From positions 1 to 64,000 of the forward strand of contig NZ_JALJCK010000013.1 in the NCBI RefSeq assembly GCF_022899355.1: a stretch of DNA of 64,000 nt, read 5' to 3'. A model generated the notes under the pieces. It worked only from the letters and a program-made list of their open reading frames with translations. It ran no database searches and was not told the origin of the DNA. This stretch comes from Shinella yambaruensis (GTDB taxonomy: Bacteria; Pseudomonadota; Alphaproteobacteria; Rhizobiales; Rhizobiaceae). Position numbers and translations under genes: made by a program. Positions 1-64,000 of this stretch are shown here, piece after piece (position 1 is the first letter of the stretch; each line of letters begins with the position of its first letter).

Positions 1-1143
1 CGCCGCCTCACCCCCGAAAATTGCAAGGCGCTGCTGTTCGACGACGTGCTCTGGGTCAAGCGCGCCCGGCAGGAGCATGACGTCTTCGTCGATGCCCTTC
101 GCGAGCGCGGCGTCGCCGTTCACCTCTTCGGCGAGTTGCTGGCCGAGACCCTGGCCCTGCCGGAGGGGCGCGACTGGCTGCTCGACCGGCGCGTCGACGC
201 CTCGATCGTCGGCTACGACATGGTGGGCGAGTTGCGCGGCTGGCTGGACGAGATGCCGGCCGAACAACTTGCATCGCTGCTGGTGGGCGGCATCGCCCGC
301 GCGGAGCTGCCCTTCCGGCCGGCCGGGCTGACGGGCAGGACGCTGCTGCCGCAGGATTTCGTGCTGCCGCCGCTGCCGAACCAGCTCTTCACGCGCGACA
401 GTTCCTGCTGGATCTATCGCGCGGTCTCCGTCAACGCCATGTACTGGGCCGCGCGCAAGCCGGAGGCGGCGAATGTGGAGGCGGTCTACCGGTTCCATCC
501 GCGCTTTCGCGATGCGGACCTGCCCTTCGTCTCGCCGGACAATCCCGGTCCCGGCGTGAGTCTGGAGGGCGGCGACGTCATGCCGGTCGGCGGCGGCGTC
601 GTGCTGGTCGGCATGGGCGAGCGCACCACGCCGCAGGCGGTCGGCGGCTTGGCACGCAGCCTGTTTGCGGCCGGCGAGGCGACCCGTGTCGTTGCCGCCC
701 TGATGCCGCGCGACCGCTCCTTCATGCATCTCGATACCGTCTTCACCTTCTGCGACCGGGACTTGGCGACCATGTATCCGCCGGTGGTCGAGCGGCTGCG
801 CACCTTCTCGCTGCGACCGGGGGAGGGCGAGGCCGCCGTCGATGTGGTCGAGGAGCAAAGACCCTTCGTGGAGGTGGTGAAGGAGGCGATGGGGCTGAAG
901 TCCCTGCGCATCGTCTCCACCGGCGGCGACGCCTACGAGTCCGAGCGCGAGCAGTGGGACGACGGCAACAATGTCGTGGCCGTCGAGCCGGGCGTGGTCA
1001 TCGGCTACGACCGCAATGTCTACACCAACACGCTGCTGCGCCGGTCCGGGATAGAGGTCATCACCGTGGAGGGCGCCGAGCTCAGCCGCGGCCGCGGCGG
1101 GGGCCACTGCATGACCTGCCCCATCGCGCGCGATCCGATCTGA
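1..1143 (+). CDS. arcA: Arginine deiminase, 5' end cut by window edge
   Basis: Hydrolyses L-arginine to citrulline and ammonia in the cytoplasm, the first step of the arginine deiminase pathway. The frame is open from base 1, and the codons before the internal GTG at 46 read as typical family sequence (RRLTPENCK...LLFDDVLW), so the true start lies left of the window. About 380 codons are visible against the usual ~410. Family motifs are present: FTRDSS near the substrate site, MHLDTVF with the catalytic His, and the C-terminal GGGHCMTCP with the nucleophilic Cys. arcB follows after a 16-bp gap with an AGAGGAG ribosome site, and then arcC, so all three pathway enzymes are in one operon. I am sure of the family and only the N-terminus is missing. 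Confidence 0.95.
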
Positions 1144-1159
1144 CAGAGGAGAAACCGAC

Positions 1160-2161
1160 ATGCCCGTCAATCTGCATGGCCGCAACGTGCTGACGCTGGA
1201 CGATTTTTCCGGCGCGGAGATCCGCTACCTGCTGCGTCTCGCCGCCGAGCTCAAGGCGGCGAAGCAGGCCGGCACGGAGGTGCCGCGCCTTGCCCGCAAG
1301 AACATCGCCTTGATCTTCGAAAAGGATTCCACCCGCACCCGCTCCGGCTTCGAGGTCGCGGCCTACGATCAGGGCGCCCATGTCACCTATATCGGTCCGT
1401 CCGGCAGCCATATCGGCCACAAGGAGACGATGAAGGACACGGCGCGCGTGCTCGGGCGCATGTACGACGCCATCGAGTTCAGGGGCTTCAGCCAGCATCA
1501 GGCGGATGTGCTGGCCGCCTATGCCGGCGTGCCGGTCTATAACGGACTGACCGACGAGGCGCATCCGACCCAGGTTCTCGCCGACTTCATGACGATGCGC
1601 GAGTTCACCCACAAGCACCTGTCGGACACGACGCTCGTCTTCGTCGGCGAGGGGCGGGACAATGTGGCGACGTCGCTCGCGATCGGCGCGGCGAAGGTCG
1701 GCATGGACATGCGCCTCGCCTCGCCCCGTTCGCTCTGGCCGGATGATGCGTTCTGCGATCGCGTCCGGTCCATGGCGGAGGCGAACGGCGGCAGCTTCCG
1801 GCTGGATGAGGACGTGAATGCCGCCGTGCTCGGGGCCGATTTCGTCTATACCGACGTCTGGCTTTCCATGGGCGAGAACGAGAACGCCTGGCGGGAAAGG
1901 ATAGAGCTCCTGACGCCCTATCGCGTGACCCGCGCGCTTATGGCCGCGACGAGAAGGCCGCATACCAAGTTCATGCATTGCCTGCCGGCCTTCCACAATG
2001 CGGAGACGGAGGTCGGGCAGGACATCGCCCGAAGCTACGGCATCGATTGCATGGAGGTCACCGACGAGGTCTTCGAATCCGCCGCGTCGATCGTGTTCGA
2101 CCAGGCGGAGAACCGCATGCACACGATCAAGGCGATCCTCGTCGCCACCATCGGGGCCTGA
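1160..2161 (+). CDS. arcB: Ornithine carbamoyltransferase, catabolic type
   Basis: Splits citrulline with phosphate into ornithine and carbamoyl phosphate in this pathway context. The 333-residue length fits the catabolic class. The carbamoyl-phosphate loop STRTR is at residues 57-61, HPTQ is at about 135-138, and the HCLPAFH ornithine/catalytic loop is near residue 270. The ATG at 1160 has an AGAGGAG ribosome site. The stop is separated from the arcC ATG by a single base, which suggests translational coupling. The position between arcA and arcC, rather than with biosynthetic arg genes, supports the catabolic assignment. Confidence 0.95.
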
Positions 2162-2162
2162 C

Positions 2163-3074
2163 ATGAGGATCGTCGTCGCCCTCGGCGGCAATGCCCTCTT
2201 GAAGCGGGGCGAGCCGATGACGGCCGAGAACCAGCGTGCCAATATCCGGCGGGCGGCGGCCGTGCTGGCCGACCTTGTCGCCGCCGGCCATTCACTGGTG
2301 ATCACCCACGGCAACGGGCCGCAGGTGGGCCTGCTCGCCCTCCAGGCGGCCGCTTCGCCCGGCCCGCCGTTCCCCCTCGACGTGCTCGATGCCGAAACCG
2401 CCGGCATGATCGGCTACGTCCTCCAGCAGGAGCTCGGCAATGCCGTGAAGGACAGGCTGTTCGCCGCGCTCCTGACCCAGGTGAAGGTCGATCCGAACGA
2501 TCCCGCCTTCGCAACGCCCACCAAGCCCATCGGCCCCGTCTATGACGAGGCGACGGCCCGCCGGCTGGCGGCGGAGCGTGGTTGGCAGGTCGCGCCCGAC
2601 AACGACAAATGGCGCCGTGTCGTCGCCTCGCCGAAACCCGTGGCGATCCTGGAGGCGGAGGTGCTCGGCTTCCTCGTCGAACGCGGCGTCATCGTCATCT
2701 GCGCGGGCGGCGGCGGCATCCCCGTCGTGGAACGGGAGGATGGCAGCCTCATCGGCATCGAGGCCGTCATCGACAAGGACTTCGCCTCCTCGCTCCTGGC
2801 GCGGCAGCTCGCTGCGGATTTCCTCCTGATGCTGACCGACGTCGATGCGGTCTATGTCGACTGGGGCCGGCCTTCGGCCCGCCCGCTCGGATTCGTGATG
2901 GCCTGCGACCTCGCGCCGGGCGACTTCCCGGCCGGCTCCATGCGGCCGAAGGTCGAGGCGGGGATCGAATTCGCCCGTGCTGCCGGCAAGCCGGCGGCGA
3001 TCGGATGGCTCGAAGATGCCGTGGAGATCGTCGCGGGACTGCGTGGAACGTGGATAGAGCCGGTCGACCCTTAA
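2163..3074 (+). CDS. arcC: Carbamate kinase
   Basis: Transfers phosphate from carbamoyl phosphate to ADP, yielding ATP, CO2 and ammonia. This is the energy-conserving last step of the deiminase pathway. The 303-residue protein begins [13 protein letters not shown], the N-terminal nucleotide/carbamate loop of the family. HGNGPQVG follows at about residues 45-52 and an AGGGGIP loop in the middle. The frame is open upstream of 2163 inside arcB, but the ATG one base after the arcB stop gives exactly the family N-terminus. It is the last gene of the arc operon. Confidence 0.94.
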
Positions 3075-3095
3075 GAAGCCGGGCGCGGCCTGCGC

Positions 3096-3109
3096 TTGAT
3101 CCGCGTCAA
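3096..3109 (+). promoter_or_regulatory. FNR/FixK-type box (anaerobox) upstream of the universal stress gene
   Basis: The 14-mer TTGATCCGCGTCAA has the symmetric core TTGA-N6-TCAA of FNR, FnrN and FixK operators, with one departure from TTGAT-N4-ATCAA. Its centre is about 41 bp upstream of the start point predicted from the -10-like TATCCT at 3131-3136. That is the class II activation position of this regulator family. It predicts low-oxygen induction of the stress gene and perhaps of the transporter genes behind it. That reading is inferred from position and motif. Confidence 0.6.
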
Positions 3110-3173
3110 GGTGGTGTTTTGCGGGTGCACTATCCTTTGCCCGGCAAGGCAAACAGGACGGAGGAACAGTCCG

Positions 3174-3995
3174 ATGAGCTACAAGTCCATTCTCGTGAAT
3201 CTGGATGCCGACAGATCGAACGTTGCGGTCGTGAAGGCGGCGAGTGCGCTGGCGCAGCGCTGGAACGCCAGACTGATCGGATTTTGCGCGGCCGACGCCT
3301 ATCTGCCGGTCACCGGGCCGGAAGGCGCGACGCTCGCCGGGGAGGTCTGGCAGCAGATGCGCGATGACGACGAGCGCCGGTTCAAGGACCGGCGCAAGGA
3401 ATTCGAGGCCCTGGTCGCCGGCGCCGCCGAGACCGAATGGCGCGATGCCATGGAAAGACCGACCTATGCCCTCGTCCAGGCATCGAGGGCGGCCGATCTC
3501 GTCGTCATGCAGGCTGCCGACGGCGCCGCGACGCGGGATACGGCGCGCCGGTCCGATCCGGGAAGCGCTGTCCTCCAGACGGGCCGCCCCCTGCTGATCG
3601 TCGGGACGGGTACGGAACACAGGATCGGCAGGAAGATCGTGGTCGCCTGGAAAGACACGAAGGAAGCGCGGCGGGCGGTCTTTGATGCCATACCGCTGCT
3701 CCAGGCGGCCGATGATGTCATCGTGGTCACGGTGGCATCCACCATCGACCAGTGGGCGCGCGCGAGCATTGCCGACATTACCGCCTTTCTCGCCCGCCAT
3801 GGCGTGGCCGCGCGCAATGAAACGGTGGAGAGCTACCGCGAAAGCGACAGCCTGATCGCGCTGGTCGACCGCTACGATGCCGATCTCGTCGTTTCGGGGG
3901 CCTTCGGGCACAGCCGGCTCAGGGAGTGGGCCTTCGGCGGCATGACCCGCTCGCTGCTCGACGAAACCCGGCTCAACCGTTTCATGTCGAGCTGA
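3174..3995 (+). CDS. Universal stress protein, tandem-domain UspA family
   Basis: A cytoplasmic stress protein of 273 residues, about twice one Usp domain, so it is read as a tandem Usp. Domain 1 starts with YKSILVNLD. Domain 2 starts near residue 150 with GRKIVVAWK and ends with the ATP-binding signature G-x2-G-x9-G-[MST] ([15 protein letters not shown]). The frame is open back to 3096, but the ATG at 3174 gives the standard N-terminus and has a GGAGG ribosome site, and the upstream part overlaps the FNR-like box. Two-domain Usp proteins beside such boxes are common in rhizobial low-oxygen regulons. The exact role cannot be read from sequence. Confidence 0.88.
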
Positions 3996-4058
3996 CGGGG
4001 TTCACGTGCCGGCGAGGCGATGGTGGGACGATTGTAAACGGATTGAAGGAGTGGCGGG

Positions 4059-5132
4059 ATGATGATGGCAGGCGGTCGCCTCGGCTTGGGATTGGTCCTG
4101 CTGGCGGTGCTTGCCGCCGGCGGGGTCTATGCTTGGCGGCAGGCCGGAAACGGAGCCCTGCCGGAAGGGCTTGCAAGCGGGAACGGGCGCATCGAGGCGG
4201 TCGATATCGACGTTTCGGCGAAATCGCCGGGGCGCATCAGCGAGATCCTCGTCGACGAGGGCGATTTCGTGAAGGCGGGCGATATCCTTGCCCGCGTGGA
4301 TACGGCCGAACTCCAGGCCCGCCGCCGGCAGGCCAAGGCGCAGTCGCAGCGGGCCGCCATCGGCGTGGACACCGCACGGACGCTGATCGTCCAGCGGGAG
4401 GCAGAAAGGACGGCGGCGCAGGCCGTCGTCACCCAGCGCGAGGCCGAGCACGATGTCGCCGTGCGCACGCTGGCGCGCTCCGAACAGCTCGCCGCCAGCA
4501 ACACGATCTCCCAGCAGATCCTCGACAACGGCCGGGCCGCCGAGCGCAGCGCCGCCGCCGCCGTCGCGGCCGCCGGCGCGCAGCTTGCGGCGAGCGAGGC
4601 GGCGATCAACGCGGCGCGGGCGCTGGTCGTGGACGCCGAGGCGGCGGTCGCCGCCGCGCATGCCGCGATCGAGGCGATCGACACGGAGATCAACGACGGC
4701 ACATTGCGCGCGCCCCGCGACGGGCGCGTCCAGTACCGCGTGGCCCAGCCGGGGGAAGTGCTCGGCAGCGGCGGCAGGGTGCTCAACCTCGTCGATCTCG
4801 GCGACGTCTACATGACGTTCTTCCTGCCGACGAGCGAGGCTGGCCGCGTGGCGATCGGCACCGAGGTCCGGCTCGTCCTCGACGCCGCGCCGCAATATGT
4901 CATTCCCGCGAAGGCGACATTCGTTTCGGACGTGGCGCAGTTCACGCCGAAGACGGTCGAGACCGAGGAGGAGCGCCAGAAGCTGATGTTCCGCATCAAG
5001 GCGCGGATCGCGCCGGAGCTGCTGCAGAAATACATCCAGCAGGTGAAGACCGGACTTCCGGGCGTCGCCTATATCCGCATCGATCCGAAAGCCGAATGGC
5101 CGGCTTTCCTGCAAGGAAACCTGCTGCAATGA
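4059..5132 (+). CDS. yhiI: HlyD-family periplasmic adaptor (YhiI-like)
   Basis: A membrane-fusion adaptor that should link an inner-membrane ABC exporter to the periplasm. The 357-residue protein has one N-terminal membrane anchor (about residues 7-25), a biotinyl-lipoyl half ([28 protein letters not shown]) and a long alanine-rich coiled-coil hairpin (about 85-210). The second lipoyl half carries the [10 protein letters not shown] motif. An AAGGAG ribosome site precedes the ATG run. Its stop overlaps the ATG of the next gene (ATGA), and the gene order matches yhiI-rbbA-yhhJ of enterobacteria. The exported substrate is unknown. Confidence 0.88.
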
Positions 5133-7873
5133 CCTCGGGCACGCCGGTGAAGCGCCGGGTGGTCCGGCTGGAGGAGGTCGGCCTTTCCTACGGCGGGACG
5201 CGCGCGCTCGACGCCGTGAGCCTGGACATGCCGGCCGGCTGCATGGTGGGCCTGATCGGCCCCGACGGCGTCGGCAAGTCCAGCCTGCTCTCGCTGATCG
5301 CGGGGGCGAGGACGATCCAGCAGGGCCGCGTCGAGGTGCTCGGCGGCGACATGGCGCGGTCCGCCCACCGGCGCGGCGTGTGTTCGCGCATCGCCTACAT
5401 GCCCCAGGGTCTCGGGCGAAACCTCTACCCGACCCTCTCCGTGGTCGAGAACATCGATTTCTTCGGCCGGCTCTTCGGCCATGGCGGGCAGGAGCGGGAG
5501 CGCCGCATCGCTGAGCTGCTCGACGGCACCGGGCTTGCGCCCTTCGCCGACCGGCCCGTGGCCAAGCTTTCGGGCGGCATGAAGCAGAAGCTCGGCCTGT
5601 GCTGCGCCCTGATCCACGATCCGGACCTCCTGATCCTCGACGAGCCGACCACCGGGATCGATCCGCTGTCGCGCCGCCAGTTCTGGCGGTTGATCGAGCG
5701 CATCCGCAGCGGCCGGGACGGCATGAGCGTGATCGTCGCCACCGCCTATATGGAGGAGGCGGCGCGTTTCGACTGGCTGGTGGCGATGGACGAGGGGAAG
5801 GTCCTCGCCTCGGGCACGCCGGCCGATTTTCTTCGCCGCACGGATACCGCCGACCTCGACGCCGCCTTCATCGCCCTGCTGCCCGCTGGAAAGCGCGACG
5901 GCCACCGCGCCGTCGTCATGCCGCCGCGCCCGGCCGATGCGGCCGGCGAGACGGCGATCGAGGCCGACCATCTGAGCAAGCGCTTCGGTGATTTCACGGC
6001 CGTCGACGATGTGAGCTTCCGCATCGCGCGCGGCGAGATCTTCGGCTTCCTCGGCTCGAACGGCTGCGGCAAGACGACCACGATGAAGATGCTGACCGGC
6101 CTTCTGGCGGCAAGCGGCGGGCAGGCGCGGCTGTTCGGCCGGCAGATCGACCCGCGCGACCTGACGGTCCGGCGGCGTGTCGGCTATATGTCGCAGGGTT
6201 TTTCCCTCTATTCGGAACTCACGGTCCGCCAGAATCTGGAGCTGCACGCGCGCCTGTTCGGCATGCCGTCTTCGGATATCGCGGTGCGGGTCGGGGAGGC
6301 GGCGGGGCGATTCCAGCTTGCCGATCACATGGAGACACTGCCCGGCGCCCTGCCGCTTGGCATCCGCCAGCGGCTGTCGCTGGCGGTCGCGACCATCCAC
6401 AAGCCCGATATCCTCATCCTCGACGAGCCGACGTCCGGCGTCGATCCCGTCGCGCGCGACGCCTTCTGGCGTATCCTCGCCGATCTGTCGCGGCGCGAGG
6501 GCGTGACGATCTTCGTGTCGACCCATTTCATGAACGAGGCCGAGCGCTGCGACCGCATCGCGCTGATGCATGCCGGCAAGGTCCTCGTCAGCGACACGCC
6601 CGCGGCCATAAAGGCCGCCCGCGACGCCGAAACGCTGGATGCCGCGTTCGTCGGCTATCTGGAGGAGGCGGCAACGGCGCAGGAAACGCCCGCCGCCGCC
6701 ATGGAGCCGGCCGGCCACACGACACATCCGCGGCCGCAATCGAGGTTTTTCGCGCCTCGCCGCCTGTTCGCCTATACGCGGCGGGAAACGCTCGAACTGC
6801 TGCGCGACCCGATCCGCGCGGCGCTTGCGACCATCGGCAGCCTGATCCTGATGCTCGTCATCGGCTACGGCATCAACATGGATGTCGACAATCTTTCCTT
6901 CGCCGTGCTCGACCATGACGATACCGCCATCAGCCGGGACTATGTGCTCCAGCTTTCCGGCTCGCGCTTCTTCACCGAAAAGCCGCTGCTTGCCGGGTAT
7001 CCGGAGATGGACCGGCGTATGGAAAGCGGCGAACTCAGCCTCGCGCTGGAAATCCCGCCGGGCTTCGGGCGCGACGTGGCGCGGGGCCGGACCGTCGCCA
7101 TCGGCGCCTGGATCGACGGCGCGATGCCCACGCGGGCGGAGACCGTCCGCGGCTATATCGAAGGCATGCACATGACCTGGCTCGCGCAGAGGGCGCGCGA
7201 GGTCTATGGCAAGGCCGCGGCCTCCGGCGATTTCAAGCTGGAGGTGCGCTACCGCTACAATCCGGATGTGCGCAGCCTCGACGCCATCGTGCCGGCCGTC
7301 ATCCCCATGCTGCTGTTGATGATCCCGTCCATGCTGGCGGTCCTGAGCGTCGTGCGCGAGAAGGAACTGGGATCGATCGTCAATTTCTACGTCACGCCGG
7401 TCACGCGGCTGGAATTCCTGATCGGCAAGCAGATCCCCTATGTGCTCGTGGCGATGATGAATTTCCTCCTGCTGACAGCCTTCGCCATCTACGTTTTCGA
7501 CGTGCCCTTTACCGGCAGTTTCGTCACGTTCGTGGCGGCCGCCTTGCTCTACGTCGTTGTGGCGACCGCCATGGGACTGGTCCTCTCCACCTTCCTGAAC
7601 AGCCAGATCGCGGCGATCTTCGCGACCGCGCTCGTCACCATGCTGCCGGCCTCGCAATATTCGGGCCTCATCGATCCGGTGACGTCGCTTCAGGGGTTCG
7701 GCGCCTTCATCGGCCGGATCTACCCGACGACCCACTTCATCACCATCGCGCGCGGCACCTTCTCCAAAGCGCTCGGTTTTGCCGACCTCGCCGGCGCCTT
7801 CGTGCCGCTGCTCGTCGCGGTTCCGGTCCTGATCGGCCTCGGCGCGGTCTTTCTCAGAAAGCAGGCGCGGTGA
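5129..7873 (+). CDS. rbbA: ABC transporter with two ATPase domains fused to an ABC-2 permease (RbbA/YhiH-like)
   Basis: A 914-residue fusion: ATPase domain 1 (about 12-235), ATPase domain 2 (about 277-500), then an ABC-2 type permease (about 548-914). Walker A motifs are GPDGVGKSS (44-52) and GSNGCGKTT (near 310). Walker B motifs are [10 protein letters not shown] and [10 protein letters not shown]. The first domain has a normal LSGGMKQ signature, but the second reads LPLGIRQ, a degenerate version. The permease part has a large extracytoplasmic segment followed by a block of about five helices. The frame is open far upstream, yet the ATG at 5129 overlapping the adaptor stop gives the expected N-terminus. 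Enterobacterial RbbA has been linked to ribosomes, but a transport role with its neighbours is more likely here. Confidence 0.9.
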
Positions 7874-8985
7874 TGCGGGCGGCGAATATCTTTCATCTCG
7901 GGGTGAAGGAACTGCGGGGCCTTGCGCGCGACCCCGTGCTTCTCATCCTGATCGTCCATGCTTTCACGCTCGCGATCTACACCGCCTCCGAGGCGATGCC
8001 GGAAACGCTCAACCGCGCGCCGATCGCGATCGTGGACGAAGACCGGTCGGCCGTCTCGGTGCGCATCGCCAGCGCCTTCTATCCGCCCTATTTCGTCCCG
8101 CCGCGGCTCATCTCGCATCACGAGATGGACAGCCGCATGGATGCCGGTCTCGACACTTTCGCGCTCGATATCCCGCCTGGCTTCCAGCGCGACCTGATCG
8201 CCGGCCGCACGCCGACACTCCAGCTGAACATAGACGCGACGCGCATGTCGCAGGCCTTCGTCGGCGGAGGATATGTCCAGTCGATCCTGTCGGGCGAGAT
8301 CGGTGAATTCCTCGCCGGGCACCGGCCGGATACTACGCCGCCCGTCGCCCTCGACCTGCGCGCCCGTTTCAACCCGGAGCTCGACAAGGGATGGTTCGGC
8401 GCGATCAGCGACGTCATCACCTCGATCACCATGCTGTCGATCGTGCTGACCGGCGCGGCGCTCATCCGCGAGCGCGAGCACGGCACCATCGAGCACCTGC
8501 TCGTGATGCCGGTGAGCGCCTTCGAGATCATGCTGGCAAAGATCTGGTCGATGGGCCTTATCGTGCTGGCGGCGTCCGCCCTCTGCCTCGTCTTCGTCGT
8601 GGAGGGGCTGCTGGCGGTGCCGCTTCATGGCTCGCTGGGCCTGTTCCTCGCCGGCGCCGCGCTCGACATCTTCGCCATGACCTGCCTCGGCATCTTCCTT
8701 GCCACCGTGGCCGGCTCGATGCCGCAGTTCGGGCTACTCCTCATGATGGTGCTGATGCCGCTGCAACTGTTGTCGGGTGGGGTCACGCCGCGCGAAAGCA
8801 TGCCGGAGATCATCCAGATCATCATGCTCGCGGCGCCCAACACGCATTTCGTGATGCTGGCGCAGGCCGTCCTGTTCCGTGGCGCGGGGCTCGATGTCGT
8901 CTGGCCGCAACTGGCAGCCATGTTCCTCATCGGTGCAGCGCTTTTTGCGTTCTCGCTTCGCCGGTTCCGGCACTTCCTGATATGA
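7870..8985 (+). CDS. yhhJ: ABC-2 type permease (YhhJ-like)
   Basis: A 371-residue inner-membrane permease and the third member of the adaptor/ATPase/permease exporter. There is an N-terminal helix (about 20-40), a long periplasmic segment (about 45-175), then helices grouped toward the C-terminus. The GTG at 7870 overlaps the previous stop, and an ATG follows at 7873; either could be used. The periplasmic part ([21 protein letters not shown]...[12 protein letters not shown]) resembles the equivalent part of the preceding fusion protein, so the two permease units probably form a heterodimer. Confidence 0.88.
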
Positions 8986-9090
8986 TGTTAAGTAAGAAGG
9001 TCCTGATCGCCGATGCGCATCGGCCCGATTGGCGTCTGGTCGCCACCGGCCATCTGCAACCCGCAGCCGCCAGAATGCCGCGGCTAGAGA

Positions 9091-9117
9091 GCCGCCCGAA
9101 GCGTCAGCCCGGGCGGC
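9091..9117. terminator. Hairpin between two convergent genes, possible terminator
   Basis: GCCGCCCG and CGGGCGGC form a perfect 8-bp stem around a 10-base loop, between the end of the exporter operon (8985) and the end of the convergent DUF982 gene (9126). No T-tract follows on either strand, so it is a GC-rich hairpin in a plausible place and not a proven intrinsic terminator. Confidence 0.3.
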
Positions 9118-9125
9118 CGCTGCAT

Positions 9126-9428
9126 TCAGGCACTCATGCGCGGCGGGGTGGATGGCCCGGACCGCTGCCAGACCGGCGGCATGGCCTGGACAGGCAAGCC
9201 CGCTTCAAGGCAGGCCGCAACGAAGGCTTCCCGCGCAACGGCGACCGGCACCTGGCGAAGGAGTGCGGCGCGGCACTTCTCGCAGGCGCGCTTGTAGCGC
9301 TGGCCATGGCGAAGCGGCCATTCGTTTTCCAGAAAGTCGAGAGTGTCGTTGACGCTGTCGAAGGTACGGCCAAGCCCGTTGGACAGGTGCACATGCAGGG
9401 GCGTCGAGAAGAATACGTCAGCCAGCAT
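9126..9428 (-). CDS. DUF982 family protein
   Basis: A 100-residue soluble protein. The pattern of a conserved centre (DTLDFLENEWPLRHGQRYKRA), a following Cys and a C-terminal helix AREAFVAACLEAG matches DUF982, a small family largely confined to rhizobia and relatives. An AGGAGG-like site precedes the ATG at 9428. The function of the family is unknown. It is a lone gene, convergent with the exporter operon and transcribed in the same direction as the small XRE regulator upstream of it. Confidence 0.75.
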   Translation of the reverse strand: MLADVFFSTPLHVHLSNGLGRTFDSVNDTLDFLENEWPLRHGQRYKRACEKCRAALLRQVPVAVAREAFVAACLEAGLPVQAMPPVWQRSGPSTPPRMSA

Positions 9429-9576
9429 CGAATTCCTCCTTTCAATTGGACATCTGGCCTGTTCGATATGGGCAATGCTTTCGCGACTTCAAGAACCCTC
9501 GGAGCGGTCGATTGCGAGGTTTTTCGCGCGGAGGATGAGCACGCTGCCGCGGAGGCCAAGCGGCGTTCCAAACGCG

Positions 9577-9801
9577 CTATCCCGCATTCGGGGTGAGCAG
9601 CAGCACAGGCTCGACGTTCAGCGCTTCTGCAATCCGCTCGACCACGGCGAGCGTCGGGTTCTTCTGGCCACGCTCGATGCCGCCCATGTAGGAGTAGGCA
9701 AGACCGACCTCGATTGCCAGAGACTCCAAAGTCATGCCGCGTTCCAGACGGACCTTTCGAACGTTCTCCCCTAAAATCTGTGCCATACGCATGGGCCGCA
9801 T
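9577..9801 (-). CDS. Small XRE-family transcriptional regulator
   Basis: A compact DNA-binding protein of about 74 residues consisting almost only of a Cro/CI-type helix-turn-helix (VRKVRLERGMTLESLAIEVG, then SYMGGIERGQKNPTLAVVERIAEAL). The frame continues upstream. A further ATG at 9834 lies inside an inverted repeat that also contains a TATAAT box, so transcription probably starts downstream of it, and I prefer the ATG at 9801 (MRPMRMAQIL). It diverges from the histidine kinase gene at 10005. A palindrome over its own promoter suggests autorepression. Confidence 0.72.
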   Translation of the reverse strand: MRPMRMAQILGENVRKVRLERGMTLESLAIEVGLAYSYMGGIERGQKNPTLAVVERIAEALNVEPVLLLTPNAG

Positions 9802-9827
9802 AGCGATGAGTAAACCTTCAGCTTTAC

Positions 9828-9845
9828 CAGTCATTATAGTGACTG
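9828..9845 (-). promoter_or_regulatory. Palindromic operator overlapping the XRE regulator promoter
   Basis: CAGTCA-N6-TGACTG is a perfect inverted repeat. Read on the minus strand its centre forms TATAAT, a consensus -10 element, so a protein bound here would block the promoter of the XRE gene. The preceding -35 region is weak (TGAAAT at about 18 bp). The kinase gene diverges about 160 bp away and could share the control. Autoregulation is an inference from geometry. Confidence 0.5.
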
Positions 9846-10004
9846 ATAGGCTGGGGATTTCAGGGTTAGGCTTAGCCGTTCGTATACCCATGGCAGATGC
9901 CGTGATGCCCGAGCAGCGGGCGTAGCGCCTGAACGGACATCTGCGGCGAATGGTTCCTGTCCGGCGCCCAAGGCGGGCGGCGGCTGGGCAGGCTGAAGGG
10001 GAGG

Positions 10005-11741
10005 TTGATATTGCGAGTTGGTTCTGCCGGTGCGTCCGGCTCATTGCCCAACTTGGCACGGCAGTCATTCCGGTCCTTGCCGACCTTGATCCTCGCCCTG
10101 AGCGCGGCCCTTCTTCTCTCCTACGAGCTCTGGCGCAGCTATGCCGCGGCCCGCGAGGACGCTGAACGCAACGTCTCGAACCTCATCCACGTCATGTCCG
10201 AGCAGGTCGCCCGCACGATCCAGTCCGTCGACGTCAACCTGCAGGACATTGCCGGCGAACTCGCGGCCGCTCCGGCCATGCCCGACAACGATCCCGCCTT
10301 CCGCGCCCGCCTGCACAAGAGACTGGCGTCGATGCCGTTCGTGCGCGCGCTCTTCGTTATCGACCGCGGCGGCTACATTTCCCATGACACCGATTTCCCG
10401 AGCACGCCCAGGGTCAGCCTGGCCGACCGGGACTATTTCAGGATCCACCAGAACGATCCTTCCGTTGGAATGCATATCGGCCGGCCGCTGAAGAGCCGTT
10501 CGCGCGGCGTCTGGTTCATCAGCCTGAGCCGGGGGATCGAGACGGCGGACGGCAGCTTTGGCGGCATCGTCGTCGCGGCGGTGGAGCCGCTCTATTTCCA
10601 GAGCTTCTACCAGCAGCTCTGGGTGGGCGGCGGAACGGTCTCGCTGTTTCTTTCCCCGGGGACCCTGCTTGCCCGCTCGCCGGCCAGGGACGAGCTGATC
10701 GGCACGTCCTTTGCAGGTGTCGAGCCCTTCCGCAGCCTGCTCGCCATGCGCACTTCCGGCGTCGACTGGCGCAAGAGCCCCATCGACGGGGTGATGCGCA
10801 TCGCCGGCTATCAACGGCTGGACATCGTGCCGGTGATCGTGGTGGTCACGCTCAGCGAGGCCGATGTCATGCGGTCGTGGCGTTCCCATGCGACGGTTCT
10901 TCTGGTCGGCGCGGCCATTCTGTTCACCCTGCTCGCCGGCCTCGAATGGCTGTCGCGCCGCAGCCGGCGGCGCGAGGAGGCGGCGCGGCAGCGGCTTGAG
11001 ACGACCCAGCGGCTGGAGGCCATCGGCCGCTTTGCCGGCAGCATCGCGCACGATTGCGGAAACCTGATGCGGATCATCCGCTCGGCGACCGTCGTCCTGC
11101 GCCCCCTGGTCAGGGACCGGCAGGAGGCGGAAAAGCTGCTCGACGAAGTCGACACCTCGCTCGACGCCGGGCGGGCCTTGGTCAACCGGCTGCTCGCCTA
11201 TGCGCGCAACACCGAAATCCGTCTCGAAGCCGCCGATCCGGGCGAGCTTGTCCGGGAAATCCTGCCGATAGCGCGGCAGGCGGCAGGGCCGGGCATCACG
11301 GTCGCCACCCCCTCGGCGGGCGAAGCTGCGGCCTGCCGCATCGACAGGGCACAGTTCCAGGCGGCGATCGTCAACCTGGTGCTGAACGCCCGCGACGCGA
11401 TGCCCGCGGGCGGGACGATCACGATCGATGTCCGTCCGGTGGAGGATATGGACCTGTCGGGCGCCATGAGCTGGGTGGATGTCAGCGTCACGGACGACGG
11501 GATCGGCATGAGCGAGGCGGTCCGGCGCCAGGCATTCGATCCGTTCTTCACGATGAAGGGGACGGGGGAGGGGCATGGCATGGGGTTGAGCCAGACGCAG
11601 GAATTCGTCCGGCAATGCGGCGGGCGCGCCGATATCTTCAGCCAGCCGGGCGAGGGCACGACCATCCGGCTTCGCCTGCCGCAGGATCGGGGCGGTGAAG
11701 AGGAGATGAACGGGGCGGAGAAGGTGGAAGCCGATGTCTGA
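10005..11741 (+). CDS. Membrane sensor histidine kinase
   Basis: An inner-membrane kinase of about 578 residues. It has a first membrane helix (about 23-41), a double-Cache-like periplasmic sensor (about 45-285), a second helix (about 290-312), and a HisKA-type dimerisation region with GSIAHDCGNLM around the phosphorylated His. A HATPase_c domain follows, with N box VNLVLNARDAMP and glycine boxes VTDDGIGM and GEGHGMGLS. No HAMP or receiver domain is evident. Start codons are non-ATG: TTG at 10005 or, with better spacing from the AAGGGGAGG ribosome site, TTG at 10011. It overlaps the response regulator gene by 8 bp, so the two form a pair. The ligand is unknown. Confidence 0.85.
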   Translation: MILRVGSAGASGSLPNLARQSFRSLPTLILALSAALLLSYELWRSYAAAREDAERNVSNLIHVMSEQVARTIQSVDVNLQDIAGELAAAPAMPDNDPAFRARLHKRLASMPFVRALFVIDRGGYISHDTDFPSTPRVSLADRDYFRIHQNDPSVGMHIGRPLKSRSRGVWFISLSRGIETADGSFGGIVVAAVEPLYFQSFYQQLWVGGGTVSLFLSPGTLLARSPARDELIGTSFAGVEPFRSLLAMRTSGVDWRKSPIDGVMRIAGYQRLDIVPVIVVVTLSEADVMRSWRSHATVLLVGAAILFTLLAGLEWLSRRSRRREEAARQRLETTQRLEAIGRFAGSIAHDCGNLMRIIRSATVVLRPLVRDRQEAEKLLDEVDTSLDAGRALVNRLLAYARNTEIRLEAADPGELVREILPIARQAAGPGITVATPSAGEAAACRIDRAQFQAAIVNLVLNARDAMPAGGTITIDVRPVEDMDLSGAMSWVDVSVTDDGIGMSEAVRRQAFDPFFTMKGTGEGHGMGLSQTQEFVRQCGGRADIFSQPGEGTTIRLRLPQDRGGEEEMNGAEKVEADV

Positions 11742-12375
11742 GGGCGTGAAGGCGGATGAAGCACTGGACGTGCTGGTTGCGGATGACCACCCTCTCATCC
11801 GTGCGGGTATCCGGGCGTTGCTGTCCGCCCGTCCGCACTGGCGCGTCTGCGCGGAGGCCGAGACGGGCGAGGCCGCGCTCCGGCTCGCGCGCGAACTGCG
11901 GCCTCATCTCGCAGTGCTCGATTATTCCCTGCCCGGGATCACCGGACTGGAGGTGACGCGCCAGCTCTGCAGAGAGATGCCGGGGATCGGCGTGCTGGTC
12001 TACACCATGCATGCCGACGAGCGGATGCTTCCGGCTCTGCTCGAGGCGGGGGCGCGGGGTTATGTGCTGAAGACGGAGGACGACGCCGCCTTGCTCGCCG
12101 CGATGGATGCCGTGGCGGCGGGCGATATCCACATCTCGCCGGAGGCGGCGAACCGGAAGACCATGCAGGGCGCCGCCTCCGTGCTGACGCCGCGGGAAAT
12201 CGAGGTTGTCCGCCTGGTGGCGTTCGGCGAGACGAACAAGAGCATTGCCGCGCAGTTGAATGTCAGCGTGAAGACCGTCGATACGCACCGGACGGCGGCG
12301 ATGCGCAAGCTCGGCCTCCATACGGCCGTTGACGTGACGCTCTTCGCGATCCGCAACAAGATCATAGAGCCATAG
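11734..12375 (+). CDS. LuxR/NarL-type response regulator
   Basis: A 213-residue DNA-binding response regulator. The receiver domain is at residues 10-130, with acidic pair D17/D18, phospho-acceptor D63 in VLDYSLPG, and the conserved Lys in VLKTEDD. The C-terminal LuxR-type helix-turn-helix (about 148-205) reads LTPREIEVVRLVAFGETNKSIA...NVSVKTVDTHR. It starts inside the 3' end of the kinase gene, so it is the likely phosphotransfer partner. Target genes cannot be inferred. The gene stands just ahead of a PAS-XRE gene. Confidence 0.92.
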   Translation: MSEGVKADEALDVLVADDHPLIRAGIRALLSARPHWRVCAEAETGEAALRLARELRPHLAVLDYSLPGITGLEVTRQLCREMPGIGVLVYTMHADERMLPALLEAGARGYVLKTEDDAALLAAMDAVAAGDIHISPEAANRKTMQGAASVLTPREIEVVRLVAFGETNKSIAAQLNVSVKTVDTHRTAAMRKLGLHTAVDVTLFAIRNKIIEP

Positions 12376-12569
12376 TTTCCTCACGAACCGGCGATTTCCT
12401 TGACGCTTGTCAGGTGGTGGACGGGAAATGCCGGCCGCCTCGGGTGTATACCCGATAGTGCCCGCTCCTGCCGGATGCTACGGCGGGCGTTTCGCGGTTG
12501 CGATATGGCGGGAATATCCCGGGGCAAGCAGGCCTCTTTGCCGATCACGCCGCCTAAACGGACCTGAGC

Positions 12570-13580
12570 ATGCAGCAGAAACAACCGAGCTTCGTTTCTT
12601 CCCGCCACTATATGGATGTCGCGGAGCGCTTCCTGGACGTCGGCTTCTGGAACGCCGACATGACGACGGGGGAGGTGCGCGGAACGGACGGATTCTACCG
12701 GATCCTGGGGTTGCCGCGAGACGAGGCGTTCAGCCTCCATCGCTGGGTCAGCCTGCTCCACCCCGACGATCGCGAGGATTTCCGCTCCCTGTACGCCGTC
12801 GTCACCATGGGCGTCTCGGTTTCCCGGGAGGTGCGGCTGGTCGACGGGGATCGCCCGCCGCGGCGCATTCGCATCGCCGTGGAAGAGCCGACGACGATGA
12901 ACCGCATCGTCGGCCTGGTGCAGGATGCCGCCGCGGAGCGGGAGGCGAAGGCCGCCCTCTATCGCGAGCGCGCGCGGCTCAACGCCTTCATCGAAATGGT
13001 CGGCGGGGCTTTCTGGGCCCGCGACCTGAACGGCGTGGTGGGGGACCTGCGCGGCTGGGACAGCATGACCGGCCAGCCTCCGGTGCAGTGCGGCAAGGAA
13101 GGCTGGCTGGAGGCGATCCATCCCGACGACCGCGAGCGGATCGAGGAGACAAGGGAAGCCTGCGAGCGCGACGGCCTTCCGCGCGACATATCCTATCGGC
13201 TGCTCTATGCCGATGGCCAATACCGGGAGGTGCTGGCGCGCACGACGCCCGTGCGCCAGGAAAACGGCACGCCGATGGAGTGGATCGGCCTCATCGAGGA
13301 AACATGGCGGCGCGATACGGTGGGGTCGCAGAACGACCCGACGCTTCGTCCGCAACAATTGCGTGCCGCGCGCGTGATGCTCGGCTGGTCCGCCGAGACA
13401 CTCGCCCAGGAGGCAGGTGTCTCCATCGCAACGATCAGGCGATATGAGACCACCGGCGAGCACATGAAGGACGCGACGGTCTCCGCCATCGTCGCCGCGC
13501 TGGCGCGGCATGGCCTCGTGCTGACCTCCTCTTCCACGGAAATGGGCCTCAGGCTCCGGCATTCGCACATGCCCGACTGA
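12570..13580 (+). CDS. PAS-PAS-XRE one-component sensor/regulator
   Basis: A 336-residue soluble protein. Two PAS-fold segments (about 15-120 and 130-245) share the WDS/GFWNAD and LHPDD/IHPDD patterns typical of PAS. A C-terminal XRE-type helix-turn-helix follows (about 262-320: QLRAARVMLGWSAETLAQEAG, then ATIRRYETTG). There are no transmembrane segments and no kinase domain, so signal input and DNA binding appear to be in one chain. It lies 194 bp after the response regulator, and the gap shows no obvious hairpin terminator. The sensed signal is unknown. Confidence 0.8.
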   Translation: MQQKQPSFVSSRHYMDVAERFLDVGFWNADMTTGEVRGTDGFYRILGLPRDEAFSLHRWVSLLHPDDREDFRSLYAVVTMGVSVSREVRLVDGDRPPRRIRIAVEEPTTMNRIVGLVQDAAAEREAKAALYRERARLNAFIEMVGGAFWARDLNGVVGDLRGWDSMTGQPPVQCGKEGWLEAIHPDDRERIEETREACERDGLPRDISYRLLYADGQYREVLARTTPVRQENGTPMEWIGLIEETWRRDTVGSQNDPTLRPQQLRAARVMLGWSAETLAQEAGVSIATIRRYETTGEHMKDATVSAIVAALARHGLVLTSSSTEMGLRLRHSHMPD

Positions 13581-13821
13581 ACGGAGGTCGACGCGTGGAA
13601 TTATACAATCTTATTCAATTGTTGCGGGCAGAATTCAGCTTTTGAGTAGAATAAGCGCAGTTTTCATGGACAGGGCGAGTGAAAGGGGCCGGTCTCGTTT
13701 CATGGTTGTCAAGGGAGCCTTGCTACTTTAGGGCATCCGAATAGATGCGATCGTATCGGTCCGACATGAAGACGGATTCGGGGCTTAGACATCATCATCG
13801 AGAAAGCCGCCGAGGTGCCCC

Positions 13822-14019
13822 ATGCAGTCGAGTCCTTCTTCCACTCCAGCCGCGTCTGAAGCTCCGTCCGTCATCACGGGCGACGAGGAGGCCGAGCGCA
13901 TCCGGCGTCTTGTTGCCCGCATGACCGAGGCGAAGAGGATGCTCGACGGCCTTCTCGCCAATCTGGCGCTGGTCGAGATGTCCATGACGGACTCCACGCC
14001 GGACGGCCCGGCCCACTGA
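13822..14019 (+). CDS. Small hypothetical protein
   Basis: A 65-residue acidic protein with a Ser/Pro/Ala-rich start followed by a single charged helix (EEAERIRRLVARMTEAKRML) and a leucine-rich stretch. The codons of the helical part have strong GC third positions as in neighbouring genes, which supports coding. The ribosome site is weak (GAGGTG). No family is recognised. It lies alone between the PAS-XRE gene and the chemotaxis receptor, in a roughly 600-bp stretch otherwise free of genes. Confidence 0.45.
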   Translation: MQSSPSSTPAASEAPSVITGDEEAERIRRLVARMTEAKRMLDGLLANLALVEMSMTDSTPDGPAH

Positions 14020-14180
14020 GCCCGTCCGCACGTTCGTGGACCTGAGGCGCCGGGCAGTTCCCGCCGCGCTTCAGCTATTCAACCATTCGAATGGATCGCA
14101 GTGCCGGCAGGTCGACAAGACGTTTGCGTGGGGCGATCTGCTGCGAAATTTTCAACCAGACCCGCTGCCGAGGAGGAACC

Positions 14181-15905
14181 ATGACAGCCTTTTCTTTCGG
14201 CCTTGCATCGGATGCAAGCGCCATTCTTGCCGCAATGCACAAATCCCAAGCCATCATCGAGTTCGATTTGACGGGTAAAATACTGACCGCGAACGAGAAC
14301 TTCTGCCGCGCGCTTGGATATGCGCTGCCGGAGATCATCGGACAGCACCATCGCCTTTTCGTCGATCCGGCGGAGGCCGCCTCCGAGGAATATCGCGCCT
14401 TCTGGGCCAAGCTGGCGCGCGGTGAATTCGATCAGCGTCAATACAAGCGCATCGGCAAGGGCGGCAAGGAGATCTGGATCGAGGCGTCGTACAATCCGGT
14501 GTTCCGCCGCGGCAGGCCCTTCAAGGTCGTGAAGTTCGCGACCGATATCACCGCGCAGAAGCTGAAGGGCGCCGAGGATGCCGGCAAGCTGGAAGCCCTG
14601 TCGCGCGCGCAGGCCGTCATCGAGTTCACGCCGGCCGGCGACATCCTCGCCGCCAACCAGAATTTCCTCGCCACGCTCGGTTACCAGTTGTCCGAGATCG
14701 AGGGCCGGCATCACTCGATGTTCTGCGACCCGACCTATTGCCAGAGCCCGCAATACCGCCAGTTCTGGGACCGGCTGAGGGCCGGCGAGTTCGTGGCGGA
14801 GGAATTCATGCGCATCGGCAAGGGCGGCCGGCGCATCTATATCCAGGCCTCCTACAATCCGATCTTCGACATGAACGGCAAGGTCTTCAAGGTGGTCAAG
14901 TTCGCCACCGACGTAACCGGCCGTGTCGAGAACGTCGAGACACTGGCCGGTGCGCTGACGCGGCTCGCGCAGGGCGACCTGACGCTGCACCTCGCCAACC
15001 CTTTCATCCCGAGCCTCGAACAGTTGCGCACCGACTTCAACGGCGCGTCCGAGCGGCTGCGCGCGGCCATGAGCGCGGTCGGCGAGAACGCGCAGGCGAT
15101 CGCCGCCGGCTCGGGCCAGATCCGCTCTGCCGCCGACGACCTGTCGAGGCGCACCGAACAGCAGGCCGCCTCGGTGGAGGAAACGGCGGCGGCGCTCGAA
15201 GAGATCACGACCACGGTCGCCGATTCCAGCCGCCGCGCCGACGAAGCCGGGAAGCTCGTCGCAAGCACCCGCGAGAATGCGGAGAAGTCCGGCGAGGTGG
15301 TGCGCAAGGCGATCACGGCCATGGGGCAGATCGAAAGCTCCTCGCGGGAGATCTCCAACATTATCGGCGTGATCGACGACATCGCCTTCCAGACCAACCT
15401 CCTGGCGCTCAATGCCGGGGTCGAGGCGGCGCGCGCCGGCGAAGCCGGCAAGGGGTTCGCGGTCGTGGCGCAGGAGGTGCGCGAGCTGGCGCAGCGTTCC
15501 GCCAATGCCGCCAAGGAGATCAAGGCGCTCATCAACACGTCCGGCGAGCAGGTGAAGAACGGTGTGTCGCTGGTCGGCCAGACCGGCGAGGCACTGGAGC
15601 AGATCGTCCGGCAGGTGCAGGCCATCAACACCAATGTCGCGGCCATCGTCGAGGCGGCGAAGGAGCAGGCGACCGGCCTCGGCGAGATCAACCAGGCCGT
15701 CAACACGCTGGACCAGGGCACGCAGCAGAACGCGGCCATGGTCGAGGAATCGACGGCCGCCAGCCACAGTCTCGCCCGGGAGGCCGAAGCCCTCTTCAAC
15801 CTCCTGGGCCAGTTCCGCGTCGGTGACGATAGCGGCAGAAGCCGGTCGATGGACCTGCACGACCAGCGCCCGGCGTCGTTCCAGCCGCGCAGGCTGGCCG
15901 GATAA
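14181..15905 (+). CDS. Soluble methyl-accepting chemotaxis protein with two PAS domains
   Basis: A 574-residue chemoreceptor without membrane segments, so cytoplasmic. Two very similar PAS domains (about 10-125 and 135-250) each have ITAQ/VTGR endings and the GQHHRLF / GRHHSMF motif. A short HAMP-like linker ([12 protein letters not shown]) leads into the signalling domain (about 310-555), which carries the highly conserved hairpin tip [20 protein letters not shown]. The ATG at 14181 has an AGGAGGAA ribosome site. The open frame upstream to 14091 is non-typical sequence. The duplicated PAS pair suggests redox or energy sensing, but no cofactor residue is obvious. Confidence 0.93.
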
Positions 15906-16102
15906 GACAGGCGCATCCGGAAGGCGCGCCCTGCAGGCGGCGGCGCCCTTCCGGACGACTTGTCCTTCCTCTGTCCGACATGTTGTCCGCCCGTGCCAGG
16001 GGAATTCTAGTCATCTCTTTGAAAGAATAAAGTTTTTCAGTTGGTATGCTCTTTGCTTCATCCCTGTCGCCAGCGAGAAACAAGGTGGAAGGGGAAGCCA
16101 AT

Positions 16103-16495
16103 ATGTACAACGAGGGTCTCTTGATTGCACGCCTGTTCCTGGGCGTACCGTTCATCGTGTGGGGAATATTGAAGCTGCGTGGCGGCGAAGCCAAGTTGGT
16201 GCCGGGCCTTCAGGCCTTGGGACTGCCCGATGCCGTGTTCTTCGCCTACCTTATCGGATTCTGCGAGCTTGTCGGCGGGATCGCGATCGTCCTCGGCTAT
16301 CCGGCGCGTACCGCAGGCATCCTGCTCGGCCTCTGGTGCCTGGTTACGGGCTATGATGCCCATAGGGGCAACATGACCGAACTTCTGAAGAACGTGACCA
16401 TGGCAGGCGGCTTCTTCGCTCTGGCCACCGTCGGGGCCGGCTCGCTCTCCCTGTTCGGCGGCGCTCCCGGCGGCCTGTTCGCATATCTTCCCTAG
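16103..16495 (+). CDS. DoxX family membrane protein
   Basis: A 130-residue inner-membrane protein with four predicted helices, typical of DoxX: a first helix with ARLFLGVPFIVWGILKL, a second with the ELVGGIAIVLGY motif, then two more. The ATG at 16103 follows a GGAAGGGGAA ribosome site. Family members are often linked to redox stress, but this one has no operon partner. It is convergent with the diflavin reductase gene, only about 70 bp away. Confidence 0.82.
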   Translation: MYNEGLLIARLFLGVPFIVWGILKLRGGEAKLVPGLQALGLPDAVFFAYLIGFCELVGGIAIVLGYPARTAGILLGLWCLVTGYDAHRGNMTELLKNVTMAGGFFALATVGAGSLSLFGGAPGGLFAYLP

Positions 16496-16564
16496 GGTGG
16501 CGTGCGGCCGGCATCCGACGCGGCCGCGACACTATCGTTGAAGGACGGCAATCAGCCGGCGTGG

Positions 16565-18313
16565 TCAATAGACGTCGCGCAGGTATCGTTTTTCCCGCTT
16601 GAGCCCTGCGACATAGTCGGCCGCTTTATCCGCCGTCAGGCCGCCATGGGTGGCGATGATCTCGACAAGCGCCTTGTCGACATCGTGCGCCATGCGGCTG
16701 GCGTCGCCGCAGACATAGAAGGCGGCGCCTTCCTCCAGCCAGGCGAAAAGCGCCTTGCCGTTTTCACGCATGCGGGTCTGCACGTAGATTTTCTCCTTCT
16801 GGTCGCGGGAGAAGGCAAGGTCGAGCCGGGTCAGGAGCCCGTCGCGGCTCATCTCCGACAACTCGTCCTCGTAGATGAAGTCGCTTTCGCGGTGCTGGTC
16901 GCCAAAGAACAGCCAGTTTCGGCCCCTGGCACCCCGGGCACGGCGTTCCTGGAGGAAGGCGCGGAAGGGGGCGATGCCGGTGCCGGGCCCGACCATGATG
17001 ACGGGCGCGTCATTGTCGGCGGGCAGGCGGAAGGACTTGTTCTGCGAGACGAAAATCCCCGCATGCGCGCCCTCCGCCACCCGGTCGGCAAGGAAGGTCG
17101 AGCAGACGCCGCCGCGGTCGCGGCCATCCGCGTGATAGCGCACGCTGGCAATGGTGAGGTGCACGCCGCCGGCGGCCGCATGCGGGCTGGAGGAGATGGA
17201 ATAGGCGCGGTGCTGGAGCGGTTTCAGCAGGGCGAGAAGGTCCGCAGCCGAAAAGGCCGATGGCGGCGCGAGGGCGAGGAGGTCGCAGATATCCTTGCCC
17301 CAGAGGAAGGCATCCAGCGCCTCCTTGTCGCCGTTGCGCAGTACATGGGTCAGCTCCTCGTTGCCGGCGCGGCGCTCCACCTCGGCGATCAGGTCGCGCG
17401 AAGGCGTGGAAATCTCGAATTTCCCGGTCAGCGCGGTTTCAAGGCTTGTCTCGCCGGCTGGCGCATGCGGATCGGCCCCGAGGCGCGAGAGGAGCAGCGA
17501 AACGAGGGCGGGATCGTTGACGGGCATGACGCCGAGCGCGTCGCCGGCCTCGTATTCCAGCCCGCTGTCGCCGAGGTCGAATTCATAGTGGCGGATTTCC
17601 TTGGCCGATGCGCTGCCGGAAAGGCGGCGGTTGACGGCGAGGCGGGACGGATAGGGGTTCTTGCGGCCCCAGCCCGCCGTCTTCGGCACGGCGACGGCAA
17701 GTGTCCCGCCGGAAACCGGGACGCCGCCGGCGTTTTCCGCGGCGAGCGGCAGGGCCTGCCCGACCCATGCCGCAGCCGGATCCTCATAGTCGATGTCGCA
17801 GTCGCGCCGGGCGAGGATGCGGGTCGCGCCGAGCTGTTCGAGGCGCATGTCGATGAGCTTTCCGGCCTGGCAGAAGCCGTCATAGCCGGTGTCGCCCAAT
17901 GCCAGCACGCCGAAGCGCAGGCTCTCCAGCCGCGGCGCGGTGGACGCGGATATCGCCTCCCAGAAGAGCTGCGCGTTGTCGGGCATCTCGCCTTCGCCAT
18001 AGGTGGAGGTGATGACGATCAGCCGCTCCATGGCGGCGAGTTGCTCCATGGTGATATCGTCGAGGCCGGCGACCTCGGGGGAAAGACCGAGCGCGCGGGC
18101 GTTCGCCGCCGCGTCCATCGCTACCCGTTCGGCGTTGCCCGTCTGGGTGCCGTAGAGGATGTGGAGGCTGGCGGCTTTTACAGGCGCAGCGGCGGCGGCA
18201 GTGACAGGCGTTTCGATGGCAAGGCGGGAATGGAGACCGGCGAGGAAACCGGAGAGCCAGGCCCGCTGGTCGGCGTTGAAGGGCGCGTCTTCGGGGATGT
18301 AGGGGATCTTCAT
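16565..18313 (-). CDS. CysJ-like NADPH diflavin reductase
   Basis: A 582-residue cytoplasmic electron-transfer flavoprotein passing NADPH electrons through FAD to FMN. The flavodoxin domain (about 55-200) has the FMN loop LYGTQTGNAE. A CysJ-type FAD domain (about 215-420) has RAYSISSSP. The NADPH domain (about 430-582) has GPGTGIAPFR, and the C-terminus ends YLRDVY as in sulfite reductase alpha subunits. The ATG at 18313 gives a family-like N-terminus; upstream frame sequence belongs to the preceding gene. It starts 10 bp after the glutamate synthase gene and no CysI gene is near, so its partner is probably that synthase. The alternative is sulfite reductase alpha acting with a distant CysI. 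Confidence 0.85.
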   Translation of the reverse strand: MKIPYIPEDAPFNADQRAWLSGFLAGLHSRLAIETPVTAAAAAPVKAASLHILYGTQTGNAERVAMDAAANARALGLSPEVAGLDDITMEQLAAMERLIVITSTYGEGEMPDNAQLFWEAISASTAPRLESLRFGVLALGDTGYDGFCQAGKLIDMRLEQLGATRILARRDCDIDYEDPAAAWVGQALPLAAENAGGVPVSGGTLAVAVPKTAGWGRKNPYPSRLAVNRRLSGSASAKEIRHYEFDLGDSGLEYEAGDALGVMPVNDPALVSLLLSRLGADPHAPAGETSLETALTGKFEISTPSRDLIAEVERRAGNEELTHVLRNGDKEALDAFLWGKDICDLLALAPPSAFSAADLLALLKPLQHRAYSISSSPHAAAGGVHLTIASVRYHADGRDRGGVCSTFLADRVAEGAHAGIFVSQNKSFRLPADNDAPVIMVGPGTGIAPFRAFLQERRARGARGRNWLFFGDQHRESDFIYEDELSEMSRDGLLTRLDLAFSRDQKEKIYVQTRMRENGKALFAWLEEGAAFYVCGDASRMAHDVDKALVEIIATHGGLTADKAADYVAGLKREKRYLRDVY

Positions 18314-18323
18314 CGTCTCTGTC

Positions 18324-21300
18324 TCACTGTCTCGCGGGCGCGAAGCCGGAAATCGCCTGGCGCGCGAACAGCTCCTCGAAGCTGGGGATGCGGCCGATGC
18401 GCTCGATGTTGCGGGCGGACTGGTGGAGGATCCAGCCATAGGTACCGGGGCTGTCGATGGCGCGCGTGTTGCGGCCCTTCAGCGCCTGGCGGTAGTCGTC
18501 GAGGCGTTTTGCGGCGACCATCACTGCCAAGGCTTCGTCGTCATAATCCGCGATGGCGTCGCGCGCGTAGCGGGCGAGCTTTTGCATCAGGGAGAAATCC
18601 TCCGTCAGCAAGAGGTTGCGCACGGCCTTCTCCACGGCGGGATCGGACGGGCCGCGCGCGCCCGGCACGCGGGCAAGGGCAATCGACTGCGCCATGCTGA
18701 GCACCGTGTAGTTGTTGAGAAGCGCGAACATGCCCTCCGTATCGGTCTCGCCATAGCCCGGCACGGCGCCATTGAGGATCGCCCTGCGGTCGCGATAGGC
18801 GAGCTTGAACTTGCGCACCTGATGGGCGGCGAGCGCCGTGGAGAGTTCCTCGACGAGGTCCTTGCGGCTCTTCGCCTTCAGGATGGCGTCGCTGTCCTGG
18901 TAGAGCAGCAAGGCGCGCGGCAGGCCGTAGACGAAATTGTGCTTCTCGCTCTCCCAGTTTTCGAGGAGCCAGCGCGCCTTGCGGGAGCCCGTTGCCGCCA
19001 GATGCCATTCCAGCAGCAGGCGCACGGTGTCCGCATGCACGGCCGCCATCGGTTCCGTCTCGTCGCCGATCGAGCCGAGCAGGATGGAATCGTGGCTCAT
19101 CTTCTTCGGCAGGTCGCCATAGGGGTCGTACTGGTAGACGAAGCCGCCGCTCATGCCGTTGCCGAAACCCTTGCCGAAGGTGCCAAGGTTGAGCACCGCG
19201 CCGTTCGTCATGTATTCGCAGCAGAAATCGCCGACGCCTTCGACCACCGCCGTTGCGCCGGAATTGCGCACGGCGAAGCGGTCGCCGGCCTGGCCCTCGA
19301 CGAAGAGCCGCCCGCCCGTCGCGCCGAACAGCGCGAAGTTGCCGACCAGTACGTTGCCGCCCGCCTCGTCCGAGCCGCCGCCCGGCGAGCGCACGGCGAT
19401 GACGCCGCCGTTGGCGCTCTTGCCGACGCCGTCGTTGCAGGTGCCGGTATGGGTCAGCGCCATGCCGTCGTTGCAGAAGGCGCCGAAGGACTGGCCGGCC
19501 GAACCCGAGGTGGCGATGCGCACGCTGCCGGCATCGAGGAAGCGGCGGCCCCGGTCGTCCTGGCGGACGGCGGGAAGGTGCCGCGCCTGTTCTCCGGTCA
19601 GTTCGTGGTTGAGCAGGCGTTCGATGTCGATGGCGAGCTGGCCGCCGACCGTCTTGTTGCAATTGTTGAGATGGCGGTTGCCGCCAAGCTCCACGTCGGC
19701 GCGCCGGCCGTCGACGAGGGCGGAGCGCACCAGTTCGATGAAGCTGTCGTCGACGGCGAAATCCTTCTCCATGTAGACGGGATCGGCGATCTTCACCTCC
19801 TCGACGACGGCGAGCATGGCGCGCAGGTCAAGCTGCCCGACGCTTGCGGGGTGGTCGAGGAGATGAAGGAGATCGCTGCGGCCGCGCGCCTCGCGCAGCG
19901 ACGACAGGCCGAGCGCGGCGAGGATTTCCCGCGTCTCGTGCGCGATGTTGAGGAGATATTGCGCCAGCGCCCGCGGATCGCCGTCGAAGACCTCCGGATT
20001 GGTGGTGAGGCCGGCGGGGCACTTGATGTTGCAGTTCTTCGCCATCACGCATTTCAGCATCATCAGCGCGGTGGTGCCGAACTCGAAGCTGTCGCCGCCG
20101 AGCAGCGCCGACTTGACGACGTCGCTCGCCGTCTGGTGCGCGCCGGAGCAGCGCAGCAGCACCTTCTGGCGCAGGCCGTTGGCGCAAAGCGCCTGATGCA
20201 CCTCGGCGATGCCGATCTCCGCGGCGCGGCCGGTATATTTGAGGCTGGTGACGGCGGCGGCCCCCGTGCCGCCGGTATTGCCGGCGACATTGATGACGTC
20301 CGCGCCCGCCTTGGCGACGCCGACGGCGATGGTACCGATGCCCTCGGAGGAGACGAGCTTGACGATGACGCGCACCCTCGCGGCCTTGCAGTCGTGGATG
20401 AGCTGGGCGAGGTCCTCGATCGAATAGGTGTCGTGGTGCGGCGGCGGGGAGACAAGCTCGACGCCGGGCGTGCCGCCGCGGGCCGCGGCGATCTCCACCG
20501 TCACCTTCTGGGCGGGCAGCTGGCCGCCTTCGCCGGGCTTGGCGCCCTGGCCGATCTTGATCTCCAGCTCCTCCAGCATGGGATCGGCGAGATAGCCGGC
20601 CCAGATGCCGAAGCGACCGGAGGCGAACTGCTTGATGCGCGAGGCGCGGATGGTGCCGTAGCGGGAAATGTGCTCGCCGCCCTCGCCGGAATTCGACATG
20701 CCGCCGACCATGTTGGTGCCGTGCGCGACAGCCTCGTGGGCGTTCGCCACCAGCGCGCCGTGGCTCATCGCGCCGGAGGCAAGCAGCGGGGTGATCTCGC
20801 TCGCCGGCTGTACGCTTTCGAGCGGGATGCTGTCCGGTGCGGTGCGGATGAGCGCGAGATAGTCCAGCGCCTCGCCGGCCGCCTGCACCATCAGCGCGCC
20901 GCCCTCCAGCCAGTGCCCGAGGATATCGCCGCTGAAACGCATGACCAGCGACTGGCCGAGCGCTGCCAGCCGCGCCAGTTCGCCGCCGGTGAGGGTGAGG
21001 CGGAACGTATCGCCGGCAAGGGTTTCACAGGCAAGGCCGCGCACCAGGAAACTGTTGTTGCCCTTGCGCGAGAAGCGGCCCATCTCCTTGCGGAAATCCT
21101 CCGCCGACGAGAGGTAGGTGACGTCAGCCGGCAGCGCGAGCACGTCACGCAGGGCAGCGGGGCGACGGGCGCGCTCCTCGGTCATCTGGCGGATGAAGGT
21201 GCGGTAGCCGGGGGTGATGGCGAAGCGGTCTATCGCTTCCGACGTCAGCTTTTCGTAGCCGTTGTTGCGGTAGGCCGCGTCATCGAGGCCGAAGGCGTCG

Positions 21301-23810
21301 TCCAGCCGGTTGAGCGTCAGGAGGCGCAGGAACGGGTCGTCTTCCTCCGGCCGGCTTTCGAAGCCGATCTTCTCCTCCGTCATGTCGACGAAGCCGCGCA
21401 CGGCCGCGGTGCCGAAGGAGTGGCCCGCGCCCTCCGCGCGCTCCTTGAAGAGGCCGAGCAGGGGAATGTCGTCCTCGCGCGTCACCGTCAAGGCCTTCGC
21501 GTGCCAGTCGGCGACGGCGGCGGCGATCACCTTGAAGTTCACGCCGCCGACGGGCGTCTTCACATTGGGGAAGTAGCGCTTCAGCACGCGGTCGCCGGTG
21601 TCGAGGAAGTTCGGCTCGAAGAACTCGCCGCCGATATAGCTTTCGGCGGTGCAGAGGCCGACCTTGCCCATGGTCTTCATCAGCGCCTTTTCCGCCGCCT
21701 TGGCGAAGCGCTTGAAGGCCTTGTCGGCCTCGCCCCCGAACTTCTCCTCGGCGCGGAACTGCACGCCGAGCGGATAGACCGCCGACGCGCCGAAGCCGAG
21801 CACGGCGGCGACATGGTGCGAGGAGGCGATCTGCCCGCTTTCGACGACAAGCGACAGCCGGAGGCGCAGGCCTTCCTCGATGAGCTTCTGGTTGACGGCG
21901 GATACGACGAGGATCATCGGCAGGGCGGCGCGGGCGCGCGCGACATGCCGGTCGGTGACGACAGCGATGCCGCCCTCTTCCCGGGCGAAGGCCGCGATAG
22001 CCTCGCACAGGTCATCGATCGCCTTTTCCAGCGCTGCTTCATTGGCGTCGGCATCCTCGAGATCAGGCCTATAGAGCATCTCGAAGCGCTTGACCGGCGT
22101 TTCCGCCTGCTCGCGGATGCGCAGCATGTCGAGATGCGTCAGGATCGGGGAGGGCACGACGATCTGGCGCGCGGCCTTCGCGCCGATGTTCGGCTTGGCC
22201 CCGAGCGCCACGCGCAGCGTCATGCCGTCCGCCTCGCGGATCGAATCGAGCGGCGGGTTCGTCACCTGCGCGAAGCGCTGCGAGAAGTATTTGGCGACAC
22301 CGCCTTCCTGGTCGGAGAGCGCGTTGATGGCATTGCCGTAACCCATGGCGGAAATCTTCTCCGCACCGGTCTGCAGCATAGGGTCCATCAGGAACTTGAA
22401 GCTCTCCTGGTTGAAGGAATAGGCGACGTACCGCTGATGACGCTCGAGGTCGCCGTTGTAGCGAAGCGGCGAACCCTGGGCCTCGGCGGGGATTTCCGGC
22501 AGTTCGGCGAGCGTCACGCGCGCCTCGCGCAGGAGCGCGCGATAGGGGCGACGGGCGGCCAGCATCTCCAGCGCCTCGTTCGTGCCGAAGGCGCGCTTTT
22601 GCACATGGTCGTAGCAAAGCATGCCGCCGGCCTCGATGCGGCCGCGGCGCAGCACGCTTTCCGGCGGGAAGGCGATCTGGCCGGCCTCCGACATGACGCA
22701 GAGATAGTCGGCGGTCTCGACGGTGCGCAGCGGGCGCAGCCCCAGCCGGTCGAGCCGTGCGCCGATAATGTCTCCGTCGCCGAAGATGAGGGCGGCAGGC
22801 CCGTCGTTCTTCTCCTCGTAGAGCGAGAAATATTCAAGCATCGCCACGATGTCGGGCGACAGCGTGTCGTCGTTCTCCCAGGCCGGCGGCATCATCGAGA
22901 CGACGGCGGTAACGAGATCGAGACCGTCCTCCAACACACGCGCCTGCAAGGTCTGGTCGAACCGGCAGCTGTCCGACTGGCCCTTCGGGCGGATGATCGA
23001 GGCGTTCCTGGCGAGCGCGATCGCGGCCTCCGAAAGGCGGTTCTTGCGGTCGGTGTTGAGTTCGCCGTTATGCGCCATCAGCCGGAAGGGCTGGGCCATG
23101 GAGGGATGCGGGTCGGTGTTGGTCGAGAACCGCGTGTGGAAATACATGGTGTTGACCGTGTGGTCGGGGTCCACGAGATCGCGGAAATAGGGCATCACCT
23201 CGTTGGAGTTCAGCCGGCCCTTCAGCACCTGCGTGCGCGCGCTCAGCGAGAGCGGATAGAGGCCGGCGAGCTGCGGCTCGGTATAGGCGCGCGCCTCGAT
23301 CGCCAGCAGCGCCCTGTGGATGCGGACATCGAATTCCGCCTGGCTCGCCTTTTCGTCATGGCATCCGAAGACCCATTGGCGGATCGGCTGCTGGTGGCGG
23401 ATCGCCGCCGGGCGGACGGCGCTTTCGTCGACCGGCACGTCGCGGGTCAGCAAGACGGGGAACCCCTGCGCGCAGAAGGCATCCTCGATGATACGTTCAC
23501 CCTCCAGCCGGAAGACGGGGTCGTTCGGCAGGAAGAAGTTGCCGACGCCGAAGCGCCGCGGCTGAAGGTCGTCCCGCCCCGTCAGCTTGCGGAAGAAGCC
23601 GAGGGAGATATCGACGGAAACACCGGCGCCGTCGCCGACGCCTTCGGCCGACATGCCGCCGCGATGCGGCACGGCGCAAAGCGCCTCGTGGCCCTTCTTC
23701 AGGACGTCATGCGTCTGTTTGCCGTCTTTTCGCGTGATGAAACCAACGCCGCAACTGCTCTTCTCTTGCGAGGGATCGTAAAGGCCGAAGGTTTCTTCGC
23801 GCGGGTCCAA
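18324..23810 (-). CDS. gltB: Glutamate synthase large subunit, extended form
   Basis: Makes glutamate from glutamine and 2-oxoglutarate. About 1828 residues, well above the ~1480-1570 of standard GltB. Order: N-terminal glutamine amidotransferase whose nucleophile is the Cys of SSCGVGF after a short propeptide; central domain; FMN/2-oxoglutarate barrel with KPGEGGQLP and the iron-sulfur cysteines C-x5-C-x3-C (CVMAKNCNIKC); GXGXG helix domain (FGATGGRLFVEG); and an extra C-terminal region. The extra length is in the centre (about 790-1000) and at the C-terminus. I place the start at TTG 23810 because AGGAGG (23818-23823) sits 7 bases ahead. The in-frame ATG at 23828 lacks a ribosome site and would put that site inside the gene. 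The next gene is a diflavin reductase, and gltD is absent. Confidence 0.88.
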   Translation of the reverse strand: MDPREETFGLYDPSQEKSSCGVGFITRKDGKQTHDVLKKGHEALCAVPHRGGMSAEGVGDGAGVSVDISLGFFRKLTGRDDLQPRRFGVGNFFLPNDPVFRLEGERIIEDAFCAQGFPVLLTRDVPVDESAVRPAAIRHQQPIRQWVFGCHDEKASQAEFDVRIHRALLAIEARAYTEPQLAGLYPLSLSARTQVLKGRLNSNEVMPYFRDLVDPDHTVNTMYFHTRFSTNTDPHPSMAQPFRLMAHNGELNTDRKNRLSEAAIALARNASIIRPKGQSDSCRFDQTLQARVLEDGLDLVTAVVSMMPPAWENDDTLSPDIVAMLEYFSLYEEKNDGPAALIFGDGDIIGARLDRLGLRPLRTVETADYLCVMSEAGQIAFPPESVLRRGRIEAGGMLCYDHVQKRAFGTNEALEMLAARRPYRALLREARVTLAELPEIPAEAQGSPLRYNGDLERHQRYVAYSFNQESFKFLMDPMLQTGAEKISAMGYGNAINALSDQEGGVAKYFSQRFAQVTNPPLDSIREADGMTLRVALGAKPNIGAKAARQIVVPSPILTHLDMLRIREQAETPVKRFEMLYRPDLEDADANEAALEKAIDDLCEAIAAFAREEGGIAVVTDRHVARARAALPMILVVSAVNQKLIEEGLRLRLSLVVESGQIASSHHVAAVLGFGASAVYPLGVQFRAEEKFGGEADKAFKRFAKAAEKALMKTMGKVGLCTAESYIGGEFFEPNFLDTGDRVLKRYFPNVKTPVGGVNFKVIAAAVADWHAKALTVTREDDIPLLGLFKERAEGAGHSFGTAAVRGFVDMTEEKIGFESRPEEDDPFLRLLTLNRLDDAFGLDDAAYRNNGYEKLTSEAIDRFAITPGYRTFIRQMTEERARRPAALRDVLALPADVTYLSSAEDFRKEMGRFSRKGNNSFLVRGLACETLAGDTFRLTLTGGELARLAALGQSLVMRFSGDILGHWLEGGALMVQAAGEALDYLALIRTAPDSIPLESVQPASEITPLLASGAMSHGALVANAHEAVAHGTNMVGGMSNSGEGGEHISRYGTIRASRIKQFASGRFGIWAGYLADPMLEELEIKIGQGAKPGEGGQLPAQKVTVEIAAARGGTPGVELVSPPPHHDTYSIEDLAQLIHDCKAARVRVIVKLVSSEGIGTIAVGVAKAGADVINVAGNTGGTGAAAVTSLKYTGRAAEIGIAEVHQALCANGLRQKVLLRCSGAHQTASDVVKSALLGGDSFEFGTTALMMLKCVMAKNCNIKCPAGLTTNPEVFDGDPRALAQYLLNIAHETREILAALGLSSLREARGRSDLLHLLDHPASVGQLDLRAMLAVVEEVKIADPVYMEKDFAVDDSFIELVRSALVDGRRADVELGGNRHLNNCNKTVGGQLAIDIERLLNHELTGEQARHLPAVRQDDRGRRFLDAGSVRIATSGSAGQSFGAFCNDGMALTHTGTCNDGVGKSANGGVIAVRSPGGGSDEAGGNVLVGNFALFGATGGRLFVEGQAGDRFAVRNSGATAVVEGVGDFCCEYMTNGAVLNLGTFGKGFGNGMSGGFVYQYDPYGDLPKKMSHDSILLGSIGDETEPMAAVHADTVRLLLEWHLAATGSRKARWLLENWESEKHNFVYGLPRALLLYQDSDAILKAKSRKDLVEELSTALAAHQVRKFKLAYRDRRAILNGAVPGYGETDTEGMFALLNNYTVLSMAQSIALARVPGARGPSDPAVEKAVRNLLLTEDFSLMQKLARYARDAIADYDDEALAVMVAAKRLDDYRQALKGRNTRAIDSPGTYGWILHQSARNIERIGRIPSFEELFARQAISGFAPARQ

Positions 23811-23833
23811 CGTGCATCCTCCTGTCATGATGT

Positions 23834-23848
23834 GTCAGTGATGCTGAC
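23834..23848 (-). promoter_or_regulatory. Inverted repeat at the gltB transcription start region
   Basis: GTCAG-N5-CTGAC is a perfect inverted repeat directly downstream of the predicted -10 element. It covers the region where transcription of gltB should begin, a position typical for a repressor. The binding protein is not identifiable from this alone. Confidence 0.4.
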
Positions 23849-23875
23849 CTATATTAACAGGAGTGCTTGAGTCAA
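23848..23875 (-). promoter_or_regulatory. Predicted sigma-70 promoter of gltB
   Basis: On the minus strand TTGACT (23870-23875) and TATAGG (23848-23853) are separated by 16 bp, a good match to housekeeping -35 and -10 elements. Transcription would start near 23840, about 30 bases before the TTG start codon of gltB. Confidence 0.5.
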
Positions 23876-24490
23876 GTTTTTGTTCGAAAAATTCGCGATC
23901 GGATAGATTGGCGAAATTTTCTGAGCTTTGATGCGCTTGTGGATATGGAAAGGATCGTTCGCCCATTGATGCTTTTTCCGACCTGAGGGGCGCAGAAGGG
24001 CAAAACGCATGTGCGCGAGGAAGACGGGGCCTGCCAGTTATACTCCAGCCTCGCCGTGACGTTTCGGCTTCGCCGTGGAAGCAACCTTCCCAGAATGAGC
24101 CCGGAATAAACGAATAGCGCGCCCGCCTCGGACGTCGGTTTCCGGTATGGGGTCGCAGAGCGTGGATCCCACCTTTTGCGATCCGCTACTGGAAAGATAA
24201 AGATCATGCAAAGCGTTTTCCTCGCGGCCACCTTGTCCCTGTGCACGTCCTTTCTCGATGCGCCTCCGGGACTCTACGGTTATCTCGAGGCCTGCGGCAC
24301 AATCGTCATTCCGGCGCAATCCGACTTTGCTACTCGCCTTGATGACGGAAAGGCGCGGGCTGGCCTTGACTGCGCCCGCCCGTCGGCTGATGCCGCGGGT
24401 GAGCGCAGCGGGCATACATGCAAGCGCCGGATCGATGCCCACTTCGACACGGCGGAGCTGCGGCTGGCCGACAGGGAAAAGGATGTAACC

Positions 24491-25285
24491 ATGGGATTTT
24501 GGGACCGGATCAGGCAGCTTGCAGGCGCCGGCATCGGCGTATCGCCTGCTGCCGCACAGGACAAGGCGGCGACCGCGGCAGAGGAGGGCGGCGAGGCGGC
24601 GGATGCTGCCTTCGAGCAGTCCTGGCAGAAGCGGGATGCCTTCTGGGCGGGCGTCGGCAGCGTCGAGAAGGATGTGCTCGGCCATCTGATCAGCCCCGGC
24701 CTGATGGGCGATCCGCAATGGCCGACGACCCGCCAGGCCTACAAGGTCGTCCGGCGGGCACATTCCATCGTCATCGCGACGGACGGCCTTTCCGATCCGT
24801 TCGAAGATGGCCGTAAGGGCAATGGCTTCGGCATGGAGCTTTTCGTCGAGACGGCGGACATCCTGCCGGCCCATGCAGGCCGGCCCGGGGATATTTCAAG
24901 GCTTTCCGAAAGCTGGGCCTTCGAGCTCGTCAGCCATGTCGCCGGCACGGTGGCAGGGGTCGGCGGCATCTCCGCCCAGCTCGACCAGTATGGCGTCCTG
25001 TCCATGGAGCTCCCCGGCGTCAGCCAATCGCACGCGATCGGAAAGCAGGTACCGGCGCGCTATGTGACGGCCGATGACAGTCTCGGCGTCCTGATCGGGA
25101 TGCCGGTCGAGGGGTTTTCCGCGGCCGTGGAGGGCATGCCGCTTTCCCCGGTGCGCGTGGTGCCGGTGACAATCATCACGGCGGCGGAACTCGAAGCCTT
25201 GCGGACGGGCGGTGCCGACGCGCGCCGGGCGTTGGCGGAAGAACTGGCCAGGCAGGGCCGCCATCACCGATCCTCGCTGCGCTGA
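24491..25285 (+). CDS. Suppressor-of-fused (SUFU) domain-like protein
   Basis: A 264-residue soluble protein. After a short N-terminal helix and Ala/Glu-rich linker (1-45), the rest (about 60-255) has the features I associate with bacterial SUFU-domain proteins: HSIVIATDGLSDPF, then GFGMELFVETAD, and a SWAFELVSHVA helix. The ATG at 24491 has an AAAAGGA ribosome site; the frame continues to 24176 but that part lacks coding character. SUFU proteins in bacteria are often housekeeping orphans or immunity proteins of toxin systems. No toxin gene is adjacent. The family call is moderately sure and the role unknown. Confidence 0.6.
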   Translation: MGFWDRIRQLAGAGIGVSPAAAQDKAATAAEEGGEAADAAFEQSWQKRDAFWAGVGSVEKDVLGHLISPGLMGDPQWPTTRQAYKVVRRAHSIVIATDGLSDPFEDGRKGNGFGMELFVETADILPAHAGRPGDISRLSESWAFELVSHVAGTVAGVGGISAQLDQYGVLSMELPGVSQSHAIGKQVPARYVTADDSLGVLIGMPVEGFSAAVEGMPLSPVRVVPVTIITAAELEALRTGGADARRALAEELARQGRHHRSSLR

Positions 25286-25320
25286 GGCCCCGGCACAGAC
25301 CGGGTGAAAGCCGTGTCGGT

Positions 25321-25935
25321 TTACCGCGCAGGCCTCGGCAGGCGCACCTGCGTCAGCGACTTGACCCGGCCGGGCCGGAGCCCCTTCAGCTGCGTCAGCA
25401 GATCCTTGGCGGCGGCGTTGCCATAGGCGCGGCGGCTGATGCCGAAGAGCATGACGCCGGGTTTGCCGCCGGCATCGCTGTAGCGGGCATAGCGGTAGGC
25501 GTTCCATTCGACGATGTACTGCCCGTCGGTGTCCTTGCTGCTGACGATGAAGTCGAGCAGCGCCTCGCCGGCCGCCTCGTTCTGGATGACGTCCATGTTG
25601 ACGAGCGGGTCCGTCGCCCTGCGCTGGTTCAGCATCGTCACCTGGGCGCGCACGGCATCCATGACGGTGATGCCGCTTGTGACGGTTTCGACCAGGATCA
25701 TCTGGTCGTATCGCTCGGCGCGCTGTCCGTCCGGAAGATATTCCTGCTTGATGTAGGTTGCGGAGGGCTGCGCGCTCCAGGCGAGCTTGTAGGCGTCGCC
25801 TTCGAAATCGATCGGGCCCGGTATGCCGAGCACATCGGTGGCCTGGGCAAGGGCGGATGTCGCCGTGAGCACGAGCGCGAGGAGCGCGGTGCCGAGATGG
25901 CGGGCGGGGCGGCTGATCGAACGGGTGGTTGCCAT
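25321..25935 (-). CDS. Exported hypothetical protein
   Basis: A 204-residue protein with a clear Sec signal peptide: basic N-terminus, hydrophobic core LGTALLALVLTATSALA, cleavage after ALA-QA near residue 31. The mature part is mixed alpha/beta with many Tyr and Asp residues and no recognised motif. It is the fourth gene of the minus-strand pspA-yqiJ-yqiK operon, 69 bp after yqiK, so it may act in the periplasm with that set. Confidence 0.65.
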   Translation of the reverse strand: MATTRSISRPARHLGTALLALVLTATSALAQATDVLGIPGPIDFEGDAYKLAWSAQPSATYIKQEYLPDGQRAERYDQMILVETVTSGITVMDAVRAQVTMLNQRRATDPLVNMDVIQNEAAGEALLDFIVSSKDTDGQYIVEWNAYRYARYSDAGGKPGVMLFGISRRAYGNAAAKDLLTQLKGLRPGRVKSLTQVRLPRPAR

Positions 25936-26004
25936 GATCTGTCTCCTTCCGTCAAAAGCGCAAGGCCGCCGGGTTCAACCGGCGGCCTCGTTTTCTTCAG
26001 GCGT

Positions 26005-27714
26005 TCAATCGGCGTCGCCGGTTCTTGCCTTGGTGCCTTCGGCGGGCACCCTTGCCGCCGCGTTGCCGACCGAGGCGGCGAGCAGGGCCTGCGTCGGGTC
26101 CGCACCCTTGAAGCCCGCCTGCGCGAGGATCTCGTCGAGGATGGGCTTCTGGGCGGTGAAGCTGAGAAGCTGGCTGCTGAGGTCGCCGACGGCATGTCCC
26201 GCGCCATCGCCGCCATTGCTGCCGTTGCCCGCCAGCGCACCGGCGAGGCCGCCGGCGCTGAAGATGCGGATGTCGGAGATTTTCTCGATCGGCTTCATGG
26301 CCTGTTCCAGCGCCTGCGGGATGATGGCGACGCGGGCGCGGGCGAGCTCGAACTCGATGATGCTGGCCGAAAGCGCGTTGCGGGCTTCGTTGAGCGCGCG
26401 TTCGGCCTGGGCTTCGGCCTGGCCGAGCTCGATGACACCCGTCGCCTTGATCTTGGCGGCTTCCGCATCGGCCTGGGCCTGGATCTTCGTCGCGGCGGCG
26501 AGGTTTTCCGCCGCCTGGCGCTCGGCCTCGGCCTTGACGGTGATGGCGGTCGCCTCCTGTTCGGCGGCCTTGCGCGCATCGAGCACCGCGATGCGCTTGG
26601 CGCGCTCGGCGATCTCGACCTCCCGGGCCGTCGCCACCTGTTCCTCGGCGGTGATGGCGGCGGCCTTCGCCTCGTCGGCCTTGGCGCGGGCGGCCTGTTC
26701 CTGCTCGCTCTTCTCGGCGACCGCGATGGCGGCGTCGATGCGGGCCGTCTCCGTCACGCGGCGGGCTTCCGCCTCGCGCTCGGCGATGCCGCGCTCGGCA
26801 TCGATGCGGGCGGTCTCGCGGGCCTGGCGCGCCTGGGAGTCGCGTTCGGCAATGCCCTTTTCGGTGTCGAGCCGGGCGGTTTCCTCGCTGAGGCGGGCAA
26901 GCTGCTCGGCCTTGGCCGCTTCCGCGCGCGTCTCGGCGGTCTTGTTGGCGATGTCGCGTTCCTGCGTCAGCTCGGCGTCGCGCTGCTCGCGCTCGATGGT
27001 GAGGCGGCGCAGCGTGGCTTCCCGGTCCTTGGTGGCGATCTCCACCTCGTTGTCGCGGACGATCTGGTTGCGCTCGCGCTTGCGCTCCTCGGTGATCTTG
27101 GTGAGTGCGGTCAGGCCCTCGGCGTCGAAGCTGTTGTTCGGGTTGAAATGCTTGATATCCGTCTGGTCGAGGCGGGTCAGCGACACCGATTCCAGTTCGA
27201 GGCCGTTCGATTGCAGGTCGTGCGCAACGGCGGCCTGCACGGATTTGACGAATTCGGCGCGCTGCTCCTGCAGGTCGCGCAGCGACATGGTGGCGGCGAC
27301 CGAACGCAGGCCGTCGACGAACTTCGCCTCGACGAGCGTCTTCAGCGCATCGGCGTCGTTCGTGCGGTCGCCGAGCGTCTGGGCGGCGAGGGCGATGTTC
27401 TCCGAATCCGGCTTCACGCGGACGTAGAACTCCGCGGTGATGTCGGCGCGCATGCGGTCCTTGGTGATCAGCGATTCGTTTTCGGCGCGCTTGACCTCGA
27501 GCCGCAGCGTGCTGAGCGACACCCAGGAATAGGAGTGGAAGATCGGCAGGATGACCGATCCGCCGTCGAGCACGACCTTCTTGCCGCCGAGGCCGGTGCG
27601 CACATAGGCCTTGTCGCGCGTGGCGCGGGTGTAGAGCGAGGTCATGATGATGCCGATGACGACGATAGCCGTCACGATGACCCCGGCGATGATTCCTACC
27701 GAAAGGAAGTCCAT
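26005..27714 (-). CDS. yqiK: Flotillin-family membrane scaffold (YqiK-like)
   Basis: A 569-residue membrane-microdomain scaffold. One N-terminal membrane helix (about 5-27) is followed by a Band-7/PHB domain (about 35-205), a long Ala/Glu/Arg-rich coiled coil (about 210-440) and a flotillin-type C-terminus (about 440-530) with an Ala/Gly-rich tail. The repeats in the coiled coil (ERDSQARQARETARIDAE and similar) are heptad-like, not DNA repeats. It follows the YqiJ gene by 6 bp and is part of a pspA-yqiJ-yqiK order seen in other bacteria. It likely acts in envelope integrity under stress. Confidence 0.88.
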   Translation of the reverse strand: MDFLSVGIIAGVIVTAIVVIGIIMTSLYTRATRDKAYVRTGLGGKKVVLDGGSVILPIFHSYSWVSLSTLRLEVKRAENESLITKDRMRADITAEFYVRVKPDSENIALAAQTLGDRTNDADALKTLVEAKFVDGLRSVAATMSLRDLQEQRAEFVKSVQAAVAHDLQSNGLELESVSLTRLDQTDIKHFNPNNSFDAEGLTALTKITEERKRERNQIVRDNEVEIATKDREATLRRLTIEREQRDAELTQERDIANKTAETRAEAAKAEQLARLSEETARLDTEKGIAERDSQARQARETARIDAERGIAEREAEARRVTETARIDAAIAVAEKSEQEQAARAKADEAKAAAITAEEQVATAREVEIAERAKRIAVLDARKAAEQEATAITVKAEAERQAAENLAAATKIQAQADAEAAKIKATGVIELGQAEAQAERALNEARNALSASIIEFELARARVAIIPQALEQAMKPIEKISDIRIFSAGGLAGALAGNGSNGGDGAGHAVGDLSSQLLSFTAQKPILDEILAQAGFKGADPTQALLAASVGNAAARVPAEGTKARTGDAD

Positions 27715-27720
27715 GATCGT

Positions 27721-28377
27721 TTACCCTCCGTTGTTGGGATAGTGGCCGTCTTCGAGCACCGCCGGGGCGGGAATGGCCTGGAAGAGGCCGTCCTTGCCGT
27801 CGACGATGAGCACGGACGCGCCCGTCTCGATCACATGCCCCGGCACGGCCCGGGCACGCAGCGTGTGGATGTTGTCGTAGCGGTCCTTGATCCGCACCGT
27901 GCCGGGATGGCCCTGGTCGAGCGGCCCGAGCGTCACCGTCCCGACGAGACCGATGAAATCGGCCTGTTCCTGCACGCTGGTCTCGTCGCGCGGGATGATC
28001 CGCGCCAGACCGCGGGACGACCAGCGGGTGACGGGGATGGCGACGGCGAGCGCGCCGGTGACGGCGGCATAGAGCGGCAGCGGATCGCGGAACTGCGAGA
28101 TGACCGCCTGCAGGGCAAAGCCGGTCGCCGAGAAGGCGGAAAGCAGGATGACGGCGAGAACGAGGATCGGCACGCCGCCGGCATTGAGCCAGGACATCCA
28201 CCCGCCGAGAAGGCCCGATTCCGCGTCACCCGGCCCGTTGAAGTCGAGGCCGTCGTCGATCAGCCCGGAGGCGGAGGCGCCGAGCAGCACCGAGACCAGT
28301 TCGACGATGCCGAGGCCCGCCACCGTCAGGAGCGCGATCCAGAAGGGAGCGGTGCCCGGGTGGACGATGGAATCCAT
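27721..28377 (-). CDS. yqiJ: YqiJ-like OB-fold membrane protein
   Basis: A 218-residue inner-membrane protein with about three helices (11-33, 62-93, 96-115) and a soluble C-terminal OB-fold (about 140-205; FIGLVGTVTLGPLDQGHPGTVRIKD). This is the NfeD-like arrangement of proteins encoded next to flotillins. Its ATG shares one base with the pspA stop (TGATG), and its stop is 6 bp before yqiK, so the three genes are almost certainly co-transcribed and translationally coupled. It probably anchors or regulates the flotillin. Confidence 0.82.
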   Translation of the reverse strand: MDSIVHPGTAPFWIALLTVAGLGIVELVSVLLGASASGLIDDGLDFNGPGDAESGLLGGWMSWLNAGGVPILVLAVILLSAFSATGFALQAVISQFRDPLPLYAAVTGALAVAIPVTRWSSRGLARIIPRDETSVQEQADFIGLVGTVTLGPLDQGHPGTVRIKDRYDNIHTLRARAVPGHVIETGASVLIVDGKDGLFQAIPAPAVLEDGHYPNNGG

Positions 28378-29021
28378 CAGCGCTCACCGTGCTTGAAGGC
28401 GGCAAGGCGCGCCTCGATCGCCTTCTGGCGCTGCAGGCGCCCCAGTTCCTCGACCTCCGCCGTGCCATCCATGGCCGGCTTGGAAGGCACGCCGGTAACG
28501 CGCTCGACGGCTTCGAGCGCATCGGCAAGGCGCCGGTCGTTGCGCTGGGAGGGGGTGGCGGCCGGCGGGGCGGCGCGCTCGGCGCGCCGTGCATCCTCCA
28601 GCCGCTTCATCGCGTCGGCACGGGCCGAGGCGATGCTGCGCAGCGTCGCTTCGGCATCGGCGATCTCGCCGGCATTCTCCAGGATGGCCTTGGACAGCGC
28701 GTCGCGCTGGGCTTCGAGGTCGATCTGGACGCCGGTGGCGGCGCGGGCGAGGTCTTCGCGGCCGCTTTCCAGCCCGACCTTGATCTTCTCGTCGAGGTCG
28801 CGGATCTCCGCGTCGAGGTCGTCGGCCTTGGCCTTCAGCCGGTGGCCGGCGGCCATGGCGACGCCGAGCGCCGCGCGGGCTTCCTCGGCGATCGCGCCGA
28901 TCTCGCGGACGGCCTGCTGCGCCACGGCGACCGGGTTCGACGCCTCGGCGGCATCGACCGCAGTGTTGACGACGCCGGCGATGACGCGCCCGAGACGGGC
29001 GAGGATACCTTCGTTGGACAT
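28377..29021 (-). CDS. PspA/IM30 family protein (from an internal start)
   Basis: A 214-residue, almost wholly helical protein with PspA/IM30 character: MSNEGILARLGRVIAGVVNTAVDAAE start, NPVAVAQQAVREI, and a long coiled coil up to about residue 150. Proteins of this family bind the inner membrane and answer to envelope stress. The ATG at 29021 has a strong AAGGAGG site (29027-29033, 5-base gap), so this start is probably used. However, the frame has no stop upstream and continues through a TnpB-like segment to an ATG at 29486, giving a possible 369-residue fusion. Short and long forms may both be made. The stop overlaps the yqiJ start. Confidence 0.8.
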   Translation of the reverse strand: MSNEGILARLGRVIAGVVNTAVDAAEASNPVAVAQQAVREIGAIAEEARAALGVAMAAGHRLKAKADDLDAEIRDLDEKIKVGLESGREDLARAATGVQIDLEAQRDALSKAILENAGEIADAEATLRSIASARADAMKRLEDARRAERAAPPAATPSQRNDRRLADALEAVERVTGVPSKPAMDGTAEVEELGRLQRQKAIEARLAAFKHGER

Positions 29022-29486
29022 GGAAGCCTCCTTCTTCGAATGGATGCCGGCCTGGATGCCGGCATAGAGACAGATGGACGACCCGGCAAAGACGAGCCGC
29101 GCTTCGGCAAAATCCGCCCAGCCCTCGCGATAGCCGCTCGCCGCGTAAGGCAGCACGATGCGGCCGCCGAGCGTCGCGATGCTCACGCTGTCCGGGCCCT
29201 TGACGGCGAAGAGCTTGGAATCGAGCGGAATGTCCGCGACGATTTCCCCCGGCTTGCGGCGGCCGTGGTCGCGCAGTGCGAGCGTGACGAGGCGGGCGGG
29301 AAGACCCGTCGCCGCGCGGATTTCTTCATAGGCCGCCTGATGCAGCGCCACGACATTGGCGCCCTTGGTCCGGTCCAGGATCGCCATGGCCTGCTGATAG
29401 GCCTCCAGCGTCTCGGTCAGCGCCTTGCGCATGTCCGGGGTGGGCTGAAGGACGAGCCTGAGGCTGGATGTGAACTTCGTTACCAT
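29022..29486 (-). CDS. TnpB N-terminus-like segment, in frame with PspA
   Basis: About 155 residues from ATG 29486 that run into the pspA frame with no stop. The pattern fits the N-terminal (pre-RuvC) part of IS200/IS605 TnpB: LRLVLQPTPDMRKAL for the first strand and helix, ANVVALHQAAYEEIRAATGLP for the conserved Y-E-x-R-x3-G-L-P region, then IPLDSKLFAVKGPDSVSI, LGGRIVLPY and EARLVF. The RuvC and zinc-ribbon parts are absent. TnpB-like sequence stops at CLYAG, where a 12-bp tandem duplication (29041-29064) begins. No ribosome site precedes ATG 29486, but a good promoter lies so close that a leaderless mRNA is likely. It could be a domesticated fragment fused to PspA, or an upstream gene relying on readthrough. 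Confidence 0.6.
29041..29064. repeat. 12-bp tandem duplication at the TnpB-like/PspA junction
   Basis: TGGATGCCGGCC is followed directly by TGGATGCCGGCA, two copies with one difference. In the minus-strand frame they encode AGIQAGI. The duplication keeps the frame and lies exactly between the end of TnpB-like sequence and the ribosome site of the PspA start. Confidence 0.7.
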
Positions 29487-29493
29487 GGTTAAA

Positions 29494-29522
29494 TATATAA
29501 AGCACTTCATTAGTGCTTTCAA
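29494..29522 (-). promoter_or_regulatory. Promoter of the pspA-yqiJ-yqiK operon with a palindrome in its spacer
   Basis: On the minus strand TTGAAA (29517-29522) and TATATA (29494-29499) are 17 bp apart, close to consensus. The perfect inverted repeat AAAGCACT-N5-AGTGCTTT (29499-29519) fills the spacer, a classic repressor position. Transcription would begin within a few bases of ATG 29486, so the message is probably leaderless. Confidence 0.6.
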
Positions 29523-29695
29523 GGCCGAATTTGCAGCGACTGCCTATTCAACGGATGAGGCCGGCAGACTCTTCGGTTGGCCGACTGTCGTTTTCGCGAA
29601 ACGCCTGTTGCGCACGAAAGGCGCGGTGCCATCTTGCGCGGCCACCGGCCGCCTGCGAGGCTCGTCCGGTCCTGCAATTGTCGGGGAGCGAGGGG

Positions 29696-29938
29696 ATGGG
29701 CCGTTTCGTCGATATCGCTGTCTTTCGCGCGCATCGCTTCAGCCTGGGGCGGGACGCGGAAACGGGTGCCCTTTACCTTTCAACGCCCGTCAGCGGCTTC
29801 AACCGCGCCGCGGAATACGAGGCCTATTTCCGCATTAGCGCCGAAGCGTTCGAGCAGTTTCGCGCCGACCCCGATGCGGCCGAGGCGTTCCTGGAGGCCT
29901 GCCGGAACCATGAGCATGAAGACCGGCGGCTGGCCTGA
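29696..29938 (+). CDS. Small hypothetical protein
   Basis: An 80-residue acidic, soluble protein (MGRFVDIAVFRAHRFSLGRDAET start, then an AEAFEQFRADPDAAEAFLEA helix and a charged C-terminus). The ATG at 29696 has a GAGCGAGGGG ribosome site, and third positions are strongly GC as in real genes. The upstream frame to 29513 is not coding-like. It diverges from the pspA operon and lies 139 bp ahead of the TPR-CHAT gene in the same direction. No family is recognised. Confidence 0.6.
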   Translation: MGRFVDIAVFRAHRFSLGRDAETGALYLSTPVSGFNRAAEYEAYFRISAEAFEQFRADPDAAEAFLEACRNHEHEDRRLA

Positions 29939-30077
29939 CCGGCCGGCAGGGTCGTCAAAAGCGAAGACCGGCATGCGTTTCGGCCTTGAATTTGAAATAA
30001 GCCGGTTATGTTGATCGTCTTATCTGGGTTGCGCCCGTGACCGGTCAGGCCGTTCGATATCGTCAAGAAGTGTCTTC

Positions 30078-33000
30078 ATGCAGATTTTCCCCCGTTCCTT
30101 CCGCATTGGTCTCTCCCTCGTCCTCCTCGTCTTCCTCGCCGCGCCCGCATTCGCGCAAGCTCCGACGCAGGCGGCCATCGCGCGCTCCGACCTCATCGCG
30201 GCGGAGATGAAGGCGCTTGCCGAAGGCGGCGACCTGGAAGGCGCACGCCGCAAGGCGGAGGCGGCGAGCGCCCGGTTCAAGGCGGAGGGAGAGGCCTGGC
30301 TTGCGGCAAGCTATGCGGTCTCGGCTGTCGACTATGCGATGCGCATGGGCGATGCGGCGCGTGTCGATGCCGATTACTATCCGCGCATGGGGGAACTGCT
30401 CGCAACGCTCGAGCGGGTCGAGGAGACCCGGGCCAATCTCCTGCTCGAACTCCTGATGGACGCGAAGGGCCGGCTCGGCGACAAGGACCGGCAGGATGCG
30501 CTGGCGGAGCTTTATGAGGAGCGGATTCGCAAGGCCCACGGCAAGGACAGCGCCGAGGACATCGACGCCCGGGTGCGCACCGCCTACAGCCTGCTGGAGA
30601 GCCAGCGCCTGGAGGACGGCCGCAGGCGGCTGCGCGCTGCGCTGGCCGCCTCGGCGAAGACGGAGCTGCATGCCGTGACGCTGCGGCACTATACGCAGGC
30701 GGTGCGCAGCTTCCAGGCGAGCGGCCTCAATGACGACGCGGCGGCGCTCTTGCGGGAAGCGGAGCAGACGCCCGCCGTCCGCGCCGAGGTGAAGGAGCTT
30801 GCCGACTTCTACCTCGCCTATGCGGAGTTCCGCAGCGCGGTGCCCGACAGCCAGCAGCATTTCGTGCCGCTCTATTCGATGGCGACCAATCTCTATGCCC
30901 GCTTCTACGGCCATGAGTCTCCGGAACTGATCCATGCAACCGACAAGCTGGCGAGCGCGCTGTCGGATGTCGGGCAATATGGCACGGCGATCGACCTCGA
31001 ACGGCGCAATTACGAGATCGCGCAGAAATCGCTCGGCGACGACGACACCGTCACCTGGCGCATCGCCAACAACCTAGCCGACATGCTGCGCGGCATGGGC
31101 TCGCCCTCGCGGGCGCTGGAATATGACCTGAAGGTGCTGGAGAACCGTACCCGTCACTATGGCCGGAACCATTTCAACACGCTGGTGAGCGCCAACAACA
31201 CCGCGCAGAACTATCTCGATCTCGGCAACTATGCCGAGGCACGCCGCTATTTCGCGCTGTGCCTGGAAATATCCCGGGCACTCGGCGATCCCGTGACGAT
31301 TGCCGGCATGGAGGCCTGGCTCGCCTATACCGACCTGCTCTCGGGCGCCCGGCCGATGGATGCGGCGGCGGCCCGGCGCGTCGAGGCGCTCGTCACCGAT
31401 TCCAACTATCCGGCGATCCTCAGCATGAAGGCGGCCTATCTGCTGGCGGATCATTTCGCCAGGGCGGGCAATGCGGAACGGCAGATCAAGCATCTGCAGC
31501 AGGCCTACAGCATCGCCGCGGGCGAGATGAGCACCGGTCATCCGCTCGCCTTTGCCGGGCGCATCGCCATTGCCAATGCGAAGGCCGCGACGGATGCGGC
31601 CACGGCCGCCGGGGAATTCGCTGGCATCGACCAGGACATGCTGCGCTGGGTGCATCTGCAGGTCTCGGTGGCCGGCGGGCGGGAGGTCGGCGAGGCGGTG
31701 CGCGCCATGGCCGACGGCATGCTCTACGACTACGCGCGCTTTGCCGAACGGCACCCGTCCGCCGTGCCGGCCTTTGCGGATGCCGCCCGGCGCTGGCCCT
31801 CGCTTGCCACCGCCGATGCGGACAACGCGCTGAAACTTGCCCGTTTGATCGATCGCTCGGATAGCGAGACCGCCCGCCTGCTCGACCGCATCACACGCCT
31901 GTCGCGCATCGCCCGCGAGATCTTCGCCGCCGATGTCGAGCAGGATCTCGCCTATGCCTATCTTTCCGACACCAAGGCGCTGGAGCAGCAGCTGCACGAG
32001 CGTATCGTCGCGCGCTATCGGTTGGATCGCGAGACGATCCTGGACCAGCCGTTGCCGACCCCGGGGGACCTCCTGGCCGCGGACCAGGCGCTCGTCCAGT
32101 ATTTCACGACCCGCAAATGGCGGGTGGACCGAGAGAGCGCCGATCCGGTCGCGGATGCGCGGCTCTACGCCATCGTCTGGCGCAAGGGCGCGGCGCCGGT
32201 CCTGCGGGCGCTCGGCGATCCGCGCAGGCTGCTGGTGGGTGGCGATGACATGGTGGCGGCGCTCCAGACGCGTGACCGCAGTGCTGACGAGGGCAGGGGG
32301 TTGCTGGTCCAGGCGAGCAAGCGCGCCTTCGCGCGGCTGCATGACGCGCTGATTACGCCGATCGATGCCGACATCGCCGGCGCCAGGACCGTCTTCATCG
32401 TGCCGGACGGGCAATTGTTCGCCTTGCCCTTCTCCCTTCTCGAGGACCGGGCCGGCACGCTGCTCGAAGAGCGTTTCACGCTCAGGCTCCTGACCGAGCC
32501 GGAAGCGCTCTACCGGGCCGTAGAGGATCGTGCGCTGCCGTCCGAGGGCCGGATCGTGCTGGCGGGCGGCATCGACTATGCGAAGGGCGAGGAGGCGGGC
32601 GCCATGCCGTTGCCGGGAACGCTGCGCGAGGTAGAGGCGATCGGCAAGATCCTGTCCGGTCCGGGCCTGAAGATCGAGACCCTTTCCGGTGAGGCCGTCG
32701 GCGAGTCGGCGCTGCGCGAGCGCATGGCGGGGGCAACAGTCGCCCATCTGGCGACGCACGGCGCCTATGGCAGCGCGAAGAACGGCGGGGCCCGCAATGT
32801 CGATACGCTGTGGCAGAGCGAGGTCATCCTCGCCCGGTCGGGCGATACGCGCGCCATGCGCCGCGACGAGAAGGACGGGCGGCTCTACGCCTTCGAGCTG
32901 ATGGGCTGGGATCTTTCCGGTCTCGACCTGCTGGTGCTGTCGGCCTGCGAAACCGGCCGCGGCGACGAGGCCTTCGTCGGGGGACTGCGCGGCCTGCCGA

Positions 33001-33221
33001 CCGCGGCGAACCTTGCCGGCGCCAGGCGCTCCCTCCTGACGCTCTGGCCCGTCGCCGACGACGGCACCGCCGATTTCATGGTGCGCTTCTACGAGCACCT
33101 GAAGGACGGGCAGGCCTATGCCGAAGCGCTGCGCAGCACCCGTCGCGACGCCATCGAAGGCCGCATCCCCACGGCCCGGGATCCGCTTGTCTGGGCCGCC
33201 TTCGTGCTGTTCGAAAACTGA
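30078..33221 (+). CDS. Exported TPR-CHAT caspase-like protease
   Basis: A 1047-residue protein with a Sec signal peptide (SLVLLVFLAAPAFA, cleavage near residue 26), helical TPR repeats (about 130-500; YGTAIDLERRNYEIAQKSLG, NYAEARRYFALCLE), a helical middle and a C-terminal CHAT domain (about 700-1045). The caspase-like dyad is intact: His894 in VAHLATHGAY and Cys957 in LLVLSACETGRGD. The signal peptide implies periplasmic or surface action, unlike the cytoplasmic CHAT proteases of defence systems. It is divergent from the flotillin/PspA operon, with a small gene between. The substrate is unknown. Confidence 0.85.
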   Translation: MQIFPRSFRIGLSLVLLVFLAAPAFAQAPTQAAIARSDLIAAEMKALAEGGDLEGARRKAEAASARFKAEGEAWLAASYAVSAVDYAMRMGDAARVDADYYPRMGELLATLERVEETRANLLLELLMDAKGRLGDKDRQDALAELYEERIRKAHGKDSAEDIDARVRTAYSLLESQRLEDGRRRLRAALAASAKTELHAVTLRHYTQAVRSFQASGLNDDAAALLREAEQTPAVRAEVKELADFYLAYAEFRSAVPDSQQHFVPLYSMATNLYARFYGHESPELIHATDKLASALSDVGQYGTAIDLERRNYEIAQKSLGDDDTVTWRIANNLADMLRGMGSPSRALEYDLKVLENRTRHYGRNHFNTLVSANNTAQNYLDLGNYAEARRYFALCLEISRALGDPVTIAGMEAWLAYTDLLSGARPMDAAAARRVEALVTDSNYPAILSMKAAYLLADHFARAGNAERQIKHLQQAYSIAAGEMSTGHPLAFAGRIAIANAKAATDAATAAGEFAGIDQDMLRWVHLQVSVAGGREVGEAVRAMADGMLYDYARFAERHPSAVPAFADAARRWPSLATADADNALKLARLIDRSDSETARLLDRITRLSRIAREIFAADVEQDLAYAYLSDTKALEQQLHERIVARYRLDRETILDQPLPTPGDLLAADQALVQYFTTRKWRVDRESADPVADARLYAIVWRKGAAPVLRALGDPRRLLVGGDDMVAALQTRDRSADEGRGLLVQASKRAFARLHDALITPIDADIAGARTVFIVPDGQLFALPFSLLEDRAGTLLEERFTLRLLTEPEALYRAVEDRALPSEGRIVLAGGIDYAKGEEAGAMPLPGTLREVEAIGKILSGPGLKIETLSGEAVGESALRERMAGATVAHLATHGAYGSAKNGGARNVDTLWQSEVILARSGDTRAMRRDEKDGRLYAFELMGWDLSGLDLLVLSACETGRGDEAFVGGLRGLPTAANLAGARRSLLTLWPVADDGTADFMVRFYEHLKDGQAYAEALRSTRRDAIEGRIPTARDPLVWAAFVLFEN

Positions 33222-33267
33222 TGGCGGTGGATGCCGCTTGGTCTATCTGGCCCCCCGAGCCCGGCAG

Positions 33268-34347
33268 TCATGTCTCCTTGCGGACAAAGCTGGCATTGCC
33301 GAGGCCGGTGCCGATCGTCACGGCGGCCCACCGCTTCACATCCGCCATGCGCGGCACCTCCGACAGGCCCTGCACCACCGCGTCGTTGTGCATGATGACG
33401 AAGGTCGGCTGATCGGCGATCTCGGGGATAGCCTTGCGCAGGGCTTCGGGAAGATTGAAGTGCGTGCTTTCCCAGTTGCCGCCCGGCAGGTTCTGTCCGC
33501 CCCGCGCGATCGATCCGTCGGCAGCGATGACGCCTGGGCAGCCGATGCCGATGACGGGCGCCAGCGCGAGCTTGGCCTTCTTCGCCTTGGCGATGAGCGT
33601 TTCGATCATGCGCACGAGATATTCGATGGTCGCGGTGCGGCGGGGCTCGTCGTCGGCATGGCGCCATAGCTCCGATTTCCACACCCTGGCCTTGGAAAAA
33701 TCCGGCTTGTCGTCGAGGTTGAGCTTGATGACGCCCGCGCGGATGTTGGTGCCGCCGATATCGACGGCGAGGATCGCGTCATGGCCCTTCAGCATCCAGG
33801 AGGGAATGAGGTGCACGGCGCCGAGCAGCCCGGCCTCGTCCGGATGATGGGCGATCGGTACGATCTCCACCTTCAGGCCCTCGGCCTTGAGCCGGATCTG
33901 GGCGCGGGCGATCGCCATGAGGCCCGCCTGGCTGTCCTTGAAGCCGCCGCCGACCACGATCCGTTCCGTGCCCTTCCAGGTTTCCTCCTTGAGATAGCGG
34001 GCAAGAATGTCCGTGAAATCCGCTGCGAAGTCGTCGACCGCCGCGCGCACCAGGGATGCGGCCTCCGTCTCCTGTTCCTTGAGCAGCGCATCGACCTCCT
34101 TCTTGGAGAGCCCGTCCGTCGGCACGTCGCCGAGAGGATCCGGTCCACCCGCGCGAACCCGTTTCCGCCACGCCTCGATGGCATCGCGGAAGGCGGATTT
34201 GTTGGCCTTGTCGCCAATGAAACCCTCCTTGTCGCGCAATTCGAGATTGTAGCTGGTCACCTCGACGGCCGGCAGATCATCGGCCCCGTGGGTGACGGGG
34301 GCGTTGTTCTCTTCCGTTCGCTGCACCTTCTTCTGCTGCTTGCCCAT
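33268..34347 (-). CDS. ROK/actin-fold sugar kinase, apparently circularly permuted
   Basis: A 359-residue protein of the ROK glucokinase superfamily. The elements occur in a rotated order. Residues ~85-185 contain what is normally the C-terminal half (TERIVVGGGF, then IAHHPDEAGLLGAVHL). At ~190 comes the normally N-terminal phosphate loop DIGGTNIRAG, followed by GIGCPGVI, the catalytic HNDAVVQG and finally VTIGTGLGNASF at the very end. The Cys-rich zinc motif of typical ROK proteins is missing. The ATG at 34347 has an AGAGGAGA ribosome site. It diverges from the trehalose phosphatase gene, so the substrate could be glucose from trehalose. That link is inferred. Confidence 0.78.
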   Translation of the reverse strand: MGKQQKKVQRTEENNAPVTHGADDLPAVEVTSYNLELRDKEGFIGDKANKSAFRDAIEAWRKRVRAGGPDPLGDVPTDGLSKKEVDALLKEQETEAASLVRAAVDDFAADFTDILARYLKEETWKGTERIVVGGGFKDSQAGLMAIARAQIRLKAEGLKVEIVPIAHHPDEAGLLGAVHLIPSWMLKGHDAILAVDIGGTNIRAGVIKLNLDDKPDFSKARVWKSELWRHADDEPRRTATIEYLVRMIETLIAKAKKAKLALAPVIGIGCPGVIAADGSIARGGQNLPGGNWESTHFNLPEALRKAIPEIADQPTFVIMHNDAVVQGLSEVPRMADVKRWAAVTIGTGLGNASFVRKET

Positions 34348-34459
34348 GTCGTCTCCTCTGCCCGATGCGAGGACACAATGCGCCGGAGAAAAACTTGTTC
34401 CTGGCGAGACTTCGCCGTCAGCCCTTGCCGCCCGGCCGGAGCGAACTACTTGCTTGCCG

Positions 34460-35272
34460 ATGAACAAACAGGACAAATTGCGGCCGTCGGACGCCGCAAC
34501 CCGCCATCTCGTCCGTCGACTTGTCGACGAACCGGAGCGCTGGGCGCTCTTCCTCGACATCGACGGAACGTTGCTCGACCTTGCGGCGACGCCGGATGCC
34601 ATCCAGGTCCCCCTTTCGCTTCCGGCGAGCCTCGATGCGGTTTCCGCCCGCCTTGGCGGCGCGCTGGCGCTGGTCACCGGGCGCAGCCTTCCCTTCGCAG
34701 ACGGGTTGTTCGCGCCTTTCCGCTTTCCCATCGCCGGCCTGCACGGCGCGGAATTCAGGGGGACGGACGGAGCAACCTCGGTTGTCTCGGTGACGCCCGC
34801 CTTCGCCGCGCTGAAGCAGCGCCTTGCCGAGCGGACGGCCTGGATGGAGGGCGTGCTGATCGAGGACAAGGGTGCCGCCGTCGCAGCCCATTACCGGCTG
34901 GCGCCCGCCTATGACACGGCGCTCGAGAAGATCATGCGGGACTTTGCCGAGGAGGCAGGCCCCGCCTGGGTGCTGCAGCCCGGCAAGATGGTCTTCGAAA
35001 TCCGCCCCGCGCGCGCCGACAAGGGAGAGGCTGTCGCCACCTATCTGGAGCAGCCCGCCTTTGCGGGGCGCCTGCCGATCGCGATCGGCGACGACCTGAC
35101 GGATGAGACCATGTTCGCGCTGGCCAATGCTCGTGGCGGCCAGTCGATCCGCGTCGGTTCGCTCGCCACGGCCACCTGTGCCCTCGCCAAGGCGTCGTCA
35201 CCGTCGGCCATCCGCTCGGCGCTGGCCACGATCGCCGCTGCGGGCGACCGGAAGGCGACGGCGGCGTCCTGA
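34460..35272 (+). CDS. otsB: Trehalose-6-phosphate phosphatase
   Basis: Removes phosphate from trehalose 6-phosphate. A 270-residue HAD-superfamily protein with motif I DIDGTLLDL (nucleophile D33, acid D35), GLHGAEFRG of OtsB in the cap, and motif IV IGDDLTDETMF near residue 210. Length fits OtsB. The ATG at 34460 is preceded by a weak ribosome site, and frame sequence further left overlaps the divergent kinase promoter. No otsA synthase is adjacent, so the substrate must be made by a gene elsewhere. Confidence 0.9.
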   Translation: MNKQDKLRPSDAATRHLVRRLVDEPERWALFLDIDGTLLDLAATPDAIQVPLSLPASLDAVSARLGGALALVTGRSLPFADGLFAPFRFPIAGLHGAEFRGTDGATSVVSVTPAFAALKQRLAERTAWMEGVLIEDKGAAVAAHYRLAPAYDTALEKIMRDFAEEAGPAWVLQPGKMVFEIRPARADKGEAVATYLEQPAFAGRLPIAIGDDLTDETMFALANARGGQSIRVGSLATATCALAKASSPSAIRSALATIAAAGDRKATAAS

Positions 35273-35329
35273 GCGGGATGCTTCAGGCCGTCCCCGTCGC
35301 GGCTGGGATAGGCTCATCCGCCCTGTCGG

Positions 35330-36463
35330 TCAGGCGGCGGCCGCCTGCTGGTCCTTGAGGAAGGCCGAGACGCGCTTCAACCCTTCCTCCAGCACGGTGC
35401 CGTTGTTGGTGAAGCCGATCCGCACATAACCTTCCATGTCCATGGCGCTGCCGGGCGTCAGCATCACGCCGGTGCGCGCCAGCAGGTCTTCGCAGAACGC
35501 CACGGAGGACATCGGCAGATGGTATTTCAAGAGGGCGGTTGTGCCGGATTTCGGCTTGATCCAGGAGATCAGCGGCTCGCCGTCGACCCAGGCCGAAAGC
35601 GTGGCAAGGTTGGTGCGGGTGATGGCGCGGCTGCGGGCGAGAATCTTGTCGCGGTTCTCCAGCGCGATGGCGGCGAAGTGGTCGTCCAGCATGCCGACGC
35701 TGATCGTGTTGTAGTCGCGATGGATCGAGACCGCGTGCAGCAGCTCGACCGGGCCGGCGATCCAGCCGAGGCGCAGGCCGGCGAGCGCGAAGGTTTTCGA
35801 CATGCTGGCGGTGCTGATGCCCTTCTCGTAGAGGTCGGCGATCGAGGCGGTCATGCCGTCGCCCTCCTGGTCCGTGCCGCGATAGACCTCGTCGCAGAGG
35901 ATCCAGGCGCCGGCGCCGCGGGCGATCTCGACGATCTTCTCCAGATAGGCGCGGTCCATCAGCGCGCCGGTCGGGTTGTTGGGGTTGTTGATGGCGATGA
36001 GCTTCGTGCCCGCTGTCGCCAACCGCCTCAGCTCTTCCAGGTCGGGCAGGAAGCCGGTCGCTTCCGTCAGCCGGAGGATCTGCACGTCGGCGCCGATGCT
36101 TTCGGGGATGGAATAGTGCTGCTGGTAGGTCGGCAGCACCGAGATGACGCGGTCGCCCGGCTCGACGAGCGTGCCGTGCACTAGCGCGTTCGCGCCGATC
36201 GCGCCATGCGTGATGACGACGTTTTCCATCGCCTGCTTCTCGTAGAGGCCGGCGACCAGCTTTCGCAGGCGCTCGCTGCCTTCGATCGCGCCATAGGTCA
36301 GCTTCATCGGCAGAAGCTCGGAGAGGATCGTGTCGGTCTTGCCCGCCATCTCCAGGAGTTCGGCGACGGTGAGGGATTCGACGCAGGTCTCGGCGATGTT
36401 CAGCTCGCAGTTGTTCTCGTAGCGGTTCATCCAGATTTCAACGCCGAAATCGCGAATTTTCAT
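35330..36463 (-). CDS. Class I/II PLP-dependent aminotransferase
   Basis: A 377-residue fold-type I aminotransferase. It shows INNPNNPTG (158-166), DEVYRG (191-196) and the PLP lysine K223 in SMSKTFALAG, with a C-terminal Arg in GYVRIGF for the substrate carboxylate. The ATG at 36463 has an AAAGGAG ribosome site. It lies downstream of and in the same direction as the PfkB kinase and cystathionine-lyase-type genes, separated from them by ~240 bp that may carry its own promoter. The amino donor is unknown; members resembling this one include enzymes of unusual amino acid metabolism. Confidence 0.85.
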   Translation of the reverse strand: MKIRDFGVEIWMNRYENNCELNIAETCVESLTVAELLEMAGKTDTILSELLPMKLTYGAIEGSERLRKLVAGLYEKQAMENVVITHGAIGANALVHGTLVEPGDRVISVLPTYQQHYSIPESIGADVQILRLTEATGFLPDLEELRRLATAGTKLIAINNPNNPTGALMDRAYLEKIVEIARGAGAWILCDEVYRGTDQEGDGMTASIADLYEKGISTASMSKTFALAGLRLGWIAGPVELLHAVSIHRDYNTISVGMLDDHFAAIALENRDKILARSRAITRTNLATLSAWVDGEPLISWIKPKSGTTALLKYHLPMSSVAFCEDLLARTGVMLTPGSAMDMEGYVRIGFTNNGTVLEEGLKRVSAFLKDQQAAAA

Positions 36464-36705
36464 GGGCAACTCCTTTGATGTCCCGGCCGGGAACGCGCGG
36501 TGGAAATCTGTCGAATGATGAAGGCTGCTATGCTGCAAGGAGTTTATGCGCAGTATACTGCACAGTCAAGGGTGCGGTACTGCTGGGTACCCGCCGGCAA
36601 TGTTTCGTGCTGCGGTGCATCGACGGCGACACGGATATCCTCGCCATCACCGTCGCGTCACGCTCTTCGATGAGACTTGGCGGCGGCGGGCAGGCGCGTC
36701 CGGAT

Positions 36706-37638
36706 TTAATCGTTCATCAGCCGCAGGGCATCGGGAAGGCCCGGCATGGCGGTGCCTGCACCCTTGCGCGTGACGGTGACGGCGCCGAAGGCATTGGCAA
36801 GCCGGCAGCAGTCGTGGCCGCCGATGCCCGTCAGGCGGCCATGGATGTGGCCGGCGGCGAAGGCGTCGCCCGCGCCGGTCGTGTCCACCACGGCGGCGGG
36901 GAACCAAGGGGCGCTTTCGGCGCCCCCGCGCTGGCAGAGCCTCGATACCGCACCGTCCCCCTTGAGCGCGATGCGTCGCACGCCACCCGCCAGCAGCGCG
37001 GCGAGCATCGGCTCAAGGTCGCTCCCCTGCGGCCGATGCAGGAGGCGGGGAAGGTCGGCGCCGTCGAGCAGGATCGTGTCCAGCTTCGGCAGAAGGTTCA
37101 GCACCGTGCCGGCGATCGTCGAGGCGATGCCGCCGGGCACGTCGAGGCTGACGGGGATGTCCCGCGTCGCCGCGATGTCGATGGCGCGGCGTGCCGCCTG
37201 CGATTGCGGGGCCCGCAGCAGCGCGTAGCCGGAGAGATGGAACAGCGCGGCGCCCTCGAACGCCGCCTCCGCCACGCCGTTAGGCGCCAGCTGCGCATTG
37301 GCGCCGCGATAGGCGAACATGGTGCGCTCGCCGCCGGGGCTTACCGTCACCACGTTGATCTGCGTCGGCTCCGCCGGGTCCTCGCCGATCCAGCGGGTGG
37401 TGACGCCGGCCCCGGCAAGGTCCGAAAGCGCCTGCCGGCCCCAGGCATCCGCGCCGATGCGGCCGATCAGGCGCGCCTCGTGGCCGGAGCGGGCAAGGGC
37501 GATGGCTGTGTTGGTCGCCGAGCCGCCGAGGGCCACCGTCTGGCGCGTGGCGATGCCTTCCCCGCCCTCCGGCGGGTAGAAGGGAATATCGAGCACGAGG
37601 TCGATATTGATATCGCCGAGCAGGACGACCGTGGCCAT
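36706..37638 (-). CDS. PfkB-family carbohydrate kinase
   Basis: A 310-residue ribokinase-type sugar kinase. The N-terminal signature is VALGGSATNTAIALARSG, and the C-terminal anion hole and catalytic Asp are in DTTGAGDAFAAG. The ATG at 37638 is 10 bp after the stop of the cystathionine-lyase-type gene. As part of a sugar ABC cluster with an RpiR regulator, it probably phosphorylates the imported sugar or a sugar released from it. The substrate cannot be read from sequence. Confidence 0.87.
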   Translation of the reverse strand: MATVVLLGDINIDLVLDIPFYPPEGGEGIATRQTVALGGSATNTAIALARSGHEARLIGRIGADAWGRQALSDLAGAGVTTRWIGEDPAEPTQINVVTVSPGGERTMFAYRGANAQLAPNGVAEAAFEGAALFHLSGYALLRAPQSQAARRAIDIAATRDIPVSLDVPGGIASTIAGTVLNLLPKLDTILLDGADLPRLLHRPQGSDLEPMLAALLAGGVRRIALKGDGAVSRLCQRGGAESAPWFPAAVVDTTGAGDAFAAGHIHGRLTGIGGHDCCRLANAFGAVTVTRKGAGTAMPGLPDALRLMND

Positions 37639-37648
37639 CGGACCGGCC

Positions 37649-38851
37649 TCACAGATCGATGTGCATCTGCTCGATGGCCTGGTCCACGTCGGCGATGATG
37701 TCGTCGATATGCTCGATGCCGACCGAGAAGCGCACCAGGCCGTCGACCACGCCCATCGCCTCGCGCTCCTGGCTCGGAATGTCGAGGAAGGCCATGGTGG
37801 CGGGAACCTGCGTGGTGGTGCGAAGGCCGCCGAGGCTGGCGGCAAAGGAGCACAGCTTCAGCCGCTTGAGCAGGCGCGCGCCGGAGGCTTCGTCGGCGAC
37901 CTGGAAGGAGAGCATCGCCCCGCCGCCCTGCAATTGCTCGCTCGCCGAAGCATAGTTCGGGTGCGAGGGCAGGCCGGGGTAGAAGACGCGCTTGACGCGC
38001 GGATGGGCTTCGAGGTGCTTTGCCAAAGCCAGCGCATTGGCGCACTGCTTTTCAAGGCGCAGCGAAAGCGTCTGTGCGCCGCGCAGCAGGAGCCAGGCAT
38101 TGAAGGGCGAGAGCGGCGCGCCGAGCTTGTTCAGCGTGTTCCAGCGCACGTCCTCCAGCCAGTCGGCCGGCAGAATGTCGGATTTCAGCGTGATGACGCC
38201 GCCGACCGCATCGTTGTGGCCGCCGATGAATTTCGTGGCGCTTTCGACGACGACGTCGACGCCGAATTCATGCGGGCGGCAGACGGCGGGAGAGGCGAAG
38301 GTGTTGTCGCAGATGACGACGATGCCGCGGGCGTGCGCGATCTCGACCAGTTCCTTGAGCGGCGGCACCTTCATCGTCGGGTTGGCGATGGCCTCGACAT
38401 ACAAGACCTTGGTCTCGTCGGTGAAGGCGTTCTCGACGGCGCGCACGTCGGTGCAGTCGACGAGGCTGACCTTCAGGCCGAAATCCTGGGCGCGGTGGTC
38501 GAAGAATTCATGCGTCGAGGAATAGGTGGTGAGGTCGGCGACGATATGGTCGCCCGCCTTCATGATGCCGAAGAGCGCGTGCGAGATGGCCGCCATGCCG
38601 GAGGCGGTGGCAAGGCAGGCGGTGCCGCCGGTCAGTTGCGCGATATGTTCTTCCAGCTTGTATTCGGTCGGGTTGCCGCAGCGCGAGTATATGTTCACTT
38701 CCTTGCGGGCGCCTGCCACGATCTGGTCGTAGATGTCGCCGGCATACTGGAAGTTCGCCGACATGTAGATCGGATAGCTGATCGACTGGGAATGTTCCTC
38801 CGGCTCGTAGAAGACGGCGCGGCTGGCGAACTGGTAGTCCTTGGCAGACAT
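37649..38851 (-). CDS. Cys/Met-metabolism PLP enzyme (cystathionine gamma-lyase/synthase type)
   Basis: A 400-residue trans-sulfuration-family enzyme. It shows YSRCGNPT (55-62), the PLP lysine K207 in ESATKFIGGHND, and the C-terminal RFSVGIEHIDDII block. The family performs beta/gamma-eliminations or replacements on sulfur or oxygen amino acid conjugates. It sits 18 bp after the last permease gene and just before the PfkB kinase, in one operon with the sugar transporter. That suggests the imported compound has an amino acid part. Exact reaction unknown. Confidence 0.87.
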   Translation of the reverse strand: MSAKDYQFASRAVFYEPEEHSQSISYPIYMSANFQYAGDIYDQIVAGARKEVNIYSRCGNPTEYKLEEHIAQLTGGTACLATASGMAAISHALFGIMKAGDHIVADLTTYSSTHEFFDHRAQDFGLKVSLVDCTDVRAVENAFTDETKVLYVEAIANPTMKVPPLKELVEIAHARGIVVICDNTFASPAVCRPHEFGVDVVVESATKFIGGHNDAVGGVITLKSDILPADWLEDVRWNTLNKLGAPLSPFNAWLLLRGAQTLSLRLEKQCANALALAKHLEAHPRVKRVFYPGLPSHPNYASASEQLQGGGAMLSFQVADEASGARLLKRLKLCSFAASLGGLRTTTQVPATMAFLDIPSQEREAMGVVDGLVRFSVGIEHIDDIIADVDQAIEQMHIDL

Positions 38852-38869
38852 GGTTTTACTCCTGGAAAA

Positions 38870-39712
38870 TCATTCCTTCACGGCCCCGCCGATGAGGGCG
38901 GCCGTGATCTGGCGTTCGAAATAGATGAAGAGGATGAGCGGGGCGATGGCGGCGATGAGGATGGCCGCCAGCATCACCGGATAGTTGGTGATGTGCTCGC
39001 CGACGAAATCGGTGAGGCCGACGGGCAGGGTTTTCCGCGCCGGGTTGTTGATGAAGACGACCGGGAAGAGGAAGTCGTTCCACACCCAGATCATGTTGAC
39101 GATGGCGACGGTGAACATGGCCGGCCTTGCAATGGGCAGGGCGACCTTGCGGAAGATCTGCCATTCGGAGGCGCCGTCGACGCGGCCGGCGTCGAAAAGC
39201 TCGCGCGGCAACGTGTTGAAGAAGGCCTGCATGATGAAGATCGACACCGGCACGTTGAAGGCGGCCGTCGGCAGGATGACGCCGAGATGGGTATCGAGCA
39301 GGCCCGCGCCGCGCAGCATGACGACGAGCGGCACCAGCGCCACATAGGCGGGGATCGCCATGGCGGCGGTGAGGGAGAGTTCGACCGCCGGCATCCAGCG
39401 CGGGCGGTAGATGGCGAGCGCGTAGCCGGCGAGCGTCGACACGAGCACGGTGATCAGCGTCGCGCCGGCCATGACGATCAGCGAATTGACCGCATAGCCG
39501 CCGAGCGCCCCGCCGCTCCAGGCGCCGATATAGGCGTCGAAATTGAGGCTCGTCGGGAAGGACCAGACGGAGCGCATGAATTCCCTGTTGGTCTTGAAGG
39601 TGCTGTAGATCATCCAGACGAAGGGGAAGATCACCATCAGCACATGCAGGGTGAGGAAGGCCAGCACGATGCTGTTCGTGCGGTTCCAGCGGTGGACGAC
39701 GGTCGGCGTCAT
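38870..39712 (-). CDS. Sugar ABC transporter permease, MalG type
   Basis: A 280-residue inner-membrane permease with six predicted helices and the EAA-type loop (ELFDAGRVDGASEWQIFRKVALPIARPA) that contacts the ATPase. The ATG at 39712 overlaps the stop of the preceding permease gene (ATGA). It is the second permease of a carbohydrate uptake 1-type transporter. No ATPase gene is in the cluster, so a shared MsmK/UgpC-type ATPase encoded elsewhere is needed. Confidence 0.9.
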   Translation of the reverse strand: MTPTVVHRWNRTNSIVLAFLTLHVLMVIFPFVWMIYSTFKTNREFMRSVWSFPTSLNFDAYIGAWSGGALGGYAVNSLIVMAGATLITVLVSTLAGYALAIYRPRWMPAVELSLTAAMAIPAYVALVPLVVMLRGAGLLDTHLGVILPTAAFNVPVSIFIMQAFFNTLPRELFDAGRVDGASEWQIFRKVALPIARPAMFTVAIVNMIWVWNDFLFPVVFINNPARKTLPVGLTDFVGEHITNYPVMLAAILIAAIAPLILFIYFERQITAALIGGAVKE

Positions 39713-40605
39713 GCGTCCCCCTTGCGCTTCATGTAGCGGAAGACGATCCAGGCGGCGAGCGCCGTCAGCACCATCTGCGCGAAGCCGATGGTCGCCGCAT
39801 AGCCCATCTCGAAGCTGCCGAAGCCCATCTTGTAGAGATAGGTGGAGACCACCTCGCTGGCATGGTTCGGCCCGCCATTGGTGAGCACGAAGACCAGCGA
39901 GAAGGTTTTCAGCGAGCCGATGATGGCGAGCAGCGAATTGGCGCGCACGGCGTCCCAGACCATGGGGACGGTGATCGAGACGAATTTGCGCCCATGGCCC
40001 GCGCCGTCGATCTCGGCCGCCTCGTAGACGCTTTCCGGCACGGAACGCACGGCGGCGGTGAAGAGCAGCACGTAGAGGCCGAGGTAGGTAAAGCTCATCA
40101 CCACGACGACGGCAAGGAAGGCAGTGTCGGATTCGCCGAGCCAGCCGCGCTTCAGGCTGTCCAGTCCGACGGCTTTCAGGGCGGCGTTCACCAGCCCGAA
40201 ATAGGGATTGTACATGAAGCGCCAGAGCAGGCCGATGCAAATCTCGCTGACCATGACGGGCACGAGATAGAAGAACAGGAAGATGCGGCTGAAGGCCGGC
40301 ACGATGCGCACCAGGCAGTAGGCGATGACCAGCGCCAGGAAGACCTGGAAGACGATGGCCGAGAGCGCGACGAGCAGGTTGCGGCCGAGCGAGGCCCAGA
40401 AGATCGGGTCGCCTGCAAGCCGCAGCACGTTGCCCACGCCGACGAAGACCGGGGCGGACGCGCCGTCCCACTGGAACATCGACAGCCAGCCGGCATAGAC
40501 GACGGGATAGGCGACGAAGGCGAAGACGAAGAGGAGGGCCGGCGCGAGGAAGATCAGCGCCGCCCGATTGTGTCTCTTCGCAAAGCCGATGTCCGCGCGC
40601 ATCAT
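39709..40605 (-). CDS. Sugar ABC transporter permease, MalF type
   Basis: A 298-residue inner-membrane permease with six helices and the EAA loop SVYEAAEIDGAGHGRKFVSITVPM. It lies between the solute-binding protein gene and the MalG-type permease gene, overlapping the latter by 4 bp. It forms the heterodimeric channel of a carbohydrate ABC importer. The compound carried is unknown. Confidence 0.9.
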   Translation of the reverse strand: MMRADIGFAKRHNRAALIFLAPALLFVFAFVAYPVVYAGWLSMFQWDGASAPVFVGVGNVLRLAGDPIFWASLGRNLLVALSAIVFQVFLALVIAYCLVRIVPAFSRIFLFFYLVPVMVSEICIGLLWRFMYNPYFGLVNAALKAVGLDSLKRGWLGESDTAFLAVVVVMSFTYLGLYVLLFTAAVRSVPESVYEAAEIDGAGHGRKFVSITVPMVWDAVRANSLLAIIGSLKTFSLVFVLTNGGPNHASEVVSTYLYKMGFGSFEMGYAATIGFAQMVLTALAAWIVFRYMKRKGDA

Positions 40606-40662
40606 CCCGCCGTTTCCTGGAGGTATTTGCCCGCCGCCGAAGAAGCGCCGGCGGGCTTCTTC

Positions 40663-41916
40663 CTACTTGTTGGCCTTCAGCGCATCTTCGAGGCGCTTGG
40701 CGCCATCCGCCGGCGCGACGGAGCCGTCGAGAACGCCCTGCAGGGTGGTGTAGTAGATATTGGTCGCGGCCGGCGGCATCGCGGTGTCGTAGAAGGAGTC
40801 GAGATGGCCGGCGGCGTTCATCAGCTCGTTGCTGATGCCGTAGAGCACGGGGCCGGCGGCGGCCTCGGTGGTGGCACCCTTGACGGTCACCATCGTCTTG
40901 CGCAGCTCGACATATTTGGTCATCACCTCGGGCGAGGTGAGGAACTTGAGGAGCGTCACGGCGTCGGCCTTGTTCTCCGCCTTTTCCGAGATGCCGAAGG
41001 AGGCGGCGACGCCGGCCAGAACGTCGCTCTGGTCGCCGGCCCCGCCCGAAACGCTCGGGAAGGCGAAATAGCCGAGCTCGAAACCTTCCGGCGCATCGGC
41101 CGAGGCGCCGATCTGCCAAGTGCCGTTGAGCAGCATGGCGGCCTGGCCGTTGAGGAAGAGCATGTTGGCTTCCTGGTCGCTCATGCCGTTGAAGCCGATG
41201 GGGAAATAGTCTTTCTGCGCGATCTCGGCGATGGTCTGGAAGGCCTTCTCGCCCTCTGCGCCGAGCGTCGCGCCGGCATCGCCATTGACGAAGGATGCGA
41301 CGACGCCGGAGCCCTTCAGGCGCATTTCCATGTACTGGAACCAGAAGGTGGCCGGCCAGGAATCCTTGTTGCCGAGCGAGAAGGGCACGAGGCCCTCTTC
41401 CTTGGCCTTTTCGGCCAGCGCCATCAGCTCGTCATAGGTCTTCGGTACGGTCCAGCCCTTTTCGGCGAACAGCGCCTTGTCGTACCAGAAGACGACGGAG
41501 TCGACGTCGACCGGCACGGCGTAGGTCTTGCCGTCCTTCATGGTCTGGGCGATGGCGCTTTCCAGAAAGCTCTCGCGCCAGCCGTCCTTGGCGAGGTCCG
41601 CGTCGAGCGCATACATCTGGCCGCCCTTGACGAAGGCGTTCAGGAAGCCGCCCGGCAGGGTGTAGAACACGTCGGGCGGATTGCCGGAGGCCATGGCGGT
41701 GTTGAGCTTGGTCTTGTAGGCCGACTGCTCTGCGGCGACGACATCCAGCGTGATGTCCGGATGCTTCCTGGCGAATTCGTCGAGCGCGAAGGTGATGAAA
41801 TCGATTTTGTCCTGCTGGCCGGCATAGGCATGCCAGAAGGAAAGCGCGCCGGCCGCGGCCGGAAATGCGGTGAGCGCAAGCGCGGCGCCGGCGATGAGAA
41901 GACGTTTCAGCTTCAC
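40663..41916 (-). CDS. Sugar ABC transporter solute-binding protein
   Basis: A 417-residue periplasmic binding protein. The signal peptide is KRLLIAGAALALTAFPAAAG, followed by the extracellular solute-binding family 1 start ALSFWHAYAGQQDKIDFI. The start is GTG at 41916 with a GGGAGGA ribosome site; frame sequence beyond it is not family-like and covers the operator repeats. It is the first gene of the minus-strand operon and is divergent from the RpiR regulator. Confidence 0.88.
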   Translation of the reverse strand: MKLKRLLIAGAALALTAFPAAAGALSFWHAYAGQQDKIDFITFALDEFARKHPDITLDVVAAEQSAYKTKLNTAMASGNPPDVFYTLPGGFLNAFVKGGQMYALDADLAKDGWRESFLESAIAQTMKDGKTYAVPVDVDSVVFWYDKALFAEKGWTVPKTYDELMALAEKAKEEGLVPFSLGNKDSWPATFWFQYMEMRLKGSGVVASFVNGDAGATLGAEGEKAFQTIAEIAQKDYFPIGFNGMSDQEANMLFLNGQAAMLLNGTWQIGASADAPEGFELGYFAFPSVSGGAGDQSDVLAGVAASFGISEKAENKADAVTLLKFLTSPEVMTKYVELRKTMVTVKGATTEAAAGPVLYGISNELMNAAGHLDSFYDTAMPPAATNIYYTTLQGVLDGSVAPADGAKRLEDALKANK

Positions 41917-41964
41917 GATATCCTCCCGAAACGGTTGGGCAGCGCCCTCCGCCGCCGTATGCAG

Positions 41965-42018
41965 TGATGCCACAACAAAAACATGCTGTCCATAGTGACA
42001 CCACAACATGCCCATGCT
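41965..42018. promoter_or_regulatory. Two 23-bp direct repeats 31 bp apart, likely RpiR operators
   Basis: The pattern TGA-N2-CCACAACA-N4-CATGCT occurs at 41965-41987 and again at 41996-42018 in the same orientation. The 31-bp period is close to three helical turns, which would place two bound proteins on one face of the DNA. The repeats lie between the divergent transporter operon and the RpiR gene, so the RpiR protein is the natural candidate. Confidence 0.6.
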
Positions 42019-42062
42019 AGCGTCCGCTTCAATCGACAGCGTCAGACCGCGAAAGAGCCGCC

Positions 42063-42917
42063 ATGACCGTTGACCTGCGTGGTCCGTCCAATCCCGCGAG
42101 CAGCCGGCTGCGCAGCGTGCTGCCGAAACTCTCGGACTCCGAGCGCCGCGTCGCGCTCTGGGTGCTGGACAATGCCGAGGCGACCATCCGCAACTCGATG
42201 TCGGCCATCGCCCAGGCGGTGGATGTCAGCGACACGACCGTGCTGCGCATGTGTCGCACCGCCGGCTTCGAGGGTTTTACCGACCTCAAGCTGGCCTTGG
42301 CGCAGGAGCCACGCCAGAGCCAGGAAACCATCTCCAGCGAGCCGCATGCCAGCGATCTCCAGGCGGCCGGCCGGTTGTTCCGCGCCGTGGCGCAGGCGAT
42401 CAGCGACACGCAAGGGGTGCTTTCCGAGGCGACCTTCGCCCGCGCGCTCGATCTCATCGCCGGGGCGCGGCATATCCTCGTCGGCGGCGTCGGCGGGTCG
42501 GGCATCGTCGCGCAGGCCTTCTACCAGCGCTGCATCCGGCTCGGTCTTCGCTGCGATGCGCCGGTGGATTCGCAGTTGCAGATCATGCATTCGGCGCTCA
42601 CCGGGCCGGAAGACCTCGTCGTCGTCATCTCCTATTCCGGCATCACCAGCGACCCGGTGCTCGTGCTCCAGGAGGCGAAGTCGCGCGGGGCGAAGACGCT
42701 CTGCATCACCGGCAACAGCGCCTCGCCGCTCGCGCGTCTCGCAGATGTCGTTCTCGTCAGCGTCTCCCACGAGCAGGGCAGTGAGCCGATGGCCGCGCAG
42801 ATCGCCCAGATGGCGCTGATCGACGCGCTCTATTCGGCCCTCGTCGCGCGCAATGCCGAGCGGGCCCAGCTCACCGAGGAGCGAATGGTCAACGCCATCC
42901 TTCCCAAGTCCATCTAG
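42063..42917 (+). CDS. RpiR/MurR-family transcriptional regulator
   Basis: A 284-residue regulator with an N-terminal HTH_6 domain (about 15-90; LSDSERRVALWVLDN, SMSAIAQAVDVSDTTVLRMCR) and a C-terminal SIS sugar-phosphate-binding domain (about 120-255; HILVGGVGGSGIVAQAF, VVISYSGITSDP). It diverges from the sugar transporter operon and is followed by the TrpF-like gene. It probably controls the cluster in response to a phosphosugar made by the PfkB kinase. Confidence 0.9.
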   Translation: MTVDLRGPSNPASSRLRSVLPKLSDSERRVALWVLDNAEATIRNSMSAIAQAVDVSDTTVLRMCRTAGFEGFTDLKLALAQEPRQSQETISSEPHASDLQAAGRLFRAVAQAISDTQGVLSEATFARALDLIAGARHILVGGVGGSGIVAQAFYQRCIRLGLRCDAPVDSQLQIMHSALTGPEDLVVVISYSGITSDPVLVLQEAKSRGAKTLCITGNSASPLARLADVVLVSVSHEQGSEPMAAQIAQMALIDALYSALVARNAERAQLTEERMVNAILPKSI

Positions 42918-42936
42918 CATCAAGACAGGTATTGCC

Positions 42937-43614
42937 GTGAAGATCCAGATTTACACCATGCAGACCGTTTCCGAGGCGATCGCCGCGGCAGAAGCGGGCG
43001 TCGACTATCTCGGCCTGACGCCTGCCAATCGCGGCCTGCCGGGCGAAATCAGCTTCGCGACGGCGCGCGAGATCGCCGATGCGCTGAAGGGCAAGGCCTC
43101 GCGCGTCGCGCTGTCGGTGGAGAGCGATCTTGCTGCCATCGCCGACATGGTCGCCGCCGTCCGGCCGGACGTGCTGCATCTGTGCGGCGACATCACGCTG
43201 GTGACGCCGGATCATGTGCGCCAGCTGCGCGAAACCCTGCTGCCGCTCTATCCGGGCCTCGGCATCCTGCAGGCCATTCCGATGACCGGGCCGGAAGCGC
43301 TCGATCACGCCGCCGCCTTCGAGCCCTATTGCGACAGCTTCATCCTCGATTCCGTCGCCGCCCATATCGGCGGCATCGGCGCGGCGGGCGTCACCCATGA
43401 CTGGTCGCTGAGCCGCGCGATCGTCGAGCGCAGCAGGCTGCCGGTCATCCTCGCCGGCGGGCTCGGACCGGACAATGTCGCGGCTGCCATCGCCGCGGTG
43501 AAGCCCTGGGCGGTGGATTCGCTGACCCACACCAACAAGCCGCTGCCCGAAGGCGGCTTCCGCAAGGATATCGACAGGATCAAGGCTTTCGTGACGGCCG
43601 CTAGGGCGGCCTGA
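42937..43614 (+). CDS. TrpF-like (phosphoribosylanthranilate isomerase-like) TIM barrel
   Basis: A 225-residue (beta/alpha)8 protein. It begins KIQIYTMQTVSEAIAAAEAG-VDYLGLTP, like TrpF, and has a phosphate-site ending (VILAGGLGPDNVAAAI, then VDSLTHTN). The likely start is GTG 42937, 19 bp after the RpiR gene stop. An ATG at 42958 is also possible. No tryptophan genes are near, and it is co-directional with the regulator of a sugar cluster. It may perform an Amadori-type isomerisation on another sugar-amine phosphate. That role is inferred. Confidence 0.75.
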   Translation: MKIQIYTMQTVSEAIAAAEAGVDYLGLTPANRGLPGEISFATAREIADALKGKASRVALSVESDLAAIADMVAAVRPDVLHLCGDITLVTPDHVRQLRETLLPLYPGLGILQAIPMTGPEALDHAAAFEPYCDSFILDSVAAHIGGIGAAGVTHDWSLSRAIVERSRLPVILAGGLGPDNVAAAIAAVKPWAVDSLTHTNKPLPEGGFRKDIDRIKAFVTAARAA

Positions 43615-43791
43615 GCGACGGCCCTTGACGGAAGGAGGAGGGGCGGTGCCGCTGGCGCCGCCCTTTCTTTTTCGACCAGTGCGATCCCCTTATGGCTCCA
43701 TTGGAACTTCTAATTTTCCAGCGGCAGCGAAGATTTCTACCTTGAACCCCGTCAAACGGCGCGATTGGCCGCGGTCAAGGGAGTTTTTCGA

Positions 43792-45027
43792 ATGAACATG
43801 TTTGCGCGAGGGATGCCGAACCAGCTGCTGCGGCTGCAGGAGATGCACAATGGCGAGAAGGTCCGGCCGACATTTTCGGCGGGCGAGATGGAGCGGCGGC
43901 AGAACGCCATGCGGCGCATTCTGGAGGAGCTGAAGCTCGACGCGGCGATCCTCACCTCCTACCACAACATCTGCTATTTCTCCGACTTCCTCTACTGCTC
44001 CTTCGGCCGCCGCTACGCCTTCGTCATCACGCCGGAAAAGGCGACCTCGGTTTCCGCCGGCATCGATGCGGGCCAGCCCTGGCGCCGCACCTTCGGCGAC
44101 AACATCACCTATACCGACTGGCAGCGCGACAACTTCTTCCATGCCCTGCAGACCCTGCTGCCCAAGGTCTCGCGCATCGGCATCGAGTTCGACCAGGTCA
44201 ATCTCGACCTGCGCCGGCTGCTGGAAGAGGCGTTCCCGCATGTCGAATTCGTCGATATCGGCGCGCCGACCATGTGGCTTCGGACGATCAAGTCGGCCGA
44301 GGAGATCACGCTCATCAAGAAAGGCGCCGCGACGGCCGATATCGGCGGGGCGGCGGTGGCAAACGCCGTTGGCGAGGGCATTCCGGAATACGAGGTGGCG
44401 CTGGCCGGCACGCAGGCCATGGTCCGCCACATCGCGAACCGCTTTCCCCATGCCGAGCTGATGGATACCTGGGTCTGGTTCCAGTCGGGCATCAACACGG
44501 ACGGCGCGCACAATCCGGTGACCTCGCGCCGGGTGGAGAAGGGCGACATCCTCTCGCTCAACTGCTTCCCGATGATCTCGGGCTACTATACCGCGCTGGA
44601 GCGCACGCTTTTCCTCGACCATGCCAGCGACGAGCACCTGCGCATCTGGGAGATCAACTGCGCCGTCCATCGCCGCGGCCTCGAGCTGCTGAAGCCCGGC
44701 GCGCGCTGCGGCGACGTCGCGACGGAACTCAACGAGATCTACCGCGCGCACGGCCTGCTTGGCTATCGCTCCTTCGGCTACGGTCATTCCTTCGGCGTGC
44801 TCTCGCACTACTACGGCCGCGAGGCGGGCGTGGAGCTGCGCGAGGACATCAACACCGTGCTGCAGCCGGGCATGGTCGTGTCGATGGAGCCGATGCTGAC
44901 CATCCCGGACGGCATGCCCGGCGCCGGCGGCTACCGCGAGCACGACATCCTCGTGATGACCGAGACCGGCAGCGAGAACATCACGGGCTTCCCCTTCGGT
45001 CCGGAGCATAATATCCTCCCCGCCTGA
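43792..45027 (+). CDS. Creatinase (creatine amidinohydrolase), M24 fold
   Basis: Hydrolyses creatine to sarcosine and urea. The 411-residue protein matches pseudomonad creatinase closely in my recollection: TSYHNI-YFSDFLYCSFGR near the N-terminus, GQPWRRT, YTDWQRDN, MDTW-WFQSGINTDGAHNPVT with the catalytic His, GYYTALERTLFLDH and FGYGHSFG. The pita-bread fold lacks the metal ligands of true aminopeptidases, as expected. The ATG at 43792 follows AAGGGAG; frame sequence back to 43765 is unlikely. A LysR gene follows in the same direction. No creatininase or sarcosine oxidase genes are visible here. Confidence 0.92.
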   Translation: MNMFARGMPNQLLRLQEMHNGEKVRPTFSAGEMERRQNAMRRILEELKLDAAILTSYHNICYFSDFLYCSFGRRYAFVITPEKATSVSAGIDAGQPWRRTFGDNITYTDWQRDNFFHALQTLLPKVSRIGIEFDQVNLDLRRLLEEAFPHVEFVDIGAPTMWLRTIKSAEEITLIKKGAATADIGGAAVANAVGEGIPEYEVALAGTQAMVRHIANRFPHAELMDTWVWFQSGINTDGAHNPVTSRRVEKGDILSLNCFPMISGYYTALERTLFLDHASDEHLRIWEINCAVHRRGLELLKPGARCGDVATELNEIYRAHGLLGYRSFGYGHSFGVLSHYYGREAGVELREDINTVLQPGMVVSMEPMLTIPDGMPGAGGYREHDILVMTETGSENITGFPFGPEHNILPA

Positions 45028-45095
45028 CCCGTCCGCGGGCAACTTGGAACGGGCCGCCCGATCGGCCCGTTTCCTTTTGGAGCGGTGCCGATCCC

Positions 45096-45968
45096 GTGAG
45101 AAACATTCCGACCGATCTCCTTCGCACCTTCCTCGCGGTCATCGACCTGCGCAGCCATACGCGCGCCGCCGAGCAGCTCGGCCGCACCCAGCCGGCCATC
45201 AGCCTGCAGATGAAGAAGCTCCAGGAACTGCTCAACGTTTCCCTCTTCGCAAAGGATGCCGGCGCCCAGCCGACCGAGGCGGGCGAGCTCGTGGCAAGCT
45301 ATGCGCGGCAGATGCTGACGCTCAACGACGAGATGGTGCTGCGGCTGTCGAGGCGCGACCAGCACGGCAAGATCCGCCTCGGCATTCCCAACGACTATGC
45401 CGACCATTTCCTGCCGAAGCTGATGCCGCGCCTTGCCCGCAGCGGCCATGACTTCCGCTTTGAGGTGGTGTGCGATCTCTCGCATGTCTTGCTGCAAGGC
45501 CTGCGCAACGGGCTCTATGACCTCGTCGTGGCGATGACGCCGGACGGGCCGGCGGAGGGCGCGTTCATGACCTGGAAGGAACCGCTCGCCTGGGTTGGCT
45601 ATACGCCGACATCCGTCGTGACGGACGGGAACGCCAACCTGCGCATCGTCTGCTACCCGGAAGGCTGCCTTTATCGCCGTGCGATGCTGACGGCGCTGCA
45701 GCGCGACGGGCGGGGCTACGATCTCGTCTATACCAGCCCCAGCCTTGCCGGGCTGGAGGCCGCGGTCGGCTCCGGCTTCGGCAACACGGTGCTCGCCCGC
45801 CGCATCGTGCCGAACAAGCTGACGACGCTCGACGAGGCGCTCGGCCTGCCGCGCCTCGCCGATGTCGTCGTCGGCATCTATCTAAGCTCGGATCGCAAGC
45901 GCTCGCCGGTTGCCGAAAGCTTCGCGGCGCATTTCGCCGATGCGTTCCTGGCAGGCAGGCTCGCTTAG
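45096..45968 (+). CDS. LysR-family transcriptional regulator
   Basis: A 290-residue regulator with an N-terminal winged HTH (about 1-60; LLRTFLAVIDLRSHTRAAEQLGRTQPAISLQMKKL in segments) and a LysR substrate-binding domain. The start is GTG at 45096. It follows the creatinase gene by about 70 bp on the same strand, so it may control creatine use, although LysR genes are more often divergent from their target. Confidence 0.88.
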   Translation: MRNIPTDLLRTFLAVIDLRSHTRAAEQLGRTQPAISLQMKKLQELLNVSLFAKDAGAQPTEAGELVASYARQMLTLNDEMVLRLSRRDQHGKIRLGIPNDYADHFLPKLMPRLARSGHDFRFEVVCDLSHVLLQGLRNGLYDLVVAMTPDGPAEGAFMTWKEPLAWVGYTPTSVVTDGNANLRIVCYPEGCLYRRAMLTALQRDGRGYDLVYTSPSLAGLEAAVGSGFGNTVLARRIVPNKLTTLDEALGLPRLADVVVGIYLSSDRKRSPVAESFAAHFADAFLAGRLA

Positions 45969-46029
45969 AGATAAAGGAAAGAAAATCTCGACCAATGGCG
46001 TGGCAACATGTCTTTGATGTTGAGCCACA

Positions 46030-46977
46030 TCAATCGAGGCACACAGGTGATGGCTCCGCCAATGATAAGCTTGAGCGGTCTTTCAGCAACTGTTCATGGA
46101 TCCAAGCGCTGAAAGCCCTTACCGCGGGCCTGTGTTCGGCCGCTTCCGGATAGAACAGGGCGATCAGCTTGCTGGCCTCGACCCGAAAGTCGAACAGACG
46201 CAGCAATTTGCCACTGTTTACGTCCTGCTCGACTAGAGAGCGCATCGCGATGCCGATGCCCTGGCCGCGGCTGGCGGCCTCGATCATCATATAAGCGCGT
46301 GAAAAGGAGATTGCCCGGTGCGGCGGAAAAGGCGGCAGGCCGAGTTCGGCGAACCAGTTGTCCCAGCTTGCACCGAAATCCAGCCCTTCCAGGGTCGTGT
46401 GCAGGATGGGGTAGTATCCGAGATCATCGGCCGAATTCACCGGTTGCTCGGCCCGGAGGATGGATGGTGCACAGATGGGCCAGATTTCGTCCTGCAGAAG
46501 GATTTCCTGCTGGATGCCGGGCTGTTTTTCGCGCGCGAAACTGACGGCTATGTCGACACCATTGGAGATGACGTCGTCAAGGCTGATATAGGACAGGAGT
46601 TTGATCTCGATGTTCGGATGGAGCTCTGCGAACCGGGATATCCGGGGCGCCAGCCATTTTGCGCCGAAGGATGGCAGCGAGCCGACGACGAGCTTGCCGC
46701 TGATCTCGCTGGAGCGGATGCTGTCGAGCGCGCTCTCGATGTTGAGGAGAGATTTGCGAATGGCGCTGGCGAGCAGCTCGCCTTCGCGTGACAGGACAAG
46801 CTTGCTGTGAAGCCGGTGAAACAGTTTTACGCCGATCTGCCCTTCGAGAAGGCTGATCTGCTGGCTTATGGCGCTGCGCGTCAGGAACAGCTCGTCCGCG
46901 GCTTTTGTGAAGCTGAGATGACGCGAGGCGACCTCGAAGGAACGCAGGGCGGTCAGCGAGAAGTGAGTAAGCGCCAT
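46030..46977 (-). CDS. LysR-family transcriptional regulator (GcvA-like)
   Basis: A 315-residue LysR protein with HTH segment LSFTKAADELFLTRSAISQQIS (about 20-45) and an effector domain of the GcvA/AmpR type (GKLVVGSLPSFGAKWLAPRI). The DNA is visibly less GC-rich in third positions than most neighbours. It diverges from the PfkB kinase that opens the second catabolic cluster, with two inverted repeats between them, so it probably regulates that cluster and itself. Confidence 0.88.
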   Translation of the reverse strand: MALTHFSLTALRSFEVASRHLSFTKAADELFLTRSAISQQISLLEGQIGVKLFHRLHSKLVLSREGELLASAIRKSLLNIESALDSIRSSEISGKLVVGSLPSFGAKWLAPRISRFAELHPNIEIKLLSYISLDDVISNGVDIAVSFAREKQPGIQQEILLQDEIWPICAPSILRAEQPVNSADDLGYYPILHTTLEGLDFGASWDNWFAELGLPPFPPHRAISFSRAYMMIEAASRGQGIGIAMRSLVEQDVNSGKLLRLFDFRVEASKLIALFYPEAAEHRPAVRAFSAWIHEQLLKDRSSLSLAEPSPVCLD

Positions 46978-47322
46978 CGTGTACCGACTGGTGTTCCCGG
47001 TGTTTCAGCCATGTCCTCGCCGGGCTCGGGAAAGCACCCGGATGCTCGTTCCAGAGAGCATGCCGTACCGGGCCTGTCAAAAAAACTTTCAACCCTGCAT
47101 GGAAAAACAGGACTTTTGCCGGAAAATATTACGTTAAACCGCGTAATTGCCAGGCGGTTAAAGCCGGTGCGTTAGGCAGACTAACGCAAGACGTTAGGTC
47201 TTACCGCTTGTTGGGTGGCCATCCCGCTGCCAATCTCCCTGGCACAGAGGCTCCGTGAAGCTGTCGACGAACGCGGCAGGGTGGTTACAGCCTCCACGCA
47301 CGAACTGTCCGAGAAGGATGCC
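46978..47322. other. Control region between LysR gene and kinase operon
   Basis: About 345 bp between the divergent LysR regulator and the kinase start at 47323. Its middle (47090-47150) is AT-richer than the surroundings and may hold the promoters. It contains the two adjacent inverted repeats listed separately. The frame of the kinase is open through the right part, but that segment lacks a ribosome site and family similarity. Confidence 0.4.
47169..47202. promoter_or_regulatory. Two adjacent inverted repeats, likely LysR operators
   Basis: GCGTTAG-N5-CTAACGC (47169-47187) is a perfect repeat and contains the T-N11-A core typical of LysR sites (TTAG-N5-CTAA). It is followed at once by AAGAC-N5-GTCTT (47188-47202). 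Both share the GTTAG word. They lie upstream of the kinase operon and its divergent LysR gene. Confidence 0.55.
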
Positions 47323-48294
47323 ATGTCCGGAACCGTCACCAGCAATGACACCGTGGTCTTTTTTGGCAGCCATGCCGTCGATCACTATGTCCGCTGCCAA
47401 TATTGGCCGAGCGAGGGCCAGAAGATCAATGCGGTGCCGGCCGGCCGGGTTTATGGCGGCATGATCCCGAATGCGGCATCGATCTATGCAGGCTACGGCC
47501 TGCCGCCCACGCTGATGGGACCGCTTCAGGACAACGAGGATGCTGACCCCATCCTGGCCGAAATGGCGTCGAATGGCATTGACACGCGTTTGGTGCGCCG
47601 CTCGCCGCAGTTCAGCAATTCCTATGCCTACAATTTCCTGAGCGAGCGCAATGCCGGTGAAAAGACGCTGATCATCATCGATCCGGGCTACGAGTTCGCC
47701 CTGACGCCGGACGAGCACAAGGTCTTCACCGGCGCGAAATTCATCTATTCGACGATCGCCCATCTGGGCCGCATCGCTGGCATCAGGGACGTGCTTGCGC
47801 AGGCGCGCGCCAACGGTGCCAGGCTGTTCATCGACGTCGAGGCGGAATCCTTCCATTCCGCGAAGGAGGATTGGTGGGCATTCTCGGCGGCGCACTTCGT
47901 TTCCTTCAACGACGAGAGCATCGCCAAATTCCGCGATGGCACTTCTGCCGAGAAGGCAATCGGGAAACTGCTCGAAGACACAGGCGGCGAAGTCATTCTG
48001 ACACGCGGCAAGGAGGGGTGCGAGGTTCACCTGCCGCATACACGGATCCGCATTGCCGGGCACGTCGTGTCGGCGGTCGATCCGCTTGGTGCCGGCGACA
48101 CGTTCAATTCGACCTACCTCTATGGCCGCGCCTGCGGATGGTCCGTCGAGCGATCCGCCCATTTCGCCAATGCCGCAGCGGCGCGCTCAACCACGCTCGT
48201 CGGCCCGCGCAGCGGGCGCGCGTCCGTCCTGGACGTCGAAGAATTCATCCGAATGTCAGGGCGGACAGATGCTGCCGCTGCCGTCCTGGCGTGA
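47323..48294 (+). CDS. PfkB-family kinase
   Basis: A 323-residue ribokinase-type kinase with AGRVYGGMIPNAASIYAGYG near the N-terminus and the catalytic DPLGAGDTFNSTY near the C-terminus. The ATG at 47323 has a GAGAAGGA ribosome site. It opens an operon with a polyamine/opine-type ABC transporter, RbsD, an AllA-like protein and a BtpA-like barrel. The kinase probably phosphorylates a sugar freed from the imported compound. Confidence 0.83.
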   Translation: MSGTVTSNDTVVFFGSHAVDHYVRCQYWPSEGQKINAVPAGRVYGGMIPNAASIYAGYGLPPTLMGPLQDNEDADPILAEMASNGIDTRLVRRSPQFSNSYAYNFLSERNAGEKTLIIIDPGYEFALTPDEHKVFTGAKFIYSTIAHLGRIAGIRDVLAQARANGARLFIDVEAESFHSAKEDWWAFSAAHFVSFNDESIAKFRDGTSAEKAIGKLLEDTGGEVILTRGKEGCEVHLPHTRIRIAGHVVSAVDPLGAGDTFNSTYLYGRACGWSVERSAHFANAAAARSTTLVGPRSGRASVLDVEEFIRMSGRTDAAAAVLA

Positions 48295-48339
48295 ACATAG
48301 GGCAAGCACAACAGGCGTTGAAAACGCGAGGGGAACCAA

Positions 48340-49455
48340 ATGACCAGGAATTTTTTGTTGAGCAGTGCGAGTGCGGCCCTTCTGGCAGCGAGTGCCGGCG
48401 GGGCGGTCGCCGCCGAGGTCAATGTGACGTCGCTCGGTGGCGCCTATCAGCGCAGCCAGGAGCTTGGCTACGGCCAGGCCTATGAAAAGGCCGGCAACAA
48501 GATCAACTGGAACGTCTATTCCGGTGGTCTGGGCGAGGTCCGGTCGCAGGTCGAATCGGGCAATGTCATCTGGGACGTCGTGGACATGAACAATGCCGAT
48601 TCCAATATCGGCTGCGCCGAGGGCATCTTCGAGAAGATCGACCTTGCGGAGGTGACCGAACCGGCCCCGGACGGCGCCGGTGTCGATGACTACCTGATCA
48701 AGCGTCCGAATGATTGCGCCATCGGCACGGTCATCTATTCGTGGACATATGCCTACAACAAGCAAGTCTTTCCCGCGGAAAAGCCGACTGTCGTCGCAGA
48801 CTATTTCGACACGGCGAAGTTCCCCGGCAAGCGCGGCATCTGGAGCAGCCCGACGCAGGCCATCGAGATGGCCCTGATGGCCGACGGCGTGCCGACCAAG
48901 GACATCTACGACTACCTCGAGGAAAATGGCGAAGAGGCGGTGGATCGCGCGCTCGCCAAACTGAAGGCGTTGCACGAAGACAGGAACGGCGGACTGGTGT
49001 TCTGGAACGGGGGCGCGGAGCCGCCGGAGCTGCTGGCGAAGGGCGAGGTCGTCATGTCCACGGGCTGGAGCGGCCGCTTCTACGACGCGGTTGTCAAGGA
49101 AGGTGCGCCCATCGAACAGGTTTGGGACGGCCAGATCATGGATTTCCAGAATTTCGTCGTCCTGAAGGGCGCTCCGCACCTCGATTCGGCGAAGGACTTC
49201 CTGCGTTTCGCCACGGCCACGGACAATATCGCCGAAACGGTCCGCTACATCCCCTACGCTCCGTGGAGAAAATCGGCCGGCGACAAGATCATGGCGAACG
49301 AGCCCTGGTCTGAGGACGGCAAGACGATGGTCGGGCCGTATCTGTCCACCGCGCCCGCCAACATGACGAACTATCTCGAAATGGGTTCCGACTACTGGCA
49401 GAACCACCAGGACGAGATCAACGAACGCTGGATCGCCTGGAAGTCCGGCCTCTGA
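48340..49455 (+). CDS. PotD-type ABC solute-binding protein
   Basis: A 371-residue periplasmic protein. The signal peptide (FLLSSASAALLAASAGGAVAA) is followed by EVNVTSLGGAYQRSQ, the start typical of extracellular solute-binding proteins of the polyamine/opine class. NCAIGTVIYSWTYAYNKQ and FPGKRGIWSSP are conserved blocks shared with the paralogue at 57989-59032. Polyamines, opines and thiamine are all carried by this class, so the ligand is open. Confidence 0.88.
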   Translation: MTRNFLLSSASAALLAASAGGAVAAEVNVTSLGGAYQRSQELGYGQAYEKAGNKINWNVYSGGLGEVRSQVESGNVIWDVVDMNNADSNIGCAEGIFEKIDLAEVTEPAPDGAGVDDYLIKRPNDCAIGTVIYSWTYAYNKQVFPAEKPTVVADYFDTAKFPGKRGIWSSPTQAIEMALMADGVPTKDIYDYLEENGEEAVDRALAKLKALHEDRNGGLVFWNGGAEPPELLAKGEVVMSTGWSGRFYDAVVKEGAPIEQVWDGQIMDFQNFVVLKGAPHLDSAKDFLRFATATDNIAETVRYIPYAPWRKSAGDKIMANEPWSEDGKTMVGPYLSTAPANMTNYLEMGSDYWQNHQDEINERWIAWKSGL

Positions 49456-49525
49456 TCCATCGATCCTTGAGGCCCCGGAGGTTTCCGGGGCCTGGCTGCC
49501 CGAACAACCTGGTGAACGCACGCGC

Positions 49526-50761
49526 ATGGTCTCCACCACAAACGCCCTGACATACTTGAAAACGTCGTCCTGGCGGATGCGGCGGACATCCGTCGTCGGT
49601 TTTATGCTGATGGCACCGCTTGCCCTGCTGATCGTCCTGTTCCTGATCGTGCCGCTGGTTCGTTTCGTCGTCCTCAGCGTCGACAATCGCGAAATCGCGC
49701 AGGCGCTTTCGCAAACCGCCGCTGCGCTGGAGACATGGCAGGGCGCGGACGTTCCGGGTGACGCCGCCTTCGCCGCCTTCAACCGGGATCTGGTGCGCGA
49801 GACCGAAAAGGGCAGCATCGCCAAGCTCGGCGCGAGGCTCAATTTCTTCCAGGGCGGGATGAACAGTCTCATCCGCAAGACCATCACGCGGTCTTCCGAT
49901 CTGGAGCCGACCCGTACGGCATTCGAGGCGGTGGACAAGCGCTGGGGTGACCTGAAGACCTGGCGCGCGATCAAGCTGGCCACCAATCCAGCCATCCCCG
50001 AATACTATTTCAACGCACTCGATCTGAGGACCGCCGATCCGACGGCCATGGTCTCGGTCGAGGTCAAGCCGGAGGCGCAGCGGGTCTATATGCGCCTGTG
50101 GTTGCGCACGATCCTTGTCGCGCTTCTCGTCGTCTTCGTTTGTACGGCCATAGGCTATCCCATCGCCTACTATCTCTCCAATGCGCGGGGCCTTGCTTTC
50201 GCCGTCGCCATGGGCATGGTCCTGCTGCCCTTCTGGACGCCGCTTCTGGCAAGGATCGCGAGCTGGGTGATCCTTCTGGAGAACGGCGGCGTCATCAACA
50301 GCGTTCTCGTGGCGCTTGGCCTGGTGGATGATGCGAACCGCCCGCAGATTCTGCACAATCTGTTCGCAACCGTCGTGGTGATGTCCTACGTCCTCCTGCC
50401 CTATGCGGTTCTGCCCACATATGCCGTCATGAAACGCGTACAGCCGTCGCTGTTCAAGGCCGCCCTGACGCTCGGTGCCACGCCCTTGCGCGCCTTCCTG
50501 ACCGTCTACCTGCCGCAGACGCTGCCGGGTGTTCTGGCGGGCGGCATCCTGATCTTCGTGCTGTCCTTCGGTTTCTATCTGACGCCTGAACTCGTGGGCG
50601 GCCCGAGCGGCAGCCTGATCGGCAATCTCATCGCCTACAATTTCTCCAAGTCCCTCAACTGGGGGCTGGCGGGAGCCCTGGCGACGATGTTGCTGCTGGT
50701 CATCGCCGCGGCCGCGCTGGTGCTGCGCGCGGTTTCGCCACAACCTGAGCAGGAAAGCTGA
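49526..50761 (+). CDS. PotB-type ABC permease with a long periplasmic insertion
   Basis: A 411-residue permease. A first helix (about 26-52) is followed by an unusually long segment of about 140 residues (ALSQTAAALETWQG ... EVKPEAQRV) before the second helix. The standard five-helix core then has the EAA-type loop (KAALTLGATPLRAFLTVYLPQTLPG). Typical PotB proteins have about 50 residues at that place. The same insertion occurs in the paralogue at 55591-56844. It is encoded 70 bp after the binding protein. Confidence 0.87.
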   Translation: MVSTTNALTYLKTSSWRMRRTSVVGFMLMAPLALLIVLFLIVPLVRFVVLSVDNREIAQALSQTAAALETWQGADVPGDAAFAAFNRDLVRETEKGSIAKLGARLNFFQGGMNSLIRKTITRSSDLEPTRTAFEAVDKRWGDLKTWRAIKLATNPAIPEYYFNALDLRTADPTAMVSVEVKPEAQRVYMRLWLRTILVALLVVFVCTAIGYPIAYYLSNARGLAFAVAMGMVLLPFWTPLLARIASWVILLENGGVINSVLVALGLVDDANRPQILHNLFATVVVMSYVLLPYAVLPTYAVMKRVQPSLFKAALTLGATPLRAFLTVYLPQTLPGVLAGGILIFVLSFGFYLTPELVGGPSGSLIGNLIAYNFSKSLNWGLAGALATMLLLVIAAAALVLRAVSPQPEQES

Positions 50762-50778
50762 CCGGAGCGGATGCAACA

Positions 50779-51588
50779 ATGAAGCTTGCTATCAGAATAT
50801 GGGTCCTGCTCGGTCTGGTCTTCCTGGCTTTGCCGCTCTTCGTGATCATTCCGCTATCCTTTACCGCGGGCCAGTATCTCTTCTACACGCCGGAGATGCT
50901 TGCGCTGGATCCCAACGCCTATTCGACGCGCTGGTATGCGGCGGTCCTGGGTGACCGGGAATGGATGCTCGCGCTGAAGAACAGCGTGTTCATCGGACTT
51001 TCGGCCGCGGCGTTGTCGACGGTGCTCGGCACGCTGGCTGCGCTGGGTCTTTCGCGCAGCGGGACGCCGCTCAAGAGTTTCTGGGCGGCACTCATCCTGT
51101 TGCCGCAGATCGTGCCGATCGTGATCATTGCCGGCGGACTCTATTCCGCCTTCTCCGATCTCAAGCTGATCGGCACCTACACGGCCGTCATCATTGCCCA
51201 TACGGTGCTGGCGGCACCGGTCGCCGTGATCACGATACGGGCGAGCCTCCAGCGCTTCGACTGGCGCCTTGTCTCCGCGTCCGCGACGCTGGGTGCCGGT
51301 CCGTTCTACACATTCTGGAACGTCACGCTGCCCCTCATCCGGCCCGCCATTCTCGCCGGTGCGATCTTCGCCTTTGCAACCTCGCTCGATGAGGTCGTGG
51401 TGATCCAGTTTATCGGCGGCTACGACCAGAAAACGATCCCGCGTGAGATGCTCATCGGGCTTCGCGAGCATCTCAGCCCCGCCATTCTGGCAGTCGCGAC
51501 GATGCTGGTCGGCTTTGCCGTCCTCATTCTGATCCTGGGTGAATTTCTGCGCCGCCGCGCCGAGAGCTACGCCCGGAAATCAACCTGA
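50779..51588 (+). CDS. PotC-type ABC permease
   Basis: A 269-residue inner-membrane permease with six predicted helices and the EAA loop VSASATLGAGPFYTFWNVTLP. It starts 17 bp after the PotB-type gene and completes the channel. It is followed by the rbsD-like gene in the same operon. Its closest relative in the window is the PotC-type permease at 54777. Confidence 0.88.
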   Translation: MKLAIRIWVLLGLVFLALPLFVIIPLSFTAGQYLFYTPEMLALDPNAYSTRWYAAVLGDREWMLALKNSVFIGLSAAALSTVLGTLAALGLSRSGTPLKSFWAALILLPQIVPIVIIAGGLYSAFSDLKLIGTYTAVIIAHTVLAAPVAVITIRASLQRFDWRLVSASATLGAGPFYTFWNVTLPLIRPAILAGAIFAFATSLDEVVVIQFIGGYDQKTIPREMLIGLREHLSPAILAVATMLVGFAVLILILGEFLRRRAESYARKST

Positions 51589-51636
51589 CCAACAATGATG
51601 GCCGGATGGCCATCCCAAGCGGAAAGACAGGACAAC

Positions 51637-52080
51637 ATGCGGCATGGCGCACTTTTGAACGGCCCCCTCACGGCCCTGATCGGTGATCTCGGGCATTCGG
51701 ACAAGATCATGATCGTCGATGCCGGCTGGCCTATCCCGAAGGACCTGCGCTACGACATCTGCCTCACCCACGGCATTCCGCGCCTGACCGATGTCTTTTC
51801 GGTGATCGCCGAAGAACTTTCTATCGAGACGGTGATCATCGATTCCGAAATGCAGAACCATGGCCCGGAGGTCTATGGCGAAGTCTGTCGCATCATTGCG
51901 GGTGCTGCCGCTGCATCGGGCGAGACGATCAAGGTCGAGAACGAGCCGCACGTCACCTTCAAGGAGCACGCAAAGTCGGTGAAAGGCATCATCCGGACCG
52001 GTGAATGCATCCCCTATTGCAACCTGGTGATCGTCGCCGGCCTGGCCTTCACGCCAGCGCGTCGCCGGAGCCCGCTTTGA
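51637..52080 (+). CDS. rbsD: RbsD/FucU-type sugar mutarotase
   Basis: A 147-residue protein matching D-ribose pyranase: MRHGALLNGPLTALIGDLGHSDKI with the catalytic His at residue 20, DAGWPIP, and the C-terminal IIRTGE-IPYCNLVIVAG. It interconverts pyranose and furanose or anomer forms of a sugar. The ATG at 51637 gives the exact family N-terminus. Its stop overlaps the next ATG. Its presence in the operon shows that the imported compound yields ribose or a similar sugar, a fit with the PfkB kinase. Confidence 0.87.
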   Translation: MRHGALLNGPLTALIGDLGHSDKIMIVDAGWPIPKDLRYDICLTHGIPRLTDVFSVIAEELSIETVIIDSEMQNHGPEVYGEVCRIIAGAAAASGETIKVENEPHVTFKEHAKSVKGIIRTGECIPYCNLVIVAGLAFTPARRRSPL

Positions 52081-52622
52081 TGAGCATCCTGCGCGAGATC
52101 GAGGCGGAGGCGCTCAGGCCGGAAACGGTCGCCGAATTCGGCAGGGCGCTTGTGTTTGAAGGTCGTCCGGCCAGCAGTGCCGGCGAATGGTGGCGATGCT
52201 GGGAGGGATGCGCCGGGCTGAGCGAAGGCAGGCAGTGGGTCGGCTTCGTCCGGGTGGACGGCGAAAGCCCGGAGATCCGCGAGATGGAGCGCGAGCCGGG
52301 AACGGAGATCGTCATTCCGGTCGAGGGCGAACTCGTCCAAGTCGTGTCGAACGGCACGCGCGACCCTTCGGGTGTTGAAAGGCCCGATGCGCGCGGGGCA
52401 CGGGCCTTCGTCCTGAAGCCGGGAACGGCTCTGGTGATGGCGCCGGGTGTCTGGCATGCGGCCGCGTTCGGGTTGCGCGGGCCTGCCTCCTATTTCTATG
52501 TCGCCGAGCGGCGCAAGGCCGAGGACAGCGAGGACAGGGGTGGCTGGGTCGAATTCGCCGACCGGTTCAGGCTCGTGTGCCCCTGCCGGCCAACCACGAG
52601 GGGAGAGTTTGATGGCCGGTAA
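52080..52622 (+). CDS. Ureidoglycolate lyase (AllA)-like cupin
   Basis: A 180-residue protein with the AllA pattern: LRPETVAEFGRALVFEG near the N-terminus, then MEREPGTEIVIPVEGELVQVV and the cupin GTALVMAPGVWHAAAF with a metal-type His. AllA makes glyoxylate and urea from ureidoglycolate. The ATG overlaps the rbsD stop, and the ATPase gene starts inside its 3' end. Other allantoin genes are absent, so it may act on a related ureido or amide compound. Confidence 0.7.
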   Translation: MSILREIEAEALRPETVAEFGRALVFEGRPASSAGEWWRCWEGCAGLSEGRQWVGFVRVDGESPEIREMEREPGTEIVIPVEGELVQVVSNGTRDPSGVERPDARGARAFVLKPGTALVMAPGVWHAAAFGLRGPASYFYVAERRKAEDSEDRGGWVEFADRFRLVCPCRPTTRGEFDGR

Positions 52623-53694
52623 CGTTGTGACCCGCTACGAGAATGTCGTTAAGAGCTATGGTGCACTGACCGTGGTGAAGGGCCTCAACCTGGAGGTCCG
52701 GCGCGGCGAATTCCTCTCGCTGCTTGGCCCGTCCGGTTCGGGCAAGACGACCACGCTGATGATGCTGGCCGGTCTCGAAACACCGACCAGCGGCCGCATC
52801 CTCCTTGACGGCGTTTCCATCGAGGGCATACCGCCGCATCGGCGCAATATCGGCGTGGTGTTCCAGAACTACGCCCTGTTTCCGCATATGACGGTCGCCG
52901 AAAATCTCGCCTATCCGTTGAAGGCAAGGCGCATGGCCAGGCCGGAAATCGGTAGTCGCGTCCAGCGGGCGCTCGAAATAGTCAAGCTCGAAAGTCTCGC
53001 CGAGCGCCGCCCGGCCCAGCTTTCGGGCGGTCAACAACAGCGGGTGGCGCTGGCACGCGCGCTGGTGTTCGAGCCGAGCGTCGTGCTGCTCGACGAGCCG
53101 TTGGGCGCGCTCGACCGGCAGCTGCGCGAGACCATGCAGCTGGAACTCAAGCAACTGCACAGCGAAACGTCGGTCACGATGATCTACGTCACGCACGATC
53201 AGGGGGAGGCGATGACGATGTCCGACCGGGTCGCGGTCTTCCATGACGGCAACCTGCTTCAATGCGCACCGCCGAAACAGCTCTACGACGAGCCGGAAAG
53301 CGCCTTCGTCGCGGAATTCGTCGGGGAGAACAACCGGCTGTCCGGGACCCTCGTGTCGCGGGACGGAGAGCAGGGCTCGATCAAGACGGATGCGGGCATG
53401 ATGGTTGCGTCAAGACTGAGCAGCAAGGTCCGGATCGGCGATCAGGTCCTTCTCTATGTTCGCCCGGAACGCGCCTCAATCGGCGTGGCGGCGGGCACGT
53501 GCGAAAACCGCTTCGAGGCGCGTGTCGTGGACACGATCTTCCAGGGCGATCACACGCGGCTGCGGCTCGATTTCCCTGCGTCTTCCCATTTCACGGTGAA
53601 GCAAAACTTTTTCGCTGACACCGGGCCGCCGGCCGTGGGCGACCGCGTCCGGCTCGGCTGGTCGGCGCAGGCGCTGCAGGTCGTTCAAGCCTAG
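52612..53694 (+). CDS. PotA-type ABC transporter ATPase
   Basis: A 360-residue ATPase. The nucleotide-binding domain (about 5-235) has Walker A GPSGSGKTTT, signature LSGGQQQRV and Walker B VVLLDEPLGALD, and a TOBE domain (about 285-360) follows. It powers the PotD/B/C-type proteins encoded just upstream. The ATG at 52612 overlaps the end of the AllA-like gene and has a GGGGAGA ribosome site. Confidence 0.93.
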   Translation: MAGNVVTRYENVVKSYGALTVVKGLNLEVRRGEFLSLLGPSGSGKTTTLMMLAGLETPTSGRILLDGVSIEGIPPHRRNIGVVFQNYALFPHMTVAENLAYPLKARRMARPEIGSRVQRALEIVKLESLAERRPAQLSGGQQQRVALARALVFEPSVVLLDEPLGALDRQLRETMQLELKQLHSETSVTMIYVTHDQGEAMTMSDRVAVFHDGNLLQCAPPKQLYDEPESAFVAEFVGENNRLSGTLVSRDGEQGSIKTDAGMMVASRLSSKVRIGDQVLLYVRPERASIGVAAGTCENRFEARVVDTIFQGDHTRLRLDFPASSHFTVKQNFFADTGPPAVGDRVRLGWSAQALQVVQA

Positions 53695-53794
53695 CCAGCC
53701 AAGCAACATCGCGATCGATGCAGCCAGTCGCCGGACGTGCCCGGCGGTGCCGGTATCGCTCGTCAAGAAAACCATCGCCAGGAACGGATTCAAT

Positions 53795-54559
53795 ATGCAC
53801 AGGCAAGATTTCCATAAGCTGTTCAAGTCGCCCGGGCCGGTCGTCCTGCCGGTCATCCATGTCCTGGATGCCGAACAGACGGTTCGCAATCTGCGCGTCG
53901 CCATGCAGGCGGGCGCGCCGGGCGTCCTCCTGATCAACCACGACATCGCCGTCGAGGCGTTCCTGCCGATCATTCGCAGCGCCCGCGCCACGTTCCCTTC
54001 GGCCTGGATCGGCGTGAATTTTCTGGCGGTGACGGGAAAGGCAGCGTTTCCGATCCTCGGAGACCTGCAGCGTGACGGTGTCGCGGTCGATGCCTATTGG
54101 GCGGATGATGCCTGCTTGAACGAGATGGGGCCGGCGGACATCCAGCCGGATGCAGCCGAGATCCGGAAGGCCCGCGACGCATCAGGGTGGGACGGCCTCT
54201 ATATGGGGGGCACCTGCTTCAAGAAACAGCGGGAGGTCGCACCCGAGCACTACGAGGTTTCCGCGCGCATCGCGGTGTCCTGGATGGATGTGGTGACGAC
54301 GTCCGGCATCGCGACGGGCCATGCCCCCGAGCTCGACAAGATCGAAACCTTCAGGCGTGGGGTCGGCGATGCGGCATTGGCCCTTGCCTCGGGGATCACG
54401 CCGGAAAACGCACCTGCGTTTGCGCCGCTGGTCGATTGTTTCATCGTCGGCACCGGCATCAGCTACGAGGGCGATTTCCACAACCTGGATCCGGCAAGGC
54501 TCGCGCGCCTTCTGGCCTATACGCGGCGTCAGGGCGAGGTCCCGTCGTCTGCCTCATGA
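53795..54559 (+). CDS. BtpA/SgcQ-like TIM-barrel protein
   Basis: A 254-residue protein with the BtpA family pattern: VVLPVIHVLDAEQTVRNL, AGAPGVLLINHD, and SGIATGHAPELDKI with GITPENAPAFAPLVDCFIVGTGIS. The last block is a phosphate-binding half-barrel. Family members appear in sugar-utilisation operons and have no firm general function. The ATG at 53795 is preferred over the GTG at 53747 because AGGAACGGA lies at ribosome-site distance. It is the last gene of the operon, followed by about 220 bp without a gene, then the convergent transporter. Confidence 0.72.
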   Translation: MHRQDFHKLFKSPGPVVLPVIHVLDAEQTVRNLRVAMQAGAPGVLLINHDIAVEAFLPIIRSARATFPSAWIGVNFLAVTGKAAFPILGDLQRDGVAVDAYWADDACLNEMGPADIQPDAAEIRKARDASGWDGLYMGGTCFKKQREVAPEHYEVSARIAVSWMDVVTTSGIATGHAPELDKIETFRRGVGDAALALASGITPENAPAFAPLVDCFIVGTGISYEGDFHNLDPARLARLLAYTRRQGEVPSSAS

Positions 54560-54776
54560 TGCGCCTGAGATCTTTTCGCGGGCGGGGCGTTCTCCGGTGC
54601 GGCGCTTCGTGTCCCCCATCGGAGGTCGAGTACGAATGGGGCGTCGGCTTCGAGCAGGAAAGGCTGCATGCCTCCAGAAGCAGCTTGCCCGCCGGTTCTT
54701 TGCTGGACAACCTGATGACGCTCGACGACTCGCTCGGCTCGATGATGCATTCGCGGCCAAGTTGCCGCAGGCCTGA

Positions 54777-55586
54777 TCAGGCCCGCTTCACGCGGCGGAT
54801 GAGGTTCAGCAGCACGAAGAGCGCGATGGAGACGGTGGTCAGCAGACTGGCCGCCGCCATGATCGTCGGGTTGATCTGGTCGCGGATGCCCGAGAACATC
54901 TGCACCGGCAGGGTGCGCTGGTCGGCGCCTGTGAGGAACAGGGCGACGATCACCTCGTCGAAGGACACCGCGAAGGCGAGCAGTGCACCCGAGACGATGC
55001 CGGGCAGGATGAGCGGCAGCGTGACGGCGAAGAACACGCTGACCGGCCCGGCCCCGAGGCTCGCGCCCGCCCGGCTGAGATTGCTGTCATAGGTCGACAG
55101 CGCCGAGAGCACGGTGACGACCACGAAGGGGATGGCGAGGGCCGCATGGGCCAGAACGAGGCCGGTGCGCGTGTTGGTCAGTCCCAGCGAACCGAAGAAC
55201 ATGTAGGCCCCGACGGCGACGATGACCACCGGCATGATCATCGGCGAGATCATCAGCGCCATCACGGCTTTGCGGGCGGGAAAGCCGGGGCGGCTGATGC
55301 CGAGGGCGGCGAGCGTGCCGAGAAAGGTCGCAATCAGGGTGCTGGCGGCGGCAGCGACGAGGCTGTTGACGAGGCTGTGCATCCAGCGCGCGTTCTGGAA
55401 GAAGTCCGCATACCAGCGCCACGAATATTCCCGGATCGGGAAGGTGAAGAACGGATCCTTCGAGACCGAGAGCGGGAAGACGACGAAGAGCGGCCCGATC
55501 AGGAAGGCGAGCACGGCAAAGGCGAAGAGGACGACGGCGAGGCGGCAGAGCCGTTCGCTGCGGGTCGCGTAAGCGGGAAGCCACAT
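54777..55586 (-). CDS. PotC-type ABC permease, second transporter
   Basis: A 269-residue inner-membrane permease with about six helices and the EAA loop GASLGAGPVSVFFAVTLPLI. It lies 4 bp after the PotB-type gene and is the last gene of the minus-strand transporter operon. It resembles the PotC-type permease at 50779. Confidence 0.9.
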   Translation of the reverse strand: MWLPAYATRSERLCRLAVVLFAFAVLAFLIGPLFVVFPLSVSKDPFFTFPIREYSWRWYADFFQNARWMHSLVNSLVAAAASTLIATFLGTLAALGISRPGFPARKAVMALMISPMIMPVVIVAVGAYMFFGSLGLTNTRTGLVLAHAALAIPFVVVTVLSALSTYDSNLSRAGASLGAGPVSVFFAVTLPLILPGIVSGALLAFAVSFDEVIVALFLTGADQRTLPVQMFSGIRDQINPTIMAAASLLTTVSIALFVLLNLIRRVKRA

Positions 55587-55590
55587 GGTT

Positions 55591-56844
55591 CTATCCGAGC
55601 TTTATGCGCTCCGCGCCGACGAGGCGCAGGAACAGGAGGTAGATGGAGAGCGTCATGACGAGAAGCAGGCCGGCCAGCGCCGCCGCCATGCCCCAGTTCA
55701 GGTCGCGGTTGATATAGGTGGCGATGAAGTTCGACAGCATCTGGTCGCGCGGGCCGCCAACCAGCGCGGGCGTGATGTAGTAGCCGAGCGAAAGAATGAA
55801 GGTCATCAGGCAGCCGGCGGTGACGCCGGGAAGCGTCTGCGGCGCATAGACCCGCCAGAAGGCGAAGAAGGGCGGGGCGCCGAGCGAACGCGCCGCCCGC
55901 ATCTGCCCCTCGGGAATCGACTTCATGACGCTGAAGATCGGCAGGATGGTGAAGGGAAGCTGGATATGGGTCATCGCCGTCACCGTGCCGAAGCGCGTCA
56001 GCATCAGCTGCAGCTTCTCCGTGGTGAGGCCGAGCGCCAGGAGCACCTGGTTGATGACGCCGTCCGTCTGCAGAAGCACGACCCAGGCGGTGGTGCGCAC
56101 CAGAAGCGAGGTCCAGAGCGGCAGCAGCACCATCAGCAGCATGAAGCCGGCAATGCGCGCGGGCGCCAGCGAAATGACATAGGCCGTCGGGAAGCCGAGG
56201 AGGAGCGTCGCCCCGGTCACGAGGCCGGCGATCCAGAGGGTGCGCCCGAGGATGCCGAGAAAGACGGCCTGGTCTTCTGCCACGCGGGTGATGGCGCCGG
56301 ACGCATCCTGCTGCAGGTCGACCGCCGTCAGCAGGTAGTAGGGCGTCACGGGCGCGGCATTGCGCTTGATGATCGCCCAGAGGTCCGGGCTTGCCCAGAC
56401 AGGATCGAGCGCGGCGAATTGCGGGGCGAGGGCGCCGTCCTTGAAATTACCGAGATGGCGCACGACGGACATGATGCGGCTGCGCATGCCGGCGCTCTCG
56501 TAGTTCAATCGCTTGCCGAGCGCGGCGGCGGTGTTGTCTTCCTTCGCACGGGTGAGATCGGCAAGCAGCGCCGCGAAGGCTGCCTCGCCCGGTGCGGCCG
56601 GCCCGTCCCCGTCCCAGCCGGCAAGGGCCGCGGCGGTCTGCGGCAGGGTATCGCGCACCTCCGGGTTCCGCACGGCCGTCGTGAGGAAGAGCCCGATCGG
56701 CGCGGCGAAGGTGACGATGAGGAAGAGGAGCGCCGGCAGCGCCAGCGCCAGCGCGCCGAGCCGGCCCGGCCGCTCGGCCCGCCGGAGCGCGGCGCGCAGG
56801 TTCGGGGCGGAGGCGGAAGAGGTGAGGGAAAGGGTCTGCGTCAT
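55591..56844 (-). CDS. PotB-type ABC permease with a long periplasmic insertion, second transporter
   Basis: A 417-residue permease. Like the one at 49526, it has about 140 residues between the first and second membrane helices (QTAAALAGWDGDG ... DLTRAKEDNTAAALGKRLNYES), whereas the common PotB loop is far shorter. The EAA loop is ARSLGAPPFFAFWRVYAPQTLPG. The ATG at 56844 is 2 bp after the ATPase stop; longer open frame upstream belongs to that ATPase region. Confidence 0.88.
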   Translation of the reverse strand: MTQTLSLTSSASAPNLRAALRRAERPGRLGALALALPALLFLIVTFAAPIGLFLTTAVRNPEVRDTLPQTAAALAGWDGDGPAAPGEAAFAALLADLTRAKEDNTAAALGKRLNYESAGMRSRIMSVVRHLGNFKDGALAPQFAALDPVWASPDLWAIIKRNAAPVTPYYLLTAVDLQQDASGAITRVAEDQAVFLGILGRTLWIAGLVTGATLLLGFPTAYVISLAPARIAGFMLLMVLLPLWTSLLVRTTAWVVLLQTDGVINQVLLALGLTTEKLQLMLTRFGTVTAMTHIQLPFTILPIFSVMKSIPEGQMRAARSLGAPPFFAFWRVYAPQTLPGVTAGCLMTFILSLGYYITPALVGGPRDQMLSNFIATYINRDLNWGMAAALAGLLLVMTLSIYLLFLRLVGAERIKLG

Positions 56845-56846
56845 GG

Positions 56847-57977
56847 TCACCTCGCCAGCAATCTGCAATCGGCGGCGGAAAACGCCATGCCGACATCGCG
56901 TCCCGGCAAGACCGCAGCCCCTTCGGCGGCCGGCAGGCTGGCAACGAGGCGTTCGGTGCCGAAGGCTTCGAGGGTGAGGCGCACCCGATCGCCGAGGAAG
57001 GTCTTGTCGAGCACCCGGGCCTTTATGCGGTTTTCCGCGCTTCCCGCGTCGTCGAGACCGAGCCGTTCGGGGCGCAGCGAGACGGTGAGGTCGCTTCGCG
57101 CGGGGTGCGCCGGCCCGCTCGCCGCAAGGCGCGTTCCATCCTTCATCCGCACGAACGCCAGGCCGTTCTCGCTGCCGAGGAATTCGCACGGGAGCGTGTT
57201 GTTGTCGCCGATGAAGCCGGCGACGAAGCGGTTCTCCGGCCGGTCGTAGAGCGTCACCGGATCGGAAAGCTGCTGGATGCGGCCGTCGTTGAAGACGGCG
57301 ATCCGGTCGGACATGGTCAGCGCCTCCGACTGGTCGTGCGTCACATAGACCATGGTGATGCCGAGCTGCTGCTGGATCCTGCGGATCTCGATCTGCATGT
57401 GCTCGCGCAACTGCTTGTCGAGCGCCCCGAGCGGTTCGTCCATCAGGATGAGCTTCGGCTTGAACACCATGGCGCGGGCGAGCGCCACGCGCTGCTGCTG
57501 CCCGCCGGAAAGCTGCGCCGGACGGCGTTCGCCAAGCCCGTCGAGCCTGACCATGGCGAGCGCCTCTGCAACCCGCCTTGCCGCCTCCGCGCCGCGGATG
57601 CCGCGGTAGCGCAGCGGAAAGCCGACATTGTCGGCCACCGTCATATGCGGGAAGAGCGCATAGTTCTGGAAGACGAAGCCGATGTCCCGCCGCTCCGGCG
57701 GCAGGCGTTCCACCGCCTGTCCTTCCAGCAGGATGCGCCCGTTCGTCGGCTGCTCGAAGCCGCCGAGCATCATCAGCGTCGTCGTTTTGCCCGAGCCGGA
57801 CGGGCCGAGCATGGTGAGGAACTCGCCGCGCCGCACGGCAAGGTTCAGGTCCTCCACCACGAGCGTGCGCCCGTCATAGGTCTTCTGCACCCGCTCGAAG
57901 ACGACCATCGGACTGGCGGCAGGGGTTGGCGACGGCTCGTCGCCGAGCCGCCTCCTTTCCAGCGTCATCGTGTTCAT
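56847..57977 (-). CDS. PotA-type ABC transporter ATPase, second transporter
   Basis: A 376-residue ATPase with Walker A GPSGSGKTTT, LSGGQQQRV signature, Walker B LILMDEPLGALD, the H-loop YVTHDQ and a TOBE domain in the last ~95 residues. The ATG at 57977 (MNTM) starts 11 bp after the binding-protein gene. The large open frame further upstream is on the same strand but overlaps that gene in another frame. Confidence 0.92.
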   Translation of the reverse strand: MNTMTLERRRLGDEPSPTPAASPMVVFERVQKTYDGRTLVVEDLNLAVRRGEFLTMLGPSGSGKTTTLMMLGGFEQPTNGRILLEGQAVERLPPERRDIGFVFQNYALFPHMTVADNVGFPLRYRGIRGAEAARRVAEALAMVRLDGLGERRPAQLSGGQQQRVALARAMVFKPKLILMDEPLGALDKQLREHMQIEIRRIQQQLGITMVYVTHDQSEALTMSDRIAVFNDGRIQQLSDPVTLYDRPENRFVAGFIGDNNTLPCEFLGSENGLAFVRMKDGTRLAASGPAHPARSDLTVSLRPERLGLDDAGSAENRIKARVLDKTFLGDRVRLTLEAFGTERLVASLPAAEGAAVLPGRDVGMAFSAADCRLLAR

Positions 57978-57988
57978 CCGCCCGCCCC

Positions 57989-59032
57989 TCAGTTGGAAAG
58001 CCAGGTGGTGAAGCGCTTGCGGATCTCGTCGCCGTGGTCTGCCCAGAAGGCGTTGTCGAGCGTGAGCGAAGTCGTCAGGTTGGCCGGGCTCGTCGGCAGG
58101 TTCCTGGCGTCTTCCGGTGCCACCTCGGCGGCCGCCGTCGAGCGCACGGGGCCGTAGGGGATATATTTCGCGATGCCGGCCAGCACCTTCGGCTCGACGG
58201 CGAAGCGGATGAAGGCGAGCGAGCCCTCGACGTCCTTCGCGCCCTTGGGAATGACCCAGTAATTGGAATCGAGGATCTGGTTGTCCCAGACGATGCCGAA
58301 ATTGCGGCCTTCCTTGTTGGCGTTGAAGATGCGGCCGTTCCAGGCCGTCGTCATCGTCACCTCGCCGGAGGCGAGCAATTGCGGAGCCTGCGCGCCCGCC
58401 TCCCACCAGACGATCTGGTCCTTGATCGTGTCGAGCTTGGCGAAGGCGCGGTCGAGGCCATCGGGCGTCGCGAGCGTCGCATAGACGTCCTGCGACGGCA
58501 CGCCGTCGGCCAGGAGCGCGAATTCGAGGTTGGTCGCCGGGTTCTTCCACAGGCCCCGCTTGCCGGGGAAGGTGGCGAGGTCGAAGAGGTCGGCAAGCTT
58601 CGTCGGGGCCTTTTCGAGCTTGTCCTCGTCATAGGAGAGCACCGTCGCATAGACGATCGTGCCGACGCCGCAATCCGAGGTCGTGCCGGCGAGCCATTCG
58701 GATTTCGGTCCGATCTTCTCCCAGTCGATCGTTTCGAAAATGCCTTCGTCGCAGCCCTGCAGCAGGGTCGGCGCGTCGACATCGACCACGTCGATCGTCG
58801 TGTTGCCGCTGTCGATCATCGCCTTGATCTTGGCGATCTCGCCGCCGTATTCCTGCTCGGACACGGCCCGGCCGGTTTCCTCGGCATAGGCGCTGAAGAC
58901 GGCCTTGCGCTGGGCGTCCTGATAGGCGCCGCCGAAGCTCATGACGGAAAGCGGATCGGCGGCGTTCGCCGCACCGAGGAGCAAGCAGGAGGCGAGCGTC
59001 GTCGCTGCCAGAAACATGGGTTTTCTGAACAT
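57989..59032 (-). CDS. PotD-type ABC solute-binding protein, second transporter
   Basis: A 347-residue periplasmic protein. The signal peptide (FLAATTLASCLLLGAANA) leads into ADPLSVMSFGGAYQDAQ. Blocks DCGVGTIVYATVLSYDED and FPGKRGLWKNP match the paralogue at 48340. It is the first gene of the minus-strand operon. Ligand class is polyamine/opine/amino-acid-like; the ligand itself is unknown. Confidence 0.9.
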   Translation of the reverse strand: MFRKPMFLAATTLASCLLLGAANAADPLSVMSFGGAYQDAQRKAVFSAYAEETGRAVSEQEYGGEIAKIKAMIDSGNTTIDVVDVDAPTLLQGCDEGIFETIDWEKIGPKSEWLAGTTSDCGVGTIVYATVLSYDEDKLEKAPTKLADLFDLATFPGKRGLWKNPATNLEFALLADGVPSQDVYATLATPDGLDRAFAKLDTIKDQIVWWEAGAQAPQLLASGEVTMTTAWNGRIFNANKEGRNFGIVWDNQILDSNYWVIPKGAKDVEGSLAFIRFAVEPKVLAGIAKYIPYGPVRSTAAAEVAPEDARNLPTSPANLTTSLTLDNAFWADHGDEIRKRFTTWLSN

Positions 59033-59182
59033 GGAAATTCCTCTCTGGAGACAGATTCAAATGCCCGTCGCGCCGCCCGTCTTGATCGCGGGCTGTGAGG
59101 AAAGCCTATGTTGCGCCATGCTGCGGCGCAAATAAGTAGGTATGATGGAGACATGAGCACCGCTTATCGGCACGCGGCGGAC

Positions 59183-59210
59183 AAAAAAACGCCCCGTGAA
59201 AACGGGGCGT
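59183..59210 (-). terminator. Rho-independent terminator of glnII
   Basis: Read on the minus strand, ACGCCCCGT and ACGGGGCGT form a perfect 9-bp stem around a TTTC loop, followed by seven Ts (59183-59189). It lies 25 bp after the glnII stop codon and is the clearest intrinsic terminator in the window. Confidence 0.9.
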
Positions 59211-59235
59211 TGCGTCTTGCTTCGCGAAAGGCCGG

Positions 59236-60276
59236 TCAGGCTGCTTCGCGGTTCTCGATATCGGTCGGGACCGTGGAGATCGTCTTCAGGATCTGCGAAG
59301 CGATCTGGTAGGGGTCGCCCTGGGAGTTCGGGCGGCGGTCTTCGAGGTAGCCGCGATAGCCGTTGTTGACGAAGGAGTGTGGCACGCGGATCGAGGCGCC
59401 GCGGTCTGCCACGCCGTAGCTGAACTGGTGGATCGAGGCCGTTTCATGCTTGCCGGTCAGGCGCATGTGGTTGTCCGGGCCGTAGACGGCGATGTGGTCG
59501 GCGCGGGCCTCGGCGAAAGCACCCATGAGGGCTTCGAAATAGTCCCTGCCGCCGACTTCGCGCATGTAGGCGGTCGAGAAGTTGGCGTGCATGCCCGAGC
59601 CGTTCCAGTCGGTGTCGCCGAGCGGCTTGCAGTGGTATTCGACGTCGATGCCGTACTTTTCGGTCAGGCGCTGCAGCAGGTAGCGGGCAAGCCAGATCTC
59701 GTCGGCGGCCTTGCGCGAGCCCTTGCCGAAGACCTGGAATTCCCACTGGCCCTTGGCGACCTCGGCATTGATGCCTTCATGGTTGATGCCGGCGGCGAGG
59801 CAGATCTCGAGATGTTCCTCGACGATCTTGCGGGCGACGGCGCCGACATTGCTGTAGCCGACGCCGCAGTAGTACGGGCCCTGCGGAGCCGGGAAGCCGG
59901 CGTCCGGGAAGCCGAGCGGCCGGCCGTTCTGGTAGAAGAAGTATTCCTGTTCGAAGCCGAACCAGGCGCTTTCGTCATCGAGGATTGAAGCGCGGGTGTT
60001 GGACGGATGCGGCGTCTTGGCGTCCGGCATCATGACTTCGCAGAGGACGAGCACGCCGTTCTTGCGCTCGGGATCGGGATAGCTGGCGACCGGCTTCAGC
60101 ACGCAGTCCGAGCTCGAGCCTTCGGCCTGCAACGTCGAGGAGCCGTCAAAACCCCAGAGCGGAAGCTGTTCCAGCGTCGGGAAAGCGTCGAATTCCTTGA
60201 TGAGGGTCTTGCCGCGCAGGTTCGGGGTGGGCTTGTACCCGTCGAGCCAGATGTATTCGAGCTTGTACTTTGTCAT
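59236..60276 (-). CDS. glnII: Glutamine synthetase II (eukaryotic-like)
   Basis: Makes glutamine from glutamate, ammonia and ATP. The 346-residue length and sequence ([17 protein letters not shown] start, [40 protein letters not shown], and the RGASIRVP block) are those of rhizobial GlnII, related to eukaryotic enzymes and distinct from the ~470-residue GlnA. Unlike GlnA it is not adenylylated. A sigma-54-type promoter lies about 80 bp upstream and a strong terminator follows, so it is a single-gene unit under nitrogen control. Confidence 0.95.
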
Positions 60277-60819
60277 TTCGTTCTCTCACTGACGCTGGTT
60301 TTGCAAGACCGCCGGACGCTTGAGGCAGCCGACAGCCGGATAGCGAATGAAAAGCATCAAACGTGCCAGATCGAAGCGGGCGCCGATATTCGCGAGAAAT
60401 TCATCCGTCGGGCCTGCGGCTGCCTTCGGGCAAGGCGGCGATACCGCTGAAAGAAGGGGCGGATTGCACAAAAGATAGGCGGCGCACGGCAGGCTTTGAG
60501 GCATCGCTCATTTTCGAGGCCGGGAGCGTTGCATCGGTTGATGCGCGGCATGGACCGCCTCGCCGGTGCGGATCGGTGTGTTGCGCAGAAATTCGACCGG
60601 CCGGCCGGCTCTGTTCGCGGAAATGACAGGCCCGGACTCTCCGTGGCGGCTGCTTGGTGCCGGGCAGGCAGGAATGGCCAGCCAGGCGGAAAAAATTCCC
60701 CGATGCCGGGGATGGGCGCGAACAATAACTCCGCGCACAGGGGTTTGTGGCAATCTATTGCCTATAAAATCTATGGATTATATCTTTTAATGATCCCGTT
60801 GACTTGCCAGGAGGATATC
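60277..60819. other. Gene-free stretch between glnII and the redoxin gene
   Basis: About 540 bp. The left part holds the glnII promoter. The part at 60740-60795 is clearly AT-rich, with several CTAT words, and probably holds the promoter of the redoxin gene. The open frames in between are short, arginine-rich and without ribosome sites, so I call none of them genes. Confidence 0.45.
60353..60368 (-). promoter_or_regulatory. glnII: Sigma-54 (-24/-12) promoter of glnII
   Basis: On the minus strand TGGCACGTTTGATGCT matches TGGCAC-N5-TTGCA/T at all but one main position and keeps the required GG-N10-GC spacing. It lies about 80 bp ahead of the glnII ATG. NtrC/sigma-54 control of glnII is established in rhizobia. 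I could not pick out an upstream NtrC site with confidence. Confidence 0.65.
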
Positions 60820-61407
60820 ATGCCCAAGACCGAATCCAATCCCATCACGCTTGGAACCCGCGCTCCGGACTTCGTTCTGCCCGATGCGAACGGTGCCGAG
60901 TTCAGTCTCAAGGACTTCGCGGACAGCCCGGCCTTGCTGGTCGCCTTCATCTCCAACCGCTGCCCCTTCGTGGTGCTGATCCGCGAGGCGCTGGCGAAGT
61001 TCGCCCGCGACCATGCCGGGCAGGGACTTGCCGTCGTCGCGATCAACAGCAACGACGCGGAGGCGCATCCGGAAGAAACGCTCGAACGGCTCGGCATCGA
61101 GGCGAAGACCTACGGCTACGATTTCCCCTATCTGAAGGACGAAACGCAGGCGGTGGCCAAGGCCTATGGCGCGGCCTGCACGCCGGACTTCTTCCTCTAC
61201 GACGGCGAGCGCCGGCTCGCCTATCACGGCCAGTTCGACGATGCCCGCCCGGGCAACGGCAAGGATGTGACCGGCGCGGATCTGCGGGCGGCCGTGGAGG
61301 CCGTGCTGAAGGGCGGCCCCGCTCAGGCGACCCAGGTTCCCTCCATCGGCTGCAACATCAAGTGGACCGCTGGCAACGAGCCCTCCTGGTTCTCCACCGC
61401 CGCCTGA
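60820..61407 (+). CDS. Thioredoxin-fold AhpC/TSA-type redoxin
   Basis: A 195-residue soluble protein of the peroxiredoxin-like family. It begins TLGTRAPDFVLPDANG and has a single Cys at the usual active-site place (FISNRCPFVVLI) instead of CxxC, plus Cys residues in AACTPDFFLYD and PSIGCNIKW. The ATG at 60820 has a GGAGGAT ribosome site. An FAD oxidoreductase gene follows 37 bp later. It may reduce peroxides or serve as a thiol carrier for its neighbours; the exact activity is not settled. Confidence 0.85.
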   Translation: MPKTESNPITLGTRAPDFVLPDANGAEFSLKDFADSPALLVAFISNRCPFVVLIREALAKFARDHAGQGLAVVAINSNDAEAHPEETLERLGIEAKTYGYDFPYLKDETQAVAKAYGAACTPDFFLYDGERRLAYHGQFDDARPGNGKDVTGADLRAAVEAVLKGGPAQATQVPSIGCNIKWTAGNEPSWFSTAA

Positions 61408-61444
61408 ACCGATACCCGCATCCCTCGCACGAAACCGGAGCATC

Positions 61445-63073
61445 ATGGCATCGCGTCGCAAGGAACAGTCCCCCGAAGAGGGGCGCCTCATCGAAACGGA
61501 CGTGCTTGTCGTCGGTGGCGGTCCCGCCGCCGGCTGGGCGGCGCTGTCGGCCGCCGAGGCCGGCGCCCGCGTCGTCCTGGCCGACAAGGGCTATCATGGC
61601 ACGAGCGGCGCCACGGCGCCGTCGAACACGGGAACCTGGTGCGTGCCGCCGGGCGAGGGGCGGGCGGCTTCCGTCGAGCAGCGTTTCAAGCGCACGGCCG
61701 GCCTTGCCGACCGTCGCTGGATGCTGCGCGCCGCCGACCAGGCCTATGAGAACCTCCAGAAGCTGGTGGAATGGGGCTATCCCTTCCCGAGCGAGGAGGA
61801 CGGCAGCCTCTATATCGCCAATCTGCGCGGGCCGGACTACATGCGCTTCCTGCGCCAGCGCGTGCAGAAGGCCGGTGTCACGATCCTCGATCATCACCCG
61901 ATCCTCGAACTGCTCGGCGACGACAATCACGTCGCTGGCGCCGCGGGGCTTGCGCGCCGCAACGGGGCGAGCTTCCAGGTCCTGGCGGGGGCCGTGGTTC
62001 TGGCCACGGGCGGCTGCGCCTTTTTCGAGCGCATCCTCGGCGGCACGGGGCTGACGGGCGACGGCTACCTCTTCGCCGCGGAGGCCGGTGCATCGTTGTC
62101 CGGCATGGAGTTCACCGGCAAATATACGCTCGCTCCGCATGGCTCGTCGCTGAACAAGGGCCTGCCGTTCCGCTGGGCCACCTTCTACGGCGCGAACGGC
62201 GAGGTGCTGCGCAACGCCCGCGGCGAGCCGGTGACGAACGGCATCGGCGGCGGCGAGCGGCAGGTGGCGGAAGCGCTGCTGGCCGGCCCGGTCCATGCCC
62301 GGCTCGACCTTGCCGAGCCCGCCATGCAGGACTGGCTGCGGCGCGGCCAGCCCAACTGCTTCCAGCCCTATGAGCGCATGGGCATCAATCCTTTCACGGA
62401 CCTCTTCCGTGTCGATCTCAAATACGAGGGCACGGTGCGCGGCACCGGCGGCATCCGCATCGTCTCCTCCGATTGCGGCACCGGCATTGCCGGCCTTTAT
62501 GCCGCCGGTGACGCGGCGAGCCGCGAGAACGTGACGGGCGGCATTTCCGGCGGCGGTGCGATCAACGCCTCCTGGGCGATCGCCAGCGGCTGGTGGGCCG
62601 GCCACGGCGCGGCCCGGCACGCCCACCGCCGGCAGGGGCGCGATGGAAGTCGCCTGCGCCCGCTCGGCACGACGGCTCTTCGCGGCGGCACGGCCGGGCC
62701 TGCTGTCGACCTTGCCGCGGCCGCCCGCACGGTGCACGACGAGATCGCCCCGCTCGACAAGAGTTATTGGCGCACGTCTGCAACGCTTGAAGCGAGTGAG
62801 AGGACGCTGGAGGACATCTGGTCCCGGCTGAACCGGGCGCCGCCGGCGACGGGCATCGAACGCCTGCAGGCCCGCGAGGTCGCCGCCGTCACCGCCAGCG
62901 CCCGCTGGACGGTCGCCGCAGCGACATTGCGCACCGAGAGCCGCGGCGTGCACCGCCGGCGCGATTTTCCGGGAGAGAGCGAGGTGCAGGCGAGCCGCAT
63001 CATCGTTTCCGGCCTCGACCGGGTGACGGCGGTGCGGGAGACCCTTGCCCTTGAAACGGCGCAGGAGGGCTGA
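61445..63073 (+). CDS. FAD-dependent oxidoreductase (fumarate reductase/AprA-like flavoprotein)
   Basis: A 542-residue flavoprotein with the N-terminal dinucleotide fold VLVVGGGPAAGWAAL and a second FAD contact TGIAGLYAAGDAASRENVTGG-ISGGGAIN. Overall layout is that of the fumarate reductase/succinate dehydrogenase/APS reductase flavoprotein family. A two-cluster ferredoxin is encoded 3 bp after it, a pairing reminiscent of AprA/AprB. An ABC ATPase of the sulfonate/nitrate class follows. It could oxidise or reduce an imported organosulfur compound; this is inferred. Confidence 0.82.
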   Translation: MASRRKEQSPEEGRLIETDVLVVGGGPAAGWAALSAAEAGARVVLADKGYHGTSGATAPSNTGTWCVPPGEGRAASVEQRFKRTAGLADRRWMLRAADQAYENLQKLVEWGYPFPSEEDGSLYIANLRGPDYMRFLRQRVQKAGVTILDHHPILELLGDDNHVAGAAGLARRNGASFQVLAGAVVLATGGCAFFERILGGTGLTGDGYLFAAEAGASLSGMEFTGKYTLAPHGSSLNKGLPFRWATFYGANGEVLRNARGEPVTNGIGGGERQVAEALLAGPVHARLDLAEPAMQDWLRRGQPNCFQPYERMGINPFTDLFRVDLKYEGTVRGTGGIRIVSSDCGTGIAGLYAAGDAASRENVTGGISGGGAINASWAIASGWWAGHGAARHAHRRQGRDGSRLRPLGTTALRGGTAGPAVDLAAAARTVHDEIAPLDKSYWRTSATLEASERTLEDIWSRLNRAPPATGIERLQAREVAAVTASARWTVAAATLRTESRGVHRRRDFPGESEVQASRIIVSGLDRVTAVRETLALETAQEG

Positions 63074-63076
63074 ACG

Positions 63077-63406
63077 ATGATCGAAGTCGTTTCGGCCGAC
63101 CGCTGCATCCGCTGCGACATCTGCGAGCGCATCTGTCCGGCCTTCGTCTTCGACCGGGACGAGACGGGGCTTCCCGTCATCGCCCGGCAGGATGACTGCC
63201 AGACCTGCTTCCTCTGCGAAATCTATTGCCCGACCGATGCCCTTTATGTCGCCGAGCAGGCGGATGGCCCGACAGGCATCACAGAGCCCGACGTCCTCGA
63301 GCGCGATCTCTTCGGCGCCTATGCCCGTGCGCTGGGCTGGAATCGCGGGCGCGCCGGGGGAACACGAAATGACCCGACCCGCCACATCCGCGTGGCGCAG
63401 GTCTGA
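63077..63406 (+). CDS. Ferredoxin with two [4Fe-4S] motifs
   Basis: A 109-residue protein with CIRCDICERICP (residues 10-21) and CQTCFLCEIYCP, two C-x2-C-x2-C-x3-CP cluster sites. The C-terminal ~45 residues have no cysteines. It begins 3 bp after the FAD oxidoreductase stop, so it is probably its electron carrier or small subunit. Confidence 0.87.
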   Translation: MIEVVSADRCIRCDICERICPAFVFDRDETGLPVIARQDDCQTCFLCEIYCPTDALYVAEQADGPTGITEPDVLERDLFGAYARALGWNRGRAGGTRNDPTRHIRVAQV

Positions 63407-63419
63407 AAAGGAGATACCC

Positions 63420-64000
63420 ATGGAACGCATCGCCGTCAGCGCCGTGCGCAAATCGTTCAACCTGAAGCCCGGCCAGACCGTGACCGTCGACGGCGTCACG
63501 TCCAGCCGCATCGCGGTGCTGGACGGCGTCGACCTCACCATCGACAGCGGCGAGTTCATCACGCTGGTCGGCCCGTCGGGCAGCGGCAAGTCGGTGCTGC
63601 TCGACGTGATCGCCGGGCTGACCGAGGCGACCTCGGGTGTCGCCCGCATCGATGGCGTCGAAGTCACCAAGCCCCACGCCCGCACGGCCTATGTCTTCCA
63701 GCAATATGCGCTCTTTCCCTGGCGCACGGCGCTGCAGAATGTCGAATACGCACTGGAAGTGCGGGGCGTTCCCGCAGCCGAGCGGCGCGAGCGGGCGAAG
63801 GATTTCCTGCATCTCTTCGGCCTCAAGGGCTTCGAGGACCGTTTCCCCTCGCAGCTTTCCGGCGGCATGCAGCAGCGCGTGGCGATCGCCCGGGCGCTTT
63901 CCACCGATCCGCAGGTCCTCCTGATGGACGAGCCCTTCGCCGCGCTCGACGCGCAGACCCGCGACATCCTGCAAAGCGAGCTCCTGCGCATCTGGGAACA
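63420..64000 (+). CDS. SsuB/TauB-type ABC transporter ATPase, cut by right edge
   Basis: The first ~193 residues of an ATPase of the nitrate/sulfonate/taurine class: Walker A GPSGSGKSVLL, Q-loop FQQYALFPWRT, signature LSGGMQQRV and Walker B VLLMDEPFAALD. The ATG at 63420 follows an AAGGAGAT ribosome site 13 bp after the ferredoxin stop. An insertion near the N-terminus (PGQTVTVDGVTSS) is longer than in most members. The frame runs off the window; permease and binding protein genes are expected beyond. Confidence 0.9.
   Translation, partial: MERIAVSAVRKSFNLKPGQTVTVDGVTSSRIAVLDGVDLTIDSGEFITLVGPSGSGKSVLLDVIAGLTEATSGVARIDGVEVTKPHARTAYVFQQYALFPWRTALQNVEYALEVRGVPAAERRERAKDFLHLFGLKGFEDRFPSQLSGGMQQRVAIARALSTDPQVLLMDEPFAALDAQTRDILQSELLRIWE

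Follow-up and report, generated by a model that had tools for sequence, protein, structure and literature searches.

We found that the soil bacterium Shinella yambaruensis encodes a complete TnpB recognition (REC) lobe which, minus the nuclease lobe, is joined in one reading frame to a divergent PspA/IM30 protein. The gene lies in a stretch of 64,000 nucleotides (contig NZ_JALJCK010000013.1, positions 1 to 64,000), referred to here as the window. The fusion is conserved and under purifying selection, and it is linked to a palindrome, present as a single exact copy in the genome, whose arms co-vary across relatives with two residues of the TnpB-like domain. From these results, we presume that the fusion is probably a one-component autoregulator, in which the TnpB lobe would read an operator without a guide and the PspA part would act as the stress sensor. 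We also lean, with somewhat more reserve, towards the wider proposal that the recognition lobe of TnpB/Cas12 can serve alone as a sequence-specific, guide-free DNA-binding domain, and so represents a new class of transcription factor, fused here to PspA. A single protein would thus sense membrane stress and read a palindromic operator, with the half-site specificity given by residues 49 (His/Thr/Gln/Asn) and 65 (Arg/Gln), much like the reading of the target-adjacent motif (TAM) by TnpB.

The fusion frame runs on the minus strand without a break from ATG 29486 to a TGA ending at 28377, as the initial annotation of this DNA had stated, and encodes 369 amino acids, of which residues 1-155 form the N-domain and residues 156-369 the divergent PspA/IM30 part. 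The motifs quoted in that annotation (LQPTPD, ANVVALHQAAYEEIRAATGLP and LFAVKGPDSVSIATLGGRI) are all found in the N-terminal part. The frame extends upstream to TTG 29522, which would give a protein of 381 amino acids; ATG 29486 is the likelier start, because the stretch up to TTG 29522 corresponds to the conserved promoter and palindrome region. The annotated fusion genes of Bosea and Agrobacterium relatives also begin at the position equivalent to ATG 29486. The features of the locus are listed in Table 1.

Table 1. Coordinates of the fusion gene, its upstream elements and its operon neighbours in the window.
Feature	Position	Strand	Evidence
Whole fusion gene, REC lobe-PspA	28377..29486	-	One open frame, 369 aa; family conserved in frame
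N-terminal domain, TnpB-type REC lobe (WED beta1, three REC helices, WED barrel), no RuvC/TNB	29022..29486	-	155 codons; hhalign, AF2, Foldseek, profile search
PspA/IM30-like coiled coil, own ATG 29021	28377..29021	-	Pfam PF04012, 1.6e-8 in whole protein; AF2 long helices
Internal Shine-Dalgarno AGGAGG for short PspA form	29027..29032	-	Motif kept across loci
Palindromic operator candidate AAAGCAC-N7-GTGCTTT	29499..29519	.	Sole exact copy in genome; conserved in fusion loci
Promoter-like TTGAAA-N17-TATATA, overlaps palindrome	29494..29522	-	Read by eye from sequence; 7 bases to ATG
yqiJ-like OB-fold membrane protein	27721..28377	-	Pfam YqiJ_N 6.6e-20, YqiJ_OB 3.3e-8; start overlaps fusion stop
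yqiK-like flotillin/band-7 protein	26005..27714	-	Pfam Flot 1.4e-26, Band_7 3.7e-17

The resemblance of the N-terminal segment to TnpB, proposed by the initial annotation, was borne out by profile searches, profile-profile alignment and structure prediction. No curated HMM of Pfam or NCBIfam matched residues 1-155 above its cut-off, and the whole fusion protein has no OrfB match in Pfam. TnpB was not reached by sequence HMMs alone (Pfam, NCBIfam, and phmmer/hmmsearch against PDB), the sole trace being one member with E 0.22 to HTH_OrfB_IS605; the null result of the PDB sequence search is uninformative, because a profile of ten TnpB or TnpB-like REC lobes also misses the TnpBs in PDB. A profile made from 15 N-domains identified TnpB-like frames in four plasmids (best E-values 6e-13 to 3e-18), the records of which had been preselected by an earlier weak match. 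When 398 unselected genomes of the phylum were searched with the N-domain profile, 10 of them matched at E ≤ 1e-6: nine carry fusions, and the tenth (E 2.8e-12) carries a complete TnpB in which both RuvC and the zinc finger are present.

Using hhalign, the N-domain profile aligned with seven full TnpBs at 98.9% over columns 9-152, stopping before RuvC, and with ten TnpB REC lobes at 99.4% (E 8.3e-22); a control alignment with PspA gave 0.4%. Since most of these TnpBs had been found using the N-domain itself, the alignment was rerun with two TnpBs that were not picked with its profile, found via another TnpB that is itself an N-domain match, and gave 96.9% (E 1.4e-10). The AlphaFold2 model of the N-domain (pLDDT 88.4, pTM 0.84) consists of a strand, three helices and a beta barrel. 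In a Foldseek comparison with PDB, ranks 1 to 9 were all TnpB, Fanzor2, TranC or Cas12, and included ISDra2 TnpB (8ex9) with a probability of 1.00, at modest E-values (best 4e-3) and a TM of about 0.5. The structural check suggested along with the initial annotation thus returned a TnpB-like predicted fold.

The REC lobe of ISDra2 TnpB is described as being formed by WED (residues 1-12 and 117-176) and REC (13-116), with RuvC starting at 185 and the TAM duplex held in the WED-REC cleft (PMC10097598). Given this layout, the part kept in the fusion is the reader of double-stranded DNA and the part lost is the nuclease: WED and REC are present, the catalytic RuvC and the zinc-finger TNB are absent, and the WED barrel runs straight into PspA. 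The net charge of the N-domain ranges from −7 to +7 (39 sequences) versus +4 to +20 in seven TnpBs, which makes it much less basic than TnpB REC lobes usually are.

The second half of the protein had been read as a PspA-like coiled coil with its own strong ribosome site, and both elements were confirmed, with the qualification that the PspA part is divergent. The Pfam PspA_IM30 model scored 34.9 bits for the whole fusion, over the cut-off of 33.9, and 31.7 bits, under it, for the PspA part alone; the PspA equivalog model TIGR02977 scored 31.9 bits against a cut-off of 242.95, which makes the protein a member of the family and not a PspA equivalog. The AlphaFold2 model shows long helices between residues 161 and 305, and the linker around the internal ribosome site is predicted with low confidence. 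AGGAGG is located five bases upstream of the internal ATG. In the 54 fusion loci that we compared (39 in a first set and 15 in a held-out set), GGAG or a longer match precedes the PspA methionine in 39/39 first-set loci, and GGAG, GAGG or AGGA in 12/15 held-out loci. Because this internal ribosome site is conserved, the long fusion and the short PspA are probably both produced.

The survey of pspA-yqiJ-yqiK loci that had been recommended showed, for the 39 first-set loci, the same fusion ahead of yqiJ in all 39 (tblastn) and a yqiK match in 38, most of these loci having only 1.5 kb of flank. Three annotated fusion loci share no further gene beside the operon. Sister operons in which PspA stands without the TnpB-like domain (PspA-only) have yqiJ and yqiK matches in 9/9 loci, and the gene directly before pspA encodes a protein of roughly 170 residues starting with SVRxSxxDAAFLA...TPSEKxRALI. 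This small gene, or a tblastn relative, occurs in these nine loci and in five of seven additional ones (14/16); the seven come from nine PspA-only genomes of the order, two of which (G1215 and G112, with an in-frame stop in the match) were left out. It was found in none of the 39 fusion loci, many of them with only 1.5 kb of flank. From a pattern recognised by eye, the start of the small protein is possibly ribbon-helix-helix-like, an assignment not confirmed by Pfam, NCBIfam or PDB profile searches. If it is such a protein, the TnpB lobe would have replaced a DNA-binding regulator of a conventional kind.

The sequence immediately ahead of the start codon of the fusion, TTGAAAGCACTAATGAAGTGCTTTATATATT, contains two promoter-like hexamers with an inverted repeat across them. 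The gene would have a near-leaderless start, with 7 bases between the promoter-like element and the ATG. Some orthologues carry TATATT, TATACT or TATGTT at equal spacing, and a strict sigma-70 scan of the window called no promoter at the fusion start. An inverted repeat, usually AAAGCAC-N7-GTGCTTT, with at most one arm mismatch is present in the promoter region of 49 of the 54 fusions. The first set contributes 38/39 (31 of them exact), counted in the 80 bases next to the start codon, and the held-out set 11/15 (4 of them exact), counted in the 80 bases next to the match start. The other five, four held-out loci and L031, which has no clear palindrome, show two arm mismatches each; in all 15 held-out loci the repeat sits just upstream of the fusion. 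The held-out set consists of fusions from the order sample fetched after the pattern was fixed, and it does not represent 15 independent tests, because few genera contribute. None of nine PspA-only loci reached this threshold within the 80 bases searched, nor did any of the seven others when 120 bases from the match start were searched.

The exact repeat AAAGCAC-N7-GTGCTTT is a single copy in this genome. Among 42 genomes scanned, it appeared once, beside the fusion, in 11 of the 12 genomes with an AAAGCAC-type fusion, and the twelfth has it with one mismatch. It was absent from 15 congeneric genomes that lack the fusion, from nine PspA-only genomes and from six fusion genomes with other half-sites. 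A genome-wide regulon was sought and not found: with up to two mismatches, the repeat occurs in 9 places, including its own site, versus 7 for the control.

In other lineages, the two arms shift symmetrically. We observed AAAACAC/GTGTTTT in L081, AATCAC/GTGATT, in two copies, in L071-L073, and, with the spacer-side base unpaired, AAAGGAT/GTCCTTT in L027 and L028 and AAAGTAT/GTACTTT in L030; the held-out fusions added two new symmetric half-sites, AAAGGAC/GTCCTTT and AATGAC/GTCATT. In 21 distinct 21-mers from the first 39 loci (L071-L073, with two copies and shorter arms, and L031 were excluded), 99.3% of the cells are paired, and arm covariation was 0.124 versus 0.072 in shuffles (0/500), above all 500 shuffles and all slid registers. 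For a single locus, the palindrome test is weak: p was 0.003-0.09 in most loci and 0.16-0.25 in L027, L028 and L030, 10-20% of shuffled single loci show no more than one mismatch, and a different repeat was the longest exact one in L060, L070 and L031. The argument for an operator rests on conservation, linkage and co-variation. A palindromic site linked to the gene and placed in its own promoter region is one feature expected of an autoregulating one-component transcription factor, and it is present here; we consider the repeat an operator-like element belonging to the fusion.

To compare protein residues with bases, the 54 loci were typed by the left arm. Residue 65, where the third helix starts, is Arg in 48/48 loci with C at the core base; in three of these the matching base is on one arm only (L060 has the core C only on the left arm, and L077 and L080, with T on the left arm, were counted through the matching G on the right arm). 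In the six other loci residue 65 is Gln, and the base is G in four, T in one and unclear in L031. Residue 49, in the second helix, is His in 48/48 AAAG-type loci and also in L031; elsewhere it is Thr with AAAACAC, Gln with AATCAC and Asn with AATGAC. Judging from the order of the helices, both residues would be located on the TAM-reading REC helices.

Of the 369 alignment columns, only 65, 172 and 174 split the Q65 from the R65 loci, and 65 alone belongs to the N-domain; columns 172 and 174 are in the PspA part, and column 344 also makes the split once L031 is excluded. Columns 49 and 71 are the only ones that keep one residue throughout the AAAG-type loci, allowing a single exception, and differ from it in every one of the five AAT/AAAA loci. 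The four AAT-type loci are set apart from all others by nine columns, of which five lie in the PspA part. In a tree built without column 65, L116 (Q65, AAAGGAC) nests among R65 loci (UFBoot 99), and its grouping with the other Q65 loci was rejected (AU p 0.017); residue 65 and the core base therefore seem to have been altered together at least twice. Shared ancestry may explain part of the association, since columns of the PspA part split likewise and the support of two deeper nodes is no higher than 80 and 86. For the earlier guess that the fusion is a regulator or an RNA/DNA-binding module, specific support comes from the operator-like palindrome and from the way in which it co-varies with the domain.

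In the mechanism that we propose, the WED and REC lobe would keep the role that it has in TnpB, gripping and reading the target-adjacent motif in double-stranded DNA, and the loss of the RuvC/zinc-finger lobe would remove cleavage together with many guide-RNA contacts. Two lobes, paired through the PspA coiled coil, would read both arms of the palindrome (usual core CAC-N7-GTG), so that the long form, bound to its own promoter, would block transcription of fusion-yqiJ-yqiK. Under membrane stress, PspA would move to the membrane and take the long form off the operator, the operon would be induced, and the internal ribosome site could then provide short PspA as the effector.

The palindrome might instead be bound by an unlinked transcription factor, while the TnpB-like domain has some other function, for instance in contacts between the proteins of a PspA-YqiJ-YqiK complex. 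An N-domain of such low charge would fit this role; however, we find this explanation unlikely, given that the exact site occurs once per genome, is linked to the fusion and is missing where the fusion is missing, that the three annotated loci offer no other shared gene beside the operon, and that the palindrome co-varies with residues 49 and 65.

Quite unlikely as well is that the palindrome acts as a 5′ RNA hairpin, bound by protein or controlling translation, and not as a DNA operator. In 35/39 first-set loci only 10-12 bases separate the end of the palindrome from the start codon, its arms co-vary, the terminator scan flags it, and four of five asymmetric departures among the 21 elements are compatible with G-U pairing. 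Against this, the left arm of the AAAGCAC type shares bases with the −35-like TTGAAA and its right arm extends as far as the −10-like hexamer, which would place the palindrome before the transcript start. In addition, two copies are present in three loci, where the upper one stops 51 or 52 bases short of the start, the eighth pair is frequently lost, and the asymmetric departures in the held-out loci are A-C, A-G or C-U, none of them G-U.

We consider it improbable that the fusion is an RNA-guided regulator of the TldR type, in which the REC lobe would still address DNA with a guide RNA. TldRs are described as RNA-guided repressors that derive from TnpB by domestication and have no nuclease activity left (PMC13418256), and the WED domain contacts the omega-RNA in TnpB (PMC10097598). 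However, TldRs are reported to have arisen through mutational inactivation of RuvC (PMC13418256), whereas the entire NUC lobe is gone from the fusion, and in ISDra2 TnpB it is RuvC that holds much of the omega-RNA (PMC10097598). Moreover, no Rfam match was detected in positions 24000-34000, although many omega-RNAs have no model, no OrfB_IS605 match exists anywhere in the genome, and the N-domain has little positive charge. A guide, finally, would not need a palindrome that co-varies with protein residues.

The initial annotation had argued that an intact frame without the nuclease half suggests use, and had named a lack of conservation of the upstream frame in relatives as a refutation; the frame proved to be conserved. 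The fusion is kept in frame in Rhizobiaceae and other alphaproteobacteria. Its first eight relatives belong to Shinella, Rhizobium, Ciceribacter and Agrobacterium, and it is also present on eleven plasmid records of Shinella, Agrobacterium, Rhizobium and Bosea. Full-length fusions were detected in 6/385 class, 19/394 family, 24/397 order and 9/398 phylum genomes, samples that overlap, and matches to the PspA part only in nine class and nine order genomes. One of 20 family matches (G589, L074, E 2.4e-4) was discarded as false after reading. The frame is free of stops in the 8 loci of the first relatives, in the 24 full-length matches of the order and in the 19 true family matches, and none of the 54 fusion frames examined has an in-frame stop. 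The dN/dS of the N-domain was 0.08-0.23 in nine comparisons with the window sequence and 0.06-0.23 in 13 of 14 pairs, one being not computable; that of the PspA part was 0.03-0.14 over all 14 pairs. The PspA tree separates the fusions from the PspA-only type (support 0.967), a split that was also recovered with full lengths (UFBoot 98). It is highly improbable that the upstream frame is a leftover of an inserted TnpB gene that happens to run on into pspA while short PspA is the sole form in use, as the strong internal ribosome site might suggest, since the stop-free frames, the purifying selection on the N-domain and the invariant residues kept across several families all oppose it.

Cas12 descends from TnpB, and those host uses of TnpB that are known to us (Cas12, TldR) all keep RNA guidance. 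If the lobe reads DNA without a guide, the TAM/PAM-reading half would be an independent DNA-binding module, already cut free, paired and re-tuned by evolution. Nature would also offer, in these fusions, a series of protein variants with their matching operators, from which to learn how TAM/PAM specificity is encoded. A phage-shock-type operon would gain a new control circuit, with sensor and DNA-binding domain in one protein, that can be tested directly. The initial annotation knew of no described example, in agreement with our searches of open PMC papers, where no title or abstract opening among the matches listed describes a protein of this kind.

A survey of phage-shock (PSP) systems reports that more than 98% of PspA homologues vary little in architecture and that less than 2% are tandem repeats or fusions, NlpC/P60 and PspAA being named (PMC11237479); its main text names none of TnpB, Cas12 or OrfB. 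The same source describes PspA operons with YqiJ and flotillin, and the fusion operon has the same gene order, PspA followed by YqiJ-like and flotillin-like proteins (PMC11237479). Compared with TnpB of IS200/IS605 (ISDra2), the fusion N-domain has a like order of the REC lobe and a like predicted fold, with three predicted REC helices instead of four, but it has no RuvC, zinc finger (TNB) or detected guide RNA, and its C-terminal half is PspA. With TldR it shares the use of a TnpB derivative by the host, in the fusion probably as a transcription regulator; TldR, however, is described as RNA-guided, with an inactivated RuvC (PMC13418256), whereas the fusion has lost the nuclease lobe and has a palindromic site tied to the protein sequence. 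As with PspF, LiaR and ClgR, a DNA-binding protein would be linked to pspA expression; those regulators are presented as separate HTH-type proteins (PMC11237479), whereas in the fusion the candidate for DNA binding is part of PspA itself.

Upstream of the divergent fusions at loci L071-L073 in other genomes, two AATCAC-N7-GTGATT palindromes were found on either side of a TTGAAA or TTGACA box, and a stretch resembling a ribosome site lies ahead of the fusion start. The operon in the window is flanked by a gene whose product carries TPR repeats and, at its C-terminus, a domain of CHAT, a caspase-like protease family, and, after yqiK, by a gene for a small protein in which a Pfam search detected nothing above the cut-off.

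Neighbouring genes and the plasmid REC-lobe gene
Feature	Sequence	Position	Strand	Remarks
TPR repeats, C-terminal CHAT domain	window	30078-33221	+	Pfam CHAT, 2.8e-53; divergently placed
Small protein after yqiK	window	25321-25935	-	signal-peptide-like start
Stand-alone TnpB REC-lobe protein, ~180 aa (L022/L041)	Thermobacillus composti plasmid NC_019898.1	about 64493-65035		annotated hypothetical

In sister operons lacking the TnpB-derived domain (L032-L040, L098-L100, L102, L104), a conserved protein of ~170 aa is encoded before PspA-YqiJ-YqiK. Judging from its sequence, its start appears ribbon-helix-helix-like; none of the HMM searches confirmed this domain. Visual inspection revealed repeated TGNATACA-like words in the promoters of several of these genes.

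A TnpB or transposase annotation was present in 11 of the 15 plasmid records listed, out of 47 with a relative. In the T. composti protein, RuvC is absent downstream of the lobe, and the palindrome ATAGATT-GATTT-AATCTAT precedes the start of its gene. This protein possibly represents an independent, guide-free use of the TnpB REC lobe.
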